This document shows, in pieces, positions 1 to 39,871 of a stretch of 39,871 nucleotides of DNA (the first letter of the stretch is position 1; every line of letters starts with the position of its first letter). The position numbers and the translations under genes are program-made. The notes beneath the pieces were generated by a model. It made no database searches and was not told the DNA's origin. It saw only the letters and a list, made by a program, of their open reading frames with translations. Origin of the DNA: an uncultured Clostridia bacterium (GTDB lineage: Bacteria > Bacillota > Clostridia > UBA1212 > UBA1255); assembly GCA_947625435.1 (NCBI GenBank), contig CANQOI010000018.1, forward strand, positions 1 through 39,871, written 5' to 3'.

Positions 1-197
1 TCAATGTAGAGGCACTCATATTTATACGTTTTATACGTGCGCGAGCCCTCGGACGGCCGCTCCCTCCTGTATGTTTTGTATGTGATGCTCCCCTTGGGGT
101 ACCTGTTTATCTCACTTTCCTCCATAACGGCCGGCGCGGCGGCGTCCCTCATGATTGCGGCCATCAGCCTTTCATCGTCAGAAATGCGATATTTCAT
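1..197 (-). CDS. hypothetical protein, N-terminal part only (runs off the left edge)
   Basis: The reverse strand from 197 to the window edge is open for 65 codons, beginning MKYRISDDERLMAAIMRDAA, with no stop before base 1. Codon choice (AGG, ATA, TAC, GCC) matches neighbouring host genes. A good minus-strand promoter lies about 45 bases upstream (244-272), which supports a real gene. The ribosome binding site is weak (a GGAT about 13 bases before the ATG). The visible part is hydrophilic, with no signal peptide or membrane segment, and a basic tyrosine/lysine-rich stretch towards the edge. I do not recognise a family. The plus-strand frame over the same bases is judged a shadow. Confidence 0.6.
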   Translation of the reverse strand, partial: MKYRISDDERLMAAIMRDAAAPAVMEESEINRYPKGSITYKTYRRERPSEGSRTYKTYKYECLYI

Positions 198-243
198 AAA
201 ATCGATCAAATCCGGGTAAAATATTGGTAAAATTTACGCATAT

Positions 244-272
244 ATTATACCAAAAAAGCACGCGCGGGGCAA
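244..272 (-). promoter_or_regulatory. sigma-A type promoter for the left-edge gene
   Basis: On the minus strand TTGCCC (267-272) is followed after 17 bases by a perfect TATAAT (244-249). The predicted start of transcription is about 40 bases before the ATG at 197. Confidence 0.65.
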
Positions 273-491
273 CAAGAAAATCGGTGAAATCAAAAATAAA
301 TGCAATAAAACAGACAAATATTTGCACAAAACTATGCCGAAAAGTGAAATAATCATGTGCAAAAATTTCCCCGGAGCATTCGCAAAATTCCCCGCAAGAC
401 CGGTCATAACATAAAATAATTTATTTACGGCAGATATGCTTTGCCGCAAAATAACCGGTTCTCTCTTGCCCGTCGCGCTCAGCGCAGCGAT
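273..491. other. AT-rich intergenic region between divergent genes
   Basis: There is no credible reading frame, hairpin terminator or repeat in this stretch. It separates the leftward edge gene from the rightward polysaccharide locus and contains two GTGAAAT heptamers. An in-frame extension of glf upstream from 559 to 436 is hydrophobic junk without a ribosome binding site. Confidence 0.5.
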
Positions 492-520
492 TTGTATTTT
501 ACGGGCATATATGGTAAACT
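492..520 (+). promoter_or_regulatory. probable promoter of the polysaccharide locus
   Basis: TTGTAT (492-497), a 17-base spacer and TAAACT (515-520) lie about 40 bases before the proposed glf start. The match is fair, not perfect. It is the only candidate found upstream of glf. Confidence 0.45.
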
Positions 521-558
521 CAGCATCGCAAAGTTTCAGGATCGAGGGGCTGTTAACG

Positions 559-1668
559 TTGGAGTATGATTATCTGATAGTCGGGAGCGGATTGTTCGGG
601 GCGGTATTTGCACACGAAGCAGTAAAAAAGGGCAAAAAATGCCTTGTGATAGACAAAAGGAACCATACCGGAGGAAACATATACTGCGAAGAAACAGAAG
701 GAGTGACCGTGCACAGATACGGCGCGCACATATTTCACACAAGCGACAGAAAAGTGTGGGAATACGTGAACGCACTGTGCGAATTCAACAGGTACACGAA
801 CACCCCCGTGGCAAATTATAAAGGCGAGATATACGCGATGCCGTTCAACATGAACACATTCAACAAGCTTTGGGGCGTCGTGACGCCCGACGAGGCCATG
901 CGTAAAATAGAAGAACAGAGAAAGAGCGCGCCCGCACAGCCGCGCAACCTCGAAGAACAGGCCATAAGACTCGTGGGAACGGATATATACGAAAAGCTCG
1001 TCAAAGGCTACACACAGAAGCAGTGGGGCAGGAGCTGCACAGAGCTGCCCGCATTCATAATAAAGAGACTTCCCGTTCGTTTTACCTACGACAACAACTA
1101 TTTTAACGACCTGTATCAGGGGATACCGACAGAAGGATACAATAAGATAACAGAAAAACTGCTGGAAGGAGCCGACGTGAGACTCGGCGTAGACCTGAAC
1201 ATAACAGACGAGAACAGAAAATATTACATGAGCCTCGCAAAAAAGACCGTATACACGGGCACGATAGACTCATACTTCGATTACAGATACGGAGAACTCG
1301 AATACAGGAGCCTGCGCTTCGAAACAGAGACACTGAACACGCCCAACCATCAGGGCGTGGCCGTAATGAATTATACAGATGCGGAAACGCCGTATACACG
1401 CATAATAGAACACAAACACTTCGTTTTCGGGACACAGCCGCATACAGTCATAACAAAAGAATACCCCGCAAAATGGACAAGGGGCAAAGAACCCTATTAT
1501 CCCGTGAACGACGACAAGAATCAAGCGCTGTATAAAAAATATGCCGAGGACGCCTCGAAGGAGGAGAACGTTATATTCGGAGGAAGACTTGCGGAATACA
1601 GATACTATGACATGGACAAGGTCATAGCCTCGGCGCTGAAGGCGGCGGCAGCGGAGGGACTTCAATGA
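559..1668 (+). CDS. glf: UDP-galactopyranose mutase
   Basis: This flavoenzyme interconverts UDP-galactopyranose and UDP-galactofuranose, the donor for galactofuranose in cell-surface glycans. The FAD-binding GSGLFG motif sits at residues 9-14, followed by the conserved GGN and the Y-GAHIFHT segment typical of the family. The 369 residues match the usual length of about 370. I chose the TTG at 559 because AGGGG lies 9 bases upstream and the protein then starts at the first beta strand (EYDYLIVG). The longer frame from 436 adds an unrelated hydrophobic leader without a ribosome binding site. It is the first gene of the polysaccharide locus and overlaps the next gene by four bases (ATGA), implying translational coupling. 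Confidence 0.95.
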   Translation: MEYDYLIVGSGLFGAVFAHEAVKKGKKCLVIDKRNHTGGNIYCEETEGVTVHRYGAHIFHTSDRKVWEYVNALCEFNRYTNTPVANYKGEIYAMPFNMNTFNKLWGVVTPDEAMRKIEEQRKSAPAQPRNLEEQAIRLVGTDIYEKLVKGYTQKQWGRSCTELPAFIIKRLPVRFTYDNNYFNDLYQGIPTEGYNKITEKLLEGADVRLGVDLNITDENRKYYMSLAKKTVYTGTIDSYFDYRYGELEYRSLRFETETLNTPNHQGVAVMNYTDAETPYTRIIEHKHFVFGTQPHTVITKEYPAKWTRGKEPYYPVNDDKNQALYKKYAEDASKEENVIFGGRLAEYRYYDMDKVIASALKAAAAEGLQ

Positions 1669-2786
1669 GAACGACAGAACAGCAGAATCCGGCAGAGGAC
1701 CGGAACAAAAAGGGCGGCGCACCGGCCGTAAGCGTGATAATGCCCGTATACAAAGTCGAAAAATTCGTGGGCAAGGCGATAGAGAGCATACTCTCGCAGA
1801 CATTCGGCGACTTCGAATTCATAATAGTGGACGACGGGTCGCCGGACAGGAGCGGCGCGATATGCGACGAATATGCCGCCGAGGATCCGAGGATAAAAGT
1901 CATACACAAGCAGAACGGCGGCGCGCCGGAGGCAAGGAACACTGCGATAGACATAGCGCGCGGAAAATATATGTATTTCATGGATTCCGATGACTGGGCA
2001 GAGCCCGAAATGCTGGGCGACATGTACAAGCTTGCCGAGGAGCACGGCGCGCAGCTCGTGGTAACCGGCTTCTATATAGAAACATATTATGCGGCGCGGG
2101 GCTCGGAAGGGGACGAAAAATACGCCCAGATACAGACTTCGGAGGATGCGGTATACGAAAACAAGGCCGATTTCAGAAAAAACGCGTACAGGCTGTTTGA
2201 CAAAAACCTGCTTTACACGCCGTGGAACAAGCTATTCCTGTCGGAATACATTTTACAGAACGGGCTCCGCTTCCCCTCCACATGGATGGACGACTTCCCG
2301 TTCATACTTTCGGTAGTGCGCGACGCGGAAAAAGTCGTATTTTCATCAAAAGCCTATTATCATTTCCTGAGAGCGCGCGCCGAGAGTGAAACAGCAAAAT
2401 ATAAAAGCAATATGTACGAAAAACGCGAAGAAGAACACACATGGATGCTCGGATTATACCAATACTGGGACATACATGACGAAAACTCCGTTGAAATGAT
2501 ACACAGGCGCTATATAGAACGCATAATAGGCTGTATAGAAAACGTCACGAACAAGAACTGCACGCTCACCGGCAAAGAACGGAGTGCGGAAATAAGGCGC
2601 ATACTGAACAACCCGCGCATATCGGAGGCGCTTTCGATCGCAAAGCCGCGCTCAAGATACATGAAGCTCATGCTCCTGCCCGTAAAATGGAAGAGCGTGC
2701 TCCTGTGCCGTGCGGAGGGCGCAGTCATATCGCACGTAAAGAGCGGCAACGTGAAAATGTTCGCGCGCCTCAAAGCAAACAGATGA
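1665..2786 (+). CDS. glycosyltransferase family 2
   Basis: This is a GT-A fold inverting glycosyltransferase, expected to transfer a sugar from a nucleotide donor to the lipid-linked repeat unit at the cytoplasmic face of the membrane. The N-terminal VSVIMPVYK strand is followed by VDDGS at residues 55-59 and the metal-binding DSDD at 107-110. The C-terminal third is variable and basic. The ATG overlaps the glf stop and has GGAGGG upstream. At 373 residues it is normal length. The acceptor and donor cannot be read from the sequence; with glf next to it, galactofuranose transfer is possible but unproven. Confidence 0.9.
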   Translation: MRTTEQQNPAEDRNKKGGAPAVSVIMPVYKVEKFVGKAIESILSQTFGDFEFIIVDDGSPDRSGAICDEYAAEDPRIKVIHKQNGGAPEARNTAIDIARGKYMYFMDSDDWAEPEMLGDMYKLAEEHGAQLVVTGFYIETYYAARGSEGDEKYAQIQTSEDAVYENKADFRKNAYRLFDKNLLYTPWNKLFLSEYILQNGLRFPSTWMDDFPFILSVVRDAEKVVFSSKAYYHFLRARAESETAKYKSNMYEKREEEHTWMLGLYQYWDIHDENSVEMIHRRYIERIIGCIENVTNKNCTLTGKERSAEIRRILNNPRISEALSIAKPRSRYMKLMLLPVKWKSVLLCRAEGAVISHVKSGNVKMFARLKANR

Positions 2787-2806
2787 CGCAGGAGGCAGCG
2801 AGATAC

Positions 2807-3874
2807 ATGGCACCGCTCATATCACTCATAATGCCCGTATACAATACGGAAAAATATTTAAAAGAAGCCGTTGACAGCGTGCTCGCTCAGACATTTCAGG
2901 ATTTCGAGCTCATAATGGCGGACGACTGCTCTACAGACGGCAGCGCCGCGACAGCCGACAGATACGCGGAGGATCATCCCGGTAAGATACGTGTGATACA
3001 CCTCGAAAAAAACGGCGGGCCCTCAAATGCGCGCAACAGAGCGCTTGAGATCGCGTGCGGCAGATACGTGGGCTTCATGGATTCGGACGACACGATAGAA
3101 AAAGACATGCTCGAAAGGGCCGCGTCCTGCATAACGGAGCATGCCCCCGACGCGGTGATATTCGGCATGACCGAGAGATATTACGCACAGGACGGCAGCC
3201 TTAAATATACAAAAAAGATAGTGATGCCGTGCAACGGGCTGCTTGACAGGGAAGGGCTCAGAAGGAGCATGATACAGCTCGAAGAGCGCACGCTCTACGG
3301 CTACACGTGCAATAAATTTTACAGGCTGGACAGAATAAAAAAATGCGGCATAAAGTATGAGAAACTGCGCCTGCTCGAGGATACGGTATTCAATATAGAA
3401 TATTTTAACGACGCCGAAAACGCATATATAGTATCATATGCGCCGTACAATTACGCAAGAAGGATAGAAAACAGCGTAACATCGCAGTTCGTGCCGGAAT
3501 ACTATGAGCTTCACACCATGAAGGTGCGCAGGATTTACGGGCAGTATGAATACTGGAACATGTGCACGCCCGAGGTAAAGCGCATACTCGGGAACATTTA
3601 CGTAAGGTATACGCTGTCGGCGCTCCAGAGGAACTGCGACAGGCGCGCCGCCATGAAGCATAAAGACAGAAAGGCATTTCTCAAAGAGCAGTACGGATCC
3701 GTGCTTTATGCCGATCTCGCGGAGTCCTGCAGGCCCGGGAACAGGCTCATAGGGATATTTGCCGCACTTTACAGGAAAAAGCTGACGGGACTGTCCCTCA
3801 TGTACGCAAGAGCCGTATATATCGCCAAGAACAGATTGCCCGTGCTGTTCGCGAGGTTTAAGCAGAACGGCTGA
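2807..3874 (+). CDS. glycosyltransferase family 2
   Basis: This is a second GT2 enzyme of the locus. It starts directly with the catalytic domain (PLISLIMPVYN), with DDCS at residues 39-42 and the DSDD motif at about 92-95. I chose ATG 2807 because AGGAGG (2790-2795) lies 11 bases upstream. An in-frame ATG at 2783 overlaps the previous stop but has no ribosome binding site, so starting there is the alternative. Length is 355 residues. The tail is rich in Arg, Lys and Tyr, as in the neighbouring transferases, which suggests membrane-peripheral attachment. Donor and acceptor are unknown. Confidence 0.9.
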   Translation: MAPLISLIMPVYNTEKYLKEAVDSVLAQTFQDFELIMADDCSTDGSAATADRYAEDHPGKIRVIHLEKNGGPSNARNRALEIACGRYVGFMDSDDTIEKDMLERAASCITEHAPDAVIFGMTERYYAQDGSLKYTKKIVMPCNGLLDREGLRRSMIQLEERTLYGYTCNKFYRLDRIKKCGIKYEKLRLLEDTVFNIEYFNDAENAYIVSYAPYNYARRIENSVTSQFVPEYYELHTMKVRRIYGQYEYWNMCTPEVKRILGNIYVRYTLSALQRNCDRRAAMKHKDRKAFLKEQYGSVLYADLAESCRPGNRLIGIFAALYRKKLTGLSLMYARAVYIAKNRLPVLFARFKQNG

Positions 3875-3902
3875 AGATGCGGCGGCGCGGGTGCCCCGCA
3901 GG

Positions 3903-3931
3903 TTGATTTTGCACCCCGCATATGATAGTAT
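3903..3931 (+). promoter_or_regulatory. internal promoter within the polysaccharide locus
   Basis: TTGATT (3903-3908), a 17-base spacer and TAGTAT (3926-3931) lie in the 91-base gap between the second and third glycosyltransferases, the widest gap in the locus. Transcription from here would cover the last six genes, from 3966 to ugd. Confidence 0.6.
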
Positions 3932-3965
3932 ATCGTTCATTCCGTTACCGAAAGGAGCGCTTGCC

Positions 3966-4964
3966 GTGGATGCGGTCTTATCCGTTGTAATACCGTGCTA
4001 TAATGTGGAAAAGTATATCGATAAATGCCTCTCGTCCTTTTCGGATGAACGCTTCGCGGGGCTTCTCGATGTCATGATAGTGAATGACGGCTCGCAGGAT
4101 TCGACAGAGGATATAGCCCGCAGATATGCGGAGGCTCATCCGGATATATTCAGACTCATAAATAAAGAAAACGGCGGGCACGGCTCTGCCGTGAACACGG
4201 GAATAGAAAACGCCCGCGGCCGATATTTCAGGATAGTTGACGGCGACGACTGGATAAACACGGACAACATGGTGCGCCTGCTCGATATACTGAGCAAAAC
4301 GGATTCGGATCTCGTAGTGGACGAGAAAAGGGAAGTCCACATGGTCACGGGAGATTCCGAGCACATCACTCTGCCGGATTGGGTGCGCGAAGGCAGCCGG
4401 CTCGATTTCGAGAGCATATGCAACCTAAACGATATATGTACTTATATCATGCTGCACACGCTCAGCGTCAGGACAGAGATACTGAGGGAGCACGGTATAC
4501 GCCTTCAGGAGCATATATTTTACGTCGATATCGAATTTATAATAAAATCCACAATGGAGGCGCGCACGATAGAATTTCACCGCATAGAGATATATCAGTA
4601 TCTCGTGGGAAACGCCGATCAGAGTGTGAGCGCCGCGAACTATGTGAAGAGATATGCGCACCATTATCAGGTGACGAAGGAGCTCATAAGGTATGCCGCC
4701 GCAAAGGAAGCCGTCGGTGAAATGAAGCGCTACCTCGACAGGCGCGTATGCCTTGTAATAAATACGCACATGAACATATGCCTTATATTCAATAAGGACA
4801 GAAAGCAGGGGCTTGAACAGGCGAAGGAATTCAGACGTTATCTCAAGGGCGCATCCCCTTCGTATTATAAGGCGACACGAAAAAGATATGCAGAGGCCCG
4901 CGTTCTCCATGCACTCGGAGTTGACTATGACGGACTTGAAAGAATGATGAGAAGAAAGGCATGA
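3966..4964 (+). CDS. glycosyltransferase family 2
   Basis: This is a third GT2 enzyme, 332 residues. The catalytic domain opens with VLSVVIPCYN; NDGS is at residues 40-43 and the metal site is VDGDDW at about 91-96, rather than the DSDD of its two upstream neighbours. The start is GTG at 3966, with AAAGGAG eight bases before it. The in-frame ATG at 3891 would put the promoter inside the coding region. The divergence of its DxD region from the other three suggests a different donor sugar. Its own promoter lies at 3903-3931. Confidence 0.88.
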   Translation: MDAVLSVVIPCYNVEKYIDKCLSSFSDERFAGLLDVMIVNDGSQDSTEDIARRYAEAHPDIFRLINKENGGHGSAVNTGIENARGRYFRIVDGDDWINTDNMVRLLDILSKTDSDLVVDEKREVHMVTGDSEHITLPDWVREGSRLDFESICNLNDICTYIMLHTLSVRTEILREHGIRLQEHIFYVDIEFIIKSTMEARTIEFHRIEIYQYLVGNADQSVSAANYVKRYAHHYQVTKELIRYAAAKEAVGEMKRYLDRRVCLVINTHMNICLIFNKDRKQGLEQAKEFRRYLKGASPSYYKATRKRYAEARVLHALGVDYDGLERMMRRKA

Positions 4965-4980
4965 AGAACAAAACGGTAAA

Positions 4981-6054
4981 ATGAAGATATCTGTTATTAT
5001 TCCGGTCTATAATGCTGAAAAATATATCCCCGTATGCGCCGGGGCTCTTTTGGGGCAGACATACGGAGATCTTGAGATAATATTCGTAAACGACGGATCC
5101 TCGGACAGATCGTATGAGCTCTGCCTTGAATGCGCCGCCGCGGCCGCCGGGAGCGGCAAGGAAGTAAAGGTGATAGACAAGAGCAGGAGCGAGGGAGCGG
5201 GCCCCGCCAGGAACAGCGGACTTGACGCTGCCACGGGAGACTATATAATGTTCCTGGACGCCGACGATGTGCCCCTTCCCGAAATGGCGGAGAAGCTTTT
5301 GAGCGCCGCGGTCGAAAGCGGCTGCGACGTATGCGTCTGCGGGTACGAGACATTCGTGGAGGGATCGGAAAACGCGGAGCATGAGATACTGCGCCCGGGC
5401 ACGCATAAATACGTCACAAAAGACGAAGTGAGAGATTTCTTCACCGGATATTTTCCGGAGGGAATAGCCGGGTACTTATGGAATAAGATATACAGAGCGT
5501 CCGTCATAAGAGAAAACAACATACGTTTTCCCGACATGAGACGGCTCCAGGACGGCATGTTCAATGTGAGCTTTTTCGGCGCGGCGGTATCGTGCTGCAC
5601 GATAGACGATGTGTTATACAGATACAGGCTGAACGCGCAGACCGACATGTTCAGAAAGTGCCCGCCGGATTATTACGACCTCATAAAGCGCTTCGCGGAG
5701 AACTATATTGAAGTGAAGAAAAGCTGGGGCATAGGCGGAGACCGTAAAATAAATGATTTCTTCCTGAATGAGACGGGTACGTGCATTGAGAACACCGTAT
5801 CGCCGCAGTGGGATATGAGCCGCGGCGAAAGAAAAGAATACATGAAGCGCCTTTCGGACGACATTTTTCTTAAAAATATATTCATATCCGGAGATCACGA
5901 GATAGGAAGATACAGAAAAATGCTCATAAAGCTCACATTGAAAAAACATTTCGGGACGTCTATAATTGCGGTGCGCTTCAAGACGCGTTTCAAGATGACA
6001 TTTAAGCGCGCATTTTATTATGTGAAAAGGACAGCGGGGAATGGAAAGATTTAA
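4981..6054 (+). CDS. glycosyltransferase family 2
   Basis: This is a fourth GT2 enzyme, 357 residues. It begins MKISVIIPVYN, with NDGS at residues 37-40 and the metal-binding LDADD at 92-96. The ATG at 4981 has only a weak ribosome binding site; the previous gene ends 16 bases upstream, so re-initiation is likely. The C-terminus is a strongly basic stretch (Lys/Arg/Phe), suggesting contact with the membrane. It overlaps the polymerase gene by 14 bases. The sugar transferred is not predictable. Confidence 0.88.
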   Translation: MKISVIIPVYNAEKYIPVCAGALLGQTYGDLEIIFVNDGSSDRSYELCLECAAAAAGSGKEVKVIDKSRSEGAGPARNSGLDAATGDYIMFLDADDVPLPEMAEKLLSAAVESGCDVCVCGYETFVEGSENAEHEILRPGTHKYVTKDEVRDFFTGYFPEGIAGYLWNKIYRASVIRENNIRFPDMRRLQDGMFNVSFFGAAVSCCTIDDVLYRYRLNAQTDMFRKCPPDYYDLIKRFAENYIEVKKSWGIGGDRKINDFFLNETGTCIENTVSPQWDMSRGERKEYMKRLSDDIFLKNIFISGDHEIGRYRKMLIKLTLKKHFGTSIIAVRFKTRFKMTFKRAFYYVKRTAGNGKI

Positions 6055-7459
6055 GAAAGTGATCGACGGCTGCCTCAGCGCGACCGTATTTAAGATATTG
6101 ATCGTTATCATAACTATGGCGATATCCGTGCCGTTTGTACACATGGCGGTGGGATCGTACGTCAAGTTGGTGCTCATTTACGGATTCGCCGTGATATGCT
6201 GGGGCATAGTGAGAAAAAATTACAGAGATTTCGTCAAGGATAAGCTGAACCTGCTGCTTGCGGCATTCGCGGTATCGTATCTGATAACGATATTGATAAA
6301 TTATAAGCTCAATTTTTTCGAGAACATAAAGGATCTTGCATATATGGCGGTATTTTTTGCCCTCCTGTACGTAAGGAGCGAAGGCAAAGAGCTTAAGTCC
6401 CTGATAAAGGAGATGAAGGTCGTTTCCGGAGTCGTCATATCATGCACATTTGTACTGTCCCTCGCATCGTTTGCCATGTACATCCTCCTCATTGAGGGCC
6501 ATTATATGACGGAAAACGGATTCATGTATTACGGCATGTACGAAAACCGTCTGTGGGGAGTCTATAATGCAAATACAGGCTCCACTCTGAACGGCATATC
6601 CATACTCCTTTCTCTCGGGTTCATATGCGCGGATAAAAAGAAGGTCATAGCCGTGATACTCAATTCCGTGAACATACTCCTTCAGTTCTGCTGCCTTATA
6701 CTTACCGGCTCGAGAGCCGCGCTTTATACAGTGACACTGCTCGTGAGCATACTCGTATTCATATATACGGTCAGGCTAATACTGAACAAAAAGGGCCGCG
6801 CGGGTATCGGCGGCGCGGCTGTTTCGGCATGTGCGGCTCTGGTCACGGTGTCCGTATGCGTGGGATGCTCGAGCCTTGCAAAATACGGCCTTTCGTACCT
6901 GCCGGGAGCGGCCTCCGATCTGAGAGCCGAAATATTCGGGGAGTCCGAGGATCAGATACAGGAGGAAGAAGGCAGATACAACCTGGACAGGATGGAAGAG
7001 ATAGAGGAGAGGGACGGCGGCTTTTTCAACGGCAGAACGGACATATGGGAGGCCTGTATCAAGAGCCTCCGCGGGAACGTGCTGTTCGGGGTATCGCGTG
7101 AAAATGTGGTGGAGGAAGCCGGCGTTTATTTAAGAGGCAGTCACTGGCTGGACAATCTCAAAATAGGCGGCCCCCACAGCATATATGTGTGCATACTCAT
7201 ATCGTCCGGACTGATAGGCCTTATCATAATGATGGAATTTGCCGTTTTTTCTCTGCGGAGGGGCATAAAAGCGGTGGCCCGCAATATAAAGACTGTGAAT
7301 ATTTGGATGATAACAGCGTTACTCATAACGGTATTCTTCTTTATAACCGAGATCGTCGAAGCCAGGATAATGTATCAGGTGAACGTATTCTACGCTCTGT
7401 TCTGGATATACTGCGGGTATATGAATGCAATACCCCGTAAAATGAATGTGGGCGGGTGA
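6041..7459 (+). CDS. wzy: Wzy-like polysaccharide polymerase / O-antigen ligase family membrane protein
   Basis: This is a polytopic membrane protein of 472 residues with about ten hydrophobic segments and one large external loop between roughly residues 285 and 370. That layout is typical of Wzy polymerases and WaaL-type ligases. The loop contains NGRTDIWEACI and later GGPHSIYVCILISSGL, resembling the conserved Arg- and His-containing loop of the O-antigen ligase family. It would join lipid-linked repeat units outside the membrane. The start overlaps the upstream transferase. Between flippase and transferase genes a polymerase is the expected role, but polymerase and ligase cannot be separated on sequence alone. 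Confidence 0.8.
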   Translation: MERFKKVIDGCLSATVFKILIVIITMAISVPFVHMAVGSYVKLVLIYGFAVICWGIVRKNYRDFVKDKLNLLLAAFAVSYLITILINYKLNFFENIKDLAYMAVFFALLYVRSEGKELKSLIKEMKVVSGVVISCTFVLSLASFAMYILLIEGHYMTENGFMYYGMYENRLWGVYNANTGSTLNGISILLSLGFICADKKKVIAVILNSVNILLQFCCLILTGSRAALYTVTLLVSILVFIYTVRLILNKKGRAGIGGAAVSACAALVTVSVCVGCSSLAKYGLSYLPGAASDLRAEIFGESEDQIQEEEGRYNLDRMEEIEERDGGFFNGRTDIWEACIKSLRGNVLFGVSRENVVEEAGVYLRGSHWLDNLKIGGPHSIYVCILISSGLIGLIIMMEFAVFSLRRGIKAVARNIKTVNIWMITALLITVFFFITEIVEARIMYQVNVFYALFWIYCGYMNAIPRKMNVGG

Positions 7460-8772
7460 TCCCCATTAAAACTCCGGTCAGGATAAAGAACATAAGGAAC
7501 ATACTCAATAATAAAACGGTACAGAACGCCAAATGGATGATAGCCGAACAGTTGGTGCAGATGGTGATATCCGTCATACTGGGAGTCCTTACCGCGCGTT
7601 ATCTCGGCCCGTCCAATTACGGAATAATCAATTACTGCTCGGCATACGTCATATTTTTCTCCACTGTGTGCACTCTGGGTCTTGAGGGCGTCATAATAAA
7701 GGAAATGGTGAATGACCGCGACGAAGAGGGCATAATAACAGGTACGGGCATCGTGATGCGCCTTGCCGCGAGCCTTTTGTCCATAGCGTCCATACTCGTG
7801 ATACTTCTGATCACCGATCCCGGCAATACGCTGGTGCTCAAGGTGGCTTTCCTGCAGTCGCTCGTAATGGCATTCAAAGCCTTTGAGATAATCGATTACT
7901 GGTTCCAGTCATATCTCAAGTCAAAATATGTGGCCATATTGAAATCGATATCATATTTTCTGGTGGCAATATATAAGATATATATACTCGCCGCGGGAAA
8001 GAGCGTGGAATGGTTCGCGTTCAGCACATCTCTGGATTTTCTGCTCATAGCAGTCATGATATTGATCGCCTACTGCGCCAAGGGAGGCAAAAGGCTCGGC
8101 TTCTCAATGAAGACAGCCGTAAGGCTCATAAAGCAGAGCTATCATTTTATACTGTCCGGCATAATAATAACCGTGTATACGCAAATGGATAAGATAATGA
8201 TAAGGCATATGATGAATGAGACGTACGTCGGGCTGTACTCCGCGGCTCTCACGATATGCAATTATTGGATACTCGTGCCCGCGGCTATAATAAATTCCGC
8301 CCGTCCTACCATAATGGAATATAAAAAGGACGGCAATGAGGAAATGTATTTAAAGCGGATAAAACAGCTTTACGCCGTGCTCATATGGGCGGGCATCGCC
8401 GTGTCTCTCGTCATATCGCTCCTTTCGAGATTTATAATAAACATACTTTATGATGAGCAGTATGCGCCCGCGTCGGCATCCCTTGCCATCGCTATATGGT
8501 ATACTACATTTTCCACGCTGGGAACGGCGAGAGGCATATGGCTCGTGTGCGAGGACAAGAACAGGTATGTAAAGAACTGCGTCATATGGGGCGCTGTATT
8601 GAACGTGGCGCTCAATTATGCTTTCATACCCGTATGGGGAATAAACGGCGCCGCGGCGGCGACGCTCATAACACAGATATTCAATGCATTGATAGCGCCG
8701 CTTTTTTACAGGGATATACGCGTGCATACGAAATATATCGCGCAGGCGTTCCTGCTCAAAGGCGTAAAATGA
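7456..8772 (+). CDS. wzx: Wzx-type lipid-linked oligosaccharide flippase
   Basis: This is a 438-residue polysaccharide biosynthesis export protein of the MOP/MATE superfamily. It has about twelve hydrophobic segments and the usual N-terminal signature LTARYLGPSNYGIINY. It is expected to move the undecaprenyl-linked repeat unit across the membrane to the Wzy-like polymerase encoded just upstream. The start is GTG at 7456, overlapping the polymerase stop, so the two are translationally coupled. The presence of both genes indicates the Wzx/Wzy route instead of an ABC-transporter route. No initiating phosphoglycosyltransferase or chain-length regulator is in the window. Confidence 0.9.
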   Translation: MIPIKTPVRIKNIRNILNNKTVQNAKWMIAEQLVQMVISVILGVLTARYLGPSNYGIINYCSAYVIFFSTVCTLGLEGVIIKEMVNDRDEEGIITGTGIVMRLAASLLSIASILVILLITDPGNTLVLKVAFLQSLVMAFKAFEIIDYWFQSYLKSKYVAILKSISYFLVAIYKIYILAAGKSVEWFAFSTSLDFLLIAVMILIAYCAKGGKRLGFSMKTAVRLIKQSYHFILSGIIITVYTQMDKIMIRHMMNETYVGLYSAALTICNYWILVPAAIINSARPTIMEYKKDGNEEMYLKRIKQLYAVLIWAGIAVSLVISLLSRFIINILYDEQYAPASASLAIAIWYTTFSTLGTARGIWLVCEDKNRYVKNCVIWGAVLNVALNYAFIPVWGINGAAAATLITQIFNALIAPLFYRDIRVHTKYIAQAFLLKGVK

Positions 8773-8797
8773 GCGCATAAAGGAGGCTGCTTTTTAA

Positions 8798-9988
8798 ATG
8801 GGAAACAGGATAACGGTCGTGGGAACGGGATATGTGGGACTTTCGATCGCCACGCTGCTGTCGCAGCACAACAGCGTCACGGCTCTGGATATTTCAGAAA
8901 ACAAGGTGCGTATGATAAACTCGCGCATTTCACCGATACAGGACAGGGAAACGGAAGAATATTTCAAAAATGTAAAGCTCGACCTTAAGGCCACCGCGGA
9001 CGCCGCTTCAGCATACAGCGGTGCGGATTATGTCGTGATATCGACGCCCACAGATTACGATCCGGAAATAAATCATTTCGACACATCCTCCGTCGAGAGC
9101 GTGATACGGGACGTCATGAGGTATGCGCCCGGGGCGCTCATTGTCATAAAATCGACGGTGCCGGTGGGCTTTACGGAAACGGCGCGCAAAAAGTACGGCA
9201 TGAGCGGGATCGTATTCTCGCCCGAATTTTTACGCGAGAGCAGAGCGCTGTATGACAATCTCTACCCGTCGCGCATAATAGTGGGCTTTGACGAAAATGA
9301 CGGTGAAACGGCGGCTAAAGCGCGTAATTTTGCGGAGCTTCTCAAAGAGGGGGCCGTAAAGAAGGACGTACCCGTGCTCTATATGAACCCCACCGAGGCG
9401 GAAGCCGTAAAGCTCTTTGCGAATACCTATCTCGCGCTCCGCGTGGCTTTCTTCAACGAGCTTGACACATACGCGGAGGTGCGCGGGCTCAACACGAAGA
9501 GCATAATAGAGGGTATAGGCCTCGACCCGCGCATAGGCACCCATTACAACAACCCATCCTTCGGATACGGCGGCTATTGCCTGCCCAAGGATACGAAGCA
9601 GCTGCTGGCCAATTACAACAACGTGCCCAACAACATAATTGGCGCCATAGTCGAGGCCAACAGGACGAGGAAGGATTTCATAGCGAGCCGCATACTGAGC
9701 AGGGCTCCGCGCACGGTGGGCGTGTACCGCCTTACTATGAAAACGAATTCGGACAATTTCAGAGCGTCATCGATACAGGGCGTCATGAGGCGCGTTAAAG
9801 AAGGCGGAGCCGATATAGTGATATACGAGCCTACGCTCGAAGACGGCGAATTCCAGGGCTCGAGAGTCATAAACGATCTGAGCGAGTTCAAGCGCGTGAG
9901 CGACGTAATAATCGCCAACAGGTGCAGCGACGACATAAAGGACGTAATGTATAAAGTTTACACAAGAGATATCTATATGCGCGATTGA
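8798..9988 (+). CDS. ugd: UDP-glucose/GDP-mannose dehydrogenase family, probably UDP-glucose 6-dehydrogenase
   Basis: This NAD-dependent enzyme oxidises UDP-glucose to UDP-glucuronate, a precursor of acidic capsules. The Rossmann motif GTGYVG is at residues 9-14, SPEFLRE at 141-147, the active-site lysine region [12 protein letters not shown] follows, and the catalytic cysteine is C261 in [10 protein letters not shown]. The 396 residues match single-domain bacterial Ugd. A strong AAAGGAGG precedes the ATG. Other family members (UDP-ManNAc or UDP-GlcNAc dehydrogenases) are longer, so Ugd is preferred. The gene ends 16 bases inside the 3' end of the convergent glycyl radical enzyme, with no terminator between them. 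Confidence 0.9.
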
Positions 9989-12111
9989 GTGCGCTCTATT
10001 ATCATGTTCTGCCACTCCCTGTTAAGCGTGACGAAGCGCGCGTTCCAGCCCGAAACACGAACGGAAAGGGTTTTGAATTTCTGCGGATCCTTCTGAGCCT
10101 CGATGAGAGTCTGAGCGTCCACGGTGTCGAGCTGCATGAAAAATCCCCCCAGTGAAATGAAGCCGTCCATAAGCCCTATGAGGGCCGCGGCGCCGTTGTC
10201 GCCTCCGAGAGAATCCGGGAATATCTTGACGTCAAGAGCCGCTCCGCACGACTGCTTCACAAGGTCGGATTTGCAGTAGGATCTTATTATGGACGTGGCG
10301 CCGCGCGTATCGGTGCCCGGGACGGGGGAATCGTTGCCCGAGAGTATCTCACCCTTTTTGCATCCGAATGCCGTCGCACACCTGTTCGGCAGCCACTCTA
10401 TCTGACGGCCGAACGTGCTCACGCCGGGAATGAATTTCACGGGACATTTACCCTGATCATTGCATTTTATGACCGTGTCCGCAAAGTCGTTCAGTATGCG
10501 CGAGTGCCAGCCGTCGACCTCATCCGAATCGTTCCCGTAATAAACGTAGCTGTTCTTTATCTTGAGGCGCAGGAGCTCGTTTCCCTCCCAATTGTTCCTG
10601 AGCGCGCACACCAGCTCGTGAAATGTGAGCAAATGATCCTCGAAAACGGCCTTCTGTATGGCGTAAAGCGAATCGGCAACGTCCGGCGCGCCTCCTATGT
10701 GCGGAGAACGCACAACGTATACGGGACCGCAGTCCCAGTATGACTTGGCATTTTCAATGCACCCGTCCTCGAACAGACTGATCACCGACGTGGGTATGAC
10801 GCTCCCCGCGGCGTGCCATGCGCCGTTTTCGTATTTATATCCTCCCGAGATACCGCGGTATATGTTCCCGACAGTCTCGTCAAGAAGCTTCTTAAAGGCA
10901 GCGTACACCTCCTCCGCGGATCTGAGATCCGGCTCATCTCCGTCATTCTTATTGAGACCTATTGCCTCGTTAAATATCTGAAGCGCGTCGAAGGGCATGT
11001 ATGTAAAATCCGTTTTGCCCGGCACCTGTATCTCCCAGCACCCGTCGTTCGCAAAGCTCAGGGCGTCTTTTTCGGGATATCCGAGGCCTTCGAGGGCGCG
11101 TAATATGAGCTCTTCGTTGTATACGGCGACTATGCCGCCTCCGTGCTTCATCACGGCGGCGACCTTCTCCTTGAGCCTCGCGGGCGAATCCTTTCTCAGC
11201 CTCACCGTTATGGGGAAATCCGATATCGCCAGCTCCTCAACGATGTCGAGCACAAGATATGTGACCTCGTTCGTCACCTCGCGTCTGTTCTCATCCATGC
11301 CCGCGAGCACTATGTTCTGATAGTGCTGCGCATCTCCCGAGCCCACGGGCGTGTCGGACTGTATCCATTCGCAGCCCTTTATGAAGAGTGAGGCCAGTAT
11401 CTCTCTTGCTTCGTCCAAAGTGAGCGCGCCGCTCTCAAGATCTTTCTTGAGATAATCCCCGAGCAGCACGTCGATGCGGCCTATTCCGGGCCAGTTGCCG
11501 CACAGACGCACAAATGAGAAAGTAAACCACAGCGCCTGCACCGCCTCCGTAAAATTCTGCGCGGGGCCGAAGGGCACGCGCGTAAGGAGACCGTACAGAT
11601 CCGGCCTTGTATCCTTTACCGCTTCCTTGTATCTTCCGTGCCATATGCGCATGCTTTCTATCACATTTTCAAGGCTGTGAAGGAATTCCTCCTCCGCCGG
11701 GGAGGACGCGCTCTTCAGCCTTTCTGCGATATCCCTTGAGTACGAGTCGATACCCTCCCGTATGACCTTATCGTATCTTATAGTGAGGTGGCTCACCGCC
11801 GGGAATACCGGCCTGCCGCCATGATAGGCCGGTAAAATGCAGCTTATAGCCGCGCCAAGCGTGGCGGAGCCGCATATCCTCTCGCATCCGCACACGCGTA
11901 CAGGCGCGTCTTCCGCAATGCGCCTTACCGCCGCATCGTATTTCCGTATGTCTGTATAAGATTCAAATCCTTCTGTGCCGTCAAGAGAGACAAAAGGATT
12001 TCTGAGCGCCTCGTCTCCGTATCTTCCGTGCATGGATTCCCATGCCCATTTTCTCGTTTCTTCGCAGAGACGCACCGGTCTCGGACTGTCTGAAGCCGTC
12101 GGAAATAACAT
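9973..12111 (-). CDS. glycyl radical enzyme (pyruvate formate-lyase superfamily), substrate unknown
   Basis: This is an anaerobic radical enzyme of 712 residues. It has the PFL-like domain through most of its length, the thiyl cysteine C358 in the segment ANDGCWEIQ, and the C-terminal glycyl radical loop RVSGW with Gly688, 24 residues from the end. Pyruvate formate-lyase has two adjacent cysteines here and diol/choline-type enzymes usually have GCVE; GCWE fits neither. I chose ATG 12111, preceded by AAGGTGG; an ATG at 12138 lacks a ribosome binding site. No radical SAM activase is encoded in the window, so activation would be in trans. A dehydratase, lyase or decarboxylase role is equally possible. 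Confidence 0.85.
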
Positions 12112-12151
12112 TTTACCACCTTCACCTTTGGCATTCATTATTTATGCGGCT

Positions 12152-12180
12152 ATTGTATTCCAAATATCACGCAGTGGCAA
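12152..12180 (-). promoter_or_regulatory. promoter of the glycyl radical enzyme gene
   Basis: On the minus strand TTGCCA (12175-12180), a 17-base spacer and TACAAT (12152-12157) place the transcription start about 35 bases before the proposed ATG at 12111. It lies back to back with the rightward promoter at 12190, ten bases away, so the two may compete. Confidence 0.65.
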
Positions 12181-12189
12181 GTAAAATTG

Positions 12190-12217
12190 TTGACTCATAA
12201 CGCCTGTGGGTTATAAT
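12190..12217 (+). promoter_or_regulatory. promoter of the ABC exporter operon
   Basis: TTGACT (12190-12195), a 16-base spacer and a perfect TATAAT (12212-12217) lie about 33 bases before the ribosome binding site AAGGAG of the gene at 12257. Confidence 0.75.
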
Positions 12218-12256
12218 AGTCCCGCGTATCTTACGCATGAAAGGAGAAAGCGGCAT

Positions 12257-13189
12257 ATGAAACTTGAGGTTAAAGAACTCACCAAGACATTCGGCAGCAA
12301 GCTTGCGGTCGACAGGATATCGTTCAGTATGAACGAGCCCGGCGTCTTCGGACTCATAGGCACGAACGGAGCGGGCAAGACAACGACCATAAGAATGATA
12401 CTCGGCATAATGTCAAGCGACAGCGGCAGCGCCGAATGGGACGGCGTGAGGATACAAAGAGGTACTCTCAGCTTCGGGTACATGCCCGAAGAACGCGGAC
12501 TTTATATGAAAAATAAGGTCATAGACCAGCTCGTGTACTTCGGCATGCTGCGCGGCATGACAAACGTGAAGGCCATGCTGAGCGCGGTAGAGCTCATGGA
12601 GAGACTCGGCATATCGGAATACGCGAACATGAACGCCGAAAAGCTGTCCAAAGGCAATCAGCAGAAGGTGCAGCTGGCGGCCACGCTCATACACGACCCG
12701 AAGCTCATATTTCTCGACGAGCCGTTTTCCGGTCTCGATCCCGTAAACGCGGAGGTGCTGCGAGATCTCATAAATTCACTTGTGGAGGACGGAAAATATA
12801 TAGTGCTCAGCAGTCATCAGATGTCGACTGTGGAAGAATACTGCAGGGACATACTCATACTCCATAACGGCTCAACGGTGCTCAAAGGCAGCCTCGACGA
12901 AATAAAGCGCGGCTTCGGAGCAACGAATCTCGTGATAAGGACGCGCCGCGAAGACACGGACAGATTCGCATCGGTCATAGACGGAGGCGAAGACAGGCCG
13001 GAGCTCATAGAAAAACGCGCGTATGAATACGAATACAGGATAAAAGGCGAAGAGGACGCGTTCCGCGTGCTCCGCAAAATGACGGAAAACGGTATATATC
13101 CCGTGAAATTCGAGATAAAAGAGCCGTCTCTCCGTGAAATATTCGTAAAGAGCGTTGAGGATCACGGCGCCGGGGCCGAACGCGCATAA
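12257..13189 (+). CDS. ABC transporter ATP-binding protein, NatA-like
   Basis: This is the nucleotide-binding subunit (310 residues) of an ABC-2 type exporter. Walker A GTNGAGKT is at residues 35-42, the signature appears in the LSKGNQQ form at about 130-136, and Walker B LIFLDE with the D-loop SGLDP is at 150-162. The 80-residue C-terminal extension (from about 230) is typical of NatA/YhaQ relatives that pair with long permeases. AAGGAG precedes the ATG at 12257; an upstream in-frame ATG at 12206 overlaps the promoter. The gene is followed after 15 bases by its permease. The substrate could be sodium, a peptide or an antibiotic, and is not determined. Confidence 0.92.
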   Translation: MKLEVKELTKTFGSKLAVDRISFSMNEPGVFGLIGTNGAGKTTTIRMILGIMSSDSGSAEWDGVRIQRGTLSFGYMPEERGLYMKNKVIDQLVYFGMLRGMTNVKAMLSAVELMERLGISEYANMNAEKLSKGNQQKVQLAATLIHDPKLIFLDEPFSGLDPVNAEVLRDLINSLVEDGKYIVLSSHQMSTVEEYCRDILILHNGSTVLKGSLDEIKRGFGATNLVIRTRREDTDRFASVIDGGEDRPELIEKRAYEYEYRIKGEEDAFRVLRKMTENGIYPVKFEIKEPSLREIFVKSVEDHGAGAERA

Positions 13190-13204
13190 AGGAGGTATAC
13201 CGCT

Positions 13205-14500
13205 GTGAAACAGATAATTATAGTAATGAGTTACACATTCAGGGACGGCTGCAGAAAGAAAGCATTTAAAGTATCTACCGTGATAATGCTCATATTGATG
13301 CTGGTGCTGTGCGCTCTGCCGAGGATCATATCCTTCTTTGACGGAGCTGACAGCACGTCCGAAAACGCGTCGGATGTTTCACCGGACACATCGGATACGT
13401 CTGATACGGAAAAAACGGACAGATTTTACTATGTGGATGAGGGCAGACTCATACCCGGCGGCGCGGAGGCTCTGGCGGAAGCGTTCCCGGAGGCCGACGT
13501 GATAACGGGCGGCACAGCGGACATTTCCGGGTACGAAGCGGAAATAAAGAGCGACGGCTCGGTATCCGCCGTGATAATAAGCGAAGATGAGAGCACCCTG
13601 CCGCATATAGAATTCGTGACAAAGAGCTTTATGAGCGGAATAGACACGGATACTGCCGCCAAAGTGCTCACGGACACTTATATGTCCGGCATACTCCAAA
13701 GCGCCGGCGTTGACAGCTCCGTGATAGAGATAGCCAAAGCGGAGCTTGAATACACGAGCCGCTTCGCAGGCGATATGAACGTGAGCGGCTATATAATGGG
13801 CATACTGATGACCGTGCTCACATTCTTTGCGGTATATTATTACGGCTACGGAGTGGCCATGTCCGTCGCCACCGAAAAAACGTCAAGAGTCATGGAGACA
13901 CTTGTAGTTTCAGCAAAGCCTTCGAACATTTTAATAGGAAAATGCCTCGGCATGGGGCTCCTCGGCCTTGCCCAGTTTGCGGGCATACTCGTGTCGGGCG
14001 TAGTATTTTACAATCTGCTCGTGCCCGAGGGCTTCACCTTAATGGGAATGTCGCTTTCGTTCGATGCTTTCACGCCCGTGTCGGCGCTGCTCCTATGCCT
14101 TTACTTCCTGTTGGGCTACGCGCTCTATTCCGTCATGAATGCCGTGTGCGGAGCCTCCGTCAGTAAAATAGAGGATCTTAACTCGGCAATGATGCCCGTC
14201 ATGATGATAGCGCTGCTGTCATTTTACGTGGGATATTTTGCGGCCATATCGGGGGCGGCGAGCTCCGCGTTCATGAAGGCGGCGACGCTCATACCGTTCT
14301 GCTCACCCTTCGTGCTGCCCTTCAGACTCCTTAACGAGACCGTACCCGCGCATGAAATAATAATATCGCTGGTGCTGCTGGCGGGCACGATAGCGGCGGT
14401 GACCGCGGTCTCCATACGCATATACTCCGCGTCGGTGCTCCGGTACGGCAAAAGGCTCAGACTGAGAGATTCACTCAGGAATAAAACGGGGAGGTCGTGA
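13205..14500 (+). CDS. ABC-2 type permease, NatB-like
   Basis: This is the membrane partner (431 residues) of the upstream ATPase. The first membrane segment is near residues 20-40. A large acidic external domain follows, to about residue 195, with Asp/Ser/Thr-rich sequence near residues 45-70, and then five or six membrane segments. This matches the NatB/YhaP layout, in which the long loop between TM1 and TM2 faces outward. The segment EKTSRVMETLVVSAKP is the conserved cytoplasmic coupling region that contacts the ATPase. The start is GTG with AAAGGAGG upstream. The stop overlaps the next gene. Confidence 0.88.
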   Translation: MKQIIIVMSYTFRDGCRKKAFKVSTVIMLILMLVLCALPRIISFFDGADSTSENASDVSPDTSDTSDTEKTDRFYYVDEGRLIPGGAEALAEAFPEADVITGGTADISGYEAEIKSDGSVSAVIISEDESTLPHIEFVTKSFMSGIDTDTAAKVLTDTYMSGILQSAGVDSSVIEIAKAELEYTSRFAGDMNVSGYIMGILMTVLTFFAVYYYGYGVAMSVATEKTSRVMETLVVSAKPSNILIGKCLGMGLLGLAQFAGILVSGVVFYNLLVPEGFTLMGMSLSFDAFTPVSALLLCLYFLLGYALYSVMNAVCGASVSKIEDLNSAMMPVMMIALLSFYVGYFAAISGAASSAFMKAATLIPFCSPFVLPFRLLNETVPAHEIIISLVLLAGTIAAVTAVSIRIYSASVLRYGKRLRLRDSLRNKTGRS

Positions 14501-14502
14501 GC

Positions 14503-16041
14503 GTGAGCAGCATTAAGATAGGCTGGTGCGAGACGGATATAACTCCCCGGCGTAAAATAAAGCTTTCGGGGCAGTTTTACGAGCGCATATCGGAATATGT
14601 CGAAAGCCCCCTGTCGGTAGTGGGCATGGCCGTGTCTGACGGCAGCGAACACGCAGTGATATGCGCATGCGATCTGGAGTGCGTTTCCGCAGGCCTCATA
14701 GAGCTGGCAAGGCGTAAAATACGTGAAAAAAGCTGCGCCTGCGGCGGGCCCGACCCGGAAAAGGTCATGATATGCGCAACCCACTGCCACACCTCGTATG
14801 AATATACATTGGGCGCGGAGGGCGGATCGACCCTTGACGTGCTGACGCGCGTGCTTTCTGAGACGGCCCCGGGCCGCGCGGAATATGAATCGAATGTGGA
14901 CGCCGCATACGCGAAGGACGTTATGAGCGGCGACGAGGCGCTCGTATTTCTGGCGGATAAGATAGCGGAAAACGCGCTGAACGCGTGGAAGTCCATGGAG
15001 GATGCATTTTACATTTACGCTTTCGGCCGCGCGGCTGTGGGAATGTGCAGGCGCGCGGTATACACAGACGGCACGGCAAAAATGTGGGGAGATACGGATA
15101 CGCCGTGCTTCGACTCCCTCGAAGGAGGGAACGACTCCGGAATAGAGCTCATGTATACTTTTGACGGCGCGGGAAACCCCACGGGCGTTATAGCAAACGT
15201 GTCCTGTCCCGCTCAGGTGCTCGAGCAGAGAAGCTTCGTATCGTCCGATTACTGGGGCAAAGTGAGAGAATATACGAAGAAGCGGTTCGGAGAGGATTTT
15301 AAGGTTCTCGGCCTGTGCGGCGCCGCGGGCGACCAGTGCCCGAGAGATCTCGTAAGGTGGGTCGAGCCCGAAACGCCCATAGATGATCCCAACGTGATAC
15401 GGAGCGACCCTAAATACAGAAGAGCCGATCCGTCCATGTTCGATATCGCCGGCTGCCGCAAGGTCGGAAAACGCATAGCAAACGAGATCGCGTGCGTATT
15501 TGACGATATAAAAGAGAGCGGCGCGCCATATAAAAAAGACGGCATTTTACTTCACAGCGTATTAAAGCTCGACCTGCCTCTCAGGCGCGTAACGATAACG
15601 GAATACGAAAACGCGAAGCGTGAGCTTGACGCATATGTTGAGAAATATATCGCAAAGGGCGGCTCATCGGGAGCTTTTACTTATACGGACAAGGCGGCCA
15701 TGCATGTCTGCGCGGGCACGGTGGCCCGATTTGCAGAGCAGCAGGATCGCGATATTTACACATCCGAGGTGCACGTGCTCCGTATTGACGATTCCGTATT
15801 CGTAACGAGCCCGTTCGAGCTCTTTCTTGACTACGGTAACAGGATAAGGGCGCGCAGCGGCGCCGCCCAGACATTCATCATACAGCTCTGCTGCGGCTCG
15901 GGCGGTTATCTTCCTACCGAAAAGGCAGAGCGCGGGGGTCATTACAGCGCCTACGTTTCAAGCGGCAACGCAGGACACGAAGGCGGCGACCTCCTTGTCA
16001 GAAAAACCCTCGATGAGATACGCAGGCTTACGGCGGAATGA
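14503..16041 (+). CDS. neutral/alkaline ceramidase N-terminal-like protein (putative metal-dependent hydrolase)
   Basis: The protein begins IKIGWCETDITP, a close match to the opening of the neutral ceramidase family, and has the histidine pair ATHCHTS (H94 and H96), which corresponds to the family's zinc-binding region. Later conserved-looking segments are LCGAAGDQCPRD and GNAGHEGGDLL near the C-terminus. There is no signal peptide, so it should be cytoplasmic, unlike secreted ceramidases. Length is 512 residues, shorter than full ceramidases, which carry an extra C-terminal domain. I chose GTG 14503, which sits eight bases after GAGG; GTG 14497 is too close to that site. It is translationally linked to the ABC exporter. 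The substrate is unknown. Confidence 0.75.
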   Translation: MSSIKIGWCETDITPRRKIKLSGQFYERISEYVESPLSVVGMAVSDGSEHAVICACDLECVSAGLIELARRKIREKSCACGGPDPEKVMICATHCHTSYEYTLGAEGGSTLDVLTRVLSETAPGRAEYESNVDAAYAKDVMSGDEALVFLADKIAENALNAWKSMEDAFYIYAFGRAAVGMCRRAVYTDGTAKMWGDTDTPCFDSLEGGNDSGIELMYTFDGAGNPTGVIANVSCPAQVLEQRSFVSSDYWGKVREYTKKRFGEDFKVLGLCGAAGDQCPRDLVRWVEPETPIDDPNVIRSDPKYRRADPSMFDIAGCRKVGKRIANEIACVFDDIKESGAPYKKDGILLHSVLKLDLPLRRVTITEYENAKRELDAYVEKYIAKGGSSGAFTYTDKAAMHVCAGTVARFAEQQDRDIYTSEVHVLRIDDSVFVTSPFELFLDYGNRIRARSGAAQTFIIQLCCGSGGYLPTEKAERGGHYSAYVSSGNAGHEGGDLLVRKTLDEIRRLTAE

Positions 16042-16083
16042 ATAAAAATGAATTAAAATAAATTAAAATAAGTAAAAACCGTA

Positions 16084-16112
16084 TGGACAAACAAAAACGC
16101 CGATGATAAAAT
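16084..16112 (+). promoter_or_regulatory. promoter of the LamG lipoprotein gene
   Basis: TGGACA (16084-16089), a 17-base spacer and TAAAAT (16107-16112) lie 37 bases before the ATG. An AT-rich run with repeated AATTAAAAT units (about 16044-16075) sits directly upstream and could act as an UP element. Confidence 0.6.
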
Positions 16113-16149
16113 CTAACCCAATATTCTGAACACTGAAAGGGTAATCATC

Positions 16150-17100
16150 ATGAACAGAAAAACAGCTAAAATGTGTGCTATCGCGTCCCTGATACTGGCC
16201 GCGGTCCTTGCTCTCTCCGGGTGCGGAGGTCAGAGCGGATCATCGGGCGATCCGTCGCCCTCGGCCGCCGGCAATACCGCGGGAACGCCTACGCCCGTTC
16301 CTCAGACTCCCACACCTGCGCCTACGCCTACTCCGGAGCCCACTCCCACGGCGCTCGTTATCTCCGATCCTCCAGAAGGATACGATGCGGGCGACAAGGT
16401 GCCGGAAGCGGACATACTCGATCTCGTTTTTGAGAACGGCGAAGCAAAGGACGCCTCAACTGCGGCCAACGATATAACGGCCCTTAACGACCCGACTGTC
16501 AAAAAGGACAGCTTAATAGACAAGGACGCCGCCGAATTCGAGGGCGGAGAAGCCGGAGAAGACGTTATGTACGCAATGTACGGCTTCGGCGAGAAATATG
16601 CGGATACGCTCGCTGACGGATTCACATTTGAAGTATATGCCAGAGTCATTGACGACGAAACGTACGGAGTGATGCTCGGATACATGCAGGCCGGAGGCGC
16701 CGGCATAGATTTCGACCCCACAAATTCCTCGAATGAGTGGAACACGGGGGCAAACGCATCCATAGGCTTCGGCGTGAGAGACGACGCCGACAACTCCTAT
16801 GTTTTCCTTTACAGGGAGGATGCGATAGATACCGACAGATACTACCACGTAGTGGGAACGTTCGACGGAAAGAACGTATGCCTGTATTATGACGGACTCC
16901 TTATCAAATCCGCGGAGATCAAGGGAAGCCTCTGCAAGCCCAACCTCAGCTCGCCGTATCTCGGAATAGGCGGAGACATGGGTGAGGACACAAACGGAGA
17001 AGACGCGCTGGGCGGCAGGATCGCGGTGGCAAGAGTTTATTCGGTGCCGCTCACGGCTTCGCAGGTATATAACCGTTATCTTCAGGTAGTCAAGGGATAA
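16150..17100 (+). CDS. lipoprotein with a concanavalin A-like (LamG) domain
   Basis: This is a secreted, lipid-anchored surface protein of 316 residues. The signal peptide ends in the lipobox LSGC with acylated Cys25. Residues 26-42 are Gly/Ser-rich, and about 43-68 form a Pro/Thr linker (TPTPVPQTPTPAPTPTPEP) of the kind that spans the cell wall. From about residue 85 to the end the sequence has the beta-sandwich pattern of a LamG/concanavalin A-like domain, with the typical FTFEVYARV strand, the Y-HVVGTFDGKNVCLYYDG segment, and a final IAVARVYSVPLT strand. Such domains usually bind glycans. It is transcribed alone, from the promoter at 16084. Confidence 0.82.
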   Translation: MNRKTAKMCAIASLILAAVLALSGCGGQSGSSGDPSPSAAGNTAGTPTPVPQTPTPAPTPTPEPTPTALVISDPPEGYDAGDKVPEADILDLVFENGEAKDASTAANDITALNDPTVKKDSLIDKDAAEFEGGEAGEDVMYAMYGFGEKYADTLADGFTFEVYARVIDDETYGVMLGYMQAGGAGIDFDPTNSSNEWNTGANASIGFGVRDDADNSYVFLYREDAIDTDRYYHVVGTFDGKNVCLYYDGLLIKSAEIKGSLCKPNLSSPYLGIGGDMGEDTNGEDALGGRIAVARVYSVPLTASQVYNRYLQVVKG

Positions 17101-17157
17101 AGGGAAAGAGCAATAAAGCAAAAAAGCAAATAAAAAAGTATCACTTAAGACAAGGGC

Positions 17158-17178
17158 GGCGCCGCATATCGCGGCGTC
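17158..17178. terminator. bidirectional terminator between convergent genes
   Basis: GGCGCCGC, a 5-base loop and GCGGCGTC form an eight-pair GC-rich stem with one G-U pair. Rightward it is followed by a T-rich tract (TTTGTTATTTTT); leftward the transcript reads into TTTTTTATTT. It lies between the lipoprotein gene and ktrA. Confidence 0.6.
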
Positions 17179-17821
17179 ACTTTGTTATTTTTCTGATATC
17201 GTCGTAGCTTCCCACGACCATGAGCGTTTCACCGGCAGAGAAAATGTGATCCGCACCCGGCAGGTAGCTGACGGATTCGCCTTTTTTGACGGCGAGTATG
17301 CATATGCCGTATTTGCTCCTGACGGACTTTTCCGCAATGCTCCTGCCCTCCCAGCCGGGCGGTGTAGCGATCTCGTATATGGCTATCTCCGGCGATATCT
17401 CAACGTAATCGAGAATATTTTTTGAGCCGTATTTTACGGCCATCCTCTCCGCCGTTTCACGCTCGGCATAAACCACGTCGTCCGCTCCGTTCCTGAGAAG
17501 GAGCTTTCTGTGTATGTCGGAATTTGCGCGGGCCAGTATGAATCTCGCGCCGTAGTCCTTAAGGAGCACCGTTATTTCGAGCGCGCTCTGAAAATCGTCG
17601 CAGACGGTCACGGCGCATATATCGAAATCCCCCACGCCTATATTTTTGATGACCTCCTCGTCCGCGGCGTCCGCTATCTGTATGTTCGATAAAATGCTCA
17701 CGGCGCTGTCCGCGCGGGCGCGATCCTTTTCAATGGCCAGCACGGAGCTGCCCTCTTCTTCAAATTTTGCCGCCATATGTCTTCCGAAGCGGCCGAGACC
17801 AATCAGTAAAACAGATGCCAT
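17177..17821 (-). CDS. ktrA: KtrA/TrkA potassium uptake regulatory subunit
   Basis: This is the cytosolic RCK subunit, which forms a ring on the KtrB channel and gates potassium uptake in response to nucleotides. The N-terminal Rossmann domain opens VLLIGLGRFGRHMA with the GxGxxG motif at residues 7-12, an acidic residue ends beta-2 (AIEKD), and the TrkA-C domain occupies about residues 135-214. The 214 residues match KtrA. The gene follows ktrB by 37 bases on the same strand, as in many Firmicutes. KtrA C domains bind c-di-AMP in relatives; whether this one does cannot be seen. Confidence 0.92.
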   Translation of the reverse strand: MASVLLIGLGRFGRHMAAKFEEEGSSVLAIEKDRARADSAVSILSNIQIADAADEEVIKNIGVGDFDICAVTVCDDFQSALEITVLLKDYGARFILARANSDIHRKLLLRNGADDVVYAERETAERMAVKYGSKNILDYVEISPEIAIYEIATPPGWEGRSIAEKSVRSKYGICILAVKKGESVSYLPGADHIFSAGETLMVVGSYDDIRKITK

Positions 17822-17858
17822 CCTGAAACCTCCGATAAATCAGTCATATTAAAATCAG

Positions 17859-19193
17859 TCATCCTATCTGTATCTTTTCCAGCGGCAGGGACGACACTCT
17901 CGTATTCCTCGAGGATGAGAAGGCGAGCAGCATCGTTATGGAACCCACGCGGCCGAATATCATAAGGAAGCACAAAATAAGTGATGAAACGATGCCGAGC
18001 CCGGGCGTGATCCCCGTTGTCAGCCCTACCGTTGCCACGGCCGACGACGTTTCAAAAAGCGCGCTCAATATAGGGATCCCTTCTATGCGTGAAATAACGA
18101 CTGCGAAGCCGCAGGAAAGCGCCAGATAGAGCATTAAAACGCATGCCGCCGTGCGCGCAGTCTCCTCCTCGGTGCGCCTTCCGAAGCCTTCAGTATATTT
18201 TTTGTTCCTGAATGTGGAGCTTATCGAAAAGCACAGCACCGCGAATGTAGTCGTCTTGAGACCGCCCGCCGTAGACCCGGGAGAGCCGCCTATCAGCATG
18301 AGAAATATCATTACAAATCTGCCCGCTTCGGTCATTTTACCCATATCGACCGTATTAAATCCCGCCGTGCGCGCGCTCACGGACTGGAAGAAGGAAGCCG
18401 TTATCTGCTCCGACAGACCCCTGCCCGCATACGCGTCTCCGCCGCGCTCCGTAACGAATAAGACCGCGGCTCCCGCTAAAATCAGCGCCGCGCTCATAAA
18501 AAGCACAACGCGCGTGTGGAGGGACATTTTACGGTATCTGAAACGGCAGTCGAGTATATTGCGCCATACGAGGAATCCGAGCCCGCCCACGATTATAAGG
18601 AGCATTATTATTATGTTTACATATATATCCGACGAGAAACGCGTAAGGGACGAAAACCTCCCGCCCTCGCCCATGAGATCAAAGCCCGCGTTGCAGAATG
18701 CGGACACGCTGTGAAATACAGAATACCATATCCCGCGTGCGATCCCGAATTCCGGGCAAAACCGGAACGACAGCAAAAGAGCGCCGCTCCCTTCTATTAT
18801 GAGTGTTCCCAGAACGATAAAACGCGTTATGCGCACGATGCCTCCCAGCTCCGGTGCCGAAATGGAATTCTGCATGAGGTGGCGCGGAGAGAAGCCTATA
18901 TTCTTGCCCGTAAGCGAGACTGCCGTTATGCACACTGTCATAAAGCCTATGCCGCCTGTCTGAATGAGCAAAAGTATCACGGCCTGCCCGAACAGCGTCC
19001 AGTTTTCGTAAGTGTCAGACCTTATGAGTCCCGTGACACATGTAGCCGATGTGGCGGTAAAAAAGGACGTGAGCGGTGAAACGCCCGACGGATCCCGCCA
19101 CGAGACAGGCAGACAGAGCAGAGCCGTGCCTATAAGTATGATGGCGCAGTATCCTGTGAGGATTATCTTCATGGGAGAGATCTTACGTAAAAT
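17859..19193 (-). CDS. ktrB: KtrB/TrkH potassium channel subunit, probable ATT start
   Basis: This is the membrane subunit of the Ktr potassium uptake system. Four pore repeats are visible, each with its filter glycine: TCVTGL, FCNAGF, RTAGFN and ATVGLT. I propose that translation starts at the ATT at 19193. GGAGG (19201-19205) lies seven bases upstream, and the seven added residues (LRKISP after the start) align with the conserved R-x-(S/T)-P just before the first membrane helix of KtrB proteins. The next ATG (19172) has no ribosome binding site and would lose this part. With ATT the protein is 444 residues. The alternative start is ATG 19172 (437 residues). Confidence 0.88.
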   Translation of the reverse strand: MLRKISPMKIILTGYCAIILIGTALLCLPVSWRDPSGVSPLTSFFTATSATCVTGLIRSDTYENWTLFGQAVILLLIQTGGIGFMTVCITAVSLTGKNIGFSPRHLMQNSISAPELGGIVRITRFIVLGTLIIEGSGALLLSFRFCPEFGIARGIWYSVFHSVSAFCNAGFDLMGEGGRFSSLTRFSSDIYVNIIIMLLIIVGGLGFLVWRNILDCRFRYRKMSLHTRVVLFMSAALILAGAAVLFVTERGGDAYAGRGLSEQITASFFQSVSARTAGFNTVDMGKMTEAGRFVMIFLMLIGGSPGSTAGGLKTTTFAVLCFSISSTFRNKKYTEGFGRRTEEETARTAACVLMLYLALSCGFAVVISRIEGIPILSALFETSSAVATVGLTTGITPGLGIVSSLILCFLMIFGRVGSITMLLAFSSSRNTRVSSLPLEKIQIG

Positions 19194-19214
19194 AGCGAAA
19201 CCTCCGTGTGCATA

Positions 19215-19244
19215 AAACGCACTTAAAACAAACGCACTTTAAAC
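19215..19244. repeat. 15-base tandem direct repeat in the ktrB leader
   Basis: AAACGCACTTAAAAC (19215-19229) and AAACGCACTTTAAAC (19230-19244) abut and differ at one base. They lie 10 bases upstream of the ktrB ribosome binding site, in the likely promoter or leader, and could be an operator. Confidence 0.7.
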
Positions 19245-19247
19245 AAT

Positions 19248-19287
19248 CAATAAAGGCAGCTCGGAAAGTCTGCCTTCCCGTGCTGCC
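19248..19287 (-). terminator. intrinsic terminator of the secreted-protein gene
   Basis: Read leftward, GGCAGC pairs with GCTGCC around an inner GGAA/TTCC stem (19255-19287), followed by TTTATTG. It lies after the stop at 19314 and before the ktrB leader, so it separates the two leftward units. Confidence 0.65.
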
Positions 19288-19313
19288 CTTGTTGCATTTA
19301 TTGCCGCTTATTG

Positions 19314-20156
19314 TCAAGCCGCAACTCTTTTCCTTATGACTACTGTGGCCAGAAGCGCAGTCGCTGCTATAATGAATATAACAGATGCCGTGTCGGCAGT
19401 GCCGGCATTTCCTGCCGTGTTACCGCCGGTTGTCGAGCCGCCCGTGGAACCGCCCGTTGAGCCTCCCGTTGAGCCTCCCGTCGATCCGCCTGTGGAACCG
19501 CCCGTAGAACCTCCCGTCGATCCGCCTGCGGTGCTGCCCGCGTTCGGATTGTTTTCGTCAAGACCTATGAACACGCTGTCGTCAGCCTCGCCGCCCGCTA
19601 TGAGCTTGAAGCATGCGCAGCGATCGGGCGATGCATACTGTACGGAATCTGTTTCCCATTCGAAGCAGTCTTCCTTACCTTCTTTAACAAGGCCGCTCTG
19701 TACATGCATACCGGCGACCGGAGCCAAGCTCGGATCCAGAGGCGCCACATCGGTAACCTCAAGAACTACAACATAGTTTCCTGCGGGTACGGTCTTATCG
19801 AAAACGATCTCAAAATCCAGATTGTCGGATGTGCTCGTTCCGGATTTAGTGGCAACGGCAGTTCCGTCACGGCTGGTGTCAAAATCGTTGTCCCAGTTGT
19901 AGACCGACATGGTCCAGTCTATGGAACCGGAGCCTCCGCCCGGAGTCCACTGAGCAAAATGAATGCCCGTGAAAGCAACGGTCGTGTTAAAATGCACCGC
20001 ATAATACTGATCGGTATCAAGCACTATAGCGCTGCCCGGATCGCCGGGCTGCTCCGCGAATTCGGGATAGCCGGGAGTCGCGGCGAAAACAGTCGACATG
20101 CCGAGACATGCTATGAGCACTGAAACTACAGTGAAGAACAATATCGATTTCCTCAT
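19314..20156 (-). CDS. secreted surface protein with Gly-Gly-Ser-Thr repeats and C-terminal membrane anchor
   Basis: The 280 residues divide into a signal peptide (1-26, cleavage near VFAA), a globular beta-rich domain of about 180 residues with Cys164, Cys180 and Cys182, a flexible linker of nine GGST-type repeats (about 207-242), and a hydrophobic anchor (257-274) ending RKRVAA. The layout (linker, then a small TAD-T motif, then helix and basic tail) resembles sortase-processed or membrane-retained surface proteins, but no LPxTG is present. ATG 20156 has AGGAGG upstream; the in-frame extension to 20360 crosses the promoter. The family of the domain is not recognised. A strong promoter suggests high expression. 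Confidence 0.8.
   Translation of the reverse strand: MRKSILFFTVVSVLIACLGMSTVFAATPGYPEFAEQPGDPGSAIVLDTDQYYAVHFNTTVAFTGIHFAQWTPGGGSGSIDWTMSVYNWDNDFDTSRDGTAVATKSGTSTSDNLDFEIVFDKTVPAGNYVVVLEVTDVAPLDPSLAPVAGMHVQSGLVKEGKEDCFEWETDSVQYASPDRCACFKLIAGGEADDSVFIGLDENNPNAGSTAGGSTGGSTGGSTGGSTGGSTGGSTGGSTGGSTTGGNTAGNAGTADTASVIFIIAATALLATVVIRKRVAA
19431..19538. repeat. 12-base tandem repeats encoding (Gly-Gly-Ser-Thr)n
   Basis: About nine units of 12 bases encode the GGST linker on the minus strand. Units differ at third positions, so they are old and partly diverged, but the tract is a likely site of length change by slippage or recombination. Confidence 0.85.
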
Positions 20157-20189
20157 TGAAAGTACCTCCTGTAAAATAATTATGGCGCA

Positions 20190-20219
20190 ATTATAGTTTA
20201 ATTTTGTATAAACTGTCAA
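20190..20219 (-). promoter_or_regulatory. promoter of the secreted repeat protein
   Basis: On the minus strand a perfect TTGACA (20214-20219) is followed after 18 bases by a perfect TATAAT (20190-20195), about 33 bases before the ATG at 20156. Confidence 0.8.
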
Positions 20220-20289
20220 CCGTAAAATATAAATACGCACATAGCACCCGCGCCGCGCGCGGCAAATTGCAGGCAAAACGCAGACGCAT

Positions 20290-20325
20290 ATCAATAATAT
20301 TAATCCATAAATTAATTTTATTGAT
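20290..20325. promoter_or_regulatory. 36-base palindrome, candidate operator
   Basis: Arms ATCAATAATATTAAT (20290-20304) and ATTAATTTTATTGAT (20311-20325) match at 14 of 15 positions around a 6-base centre. It sits between divergent promoters, 28 bases upstream of the -35 box at 20354. AT-rich arms and no T-run make a terminator less likely than a protein-binding site. Confidence 0.6.
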
Positions 20326-20353
20326 ACAGAAATTATCTTTTTTATTTTACCTA

Positions 20354-20382
20354 TTGACAAAATAAATATAATGTTTTACTAT
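20354..20382 (+). promoter_or_regulatory. promoter of the DUF2089 / repeat-protein operon
   Basis: A perfect TTGACA (20354-20359), a 17-base spacer and TACTAT (20377-20382) precede the ATG at 20420 by 37 bases. A GTAAAAT heptamer (in reverse) ends four bases before the -35 box. Confidence 0.75.
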
Positions 20383-20419
20383 GACCACGCTGTAAATATA
20401 TATCTACGGAGGAATTGAC

Positions 20420-20797
20420 ATGATGTACGGAACGCCTAAGAAATGTCCCGTCTGCGGAGAGGAGCTTGTGATCACTCAGATGAGATGCGGTAACTGCAGG
20501 ACCGCGATCTCAGGTGAATTCAGGCAATGCAGATTCTGCCGGCTGGACGAAAGACATTCGGAATTTTTGATCGCTTTTCTTAAATGCAGGGGAAGCATCA
20601 AGGATGTGGAGAAGGAACTCGGCATATCGTATCCGTCGGTGCGGGCGCTGCTTGACAGTCTGCTCCGCGAGCTCGGACTGGACGGAAACACTGCGGCCGG
20701 CGAAAGCCCGTCTTCCGCAAGGATGGAAATACTTTCACAGGTGGCGGACGGCAGTATTTCACCGGACGAGGCATCCAGACTCCTGCGCCGCAATTGA
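20420..20797 (+). CDS. DUF2089 family zinc-ribbon / helix-turn-helix protein
   Basis: This small predicted regulator has 125 residues. An N-terminal zinc ribbon has CPVC (9-12) and CGNC (23-26), and an extra third pair CRFC (37-40) stands where the family usually has no cysteines. A helix-turn-helix-like segment (LKCRGSIKDVEKELGISYPS) covers about 54-73, and the C-terminus (about 101-125, EILSQVADGSISPDEASRLL) is a short two-helix module. The same module begins the next protein. DUF2089 proteins often stand next to stress-response genes with a YvlB/LiaX-like protein. A GGAGG lies upstream; ATG 20423 is an equally possible start. It probably controls its own operon, perhaps through the palindrome at 20290. 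Confidence 0.85.
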   Translation: MMYGTPKKCPVCGEELVITQMRCGNCRTAISGEFRQCRFCRLDERHSEFLIAFLKCRGSIKDVEKELGISYPSVRALLDSLLRELGLDGNTAAGESPSSARMEILSQVADGSISPDEASRLLRRN

Positions 20798-20830
20798 CGG
20801 CATCACTATATATTATTAGGAGGAATTCAT

Positions 20831-22504
20831 ATGTTTGGCAGAAATAAGAACGCGGAACGAGCCGGATCGGACAGCGAGATGATGAGGATACTGAACATGC
20901 TCAAAGACGGGCAGATAAGTCCTTCCGATGCCGAACGGCTCATAAGCGCCATGGAAGACGGGGCCCCTTCCGAAAGAGGAGCGGATCGGGCCGCGAACGA
21001 AATCAAAGGGACCGTATACGGCCGCGTAGAGGGCGACATCATAGGAGATGTGGACGAGATAGCCGAATCAGCCGTCATTTCGGGAAATATAGACGGAAAT
21101 GTGCTCGGAGATGTTGACGGCGTTGTCAAAGGGAGCGTTACGGGCCGCATAAAGGGCGATCTCAGCGGCAGCATAGACGGAGATGTGGGGAGCGTAGAAG
21201 GCGACCTCAACGGAAATGTGCGCGGAAACGTATGCGGCGATGTAGGGGGCGATCTTAACGGCAACGTGCACGGAAATGTGTGCGGCAGCGTAGGGGGAGA
21301 CCTTAACGGAAATGTGGACGGGAGAGTAGAAGGCAGCATAGGAGGCGACCTCAACGGCCATGTAGGCTGCGATGTAGGCGAAGTAGAGGGCGACCTTAAC
21401 GGAATTGTAAACGGAAGCGTGAACGGCGATATAGGAGGCGACCTCAACGGAAATGTGGACGGAAGCGTAGAGGGCGTCATAAAAGGAAGCTTTAACGGCA
21501 CTGTACGCCGCCATCCGAATAATATGAGCGGAGGCACGCGCGAGGGGTTTGGGAGACGCACTATACGTGTAAGACGCGATGACAGCAGGCCTGTGAACAT
21601 AAGATTTGCGAGGCATCAGAGAAACGGCATAAGCGGCACCGCGCGCCTGCAGTGGACGACCGACGAAGCCGAGAGAAACGAATGGTTCTCTCAGAGAGAA
21701 GCAGACAGACGCCGCCGCGAGAATGACAGGCGCCGCCGCGAAGGCGACAGAATGAGGCGCGAGCACGACAGAGAGATGCGCAGGGACAAAAATGCGGGAG
21801 CGGATATCATTTCACCGGTCGAAGGGAACATTTTCGGCATGGTATACGGAGACATACGTTCCGATGTGGAAGGTAATGTGCTTGACACGGTGGACGGGAA
21901 TATAACCGAGACGGGGCACGTGCGGGGCGCGATATATTCAAATGTGTACGGCGATGTCCGCGGCAGCGTAGGCGGCGACGTATACGGAATGATAGACGGC
22001 GACATAACCGGTGAAATAGGCGGAAACGTCGACAATCTCGTCACGGGCGATCTGCGCGGCACTGTTAAAGGCAGCGTAGGGGGACTGATAGACGGAAATC
22101 TTTCGGGAGAGGTGCTCGGAGACGTAGATTCGGTATGGGGCGATCTGTCGGGGCACGTAGCAGGAAATGTGAAAGGCGTACTTGACGGCGATCTTAAAGG
22201 CTCAGTCGACGGAGACCTGTTAGGCGCCGTGAACGGAAATATCAACGGCTTTGTCGGGGGAGACGCGGCAGGCGATATCGACGGCAACATAAACGGAACG
22301 GTCGGCGGCACGGTAAGAGGATCGGTGAACGGTGATATAACGGGCACTGTGGGAGGCTTTTCGGGAGAGCTTTCGGGAAATTTCAGCGGGCACTGCAGCG
22401 GGGATATGAGCGGCATAATACACGGCCGCTTCACGGGCACATGCGACGGCAGCAACACCGCCCGCGTGACGGCATCCGAAGCGCAGGAGACGCGCGCCTT
22501 GTAA
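20831..22504 (+). CDS. tetrapeptide-repeat (G-x-V-x) solenoid protein with N-terminal SHOCT-like module
   Basis: The 557-residue protein has four parts. Residues 14-43 (MMRILNMLKDGQISPSDAER) are a two-helix SHOCT-like module. Residues 58-226 and 328-540 are two solenoids with glycine at almost every fourth position, as G-(N/D/S)-(V/I/L)-x. Between them, about 276-320 is an extremely charged Arg/Glu/Asp helix. The repeats recall bactofilin and other polymerising beta-helices, but the strict four-residue period is unusual. No signal peptide or membrane segment is seen, so it should be cytoplasmic. AGGAGG precedes the ATG, 33 bases after the DUF2089 gene. In related operons this slot holds a YvlB-type protein with a DUF4097 domain. 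Function is unknown; scaffold or filament is inference. Confidence 0.8.
   Translation: MFGRNKNAERAGSDSEMMRILNMLKDGQISPSDAERLISAMEDGAPSERGADRAANEIKGTVYGRVEGDIIGDVDEIAESAVISGNIDGNVLGDVDGVVKGSVTGRIKGDLSGSIDGDVGSVEGDLNGNVRGNVCGDVGGDLNGNVHGNVCGSVGGDLNGNVDGRVEGSIGGDLNGHVGCDVGEVEGDLNGIVNGSVNGDIGGDLNGNVDGSVEGVIKGSFNGTVRRHPNNMSGGTREGFGRRTIRVRRDDSRPVNIRFARHQRNGISGTARLQWTTDEAERNEWFSQREADRRRRENDRRRREGDRMRREHDREMRRDKNAGADIISPVEGNIFGMVYGDIRSDVEGNVLDTVDGNITETGHVRGAIYSNVYGDVRGSVGGDVYGMIDGDITGEIGGNVDNLVTGDLRGTVKGSVGGLIDGNLSGEVLGDVDSVWGDLSGHVAGNVKGVLDGDLKGSVDGDLLGAVNGNINGFVGGDAAGDIDGNINGTVGGTVRGSVNGDITGTVGGFSGELSGNFSGHCSGDMSGIIHGRFTGTCDGSNTARVTASEAQETRAL
21002..21508 (+). repeat. first block of 12-base repeats encoding G-x-V-x tetrapeptides
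   Basis: Degenerate 12-base units encode about 42 tetrapeptides. A larger 16-residue super-repeat ending in GGDLNGNV recurs at least four times, pointing to growth by duplication of four-unit blocks. Confidence 0.75.
21812..22450 (+). repeat. second block of 12-base repeats encoding G-x-V-x tetrapeptides
   Basis: About 53 tetrapeptides encoded by degenerate 12-base units. This block is more diverged than the first, and GDLNGNV units are nearly absent. The last 40 residues shift to Ser-Gly-Phe rich units. Confidence 0.7.
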
Positions 22505-22529
22505 TCGCGATGACTTAGCGATATAATAG

Positions 22530-22556
22530 CGGCGCGCCCCAAAAGGGGACGCGCCG
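22530..22556 (+). terminator. hairpin after the repeat-protein gene
   Basis: CGGCGCG-CCCC, AAAA loop and GGGG-A-CGCGCCG form a strong stem with one bulged base, 25 bases after the stop. The following sequence is GAAAAATG, so there is no T-run; termination is plausible but not classical. Confidence 0.45.
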
Positions 22557-22682
22557 AAAAATGTCATATTTTATCGACTGATATTATTTTGTCGTGATAA
22601 ATATTCTGATTTTTGCATTTTTGATTATTTTTGATTAAGCGGGAAAAAGATATATTTGAAATGATTTTTAAAATTATGGTCA

Positions 22683-22728
22683 ATTGGAAAAGTAAACTCC
22701 ACTTTGCACTGAAATTTACTTTTCCAAT
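22683..22728. repeat. perfect 14-base inverted repeat upstream of the opp promoter
   Basis: ATTGGAAAAGTAAA (22683-22696) and TTTACTTTTCCAAT (22715-22728) are exact complements around an 18-base loop. It lies 31 bases before the -35 box of the opp promoter. It may be an operator or a leftover of an inserted element; no T-run follows. Confidence 0.8.
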
Positions 22729-22759
22729 CGAGAAAACGTGAAAATCGCGAAAAAAACTA

Positions 22760-22789
22760 TTTACAAATCCCGATGGGGTGTAATATAAT
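22760..22789 (+). promoter_or_regulatory. promoter of the opp operon
   Basis: TTTACA (22760-22765), an 18-base spacer and a perfect TATAAT (22784-22789). Transcription would begin near 22796, leaving a leader of about 105 bases before the oppA ATG. Confidence 0.75.
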
Positions 22790-22800
22790 ACCTGAAAAAT

Positions 22801-22846
22801 AAAGTTCGTGTGTCAGAGGCGCCTTTGACGCACAGACTTTGTTTTT
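22801..22846 (+). terminator. hairpin plus T-run in the opp leader (attenuator candidate)
   Basis: A 15-base arm (22801-22815) pairs with 22826-22840 in 14 of 15 positions counting two G-U pairs, with a 10-base loop, followed by GTTTTTG. It starts only a few bases after the transcription start, so it would stop transcription at about +50 unless relieved. A second small stem (TATATAC, 22855-22861, with GTATATA, 22869-22875) follows. Confidence 0.6.
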
Positions 22847-22899
22847 GAGGAAAATATATACATACAGTGTATATAAAAATTTTAATGGAGGAATTCATC

Positions 22900-25146
22900 A
22901 TGAGAAAAATGAAATTGATGACGGCTCTGATGGCGCTGGTTCTGGTATTGTCTCTGGTGTTAACGGCTTGTCAGAGCGGAGACAGTGGTGACGGCAAAGT
23001 AACTGCGAAACCGGGCGGAACGAACGTACAGCCGTTGACAGAGTTAGAAATCGATCCGGCAGATGTATTCGAACATGCGGATAATACTTCCGTTTACGAT
23101 GTGATCGGAAGTCAGGTGACCATTGATATGGTAAAGGAAAAGGACGGCCTTGCTTATGTAACCGTAGACGGTACAGAGTATGAGTTGGGCATGGACTTCC
23201 TGTCTATGGCTATGGTTTACAACGTGTCCGTTCCGGAGAACAGCGACAAGTACAAGGACGCCGAAGACGTTTACAACGAGTGGTGGAAACTGTACATTCA
23301 GAGATGGAACTACTTAATGCCGGAAGTTCCGCTGTATTCCAATCAGTATTTTGATCTTTACAGTGCAAAGATCACGGATTTTGAGACTTCTCCGTATTGG
23401 GGTCCTGCGGACGCTATCGTTGCTGCAAAGTCCAGTGACGGCGCAGTGATCCTGGGCAGTGCTACAGATCTGTCCGGTTTGTTCAGAAACTCTTCATGGG
23501 GTAAATCGTCTCCCGGTTCCAGTGACCTGGATGTGCAGAACCTGACCACCGGTTATTCTACTGCACAGAGCAATAAAGAAGGCGTCTACATTTGGAATAT
23601 GATGGCTCTGGCTGAAGAACCTACCAGCGTAATAAATGAGGATGGTACGCTGACCTATACCATTAAGATCAAGAATGATCTGAAGTTCAGCGACGGTTCT
23701 CCCATTACTGCGAAGAACTACATTGCCAATATTCTGGCTAACAGCACCGCTGTATCCAGCGAGGCAGGCGGAAGCGGAACAGCCGGTTTGCAGCTGGTCG
23801 GCTTTACGGATTTCAACAAGTACACAGGTGAAGGCGACACCGTTTACTTTGAAGGTGTGAAAATGTTGGATGACTATACCTTCTCTGTAACATATCTGTC
23901 TGATTATGCGACCTACTATTATGCAATGGTTTACGCGGCATTCTCACCGGATCCCCTGCAGCTGTACCTTGGCGAGAAGGGTGATATCGTTGTAGATCCG
24001 GAAACCAAGAGCTGCGGTCTCAATGCAGACTTCTATGCGAAAGAAAAGAAGGACGGAAAAGATGCGTATGTTGTTGCCTCTCAGATCGTGGATAATCTGA
24101 AGTGGGATTCTTCTCTGCCTTATTCCGGTCCGTATACAGTAAGCAACTATGATGAATCTACTTTGACCGCAACACTGAAGCGTAATCCCGTTTATCCCGG
24201 CGATACTGCAAGAGGAACGGCCAGCATCGATACCATTACGTACGTGAAGATCGTTGCGGAGACCCAGATGGATCAGTTCAAGGCCGGACAGGTTGACGTA
24301 TTGGCAGGCATTACCGGCGCAGCGGAAACGGAAAGTGCAGTGAATACGGTAAAGGACAATCCCGATAAGTACAAAGAGACTCACTATGACAGAGCCGGTT
24401 ACGGTAAGCTGGGCTTCAGGGCAGACTTCGGTTCCTGCATGTTCGCTTCTGTAAGACAGGCGATCGCCTATAGTATCGACAGAAATGAATTCTCACAGAC
24501 CTTCACCGGAGGTTACGGTACGGTCGTACACGGCCCGTATTATCCGAAATCTCCCACGCTGGCAGCTGTTTCAGATGAGATCAAATTGAATCAGTACCAG
24601 CAGAGTCTTGACAGCGCGCTTCAGGTTCTGGAAGCGGACGGTTGGATTTACAATGCAGACGGTACTCCTTATGACGCAAGTAAGGGCGGCGTTAGATACA
24701 AGAAACTGAGCAAAGAAAAGCATGAACTTACTGCACCGAACCTGACATTTGCTTCCGTAGATAATAAATACAAAGTTGTAAAGCTCAGCGACGGCAACTA
24801 TTATATGCCTTTGGTTGTAAACTATTACGGAACACAGCCGAATACCTTTACGGATCTGCTGGTAACCAAATGGGCCGGCAATCAGGATATGATGACGAAG
24901 CTGGGTATGTACATCGACTACATTGAAACCGATTTCACCACCGGTGTAAACGGTGAATATGTACACGATGAAGGCGCAGGATTCGACGGTAAGTGGAAAC
25001 TGAATGCGATCAACTTCGCGACCGGATTTACTTCCGCTATCTACGACTATGCCTTTAACTGGACCATTAATCCGGATATGTATGATTCCTATTCTGCATG
25101 CTATGTGAAAGACGAAGCAGACTTTGCGGAAAATTACAAGAAATAA
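22900..25146 (+). CDS. oppA: oligopeptide ABC transporter substrate-binding lipoprotein (SBP family 5)
   Basis: This extracellular receptor delivers peptides, or a similar ligand, to the OppBC channel. The signal peptide ends in LTAC with acylated Cys24. The family 5 core follows, with the typical GTLTYTIKIKNDLKFSDGSPITA segment at about residues 245-267 and the later ARGTASIDTITYVKIV and SVRQAIAYSIDRNEF regions. At 748 residues it is about 200 longer than classical OppA. The extra is an N-terminal domain of roughly 200 residues rich in Trp and Tyr (NEWWKLYIQRWNYLMP). GGAGG precedes ATG 22900. Codons are those of a highly expressed gene, without ATA. A terminator follows, so it is probably made in excess over the other subunits. 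Confidence 0.9.
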   Translation: MRKMKLMTALMALVLVLSLVLTACQSGDSGDGKVTAKPGGTNVQPLTELEIDPADVFEHADNTSVYDVIGSQVTIDMVKEKDGLAYVTVDGTEYELGMDFLSMAMVYNVSVPENSDKYKDAEDVYNEWWKLYIQRWNYLMPEVPLYSNQYFDLYSAKITDFETSPYWGPADAIVAAKSSDGAVILGSATDLSGLFRNSSWGKSSPGSSDLDVQNLTTGYSTAQSNKEGVYIWNMMALAEEPTSVINEDGTLTYTIKIKNDLKFSDGSPITAKNYIANILANSTAVSSEAGGSGTAGLQLVGFTDFNKYTGEGDTVYFEGVKMLDDYTFSVTYLSDYATYYYAMVYAAFSPDPLQLYLGEKGDIVVDPETKSCGLNADFYAKEKKDGKDAYVVASQIVDNLKWDSSLPYSGPYTVSNYDESTLTATLKRNPVYPGDTARGTASIDTITYVKIVAETQMDQFKAGQVDVLAGITGAAETESAVNTVKDNPDKYKETHYDRAGYGKLGFRADFGSCMFASVRQAIAYSIDRNEFSQTFTGGYGTVVHGPYYPKSPTLAAVSDEIKLNQYQQSLDSALQVLEADGWIYNADGTPYDASKGGVRYKKLSKEKHELTAPNLTFASVDNKYKVVKLSDGNYYMPLVVNYYGTQPNTFTDLLVTKWAGNQDMMTKLGMYIDYIETDFTTGVNGEYVHDEGAGFDGKWKLNAINFATGFTSAIYDYAFNWTINPDMYDSYSACYVKDEADFAENYKK

Positions 25147-25213
25147 GCTATTGAAAGCTTGATTGCGTTTGCCGTCTCGGGGACGGGCAACTGTTCCGGG
25201 ACGGCATTGGCCG

Positions 25214-25242
25214 AAAAGGACGGCCTTATGGCCGTCCTTTTT
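25214..25242 (+). terminator. intrinsic terminator between oppA and oppB
   Basis: AAAAGGACGGCC, loop TTAT and GGCCGTCCTTTT form a perfect 12-pair stem ending in a T-run (25238-25242), 67 bases after the oppA stop and 52 before the oppB start. Partial read-through would give more receptor than channel. Confidence 0.85.
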
Positions 25243-25294
25243 CTTTGTATTTTACATAATAATATCAAATGTCGGATGGTTTGGAGGAAGACCG

Positions 25295-26317
25295 ATGGGC
25301 AAATATATACTGAAGCGTATATTGTATATCCTGGTCGTGTTTTTTATCCTGTCGTTCATGATCTTTATGATTTACAACATGCTGCCGGTGGACAAAGCGG
25401 CGGAGCGGGCCCGGGAAGAAGTGAAAACCAGCAAAGGGCAGTTGAATTATGACGATCGATATGAATACTGGCAGGAAAAGCTCGGGCTGGACGGAACAAA
25501 ATTTGAACGATATCTGCGGTGGTTAGGGATCTATCCTTACAGTGACGGTTCGTATAACGGACTGCTGCAGGGGAATCTGGGTAATTCCACGCAATATAAC
25601 AAGCCGGTGGCAGAAGTCCTGATGACACCGATGGAAAATACCATTATGATCAATATCTTGGCTACGATCCTGGCCTTGGGAATCACCATCCCTTTGGGCA
25701 TTTTCTGTGCGGTGAAGCGCGGATCCAAACGGGATGTGGCCGTGCAGGTCGGTACGATCGTAGGCTACAGTCTTCCTGTCTTTATTATTGCGATTGTATT
25801 CATCTGGCTGTTTGCCGTGATACTGGGTTGGTTTCCGGTTTCCGGCATGATTACTGCCAACAGCCTGGACTGGTCGCCTTTGAGGCAGTTTGGCGACAGG
25901 CTGTACCATCTGGCATTGCCGTTGATCGTCATGACCTTCTGTTCTCTGGGCGGCATGACCCGATATGTTCGAGCATCCATGATCGAAGCCCTGTCCATGG
26001 ACTGCATCCGTACCGCCAGAGCCAAAGGCCTGCGGGAGAAAGTAGTCGTATATTCCCATGCTTGGCGAAACGCCCTGATACCCATTATAACCCTTGTCAT
26101 AGGTTGGTTCCTGGGCATATTCAGCGGCTCCATCATGGTGGAAAATATTTTTGCATTAAACGGTATCGGCAAAGTCTATTACAGTGCTTTGACGGTGAAC
26201 GATAACGAAGTGGTGTTGGCCCTTCAAATGTTCTATATCATGATCTCTCTTCTGGGTAATCTGATCACGGACATTGCCTACGGGTTTGTTGATCCTCGTG
26301 TCAGAGTTAACAAGTAG
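25295..26317 (+). CDS. oppB: oligopeptide ABC transporter permease OppB
   Basis: This is one of two membrane subunits, 340 residues. TM1 is at about residues 9-31. An external region of about 80 residues (to ~110) follows, charged and aromatic, and ends GNLGNSTQYNKPVAEVL. The five-helix BPD_transp_1 domain then runs to the end. The EAA coupling loop reads EALSMDCIRTARAKGLREK at about residues 230-248. The external loop is longer than in typical DppB/OppB. GGAGG precedes the ATG at 25295; the frame is open further up, to 25163, but that would cover the terminator. It pairs with the RCC1-bearing OppC. Confidence 0.92.
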   Translation: MGKYILKRILYILVVFFILSFMIFMIYNMLPVDKAAERAREEVKTSKGQLNYDDRYEYWQEKLGLDGTKFERYLRWLGIYPYSDGSYNGLLQGNLGNSTQYNKPVAEVLMTPMENTIMINILATILALGITIPLGIFCAVKRGSKRDVAVQVGTIVGYSLPVFIIAIVFIWLFAVILGWFPVSGMITANSLDWSPLRQFGDRLYHLALPLIVMTFCSLGGMTRYVRASMIEALSMDCIRTARAKGLREKVVVYSHAWRNALIPIITLVIGWFLGIFSGSIMVENIFALNGIGKVYYSALTVNDNEVVLALQMFYIMISLLGNLITDIAYGFVDPRVRVNK

Positions 26318-26331
26318 AAGGAGGGGACACA

Positions 26332-28308
26332 ATGGCAAATCAAACTGAAAATAAACGGAATCCAAAAACCGATTCCGGATCAAATATAAAACAGAATCCT
26401 ATTGCTAAAGTAGGAAAGACTCTGTGGCGTTGGCTGCGGCGGATGTTTCTCGGTGCCAGCAAGGAACTGAGCCAGGAAGCGATACTGGAAGTGGAACGTC
26501 TGGAAAGCCCGTCCAGACTGGCAGTCAAGGCTTTTTTCCGCCGGAAGCTGGCCGTGGCGGCTCTGATCATTCTGATCCTGCTGTTCTTATTTGTATTCAT
26601 CGGTCCGTATTTCTTCCCCATGGATCTGACCTATACGGATCCGTTGCAGGCAAATGTGCGGCCTAACTATTCCATGCGCAGTGTGCCGAAGGATCTGGCG
26701 GGCAAGATCCGCTCTATCAACGGGTACGCGGACTTTACAGTGGGCGTCAGCAAGGACAATACCATGTATATATGGGGTAATACCTGGAACGCCCTTGCAA
26801 AAGATGATTATTCAGATTTTCCGGAAGAAATCCGGGAGGGCAATGTTCTGATGGCCTCCGCAGGTTCGGATTTTGTCATCGCAGTGACCACGGAAGGCAA
26901 AGTAGTGGGCTGGGGCAACAATAACTTAGGCCAATACGGAGTTGTCAACAAGGACGATCCGCGGACCGAAATGCCGGAACAGATCCTGAACGGCACCGTG
27001 GACCCGGACAAAGTACAGCAGCTGCTCTGCGGCTATCAGGCCACGTCTATGGTCATTGACGGAAAACTGTACATGTGGGGCAACAACAATGCCTGTCAGA
27101 ATATGACGGAGCTGTTGGGTAAGGACTTTACCAATGTGCAGAAAGTGGCCATGACCGACGACTACGCAGTGCTTTTGTTTGACGACGGCACGATATACGG
27201 CGGCAACAACACTTTCTTCCGACAGAGCGCTGTTTCTTCCATCAGCGGAAAGATAGACAGCTTTGAATCATATCTGGCGGACCACAAAGTCGTGGACATT
27301 GCAGCCACTAAGAAAAATGTGGCCTTTCTTACGGAAGAAGGAGAAGTTCTGGTCTGGGGAAATGCCAATTACGGCGAGACAGACTATCCGGTTCTGCCGG
27401 AAGGCGAATCCTTTGTTAAACTTGAAGGCGGCTCCCGGCATTTTGTAGGACTGACCGACACGGGTAAGGTTTATGCTTGGGGTCTGGATGACTACGGTCA
27501 GGCCGATCTGGCAGGCGTAGCTGCCGGAGAGATTTTTGTCGGCGCAAAACAGACCTATCTGGTTGATGAAAACGGCGTACTGACCGAAAGCTACGGGCAG
27601 AGAGGCTATCTGTTCGGCACCGACAGCATGGGCAGAGACGTACTGACCCGGATCGTACACGGCGGAAAAATGACCATGACCATCGGTGCGGTGGCGGTCA
27701 TCGTGTCGTCGATCATCGCCATCATCATCGGCTGCCTGTCCGGTTATTTCGGCGGTTGGGTGGATATGCTTCTCATGCGTGTGACGGAAATATTCTCCGC
27801 CATTCCATTCCTGCCCTTTGCCATGATGCTGTCTTATGTCATTAAATATTACCCCATCGGGGAGACCATGCGAATATTCATCATCATGATCATCCTGGGA
27901 CTCTTAAGCTGGACCGGCTTGGCACGCATGATCCGCGGGCAGGTGTTGGCAGAACGGGAAAAAGAATTTGTCATCGCGGCTAAATCCATGGGGATACGGG
28001 AGCGGAGCATCGCATTCAAGCACATTTTGCCCAACGTCATATCTGTCATTCTTGTCAGCATGACGCTGGATTTTGCCGGCTGTCTGCTGACGGAATCTTC
28101 TCTGTCCTACCTGGGCTTCGGTGTTCAGCAGCCGCAGCCGACATGGGGCAATATGCTCTTCGGTGCCAACAACTCAATAGTAATACAGAACTACTGGTGG
28201 CAGTGGCTGTTCCCGGCAATCTTCCTATCAATCGCCACGATCAGCATCAATATTATCGGCGACACGCTGCGGGATGTATTGGATCCCAAGAGCAGTCAGG
28301 AAAAATAG
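26332..28308 (+). CDS. oppC: OppC permease with an RCC1-like beta-propeller inserted in its first external loop
   Basis: The protein has 658 residues, against about 300 for OppC. Residues 1-70 are a charged cytoplasmic tail with the OppC_N-type helix, TM1 is at about 72-95, and the transport domain runs from YLFGTDSMGRDVLTR (426) to the end, with the EAA loop near 544-568. Between TM1 and GTDSMGRD lie about 310 extra residues (115-425) with RCC1 hallmarks: repeated W-G-N or Y-x-W-G strands (MYIWGN, VVGWGNNNLGQYG, LYMWGNNN, VLVWGNANYG, VYAWGLDDYGQAD) alternating with A-T-x-G-x-V. The insertion falls between TM1 and TM2, so it should be outside the membrane, facing OppA. There is no stop or frameshift, so this is one gene. 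Confidence 0.92.
   Translation: MANQTENKRNPKTDSGSNIKQNPIAKVGKTLWRWLRRMFLGASKELSQEAILEVERLESPSRLAVKAFFRRKLAVAALIILILLFLFVFIGPYFFPMDLTYTDPLQANVRPNYSMRSVPKDLAGKIRSINGYADFTVGVSKDNTMYIWGNTWNALAKDDYSDFPEEIREGNVLMASAGSDFVIAVTTEGKVVGWGNNNLGQYGVVNKDDPRTEMPEQILNGTVDPDKVQQLLCGYQATSMVIDGKLYMWGNNNACQNMTELLGKDFTNVQKVAMTDDYAVLLFDDGTIYGGNNTFFRQSAVSSISGKIDSFESYLADHKVVDIAATKKNVAFLTEEGEVLVWGNANYGETDYPVLPEGESFVKLEGGSRHFVGLTDTGKVYAWGLDDYGQADLAGVAAGEIFVGAKQTYLVDENGVLTESYGQRGYLFGTDSMGRDVLTRIVHGGKMTMTIGAVAVIVSSIIAIIIGCLSGYFGGWVDMLLMRVTEIFSAIPFLPFAMMLSYVIKYYPIGETMRIFIIMIILGLLSWTGLARMIRGQVLAEREKEFVIAAKSMGIRERSIAFKHILPNVISVILVSMTLDFAGCLLTESSLSYLGFGVQQPQPTWGNMLFGANNSIVIQNYWWQWLFPAIFLSIATISINIIGDTLRDVLDPKSSQEK
26704..27606 (+). 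other. RCC1-like repeat domain within oppC
   Basis: About five to six RCC1-like blades (residues about 125-425) can be counted from the W-G-x-N-x-x-G-Q motifs. A complete propeller has seven, so it may be short or have degenerate blades. Bacterial RCC1 repeats are common in secreted proteins; inside a permease loop they are not something I know to be described. Confidence 0.8.
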
Positions 28309-28328
28309 ATAGGAAGGAGAATAAAAGT

Positions 28329-29348
28329 ATGCCGCTATTAGAAGTAAAAAACCTCCATACCTATTTTAAGACAAGAAAAGGTATTGTTAAGGCTGTCAAT
28401 GATGTTTCCTATTCTCTGGAGCCCCGGAAGACAATCGGTATTGTAGGCGAATCAGGTTCCGGAAAATCGGTTTCAGCCATGAGCATTTTGCAGCTGCTGG
28501 ACGGAAACGGCTACATCGCCGGCGGGGAGATCTGGTTCGACGGTGTGGATCTTACCAAACTGAGTCAGCAGCAGATGTATGATATACGGGGCAACAAGAT
28601 CTCGGTGATCTTTCAGGAACCGATGACCAGCCTGAACCCTGTTTTTACAGTAAAAAAGCAGCTCAGCGAGCCGTTTATGATCCATCAGCATCTGAGTAAG
28701 AAAGAAGCGGAAAAGAAAGTTCTTGAAATGCTGTACTCTGTGCAGATCCCCAATCCGGAAGCGGTCATGCGGCAGTATCCCCATCAGCTTTCCGGCGGTA
28801 TGCGGCAACGTGTCATGATAGCCATGGCACTGGCCTGCAAGCCTAAGATCCTGATCGCGGACGAACCCACCACCGCTTTGGACGTGACTATTCAGGCTCA
28901 GATTCTGCGACTGATGAATGAACTGCAGAAGGAAAACGGCACATCCATTATTTTTATCACCCACGATCTGGGCGTAATAAATGAAATGGCGGACGATGTG
29001 GTGGTCATGTACTGCGGCCAGGTGGTAGAGCAGAGCTCCGCGGAAGTGATCTTTACCAATTGCCCGGTTAGCCACCCATATACGGAAGGTCTTATGCATT
29101 CCATTCCCAGACTGGATAATATGGGTAACCGTCTGGAGCCGATACCCGGCGTGGTTCCCCACCCGCTGGCGTTGCCGAAAGGATGTAAATTCGCACCTCG
29201 GTGCAAATATGCTACCCGGAAGTGCCTGGAGGAAGAACCGGAGCTGGTGGAAGTCAACCCGGGTCAGAAGATCCGATGCTTTTATCCGGAAAAGGAGGTA
29301 AGGAACAGTGCCGAACACAAACAAGCTCTTGTCGATCACGAATCTTAA
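28329..29348 (+). CDS. oppD: oligopeptide ABC transporter ATP-binding protein OppD
   Basis: This is one of two ATPase subunits, 339 residues. Walker A GESGSGKS is at 40-47, the Q loop is in VIFQEPMTSLNP at about 96-107, the signature is LSGGMRQR at about 153-160, Walker B is ILIADEP, and the H-loop follows in ITHDLGV. The C-terminal oligo_HPY region has the cysteine pattern CKFAPRCKYATRKC. AAGGAG precedes ATG 28329; the frame open from 28143 lies inside oppC and is a read-through artefact. It overlaps oppF by 41 bases. Unlike OppF it has normal length and no insertion. Confidence 0.95.
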   Translation: MPLLEVKNLHTYFKTRKGIVKAVNDVSYSLEPRKTIGIVGESGSGKSVSAMSILQLLDGNGYIAGGEIWFDGVDLTKLSQQQMYDIRGNKISVIFQEPMTSLNPVFTVKKQLSEPFMIHQHLSKKEAEKKVLEMLYSVQIPNPEAVMRQYPHQLSGGMRQRVMIAMALACKPKILIADEPTTALDVTIQAQILRLMNELQKENGTSIIFITHDLGVINEMADDVVVMYCGQVVEQSSAEVIFTNCPVSHPYTEGLMHSIPRLDNMGNRLEPIPGVVPHPLALPKGCKFAPRCKYATRKCLEEEPELVEVNPGQKIRCFYPEKEVRNSAEHKQALVDHES

Positions 29349-30948
29349 AAAATATTTTCCCGTGGCGAAGGACAGCATTTTCCAACGGGAACAGCTTTAT
29401 GTCCGCGCCAATGAGGAAATTTCAATTGATATTTACGAAGGGGAGACCTTCGGTCTGGTAGGCGAGTCCGGCTGCGGCAAATCCACCCTTGGCAGGACCG
29501 TACTGCAGTTGTACGATCAGACCGCCGGCAGCACCCTGTATTACGGACGGAAATTGGCAGATTTTGCCCCGTCTTATGTAAAGAAGACGCTTGTAGGCGC
29601 CCCGAAAATGATCGCCGCCTACAAGAAAAAACAAGCGAAAGCTGCGGCGCTGGAGCAGGAATGCGAAGTCGCAGGGGATAAAGCTACGTTTTTCCAACTG
29701 CAGCAGAAGAACCTGGCAGTGGCGGAAGCGGAAACCGCTTTCCAGAACGTGGTCAAGATCCTGGGCGGATTTACCGCATTGGAGGGTGGTTGCAAAGAGG
29801 GCGCCGACCTGCTGCTGAAGAAATATGAGACTGACATGGAGATCGCCCGTGTCAGAAACGGGATCCAGAAGGAAGAGACACAGATCCATTTCCTGGACGC
29901 CAAGGCTCAGACCATGCAAAAGGAAACGGCGGCGGCACGGATCCGCTCCCGAATGGAAAAACACGTAGCGGCCAAGGAACGCCTGCAAAAAACCATGGAG
30001 CAGCTGCTGCAGCGGCAGAATGCGGACGTTCAGCAGTTGGTCGCGCTGAAAAGCCGGTATCAGGACAATTCTTTGTTCGTACAGTATGAGACCATGCTGG
30101 ACGACGGCATAGATCTTTCCCGGCTGCGCTATTCGGAAATGCGATTGCTGCGGAAGGACATCCAGATCATTTTCCAAGATCCCTATTCGTCTCTGAACCC
30201 CAGGATGACCATCGGGCAGATCATTGAAGAAGGTCTTGTGACCCATAAATTTTTCAAGCGGGGCTCGCCCCAGATGAAAGAATATATCTTAAAAGTTATG
30301 CGCCAGTGCGGCTTGCAGGATTATATGCTGCACCGGTATCCCCACCAATTTTCCGGCGGGCAGCGGCAACGAATCTGCATTGCCAGAGCTCTGGCCGTAA
30401 AGCCGAAGTTCATCGTGTGCGACGAATGCGTATCTGCACTGGACGTTTCCATTCAGTCACAGATCATCAACCTGCTGGAAGAGCTGAAGGAAAAAGAGCA
30501 CCTGACATATCTGTTTATTTCTCACGACCTGTCCGTTGTTCGGTACATTTCTGACCGGATCGGGGTTATGTACCTAGGAAATATGGTGGAACTGGGCACG
30601 GCGGAAACGGTATTTTCCGATCCCCGGCATCCGTACACAGTGGCTCTGCTGTCCTCTATTCCTACCACGGATGCAAGCACGAACGAACGAGAGCGGATCA
30701 TTCTGGAAGGCAATATTCCAAGCCCTATCCGGCCTCCGGAAGGCTGCAAATTCCACACACGTTGTTATATGGCCTGTGAAAAATGCAAAGTGGTGCCTCC
30801 TCCTTATGTTGAGGTGGAACCCGGACATTTTGTAGCATGTCATTTTCTGGACAGAAAGATCGACGAACAGGGAAATTATCTGTTTGACCTGCCCCAACGG
30901 CAGAAAGCCGGCAAAACAGGGACTGAGCCGACAAAAGAGGCAGAATAG
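29308..30948 (+). CDS. oppF: OppF ATPase with a coiled-coil insertion between Walker A and the Q loop
   Basis: The protein has 546 residues, against about 320 for OppF. Walker A GESGCGKST is at 52-60. The fold continues to YYGRKLADF (about 86), then some 190 extra residues follow, to about 275, before RLLRKDIQIIFQDPYSSLNP with Q-loop Gln290. The signature is FSGGQ (348-352), Walker B reads FIVCDEC with Glu373 and a Cys in place of the usual Pro, and the H-loop is His406. All catalytic elements are kept. The insertion is Ala/Glu/Lys/Gln-rich heptad-like sequence with no Pro beyond its first residues, so a long helical hairpin is likely. The GTG start has AAAGGAGG upstream. Confidence 0.93.
   Translation: MPNTNKLLSITNLKKYFPVAKDSIFQREQLYVRANEEISIDIYEGETFGLVGESGCGKSTLGRTVLQLYDQTAGSTLYYGRKLADFAPSYVKKTLVGAPKMIAAYKKKQAKAAALEQECEVAGDKATFFQLQQKNLAVAEAETAFQNVVKILGGFTALEGGCKEGADLLLKKYETDMEIARVRNGIQKEETQIHFLDAKAQTMQKETAAARIRSRMEKHVAAKERLQKTMEQLLQRQNADVQQLVALKSRYQDNSLFVQYETMLDDGIDLSRLRYSEMRLLRKDIQIIFQDPYSSLNPRMTIGQIIEEGLVTHKFFKRGSPQMKEYILKVMRQCGLQDYMLHRYPHQFSGGQRQRICIARALAVKPKFIVCDECVSALDVSIQSQIINLLEELKEKEHLTYLFISHDLSVVRYISDRIGVMYLGNMVELGTAETVFSDPRHPYTVALLSSIPTTDASTNERERIILEGNIPSPIRPPEGCKFHTRCYMACEKCKVVPPPYVEVEPGHFVACHFLDRKIDEQGNYLFDLPQRQKAGKTGTEPTKEAE
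29551..30132 (+). other. coiled-coil insertion within the OppF nucleotide-binding domain
   Basis: Residues about 82-275. Two helix-rich segments (about 100-150 and 170-250) flank a short Gly/Phe/Cys stretch (GGFTALEGGCKEG) near 153-165, which looks like a turn. The insertion point is in the ABC beta-subdomain before the Q loop. Confidence 0.75.
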
Positions 30949-30962
30949 GAGGCGTAGAACCG

Positions 30963-31157
30963 GTGTTTTTTAGAAAGAAGCTGAAAAAACCGGATCCCAA
31001 CGCAGAGCAGTCTCTGCGGGATGAAATACAGGAAAACGGCGGGCTGGATAAGAAAGATCTTCCGGCCATGATTCTGTCTGCTTACTTGGTATTTATACCG
31101 GTGGTGTTGCTGTTATTGTTCTTATTTTATCTGATCGGACGGTTGTTTCTGCGCTGA
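30963..31157 (+). CDS. small single-span membrane protein at the end of the opp operon
   Basis: A 64-residue protein with a basic, then acidic, cytoplasmic part (1-37, including FFRKKLKKPDP) and one hydrophobic helix (about 39-61, LVFIPVVLLLLFLFYLIG) ending RLFLR. GTG start at 30963, with AGGAGG 12 bases upstream and 14 bases after the oppF stop, so it is translated with the transporter. No family is recognised. Its position suggests an accessory or stabilising subunit of the transporter; that is inference. Confidence 0.7.
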   Translation: MFFRKKLKKPDPNAEQSLRDEIQENGGLDKKDLPAMILSAYLVFIPVVLLLLFLFYLIGRLFLR

Positions 31158-31160
31158 TAA

Positions 31161-31176
31161 GCGCCGACCTCGGCGC
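31161..31176. terminator. hairpin between opp operon and murG
   Basis: GCGCCG-ACCT-CGGCGC forms six GC pairs just after the last opp gene, followed by AAGCTTACTTTTG. The T-tract is displaced, so termination efficiency is uncertain. It lies between convergent genes. Confidence 0.45.
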
Positions 31177-31191
31177 AAGCTTACTTTTGTA

Positions 31192-32298
31192 TCATTTGGT
31201 GATAGCTGATGATATTTCATCAGCTATTATTTTTGCTATTGCGGACACACCGTTTGTGTTGCCGCATCCTTCCATCGCGGCGCGCATTTTACATTTGTCT
31301 TTTTCTACGTATGAAACGGCGGACATAAATGTTGTCTCGTCCAGGCGTTCCTCGCGGAGCACAACGGCGTATCCGCGCTTTTCGAAGGATTCTGCGTTCA
31401 GTATCTGGTCGCCCCTGCTGGAAGTAAGAGGCAGCGGTATGAGGAGCATGGGCTTATGGAGAGCGAGAAATTCATGTATCGCATTGGAACCCGCCCGTGA
31501 AATGACAAAGTCCGCCAGCGCGAGAACGTCGGGAAGCTCATCAGATATGAACTCGAACTGCGCATATCCCGGCGCATATTTTGTAAGGCTGCCGTCAATG
31601 TTGCCCTTTCCGCAAAGATGTATGATATTATACGATCCCAAAAGCTTCTGAAGGCATCCGCGCACGGCTTTGTTGAGTACCGCCGAGCCCTGACTGCCTC
31701 CCATTATGAGTATGACGGGCTTCATGTCAAATCCGCAGCGCGTCCTCGCGGCAGAAGCGTTCCCGGTAAAGAGCTCGGGCCGTACGGGAGAACCCGTGTA
31801 AACGCCTATGCCCTTCGGAAGCTCGCTCACAGTATCGGGAAAAGTAGTGCATATTTTTGTGGCAAAGCGTGCGGAAATCTTATTGGCAAGGCCGGGAGTG
31901 ATATCCGACTCGTGCGCTATTACCGGTATTTTATACCTGTGCGCCGCAGCGGCAACGGGAACCGAAACAAATCCGCCTTTAGAGAAAACAACGGCGGGTC
32001 TGATGTCTGAGAGGATTTTACGCGCATCTCCGCACCCGGCTATGACTCTGAAGGGATCCGTAAAATTCTGCCAGGAAAAATACCGTCTCAGCTTGCCTGT
32101 ACGCACACTGTGATACGTAATGTCGCCGTGGGAAGCGATCATATCCTTCTCCATGCCGTTTACCGAGCCTATATAATGAATATCAAGCTCTATACCCTTA
32201 TCTGACATCATTTCACGCAGAACGGGTATTATCGCCAGATTGGGTGTTACGTGTCCCGCGGTGCCGCCGCCTGTAAATACAACAGAAATCTTACGCAA
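31192..32298 (-). CDS. murG: UDP-N-acetylglucosamine-N-acetylmuramyl-(pentapeptide) pyrophosphoryl-undecaprenol GlcNAc transferase
   Basis: MurG adds GlcNAc to lipid I to give lipid II at the inner face of the membrane. The N-terminal loop GGGTAGHVTPN (about residues 10-20), the SKGGFVSVP segment, the second glycine loop MGGSQGS, and the donor-binding SRAGSNAIHEF region with LPLTSSRGDQILNA are all present. I chose TTG 32298, preceded by GGAGTG at six bases, because the protein then starts right at the first strand (RKISVVFTGGG). Longer frames up to 32349 run into the upstream gene. It has 368 residues and is last in the pgk-tpiA-hypothetical-murG run, five bases after the previous stop. Confidence 0.95.
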   Translation of the reverse strand: MRKISVVFTGGGTAGHVTPNLAIIPVLREMMSDKGIELDIHYIGSVNGMEKDMIASHGDITYHSVRTGKLRRYFSWQNFTDPFRVIAGCGDARKILSDIRPAVVFSKGGFVSVPVAAAAHRYKIPVIAHESDITPGLANKISARFATKICTTFPDTVSELPKGIGVYTGSPVRPELFTGNASAARTRCGFDMKPVILIMGGSQGSAVLNKAVRGCLQKLLGSYNIIHLCGKGNIDGSLTKYAPGYAQFEFISDELPDVLALADFVISRAGSNAIHEFLALHKPMLLIPLPLTSSRGDQILNAESFEKRGYAVVLREERLDETTFMSAVSYVEKDKCKMRAAMEGCGNTNGVSAIAKIIADEISSAITK

Positions 32299-32303
32299 AA
32301 AAA

Positions 32304-33272
32304 TCACTCCAAGCGCTTTCTGTGTTTTCTGAACCTTCTCACGCACCACAGCACGATGAGGGCGATGACCGTCACCGAGAGGAAGATCAGAAAAACAGCT
32401 TTTACAATATAATATATGCTTACTTTAGTCTCCAGTTCCTCGGGTATCTCGGCGTATGAATGAAGATCCGTGGCATTGCGTATGCCGCTTTCATTGTAGT
32501 TGAACTGGAACGTGCTCACGCGCGACGTGTACTGTAAAATGTCTTCATCTCTGTAATAATATACCAAAAGCTCCTGAGGTCTGTTCGCCATCTCGGTCTG
32601 TAAAATGTTCACTGCGCCGTAAACAAGACCCTTGTAATCGTCAAATGAAACAGAATCGCCTCTTATATTCAGAGTAAATCTGAGACTGCCGCCGTATTCG
32701 TCCAGAGCGCTCTGAATGAGCTCGGCATTGCCTCCCGGCTCATGCGCGCCCCCCTGCGCCTGATCTGTCTGATCTGCCTGACCTGCGGAAGGATATGAAA
32801 CGGCGCTTAAAGGTATGTCGATCACGGACGACCATGAGGCATCAGTTTCGGGAAATCTCTCGTGCCATTTGCCGTTCAGGAAGCCGTCGGTATATTTCTC
32901 TACAACGCCTTCAAAATAGCCGTTCCTGCAATAGTCGTTATAATATCCGTCATATCGCACCCTGAAATTACCCGCTTCCATTTTACAGGGAGAGCCGTTT
33001 ACCTCGCAGCTGTACACGAAATTCTTGCTGTCTCTGTCATAGCCGTCATATGAGACAATGTCGGAGTCGGGATAGTTGTCTTTAAGATAAGATGAAACAA
33101 CGAATCTGTTTATGACATTCCCCGGGAAAAGGCCCGCCCCGGTCAGCACGAATGAAAGAAGAACGACGCCCAGTAAAACGGCAAGGGCAACCGGCAGAGC
33201 CCTTAAGACCCTGCCGAAGCTGCCCTTGCGTTCACTGTCATAATCTTCAAATTTTACACGTCCGAATGCCAT
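32304..33272 (-). CDS. hypothetical membrane protein with two transmembrane helices
   Basis: The 322 residues comprise a basic N-terminus, one membrane helix at about 27-51, an external domain of about 235 residues rich in Tyr and Asp with Cys89, Cys96 and Cys115, and a second helix at about 288-312 followed by a very basic tail (CVRRFRKHRKRLE). The low-complexity stretch at about 162-182 (Gln/Ala/Gly/Asp) looks like a linker. I recognise no family. It lies between tpiA (11 bases) and murG (5 bases) on the same strand, so it is probably co-expressed with murG and may act at the cell envelope. The ribosome binding site at ATG 33272 is weak. Confidence 0.75.
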   Translation of the reverse strand: MAFGRVKFEDYDSERKGSFGRVLRALPVALAVLLGVVLLSFVLTGAGLFPGNVINRFVVSSYLKDNYPDSDIVSYDGYDRDSKNFVYSCEVNGSPCKMEAGNFRVRYDGYYNDYCRNGYFEGVVEKYTDGFLNGKWHERFPETDASWSSVIDIPLSAVSYPSAGQADQTDQAQGGAHEPGGNAELIQSALDEYGGSLRFTLNIRGDSVSFDDYKGLVYGAVNILQTEMANRPQELLVYYYRDEDILQYTSRVSTFQFNYNESGIRNATDLHSYAEIPEELETKVSIYYIVKAVFLIFLSVTVIALIVLWCVRRFRKHRKRLE

Positions 33273-33283
33273 ATTGTGAGATA

Positions 33284-34039
33284 TTACTTTTTATATCCGG
33301 CAATTATCGTGAAATCCTTAACCTTAAGGCTGGCGCCGCCCACGAGTCCGCCGTCTATGTCGGGCATAGAGAAGAGCACCGACGACGTTTCGGCCGTAAC
33401 GCTCCCGCCGTACTGTATGCGTACAGCCTCCGAAACGGCCTCGGAATAAAGCTCGCGCACCGTTTCACGTATAAGGGAGCAGACCTCCTCGGCCTGCTCG
33501 GGTGTGGCCGTGCGTCCCGTGCCTATCGCCCATATGGGCTCGTAAGCGATTATGAGCGAAGATACCTGCTCCGCAGAAAGACCGACCAGAGCGCCCTTGA
33601 CCTGTATCCTTATATGCTCCGCGGTAATGCCCGCGTCGCGCTGCGACAGGGATTCGCCCACGCATATGATAGGCGTTATGCCGTATTCAAAAGCGGCATG
33701 GGCTTTAAGATTTACGGTCTCGTCCGTTTCGGCGAAATATTCGCGTCTTTCGGAATGGCCTATTATCACATATTCTATGCCGAGATCCTTGAGCATTCCT
33801 CCTGATATTTCACCCGTGTAGGCGCCCTTGTCCTTCCAGTGCATATTCTGAGCGGCTATTTTGATATTGCTCCCGCTCACTGCCTGAACGGCCGCCGGTA
33901 TGCACACAAAAGGCACCGCCGCTATTATGTCGTTCTTTATATCCTTAACGCTCTCCCTGAGCTCCGAAAGAAATTCTGCCGCTTCGGAGGGCGTTTTGTT
34001 CATTTTCCAGTTTCCTGCGATAACTTTAACTCTGCTCAT
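33284..34039 (-). CDS. tpiA: triosephosphate isomerase
   Basis: Interconverts dihydroxyacetone phosphate and glyceraldehyde 3-phosphate in glycolysis. Catalytic residues are visible: Lys12 in GNWKMN, His95 in IIGHSERRE and Glu167 in [11 protein letters not shown]; the phosphate-binding IQYGGSV and GGLVGGASL segments are near the end. The 251 residues match the family. AGGAG precedes the ATG, which overlaps the pgk stop by four bases. Despite its expected high expression, it uses ATA for isoleucine (for example all three Ile of IEYVIIG), a useful reference for host codon habits. Confidence 0.98.
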
Positions 34040-35250
34040 TTTGAACTCCTATCCTCAAGACAAGCTATTCCGGGAAGAACCTTTCCTTCAAGGAATTCGA
34101 GAGAAGCTCCGCCGCCGGTGGAAACATGCGTGATCTTGTCCGCATAACCCATCTTCTTTACGGCAGCCGCCGAATCTCCGCCGCCCACGATAGTGATGGC
34201 GTCAGTCTCGGCCATCGCCTTTGCTATGGCGTTCGTGCCCTCTGCGAGAACGGGATTCTCAAATACTCCCATAGGTCCGTTCCATACAACGGTCTTAGCA
34301 GACTTTACGGCATCCGAGAAGAGCTTCGCCGTCTCGGTCCCTATGTCGAGTCCCTGCATATCCGCCGGTATGGCGTCGACAGAAACACATTTCACGCTTA
34401 CGGGAGCGTCTATGGGATCGGGGAACGAATCCGCTATCTTGGCGTCAACGGGAAGAAGGAGCTTCTTTCCGAGCCCTGCGGCTTTATCTATCATTTCTTT
34501 GCAATAATCGATCTTTGTATCGTCTACGAGAGACTTTCCGACCTCCTTGCCGAGGGCCTTTAAGAAGGTATATGCCATGCCGCCGCCTATTATCAGAGTA
34601 TCGCATTTCTCCAACAGGTTGGATATGACATTGAGCTTGTCAGCCACCTTAGCTCCGCCGAGAACGGCTACGAACGGGCGCTCGGGGCTTGCGAGAGCCT
34701 TGCCCATAATGCTTATCTCCTTCTGTATCAGATAACCCGAAACGGCCGGCAGATAATCTGCTATGCCCGCCGTTGTGGCATGGGCTCTGTGAGCCGTGCC
34801 GAAAGCGTCGTTTACGTATATATCGGCAAGAGAAGCCAGCTCCTTGGCAAATCCGGGATCGTTCTTCTCCTCTTCCTTGTGAAAGCGCGCGTTCTCCAGC
34901 ATCATTACCTCGCCGTCTTTAAGAGCCGCCGCCTTCGCCTTGGCATCTTCACCTATGACGTCCGAAGCCTGCTTTACCTCTTTACCGAGAAGCTCGCCCA
35001 GCCTTTTGGAAGCCGGCGCCATGGAATATTTCGGATTGCGCTCGCCCTTGGGCTTGCCCATGTGCGAAACGAGTATGACTCTCGCTTTATTGTCAACAAG
35101 GTATTTTATGGTAGGAACAGCTGCGACGATACGCTTGTCGTCCGTTATATGTCCTTCCGCATCGAGCGGCACATTGAAGTCGACTCTCACGATGACTCTC
35201 TTTCCGGCCACATCGATATCTTCCACGCATTTCTTATTATAAGAACTCAT
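34036..35250 (-). CDS. pgk: phosphoglycerate kinase
   Basis: Transfers phosphate from 1,3-bisphosphoglycerate to ADP in glycolysis. The N-terminal substrate-binding RVDFNVPLD, the SHMGKP loop, the [12 protein letters not shown] hinge region, the WNGPMGVFE motif and the C-terminal VGGGDSAAA and [13 protein letters not shown] motifs are all present. At 404 residues it is normal length. It is first in a leftward run with tpiA, a membrane protein and murG. The neighbouring gap gene, often upstream of pgk, is not present here. Confidence 0.98.
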
Positions 35251-35309
35251 GTCAAAACACTCCCAACATATTTGATAAACTTATAAAACGGCAAAAACTA
35301 CCGCTTTGT

Positions 35310-35338
35310 ATATTACTACTATTTCCGCTGAAATTCAA
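35310..35338 (-). promoter_or_regulatory. promoter of the pgk operon
   Basis: On the minus strand TTGAAT (35333-35338), a 17-base spacer and TAATAT (35310-35315) lie about 60 bases before the pgk ATG, starting directly after the upstream gene's stop at 35345. Confidence 0.55.
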
Positions 35339-35344
35339 TCATTT

Positions 35345-37255
35345 TTATGCGTCGCCCAGCATCATCACATTGAAATCCTCGGGGAAAGAATCGCCCCGGC
35401 ATGCGGTCATTATGATCTGCGAGTTGTTTTCACGGGTGAAATCGCTCACCGTTCGGTACGCGTTCTGCTTCCTTCTCATGTCGTACTGCACGAACGGGTC
35501 GTCGAGAATGAGAGGCAGCATTCCTCCGGGCTGTGAAATGATCTTAACAAGAGCGAGCCTCAGAGCGAGATACATCTGGTCTACCGTGGCGCCGCTGTAT
35601 ACGTAAGAGCCGTACAGATCTCCGCTGCGGTCGCCGCCGCTCCGGCTCCTCAGAGTTATCTCAAAATTACGCGCCACGCGAAGATCATTATATCTTCCTC
35701 CCGTGAGCTTACCCAGTATCACGCCCGCTTCATTTCCGAAAACGGGCCCGAGATCCGCCTGCCAGCGCTTATATGCTTCGCCCAGCACATCATTCGCAAT
35801 GCGAAGAGCATTCATACGCTCTTTATAAATATTTATGCTCTCCGAAAGCTCCGCGCTCCTTTCCGCCAGCTCCTCGCAGTCTCCCGTTTCGTCCGCTGCC
35901 TTGCTCAAAGCGTCGGCCGAGGCAAGGGCGTAAGCTATGCGCTGCGTATAATCCTCCACGTCCTCCATATACTTCTTGTCCTCGGCGTCCTTATTATTCT
36001 CTCCGTCCAGGTAAGCCTTCGCCTCCTTGTATTCGCGCGAGTGCTTCTGAAGCTCTTCATTTATATTATCCCTGTTGTAGGAATGATTTCCGTCGCCGTA
36101 AGCGTATTTAATGCCGAGAACGCCGCAGAGCTCCTCCTCCAGATCGTACATGTCCTCCTTGCACGCGATCACGTCGCTGCTCCCGACAGAGAAAACGAAC
36201 ATATAAATGAGTCCCGTCGCCGCCGCCGCGGAGCCTATCGTTATATAAGAGAGTACCTTACTTTCGGCGGCCTTTCTGTACAGCTCTATCCCCTGCAGGA
36301 ATGAAATGCCGGACAGCTTCCCGTAAAATGCCACCGCGATCGCGCACAGCGCGCACAGTAATATAAGTATTATAAAAATAACGGTTGCCGGCTTCCTTAT
36401 GCGCGACCGCCTTCTCGCCGCGTACGTGAGATCCTCGTCGCACTCGTTTATTTTTGAGATGTATTCCTTTATCTCACCGTGCAGCGCGATCGTATTTACG
36501 GCGCTCGTGATGCGTGTTATATCCTTTTTCTCGCTCGTGTGCCGCTTCTTGATCTCATCGAGCTCGCCGCGCAGTCTCGAATGCTCCTCTCTCAGAGACT
36601 CGGCGCGCGTTTCAAAGTCGTATATCCTCTTTACGGCGGCGTCCGTTTCGCTCTTTTTCGCCTGTAAAATGTCAAGTGTACCTTCATCGTTTCTCGGAGA
36701 GCTTATAGAGTCCATGGCGGCCTTTATGCGTTTCCCCACGGTTATGTCGGACGAGGTCTGCTTCATTGAATCCGATTTTTTCACGAGCCGGTCGAAAAGA
36801 TAGTCCATATTTCCGCTGTCGGAATTCGGCTTGGACGAAAGCTGCGCCGCGTATACGGACAGGTCATACGTCTCCTGCGGTATTTCAAGTATCATTTCAC
36901 CGACCGTTTTACCGGCATCCGTCGGTAAAATCTCACCGGTGGTGTCATTATAGAGCGTGATGACATCGTCGTTCCTGCTTTCCCCGAACTGCGCGGTTAC
37001 GCGGTAAAATATACCCCTGTGCTCGAACCTGAGCTCGCCGCCGTATTTCACGCCCGCTTGCCACGGCCTGTATTTCTTCCTCTCACTCTGATCTCCCTTG
37101 TCGGAAAGCCCGTACAGCATGGCGCGTATGAAAGCCGCCGCAGTCGACTTGCCGCTTTCGTTATCGCCGCATATGACATTCACGCCGTTTTCCGGCTCGA
37201 GTTTAAGGCCGCAGTGCCTGCCGAAGCCGTTAATTATCATTTCACGTATAATCAT
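35345..37255 (-). CDS. YhaN-like AAA ATPase (SbcC/Rad50-related) with two membrane helices
   Basis: An ABC-type ATPase related to SbcC/Rad50, 636 residues. Walker A GDNESGKST is at about 30-38. A coiled-coil region follows (about 195-275), then two hydrophobic helices (about 283-310 and 335-355), more coiled coil, the signature YSGATVDQMYLALRLAL and Walker B LPLILDDPF. YhaN of Firmicutes has the same odd pair of membrane helices in the middle, so this appears to be a membrane-tethered relative. At 636 residues it is shorter than B. subtilis YhaN. GAGGTGA precedes the ATG, which overlaps the metallophosphoesterase gene by 14 bases. A role in DNA end processing is inferred from the family. Confidence 0.85.
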   Translation of the reverse strand: MIIREMIINGFGRHCGLKLEPENGVNVICGDNESGKSTAAAFIRAMLYGLSDKGDQSERKKYRPWQAGVKYGGELRFEHRGIFYRVTAQFGESRNDDVITLYNDTTGEILPTDAGKTVGEMILEIPQETYDLSVYAAQLSSKPNSDSGNMDYLFDRLVKKSDSMKQTSSDITVGKRIKAAMDSISSPRNDEGTLDILQAKKSETDAAVKRIYDFETRAESLREEHSRLRGELDEIKKRHTSEKKDITRITSAVNTIALHGEIKEYISKINECDEDLTYAARRRSRIRKPATVIFIILILLCALCAIAVAFYGKLSGISFLQGIELYRKAAESKVLSYITIGSAAAATGLIYMFVFSVGSSDVIACKEDMYDLEEELCGVLGIKYAYGDGNHSYNRDNINEELQKHSREYKEAKAYLDGENNKDAEDKKYMEDVEDYTQRIAYALASADALSKAADETGDCEELAERSAELSESINIYKERMNALRIANDVLGEAYKRWQADLGPVFGNEAGVILGKLTGGRYNDLRVARNFEITLRSRSGGDRSGDLYGSYVYSGATVDQMYLALRLALVKIISQPGGMLPLILDDPFVQYDMRRKQNAYRTVSDFTRENNSQIIMTACRGDSFPEDFNVMMLGDA

Positions 37256-38384
37256 TAAAATTCACCTCGCCGTCAAACGCCTGCAGACCGTATGCAAGAG
37301 CCTTTGTATACATTTCCTTTTCGTCCGGGGATGCCGCCTCCATGCGTTCGAGCATGCTGCGCACGAAGCATCCCCTCAGACTGTTTTCGTCTTTAAGGAG
37401 CGTTATATTTACGGAATCGATATAATCGGGGATTATCTTAATATAAAAATACTCGTCGGAAAGCTCGCCCGCGAGCCTGCCCACGGGCAGATGCAGATCC
37501 GGGTGCTTGCTGCCCTTAAGGGTCACCTTGTAAAGCCATTCCTTCTCTCTGCATACTGAACGTATCGCATCCGCGATGCCCGCGTACGTGTCAATTCCGG
37601 TAATATCGATATCGCACACATGATTTTCGCGTACTGAGGTAGGTATGAAATCGAGCTCCGCGCCGTTCTTCGTGACGGTACCGCTCAGAATACCGCATGT
37701 ATCCGTTTCGTCAAAGCTGCGCCCTTCGCATGTGCCGGGATAAACATAAGCCGTATTCTTAAGGCGGACCGTGCCGCTGTATCTGTGCGAATGCCCCAAA
37801 GCGCAGAAGTCAAATCCGCAGGCGTCTATGTCGTCCTTGTATATCGGGTTGTAATCGCTCCTGCCGCCGGGATCCGTTATATTCCCGTGCATTACGAGCA
37901 GATTGAGAACGTTCCTGTCAAGAATGGGGAGTATATTGTTGTATCTCAGGAGCGAGCTCCTGCAGAAATGACCGTGAAAACCCGCGCCGTATATGCGCAC
38001 CGTCTCTCCCGTGTCCTCATATGACAGCTCAAGCGCCTCAAGACCCTTCTTAAAAATATAAACATTGTCGGGCCATTCCTCCGTGACATACGGAGAATCG
38101 GGAGTGACGGGGTCATGATTGCCGGGAGCTATAAGGACAAATGTCTCGGGAACAGAACGGAATGAGTCCTTAAGGAACTCTATGGTATCTTTGGATACAT
38201 TTCGCGCATCGAGCAGATCCCCGGGGATCATGAGCATGTGCGCGCCTATCCTTTCAGCCTCGCTTATCGCTTTTGAGAAGGCGCGCTTCTGCTCTTCTCT
38301 GCGCATACTCAGCTTGGAAGAATTTTTCTTAAACACTGAAAAAACAGAATCCAGGTGCGCATCCGCGCATATTACAATCCTCAT
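37242..38384 (-). CDS. YhaO/SbcD-like metallophosphoesterase (putative DNA repair nuclease)
   Basis: A calcineurin-like phosphoesterase related to SbcD/Mre11, 380 residues. The metal-binding motifs are in order: ADAHLDS (residues 6-12), GDLLDARN (about 55-62), GNHDP (about 89-93), VMHGN (about 164-168) and GHSHRY (about 198-203). The C-terminal 130 residues form the capping region. AGGGAG lies upstream of the ATG. It overlaps and precedes the YhaN-like ATPase gene, as nuclease and ATPase subunits of such complexes usually do. B. subtilis YhaO is similar in length and order of motifs. Confidence 0.88.
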   Translation of the reverse strand: MRIVICADAHLDSVFSVFKKNSSKLSMRREEQKRAFSKAISEAERIGAHMLMIPGDLLDARNVSKDTIEFLKDSFRSVPETFVLIAPGNHDPVTPDSPYVTEEWPDNVYIFKKGLEALELSYEDTGETVRIYGAGFHGHFCRSSLLRYNNILPILDRNVLNLLVMHGNITDPGGRSDYNPIYKDDIDACGFDFCALGHSHRYSGTVRLKNTAYVYPGTCEGRSFDETDTCGILSGTVTKNGAELDFIPTSVRENHVCDIDITGIDTYAGIADAIRSVCREKEWLYKVTLKGSKHPDLHLPVGRLAGELSDEYFYIKIIPDYIDSVNITLLKDENSLRGCFVRSMLERMEAASPDEKEMYTKALAYGLQAFDGEVNFNDYT

Positions 38385-38439
38385 TTTAAATCTCCCTTTC
38401 GCAAGGTTTTGTCATTCGTTACCGATATATTTATATATT

Positions 38440-39522
38440 TTACCAATTCTTTTTCTGTGTGGCGTACGTCTCCCACATATATGCGTACACATCTCCCGCC
38501 TGAGGAGCGCGCTGCTCTGTCTCGATCATCTGGCTCACCGTCATCATTTCATATTCGCCGGTCTGTTTCAGATAATCTATGAGCTTTCCTACCGCCTCGC
38601 CGGAATAGGGATGTATGTCATGGAAAAGTATTATGCTCCCGTGAGAGAGCTGTGAAACGACAGACGGATTGGTGTATTCCTTTCCGCCGCTCGTATAAGT
38701 AAAACCGTCGAACAGAACGTCATTTATGAGCTTATCCTTTGCCTCGTCCTGTGAAATGCCGTTCGCAGATGCGTAATTCGATACGCTTTTAGCGCTTATA
38801 TGGTCCCAGTCTCTGGAATCTATGCTCCAAAGAACGATGGCCTTGCCCGACTGAACGGATACATCCTGATTGTAATTTCCGTAGGGAGGACGGAACAGCA
38901 CCGGAGCCGAGCCCGTCACCTCTCTTATGATATCGTCCGTTCTCTGAAGCTGGCTCGCGCGCTCGTCCGCCGAAAGAGTCTTGAAATCCGGATGGTTGAA
39001 TGAATGGCTCGCTATCTCATGCCCTTCGTCGAATTCCCTCTTAAGTATCGCCTTCTGACCGGAAGACTGGAGATTCTCGCCGAGCACAAAGAACGTAACG
39101 TGTACGCCCTTTTCTTTGAGCATGTCGAGTATCTTGGGAGTATTGGTCCCGTGGGGTCCGTCGTCGAATGTGATGGCGATTATCTTTTTGCCCGCATACG
39201 CGGGGTTCGCGGACGTTTTACCGCCGGGAACGGCAGTAATATCGGGGGGCGCCGTAACCGGAGCGGAGGTCGTACCGCCGCTTTCGGGACTGCCTGTGAC
39301 TGTCGGACTCTCAGTGCCCGGAGCAGCTTCGCCTGGACTCTGAGTCTGCGCGTCGCCGCTTGCCGGCGTGCTGTCGGAACCCGAAGACGGCGTAGTTATC
39401 AAAAGATTGTTTCCGGGCACCTCCGTGTCGCCGGAATTTATCGCCATAACGGCGCACATATATATTATTAATGTAAGAGAAGCAACGATGGCAATGATCG
39501 ATATGACTTTCTGAACCTTCAT
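38440..39522 (-). CDS. polysaccharide deacetylase (carbohydrate esterase family 4), membrane-anchored
   Basis: Removes acetyl groups from peptidoglycan or another N-acetylated glycan outside the cell. An N-terminal signal anchor (about 8-28) is followed by a Ser/Thr/Pro/Gly linker (about 40-105), then the NodB domain: TFDDGP with Asp120 and Asp121 (118-123), HSFNHPD with His173 and His177, RPPYGNYN (211-218), DSRDWD and the late LFHDIH. All catalytic motifs are intact. AGGTGAG precedes the ATG. It is a single leftward gene; no clear promoter could be fixed upstream. Candidate substrates are peptidoglycan or the polysaccharide made by the locus at the left of the window. Confidence 0.92.
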   Translation of the reverse strand: MKVQKVISIIAIVASLTLIIYMCAVMAINSGDTEVPGNNLLITTPSSGSDSTPASGDAQTQSPGEAAPGTESPTVTGSPESGGTTSAPVTAPPDITAVPGGKTSANPAYAGKKIIAITFDDGPHGTNTPKILDMLKEKGVHVTFFVLGENLQSSGQKAILKREFDEGHEIASHSFNHPDFKTLSADERASQLQRTDDIIREVTGSAPVLFRPPYGNYNQDVSVQSGKAIVLWSIDSRDWDHISAKSVSNYASANGISQDEAKDKLINDVLFDGFTYTSGGKEYTNPSVVSQLSHGSIILFHDIHPYSGEAVGKLIDYLKQTGEYEMMTVSQMIETEQRAPQAGDVYAYMWETYATQKKNW

Positions 39523-39677
39523 AATCTCACCTTTTCACTTTCGTATATAGTATATCATTCCTCTTAAGTAATATTCAGTCTAACGGAACGGATTGAATAT
39601 AAGACAGTATATTGCAATTAACATTTTTTTGCAAGTATTACATTTTATGCAAGCGCAGATAACATTTCCCGTGAAAT

Positions 39678-39713
39678 GCGGGGAAAAATTTTTTTTGAAA
39701 AATATTTTTCCGC
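39678..39713. repeat. AT-rich inverted repeat
   Basis: GCGGGGAAAAAT (39678-39689) and ATTTTTCCGC (39704-39713) pair with two bulged G. It lies in the 349-base gap after the deacetylase gene start; role unknown. Confidence 0.5.
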
Positions 39714-39783
39714 GGCCGGGCGCACACCGGTAAAATATGCCGGGCAAATCGGGCGTTTGACAGTTGAATAAGAGAAAAATTCG

Positions 39784-39813
39784 TTTCAGGCCTAGAGGGA
39801 CCTGAAATTTTTT
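39784..39813 (+). terminator. hairpin followed by a T-run near the right edge
   Basis: TTTCAGG (39784-39790) pairs with CCTGAAA (39801-39807) around a 10-base loop, followed by TTTTTT. No rightward gene lies upstream in the window, so it may end a small RNA or be part of a leader. Confidence 0.45.
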
Positions 39814-39855
39814 GTCAAATTTTTTAAAATATATAGTGCTATATCGTACTAAATG

Positions 39856-39864
39856 TGGTATAAT
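39856..39864 (+). promoter_or_regulatory. extended -10 promoter facing out of the window
   Basis: TGG directly before TATAAT (39859-39864) fits the extended -10 form TGnTATAAT. No good -35 box is seen at 16-18 bases. A rightward gene probably begins beyond base 39871. Confidence 0.5.
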
Positions 39865-39871
39865 ACTACAG

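Follow-up and report, generated by a model that had tools for sequence, protein, structure and literature searches.

Gene content of the locus

The window, a stretch of 39,871 nucleotides from an uncultured Clostridia bacterium, harbours on its forward strand an operon, oppABCDF, that encodes a type I ABC peptide importer of the Opp/Dpp type. The order is oppA (22900..25146), a substrate-binding protein (SBP) family 5 lipoprotein of 748 aa with the lipobox LTAC; the permease gene oppB (25295..26317); oppC (26332..28308); the ATPase gene oppD (28329..29348; start by MPLLEV); and oppF (29308..30948), a second ATPase gene that carries an insertion of ~190 aa between Walker A and the Q-loop (OppF residues about 84-274; positions about 29557-30129). 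This is the only opp operon in its own genome, where one more SBP_bac_5 gene lies elsewhere. Just upstream of oppA, positions 20831-22504 encode a protein of 557 aa that combines long G-x-V/I-x-G-x-L repeats with a SHOCT-like DUF2089-C domain and is adjoined by a DUF2089 regulator (20420-20797). On the reverse strand, positions 19314-20360 encode a predicted secreted protein with GGST repeats, followed by a C-terminal hydrophobic segment and an RKR tail, that has no Pfam match.

The oppC gene is a single unbroken frame for a permease of 658 aa with an RCC1-type propeller predicted in its first external loop. A K/R-rich N-terminus (inside) precedes TM1 (residues 73-91; 26548..26604, forward strand), which lies within the Pfam domain OppC_N (residues 59-110; 8e-11, 42.1 bits versus a cut-off of 23.9). 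The GTDSMGRD segment (residues 429-436; 27616..27639, forward strand), of which G429, D431 and G434 are invariant across 53 homologues, leads into TM2 and is followed by the BPD_transp_1 transmembrane domain (TMD) with its EAA loop (residues 463-653; 27718..28290, forward strand; 2.7e-32, 112.4 bits versus a cut-off of 26.4). Six hydropathy peaks (73-91, 451-469, 486-504, 513-531, 560-578 and 625-643) bear out TM1 plus five further helices. Moreover, the permease part of the structural model aligns over 277 of the 278 residues of E. coli OppC (8z21_B; Z 30.8, rmsd 2.4; VIA-align), thus an entire ordinary OppC has been retained. Both domains, the fold with its six TM segments, and the operon with SBP family 5, OppB, OppD and OppF place the protein among the Opp/Dpp-type OppC subunits; the NCBIfam equivalog Opp4C (NF045476), at 305.7 bits versus a cut-off of 350, is its best relative and not a family to which it belongs as defined. 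The original prediction, which had described an uninterrupted permease that keeps TM1, the GTDSMGRD segment, five further helices and the EAA loop, was correct on OppC in each testable detail, with frame, Pfam and hydropathy in agreement.

A predicted seven-bladed propeller in the TM1-TM2 loop

The insert spans OppC residues about 118-425 (26683..27606, forward strand). Its repeats score over the curated Pfam cut-offs for WD40_RLD (residues 145-391; 2.7e-49, 168.9 bits versus 150) and for RCC1_2 (four stretches; 1.2e-31, 108.1 bits versus 22), with a further RCC1 match at residues 188-238 (3.5e-10). In the AlphaFold2 model built from a 53-row homologue alignment (mean pLDDT 85, rising to about 90-96 across the bulk of residues 118-425), the set of A, B and C strands recurs seven times between residues 126 and 422, and the domain superposes on BLIP-II (3qi0; Z 26.3, 247 aligned residues, rmsd 2.3) and on UVR8 (Z about 26). 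Repeats and fold both assign it to the RCC1/BLIP-II propellers; the insert is thus a seven-bladed propeller, the fold being predicted with high confidence, and the model supports the propeller that had been proposed from the W-G motifs.

By homology to E. coli OppC the propeller is predicted to be extracellular, and the positively charged N-terminus before TM1 likewise puts the TM1-TM2 loop outside. Pfam and hydropathy positions, together with this homology, uphold the proposed placement of ~310 residues of repeats between TM1 and the transport domain, outside the membrane.

The propeller is under purifying selection and evolves faster than the membrane part: in close pairs dN/dS is mostly 0.03-0.2 in the propeller and about 0.01-0.08 in the TMD, and no diversifying selection was seen in these averages over the whole domain. 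Median identity to the OppC of the window is 39% for the propeller versus 75% for the TMD, and the surface of the propeller is far less conserved (entropy 1.0-2.0 versus 0.48 for the TMD). Face by face, variability is greatest in the C-to-A connecting loops and conservation in the A-B loops; as the A-B loops hold RCC1 fold residues, their conservation was discounted as evidence of an interface. A stand-alone RCC1 protein of the same genome was considered as the source of the domain and rejected, since RCC1_2 matches there occur only in this OppC. Separately, the OppCs of L049 and L050 share nearly identical propeller DNA (dS 0.02) at a TMD dS of 0.28, as if the propeller region had undergone recombination.

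Distribution and origin of the propeller OppC

Screening of 84,980 species genomes yielded 382 relatives, and the propeller architecture was found in 80 kept loci at 39-69% identity, with the query covered over most of its length; most of these are from gut metagenome-assembled genomes (MAGs) that bear the label of Clostridia or of a family within it. Matches at E below 1e-110 occur in 16 of 391 sampled genomes of the class and 14 of 398 of the phylum. The architecture, originally noted at this one locus, thus recurs within oppABCDF operons far more often than chance would allow. Its carriers belong to more than ten families within one phylum and include the single-contig genomes G053 and G071, and in the window's own family the genome of the window is the sole positive among 16. 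Four genomes of the same genus have the right flank in common (murG-like, tpiA and beyond) and lack the operon, with no full-length match anywhere in them. Therefore, the operon was either acquired in this genome or lost from the other four, and on that flank the window's contig is not misbinned.

In nearly all loci with enough flank the gene order is A-B-C-D-F. Across about 90 propeller loci no further conserved gene, such as a peptidase or partner, was found beyond A-F, the other neighbours being confined to subclades. The ~190 aa insertion of OppF is present in most propeller operons; one subclade (L054-L079) has it in shortened form or not at all.

In a tree of the OppC transmembrane domain alone, from which the insert was left out, 91 propeller OppCs form one clade (support 100/99), which shows a single gain of the propeller, in an ancestor of a transporter lineage that has since spread through one bacterial phylum. 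The neighbours of this clade include ordinary OppCs of ~350 aa, as well as OppCs of 600-660 aa (L002, L004-L007, L137-L139 and L141-L143) that carry an insert of ~300 aa at the same site; this sister insert lacks both WG repeats and any Pfam match above a cut-off. The OppC TM1-TM2 loop thus either took up large domains at least twice, or exchanged one for another; it has served as an insertion point for different large domains.

Circular permutation of OppA

The OppA of the window belongs to SBP family 5 by its domain (SBP_bac_5, 112.1 bits versus a Pfam cut-off of 32.4) and its fold, yet it departs from the canonical chain order. Residues 123-175 align with residues 505-557 of the 562-aa protein of PDB 9p48, and residues 200-558 align with residues 20-315, whereas a canonical relative (the OppA of L099) aligns in normal order. 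The AlphaFold model (pLDDT 89, pTM 0.86) matches solved DppA and OppA structures at Z of about 17-18; this alignment starts at residue about 175 of the model and ends about 40-70 residues before the solved C-termini, as expected for a permutation. OppA is thus, by alignment and model, a natural circular permutant, in which the segment of residues 89-178 (23164..23433, forward strand) corresponds to the canonical C-terminus and now lies at the N-terminus, behind the lipobox.

Among the propeller loci, 46 harbour a permuted OppA and 32 a canonical one. The tree needs one permutation event, inside the propeller clade, on a branch whose support is only 66/61. A search of the open-access literature found no paper on a naturally occurring circular permutation in the SBP of an ABC transporter.

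Relation to known transporters and propellers

Opp/Dpp-type importers (E. coli OppBCDF 8z21, DppABCDF and M. tuberculosis OppABCD) resemble the present system in the A, B, C, D and F subunits, in OppC_N and BPD_transp_1, and in fold; the system of the window differs from them by the ~310 aa propeller between TM1 and TM2, the permuted OppA and the OppF insertion. Proteins of the BLIP-II/RCC1 superfamily share the seven blades and WG repeat motifs, but the propeller here is not free and is embedded in a polytopic permease. The P2 domain of MalF has an Ig-like fold. It is comparable as a sizeable folded domain inserted on the outside of a single permease subunit, in the maltose importer MalFGK2E, where it contacts the SBP MalE (PMC3150292), yet it belongs to another permease family, another loop and another fold, and the corresponding contact of OppA is here only inferred. 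The scoop motif of E. coli DppB shows that Opp/Dpp-type permeases use outside elements to hold on to the SBP (PMC12136057); the scoop is a short helix-loop-helix and belongs to the B subunit, whereas the propeller is a domain in C.

Transporter and fold are each of a known kind, and their combination is new as far as the open-access literature goes: no paper was found there that describes RCC1 and OppC in one transporter or defines such a family, in line with the original statement that no transporter of this design had been described. Importing peptides is probably of central importance to gut Clostridia, and there is continuing debate over how SBPs reach their permeases and come off them again. 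The docking of SBPs could be tested directly in this importer lineage, which is widespread and combines a large OppC domain that can be separated with a natural SBP permutation.

A possible docking cradle for OppA

Co-variation of evolutionary distances was compared by mirror-tree in 37 operons from the clade that includes the window's operon, with distances partialled on the other subunits. The OppA and propeller distances are correlated (partial r 0.65), while the propeller with OppB, OppD or OppF gives partial r of about 0. Known contacts rank high in the same analysis (OppD-OppF 0.86, OppB-OppC TMD 0.43 and OppA-OppB 0.33). In the subset of 21 operons with the OppF insertion, the OppA-propeller value falls to 0.34 (p 0.015), and propeller-TMD is at 0.57. 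This signal is indirect, since OppA and the propeller have fast evolution and an extracellular location in common; it favours OppA as the putative partner of the propeller and does not prove contact.

On balance, the most likely role of the propeller, at about even odds, is that of a docking cradle that holds OppA in the manner of MalF P2. The propeller, beside the channel mouth of OppABCDF, would stay bound to the lipoprotein OppA for the greater part of the transport cycle, like MalF P2 to MalE, and the large bound SBP would be kept oriented over OppB and OppC. This reading is favoured by the predicted fold and external placement, by the single clade of propeller OppCs and the purifying selection on the propeller, by the mirror-tree result, by the absence of any other conserved operon gene and by the precedent of MalF P2. 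The nearest solved propellers, BLIP-II, UVR8 and RCC1, are all protein binders, which also speaks for a cradle. Against it stand the lower mirror-tree value in the 21-operon subset and the low conservation of the propeller surface relative to the TMD; moreover, canonical Opp/Dpp importers dock their SBPs without such a domain. Of the original proposal that the propeller might hold an enlarged OppA, the holding thus gains indirect mirror-tree support as an inferred role, and the 'enlarged' OppA is a circular permutant, a feature that the original prediction had missed. More tentatively, the propeller OppC and the permuted OppA may be a co-evolved pair with a novel mode of SBP holding, in which the propeller would grip OppA and the permutation would re-site the lipid anchor, so that the SBP is fixed over the channel.

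The protein-binding record of this fold, BLIP-II and other RCC1 propellers being secreted or soluble binders, would also suit a BLIP-II-like receptor for an outside macromolecule (a host or microbial protein, an inhibitor or a phage), with transport secondary, and the most variable part of the domain, the C-to-A loops, would fit such a role. However, the low dN/dS, averaged over the propeller, gives no sign of arms-race diversification, the propeller distances track those of OppA, and the propeller OppC always sits inside an otherwise standard oppABCDF operon; a receptor is therefore unlikely. Slightly less probable again is a role in the wall, where the propeller would attach to peptidoglycan or a different wall component and position the importer in it, or would make room for a large lipoprotein. 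Its location outside the membrane of a Gram-positive-type envelope is compatible with this, and a non-homologous sister insert of ~300 aa in the identical place would be expected if bulk or position outweighed one particular fold, but Pfam reveals no known wall-binding motif and the established role of RCC1 propellers is mainly protein binding.

The propeller might instead capture or filter peptides itself, or dock a peptidase, and so feed OppA. With a single opp operon (and one further SBP_bac_5 gene) in the genome, whatever accessory step peptide import involves would need to take place at this operon; nevertheless, no conserved peptidase gene adjoins it, and no peptide-channel function is known for RCC1 folds among the matches, which leaves this the least probable of the functional alternatives. 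An assembly or prediction artefact, with a chimeric contig that joins an RCC1 gene to an oppC gene, could be suspected from a draft genome in 86 contigs and from the missing operon in same-genus genomes, and was rejected as having a negligible chance, because the identical junction recurs in the 80 loci and in both single-contig genomes and the right flank is syntenic with that of the four same-genus genomes.
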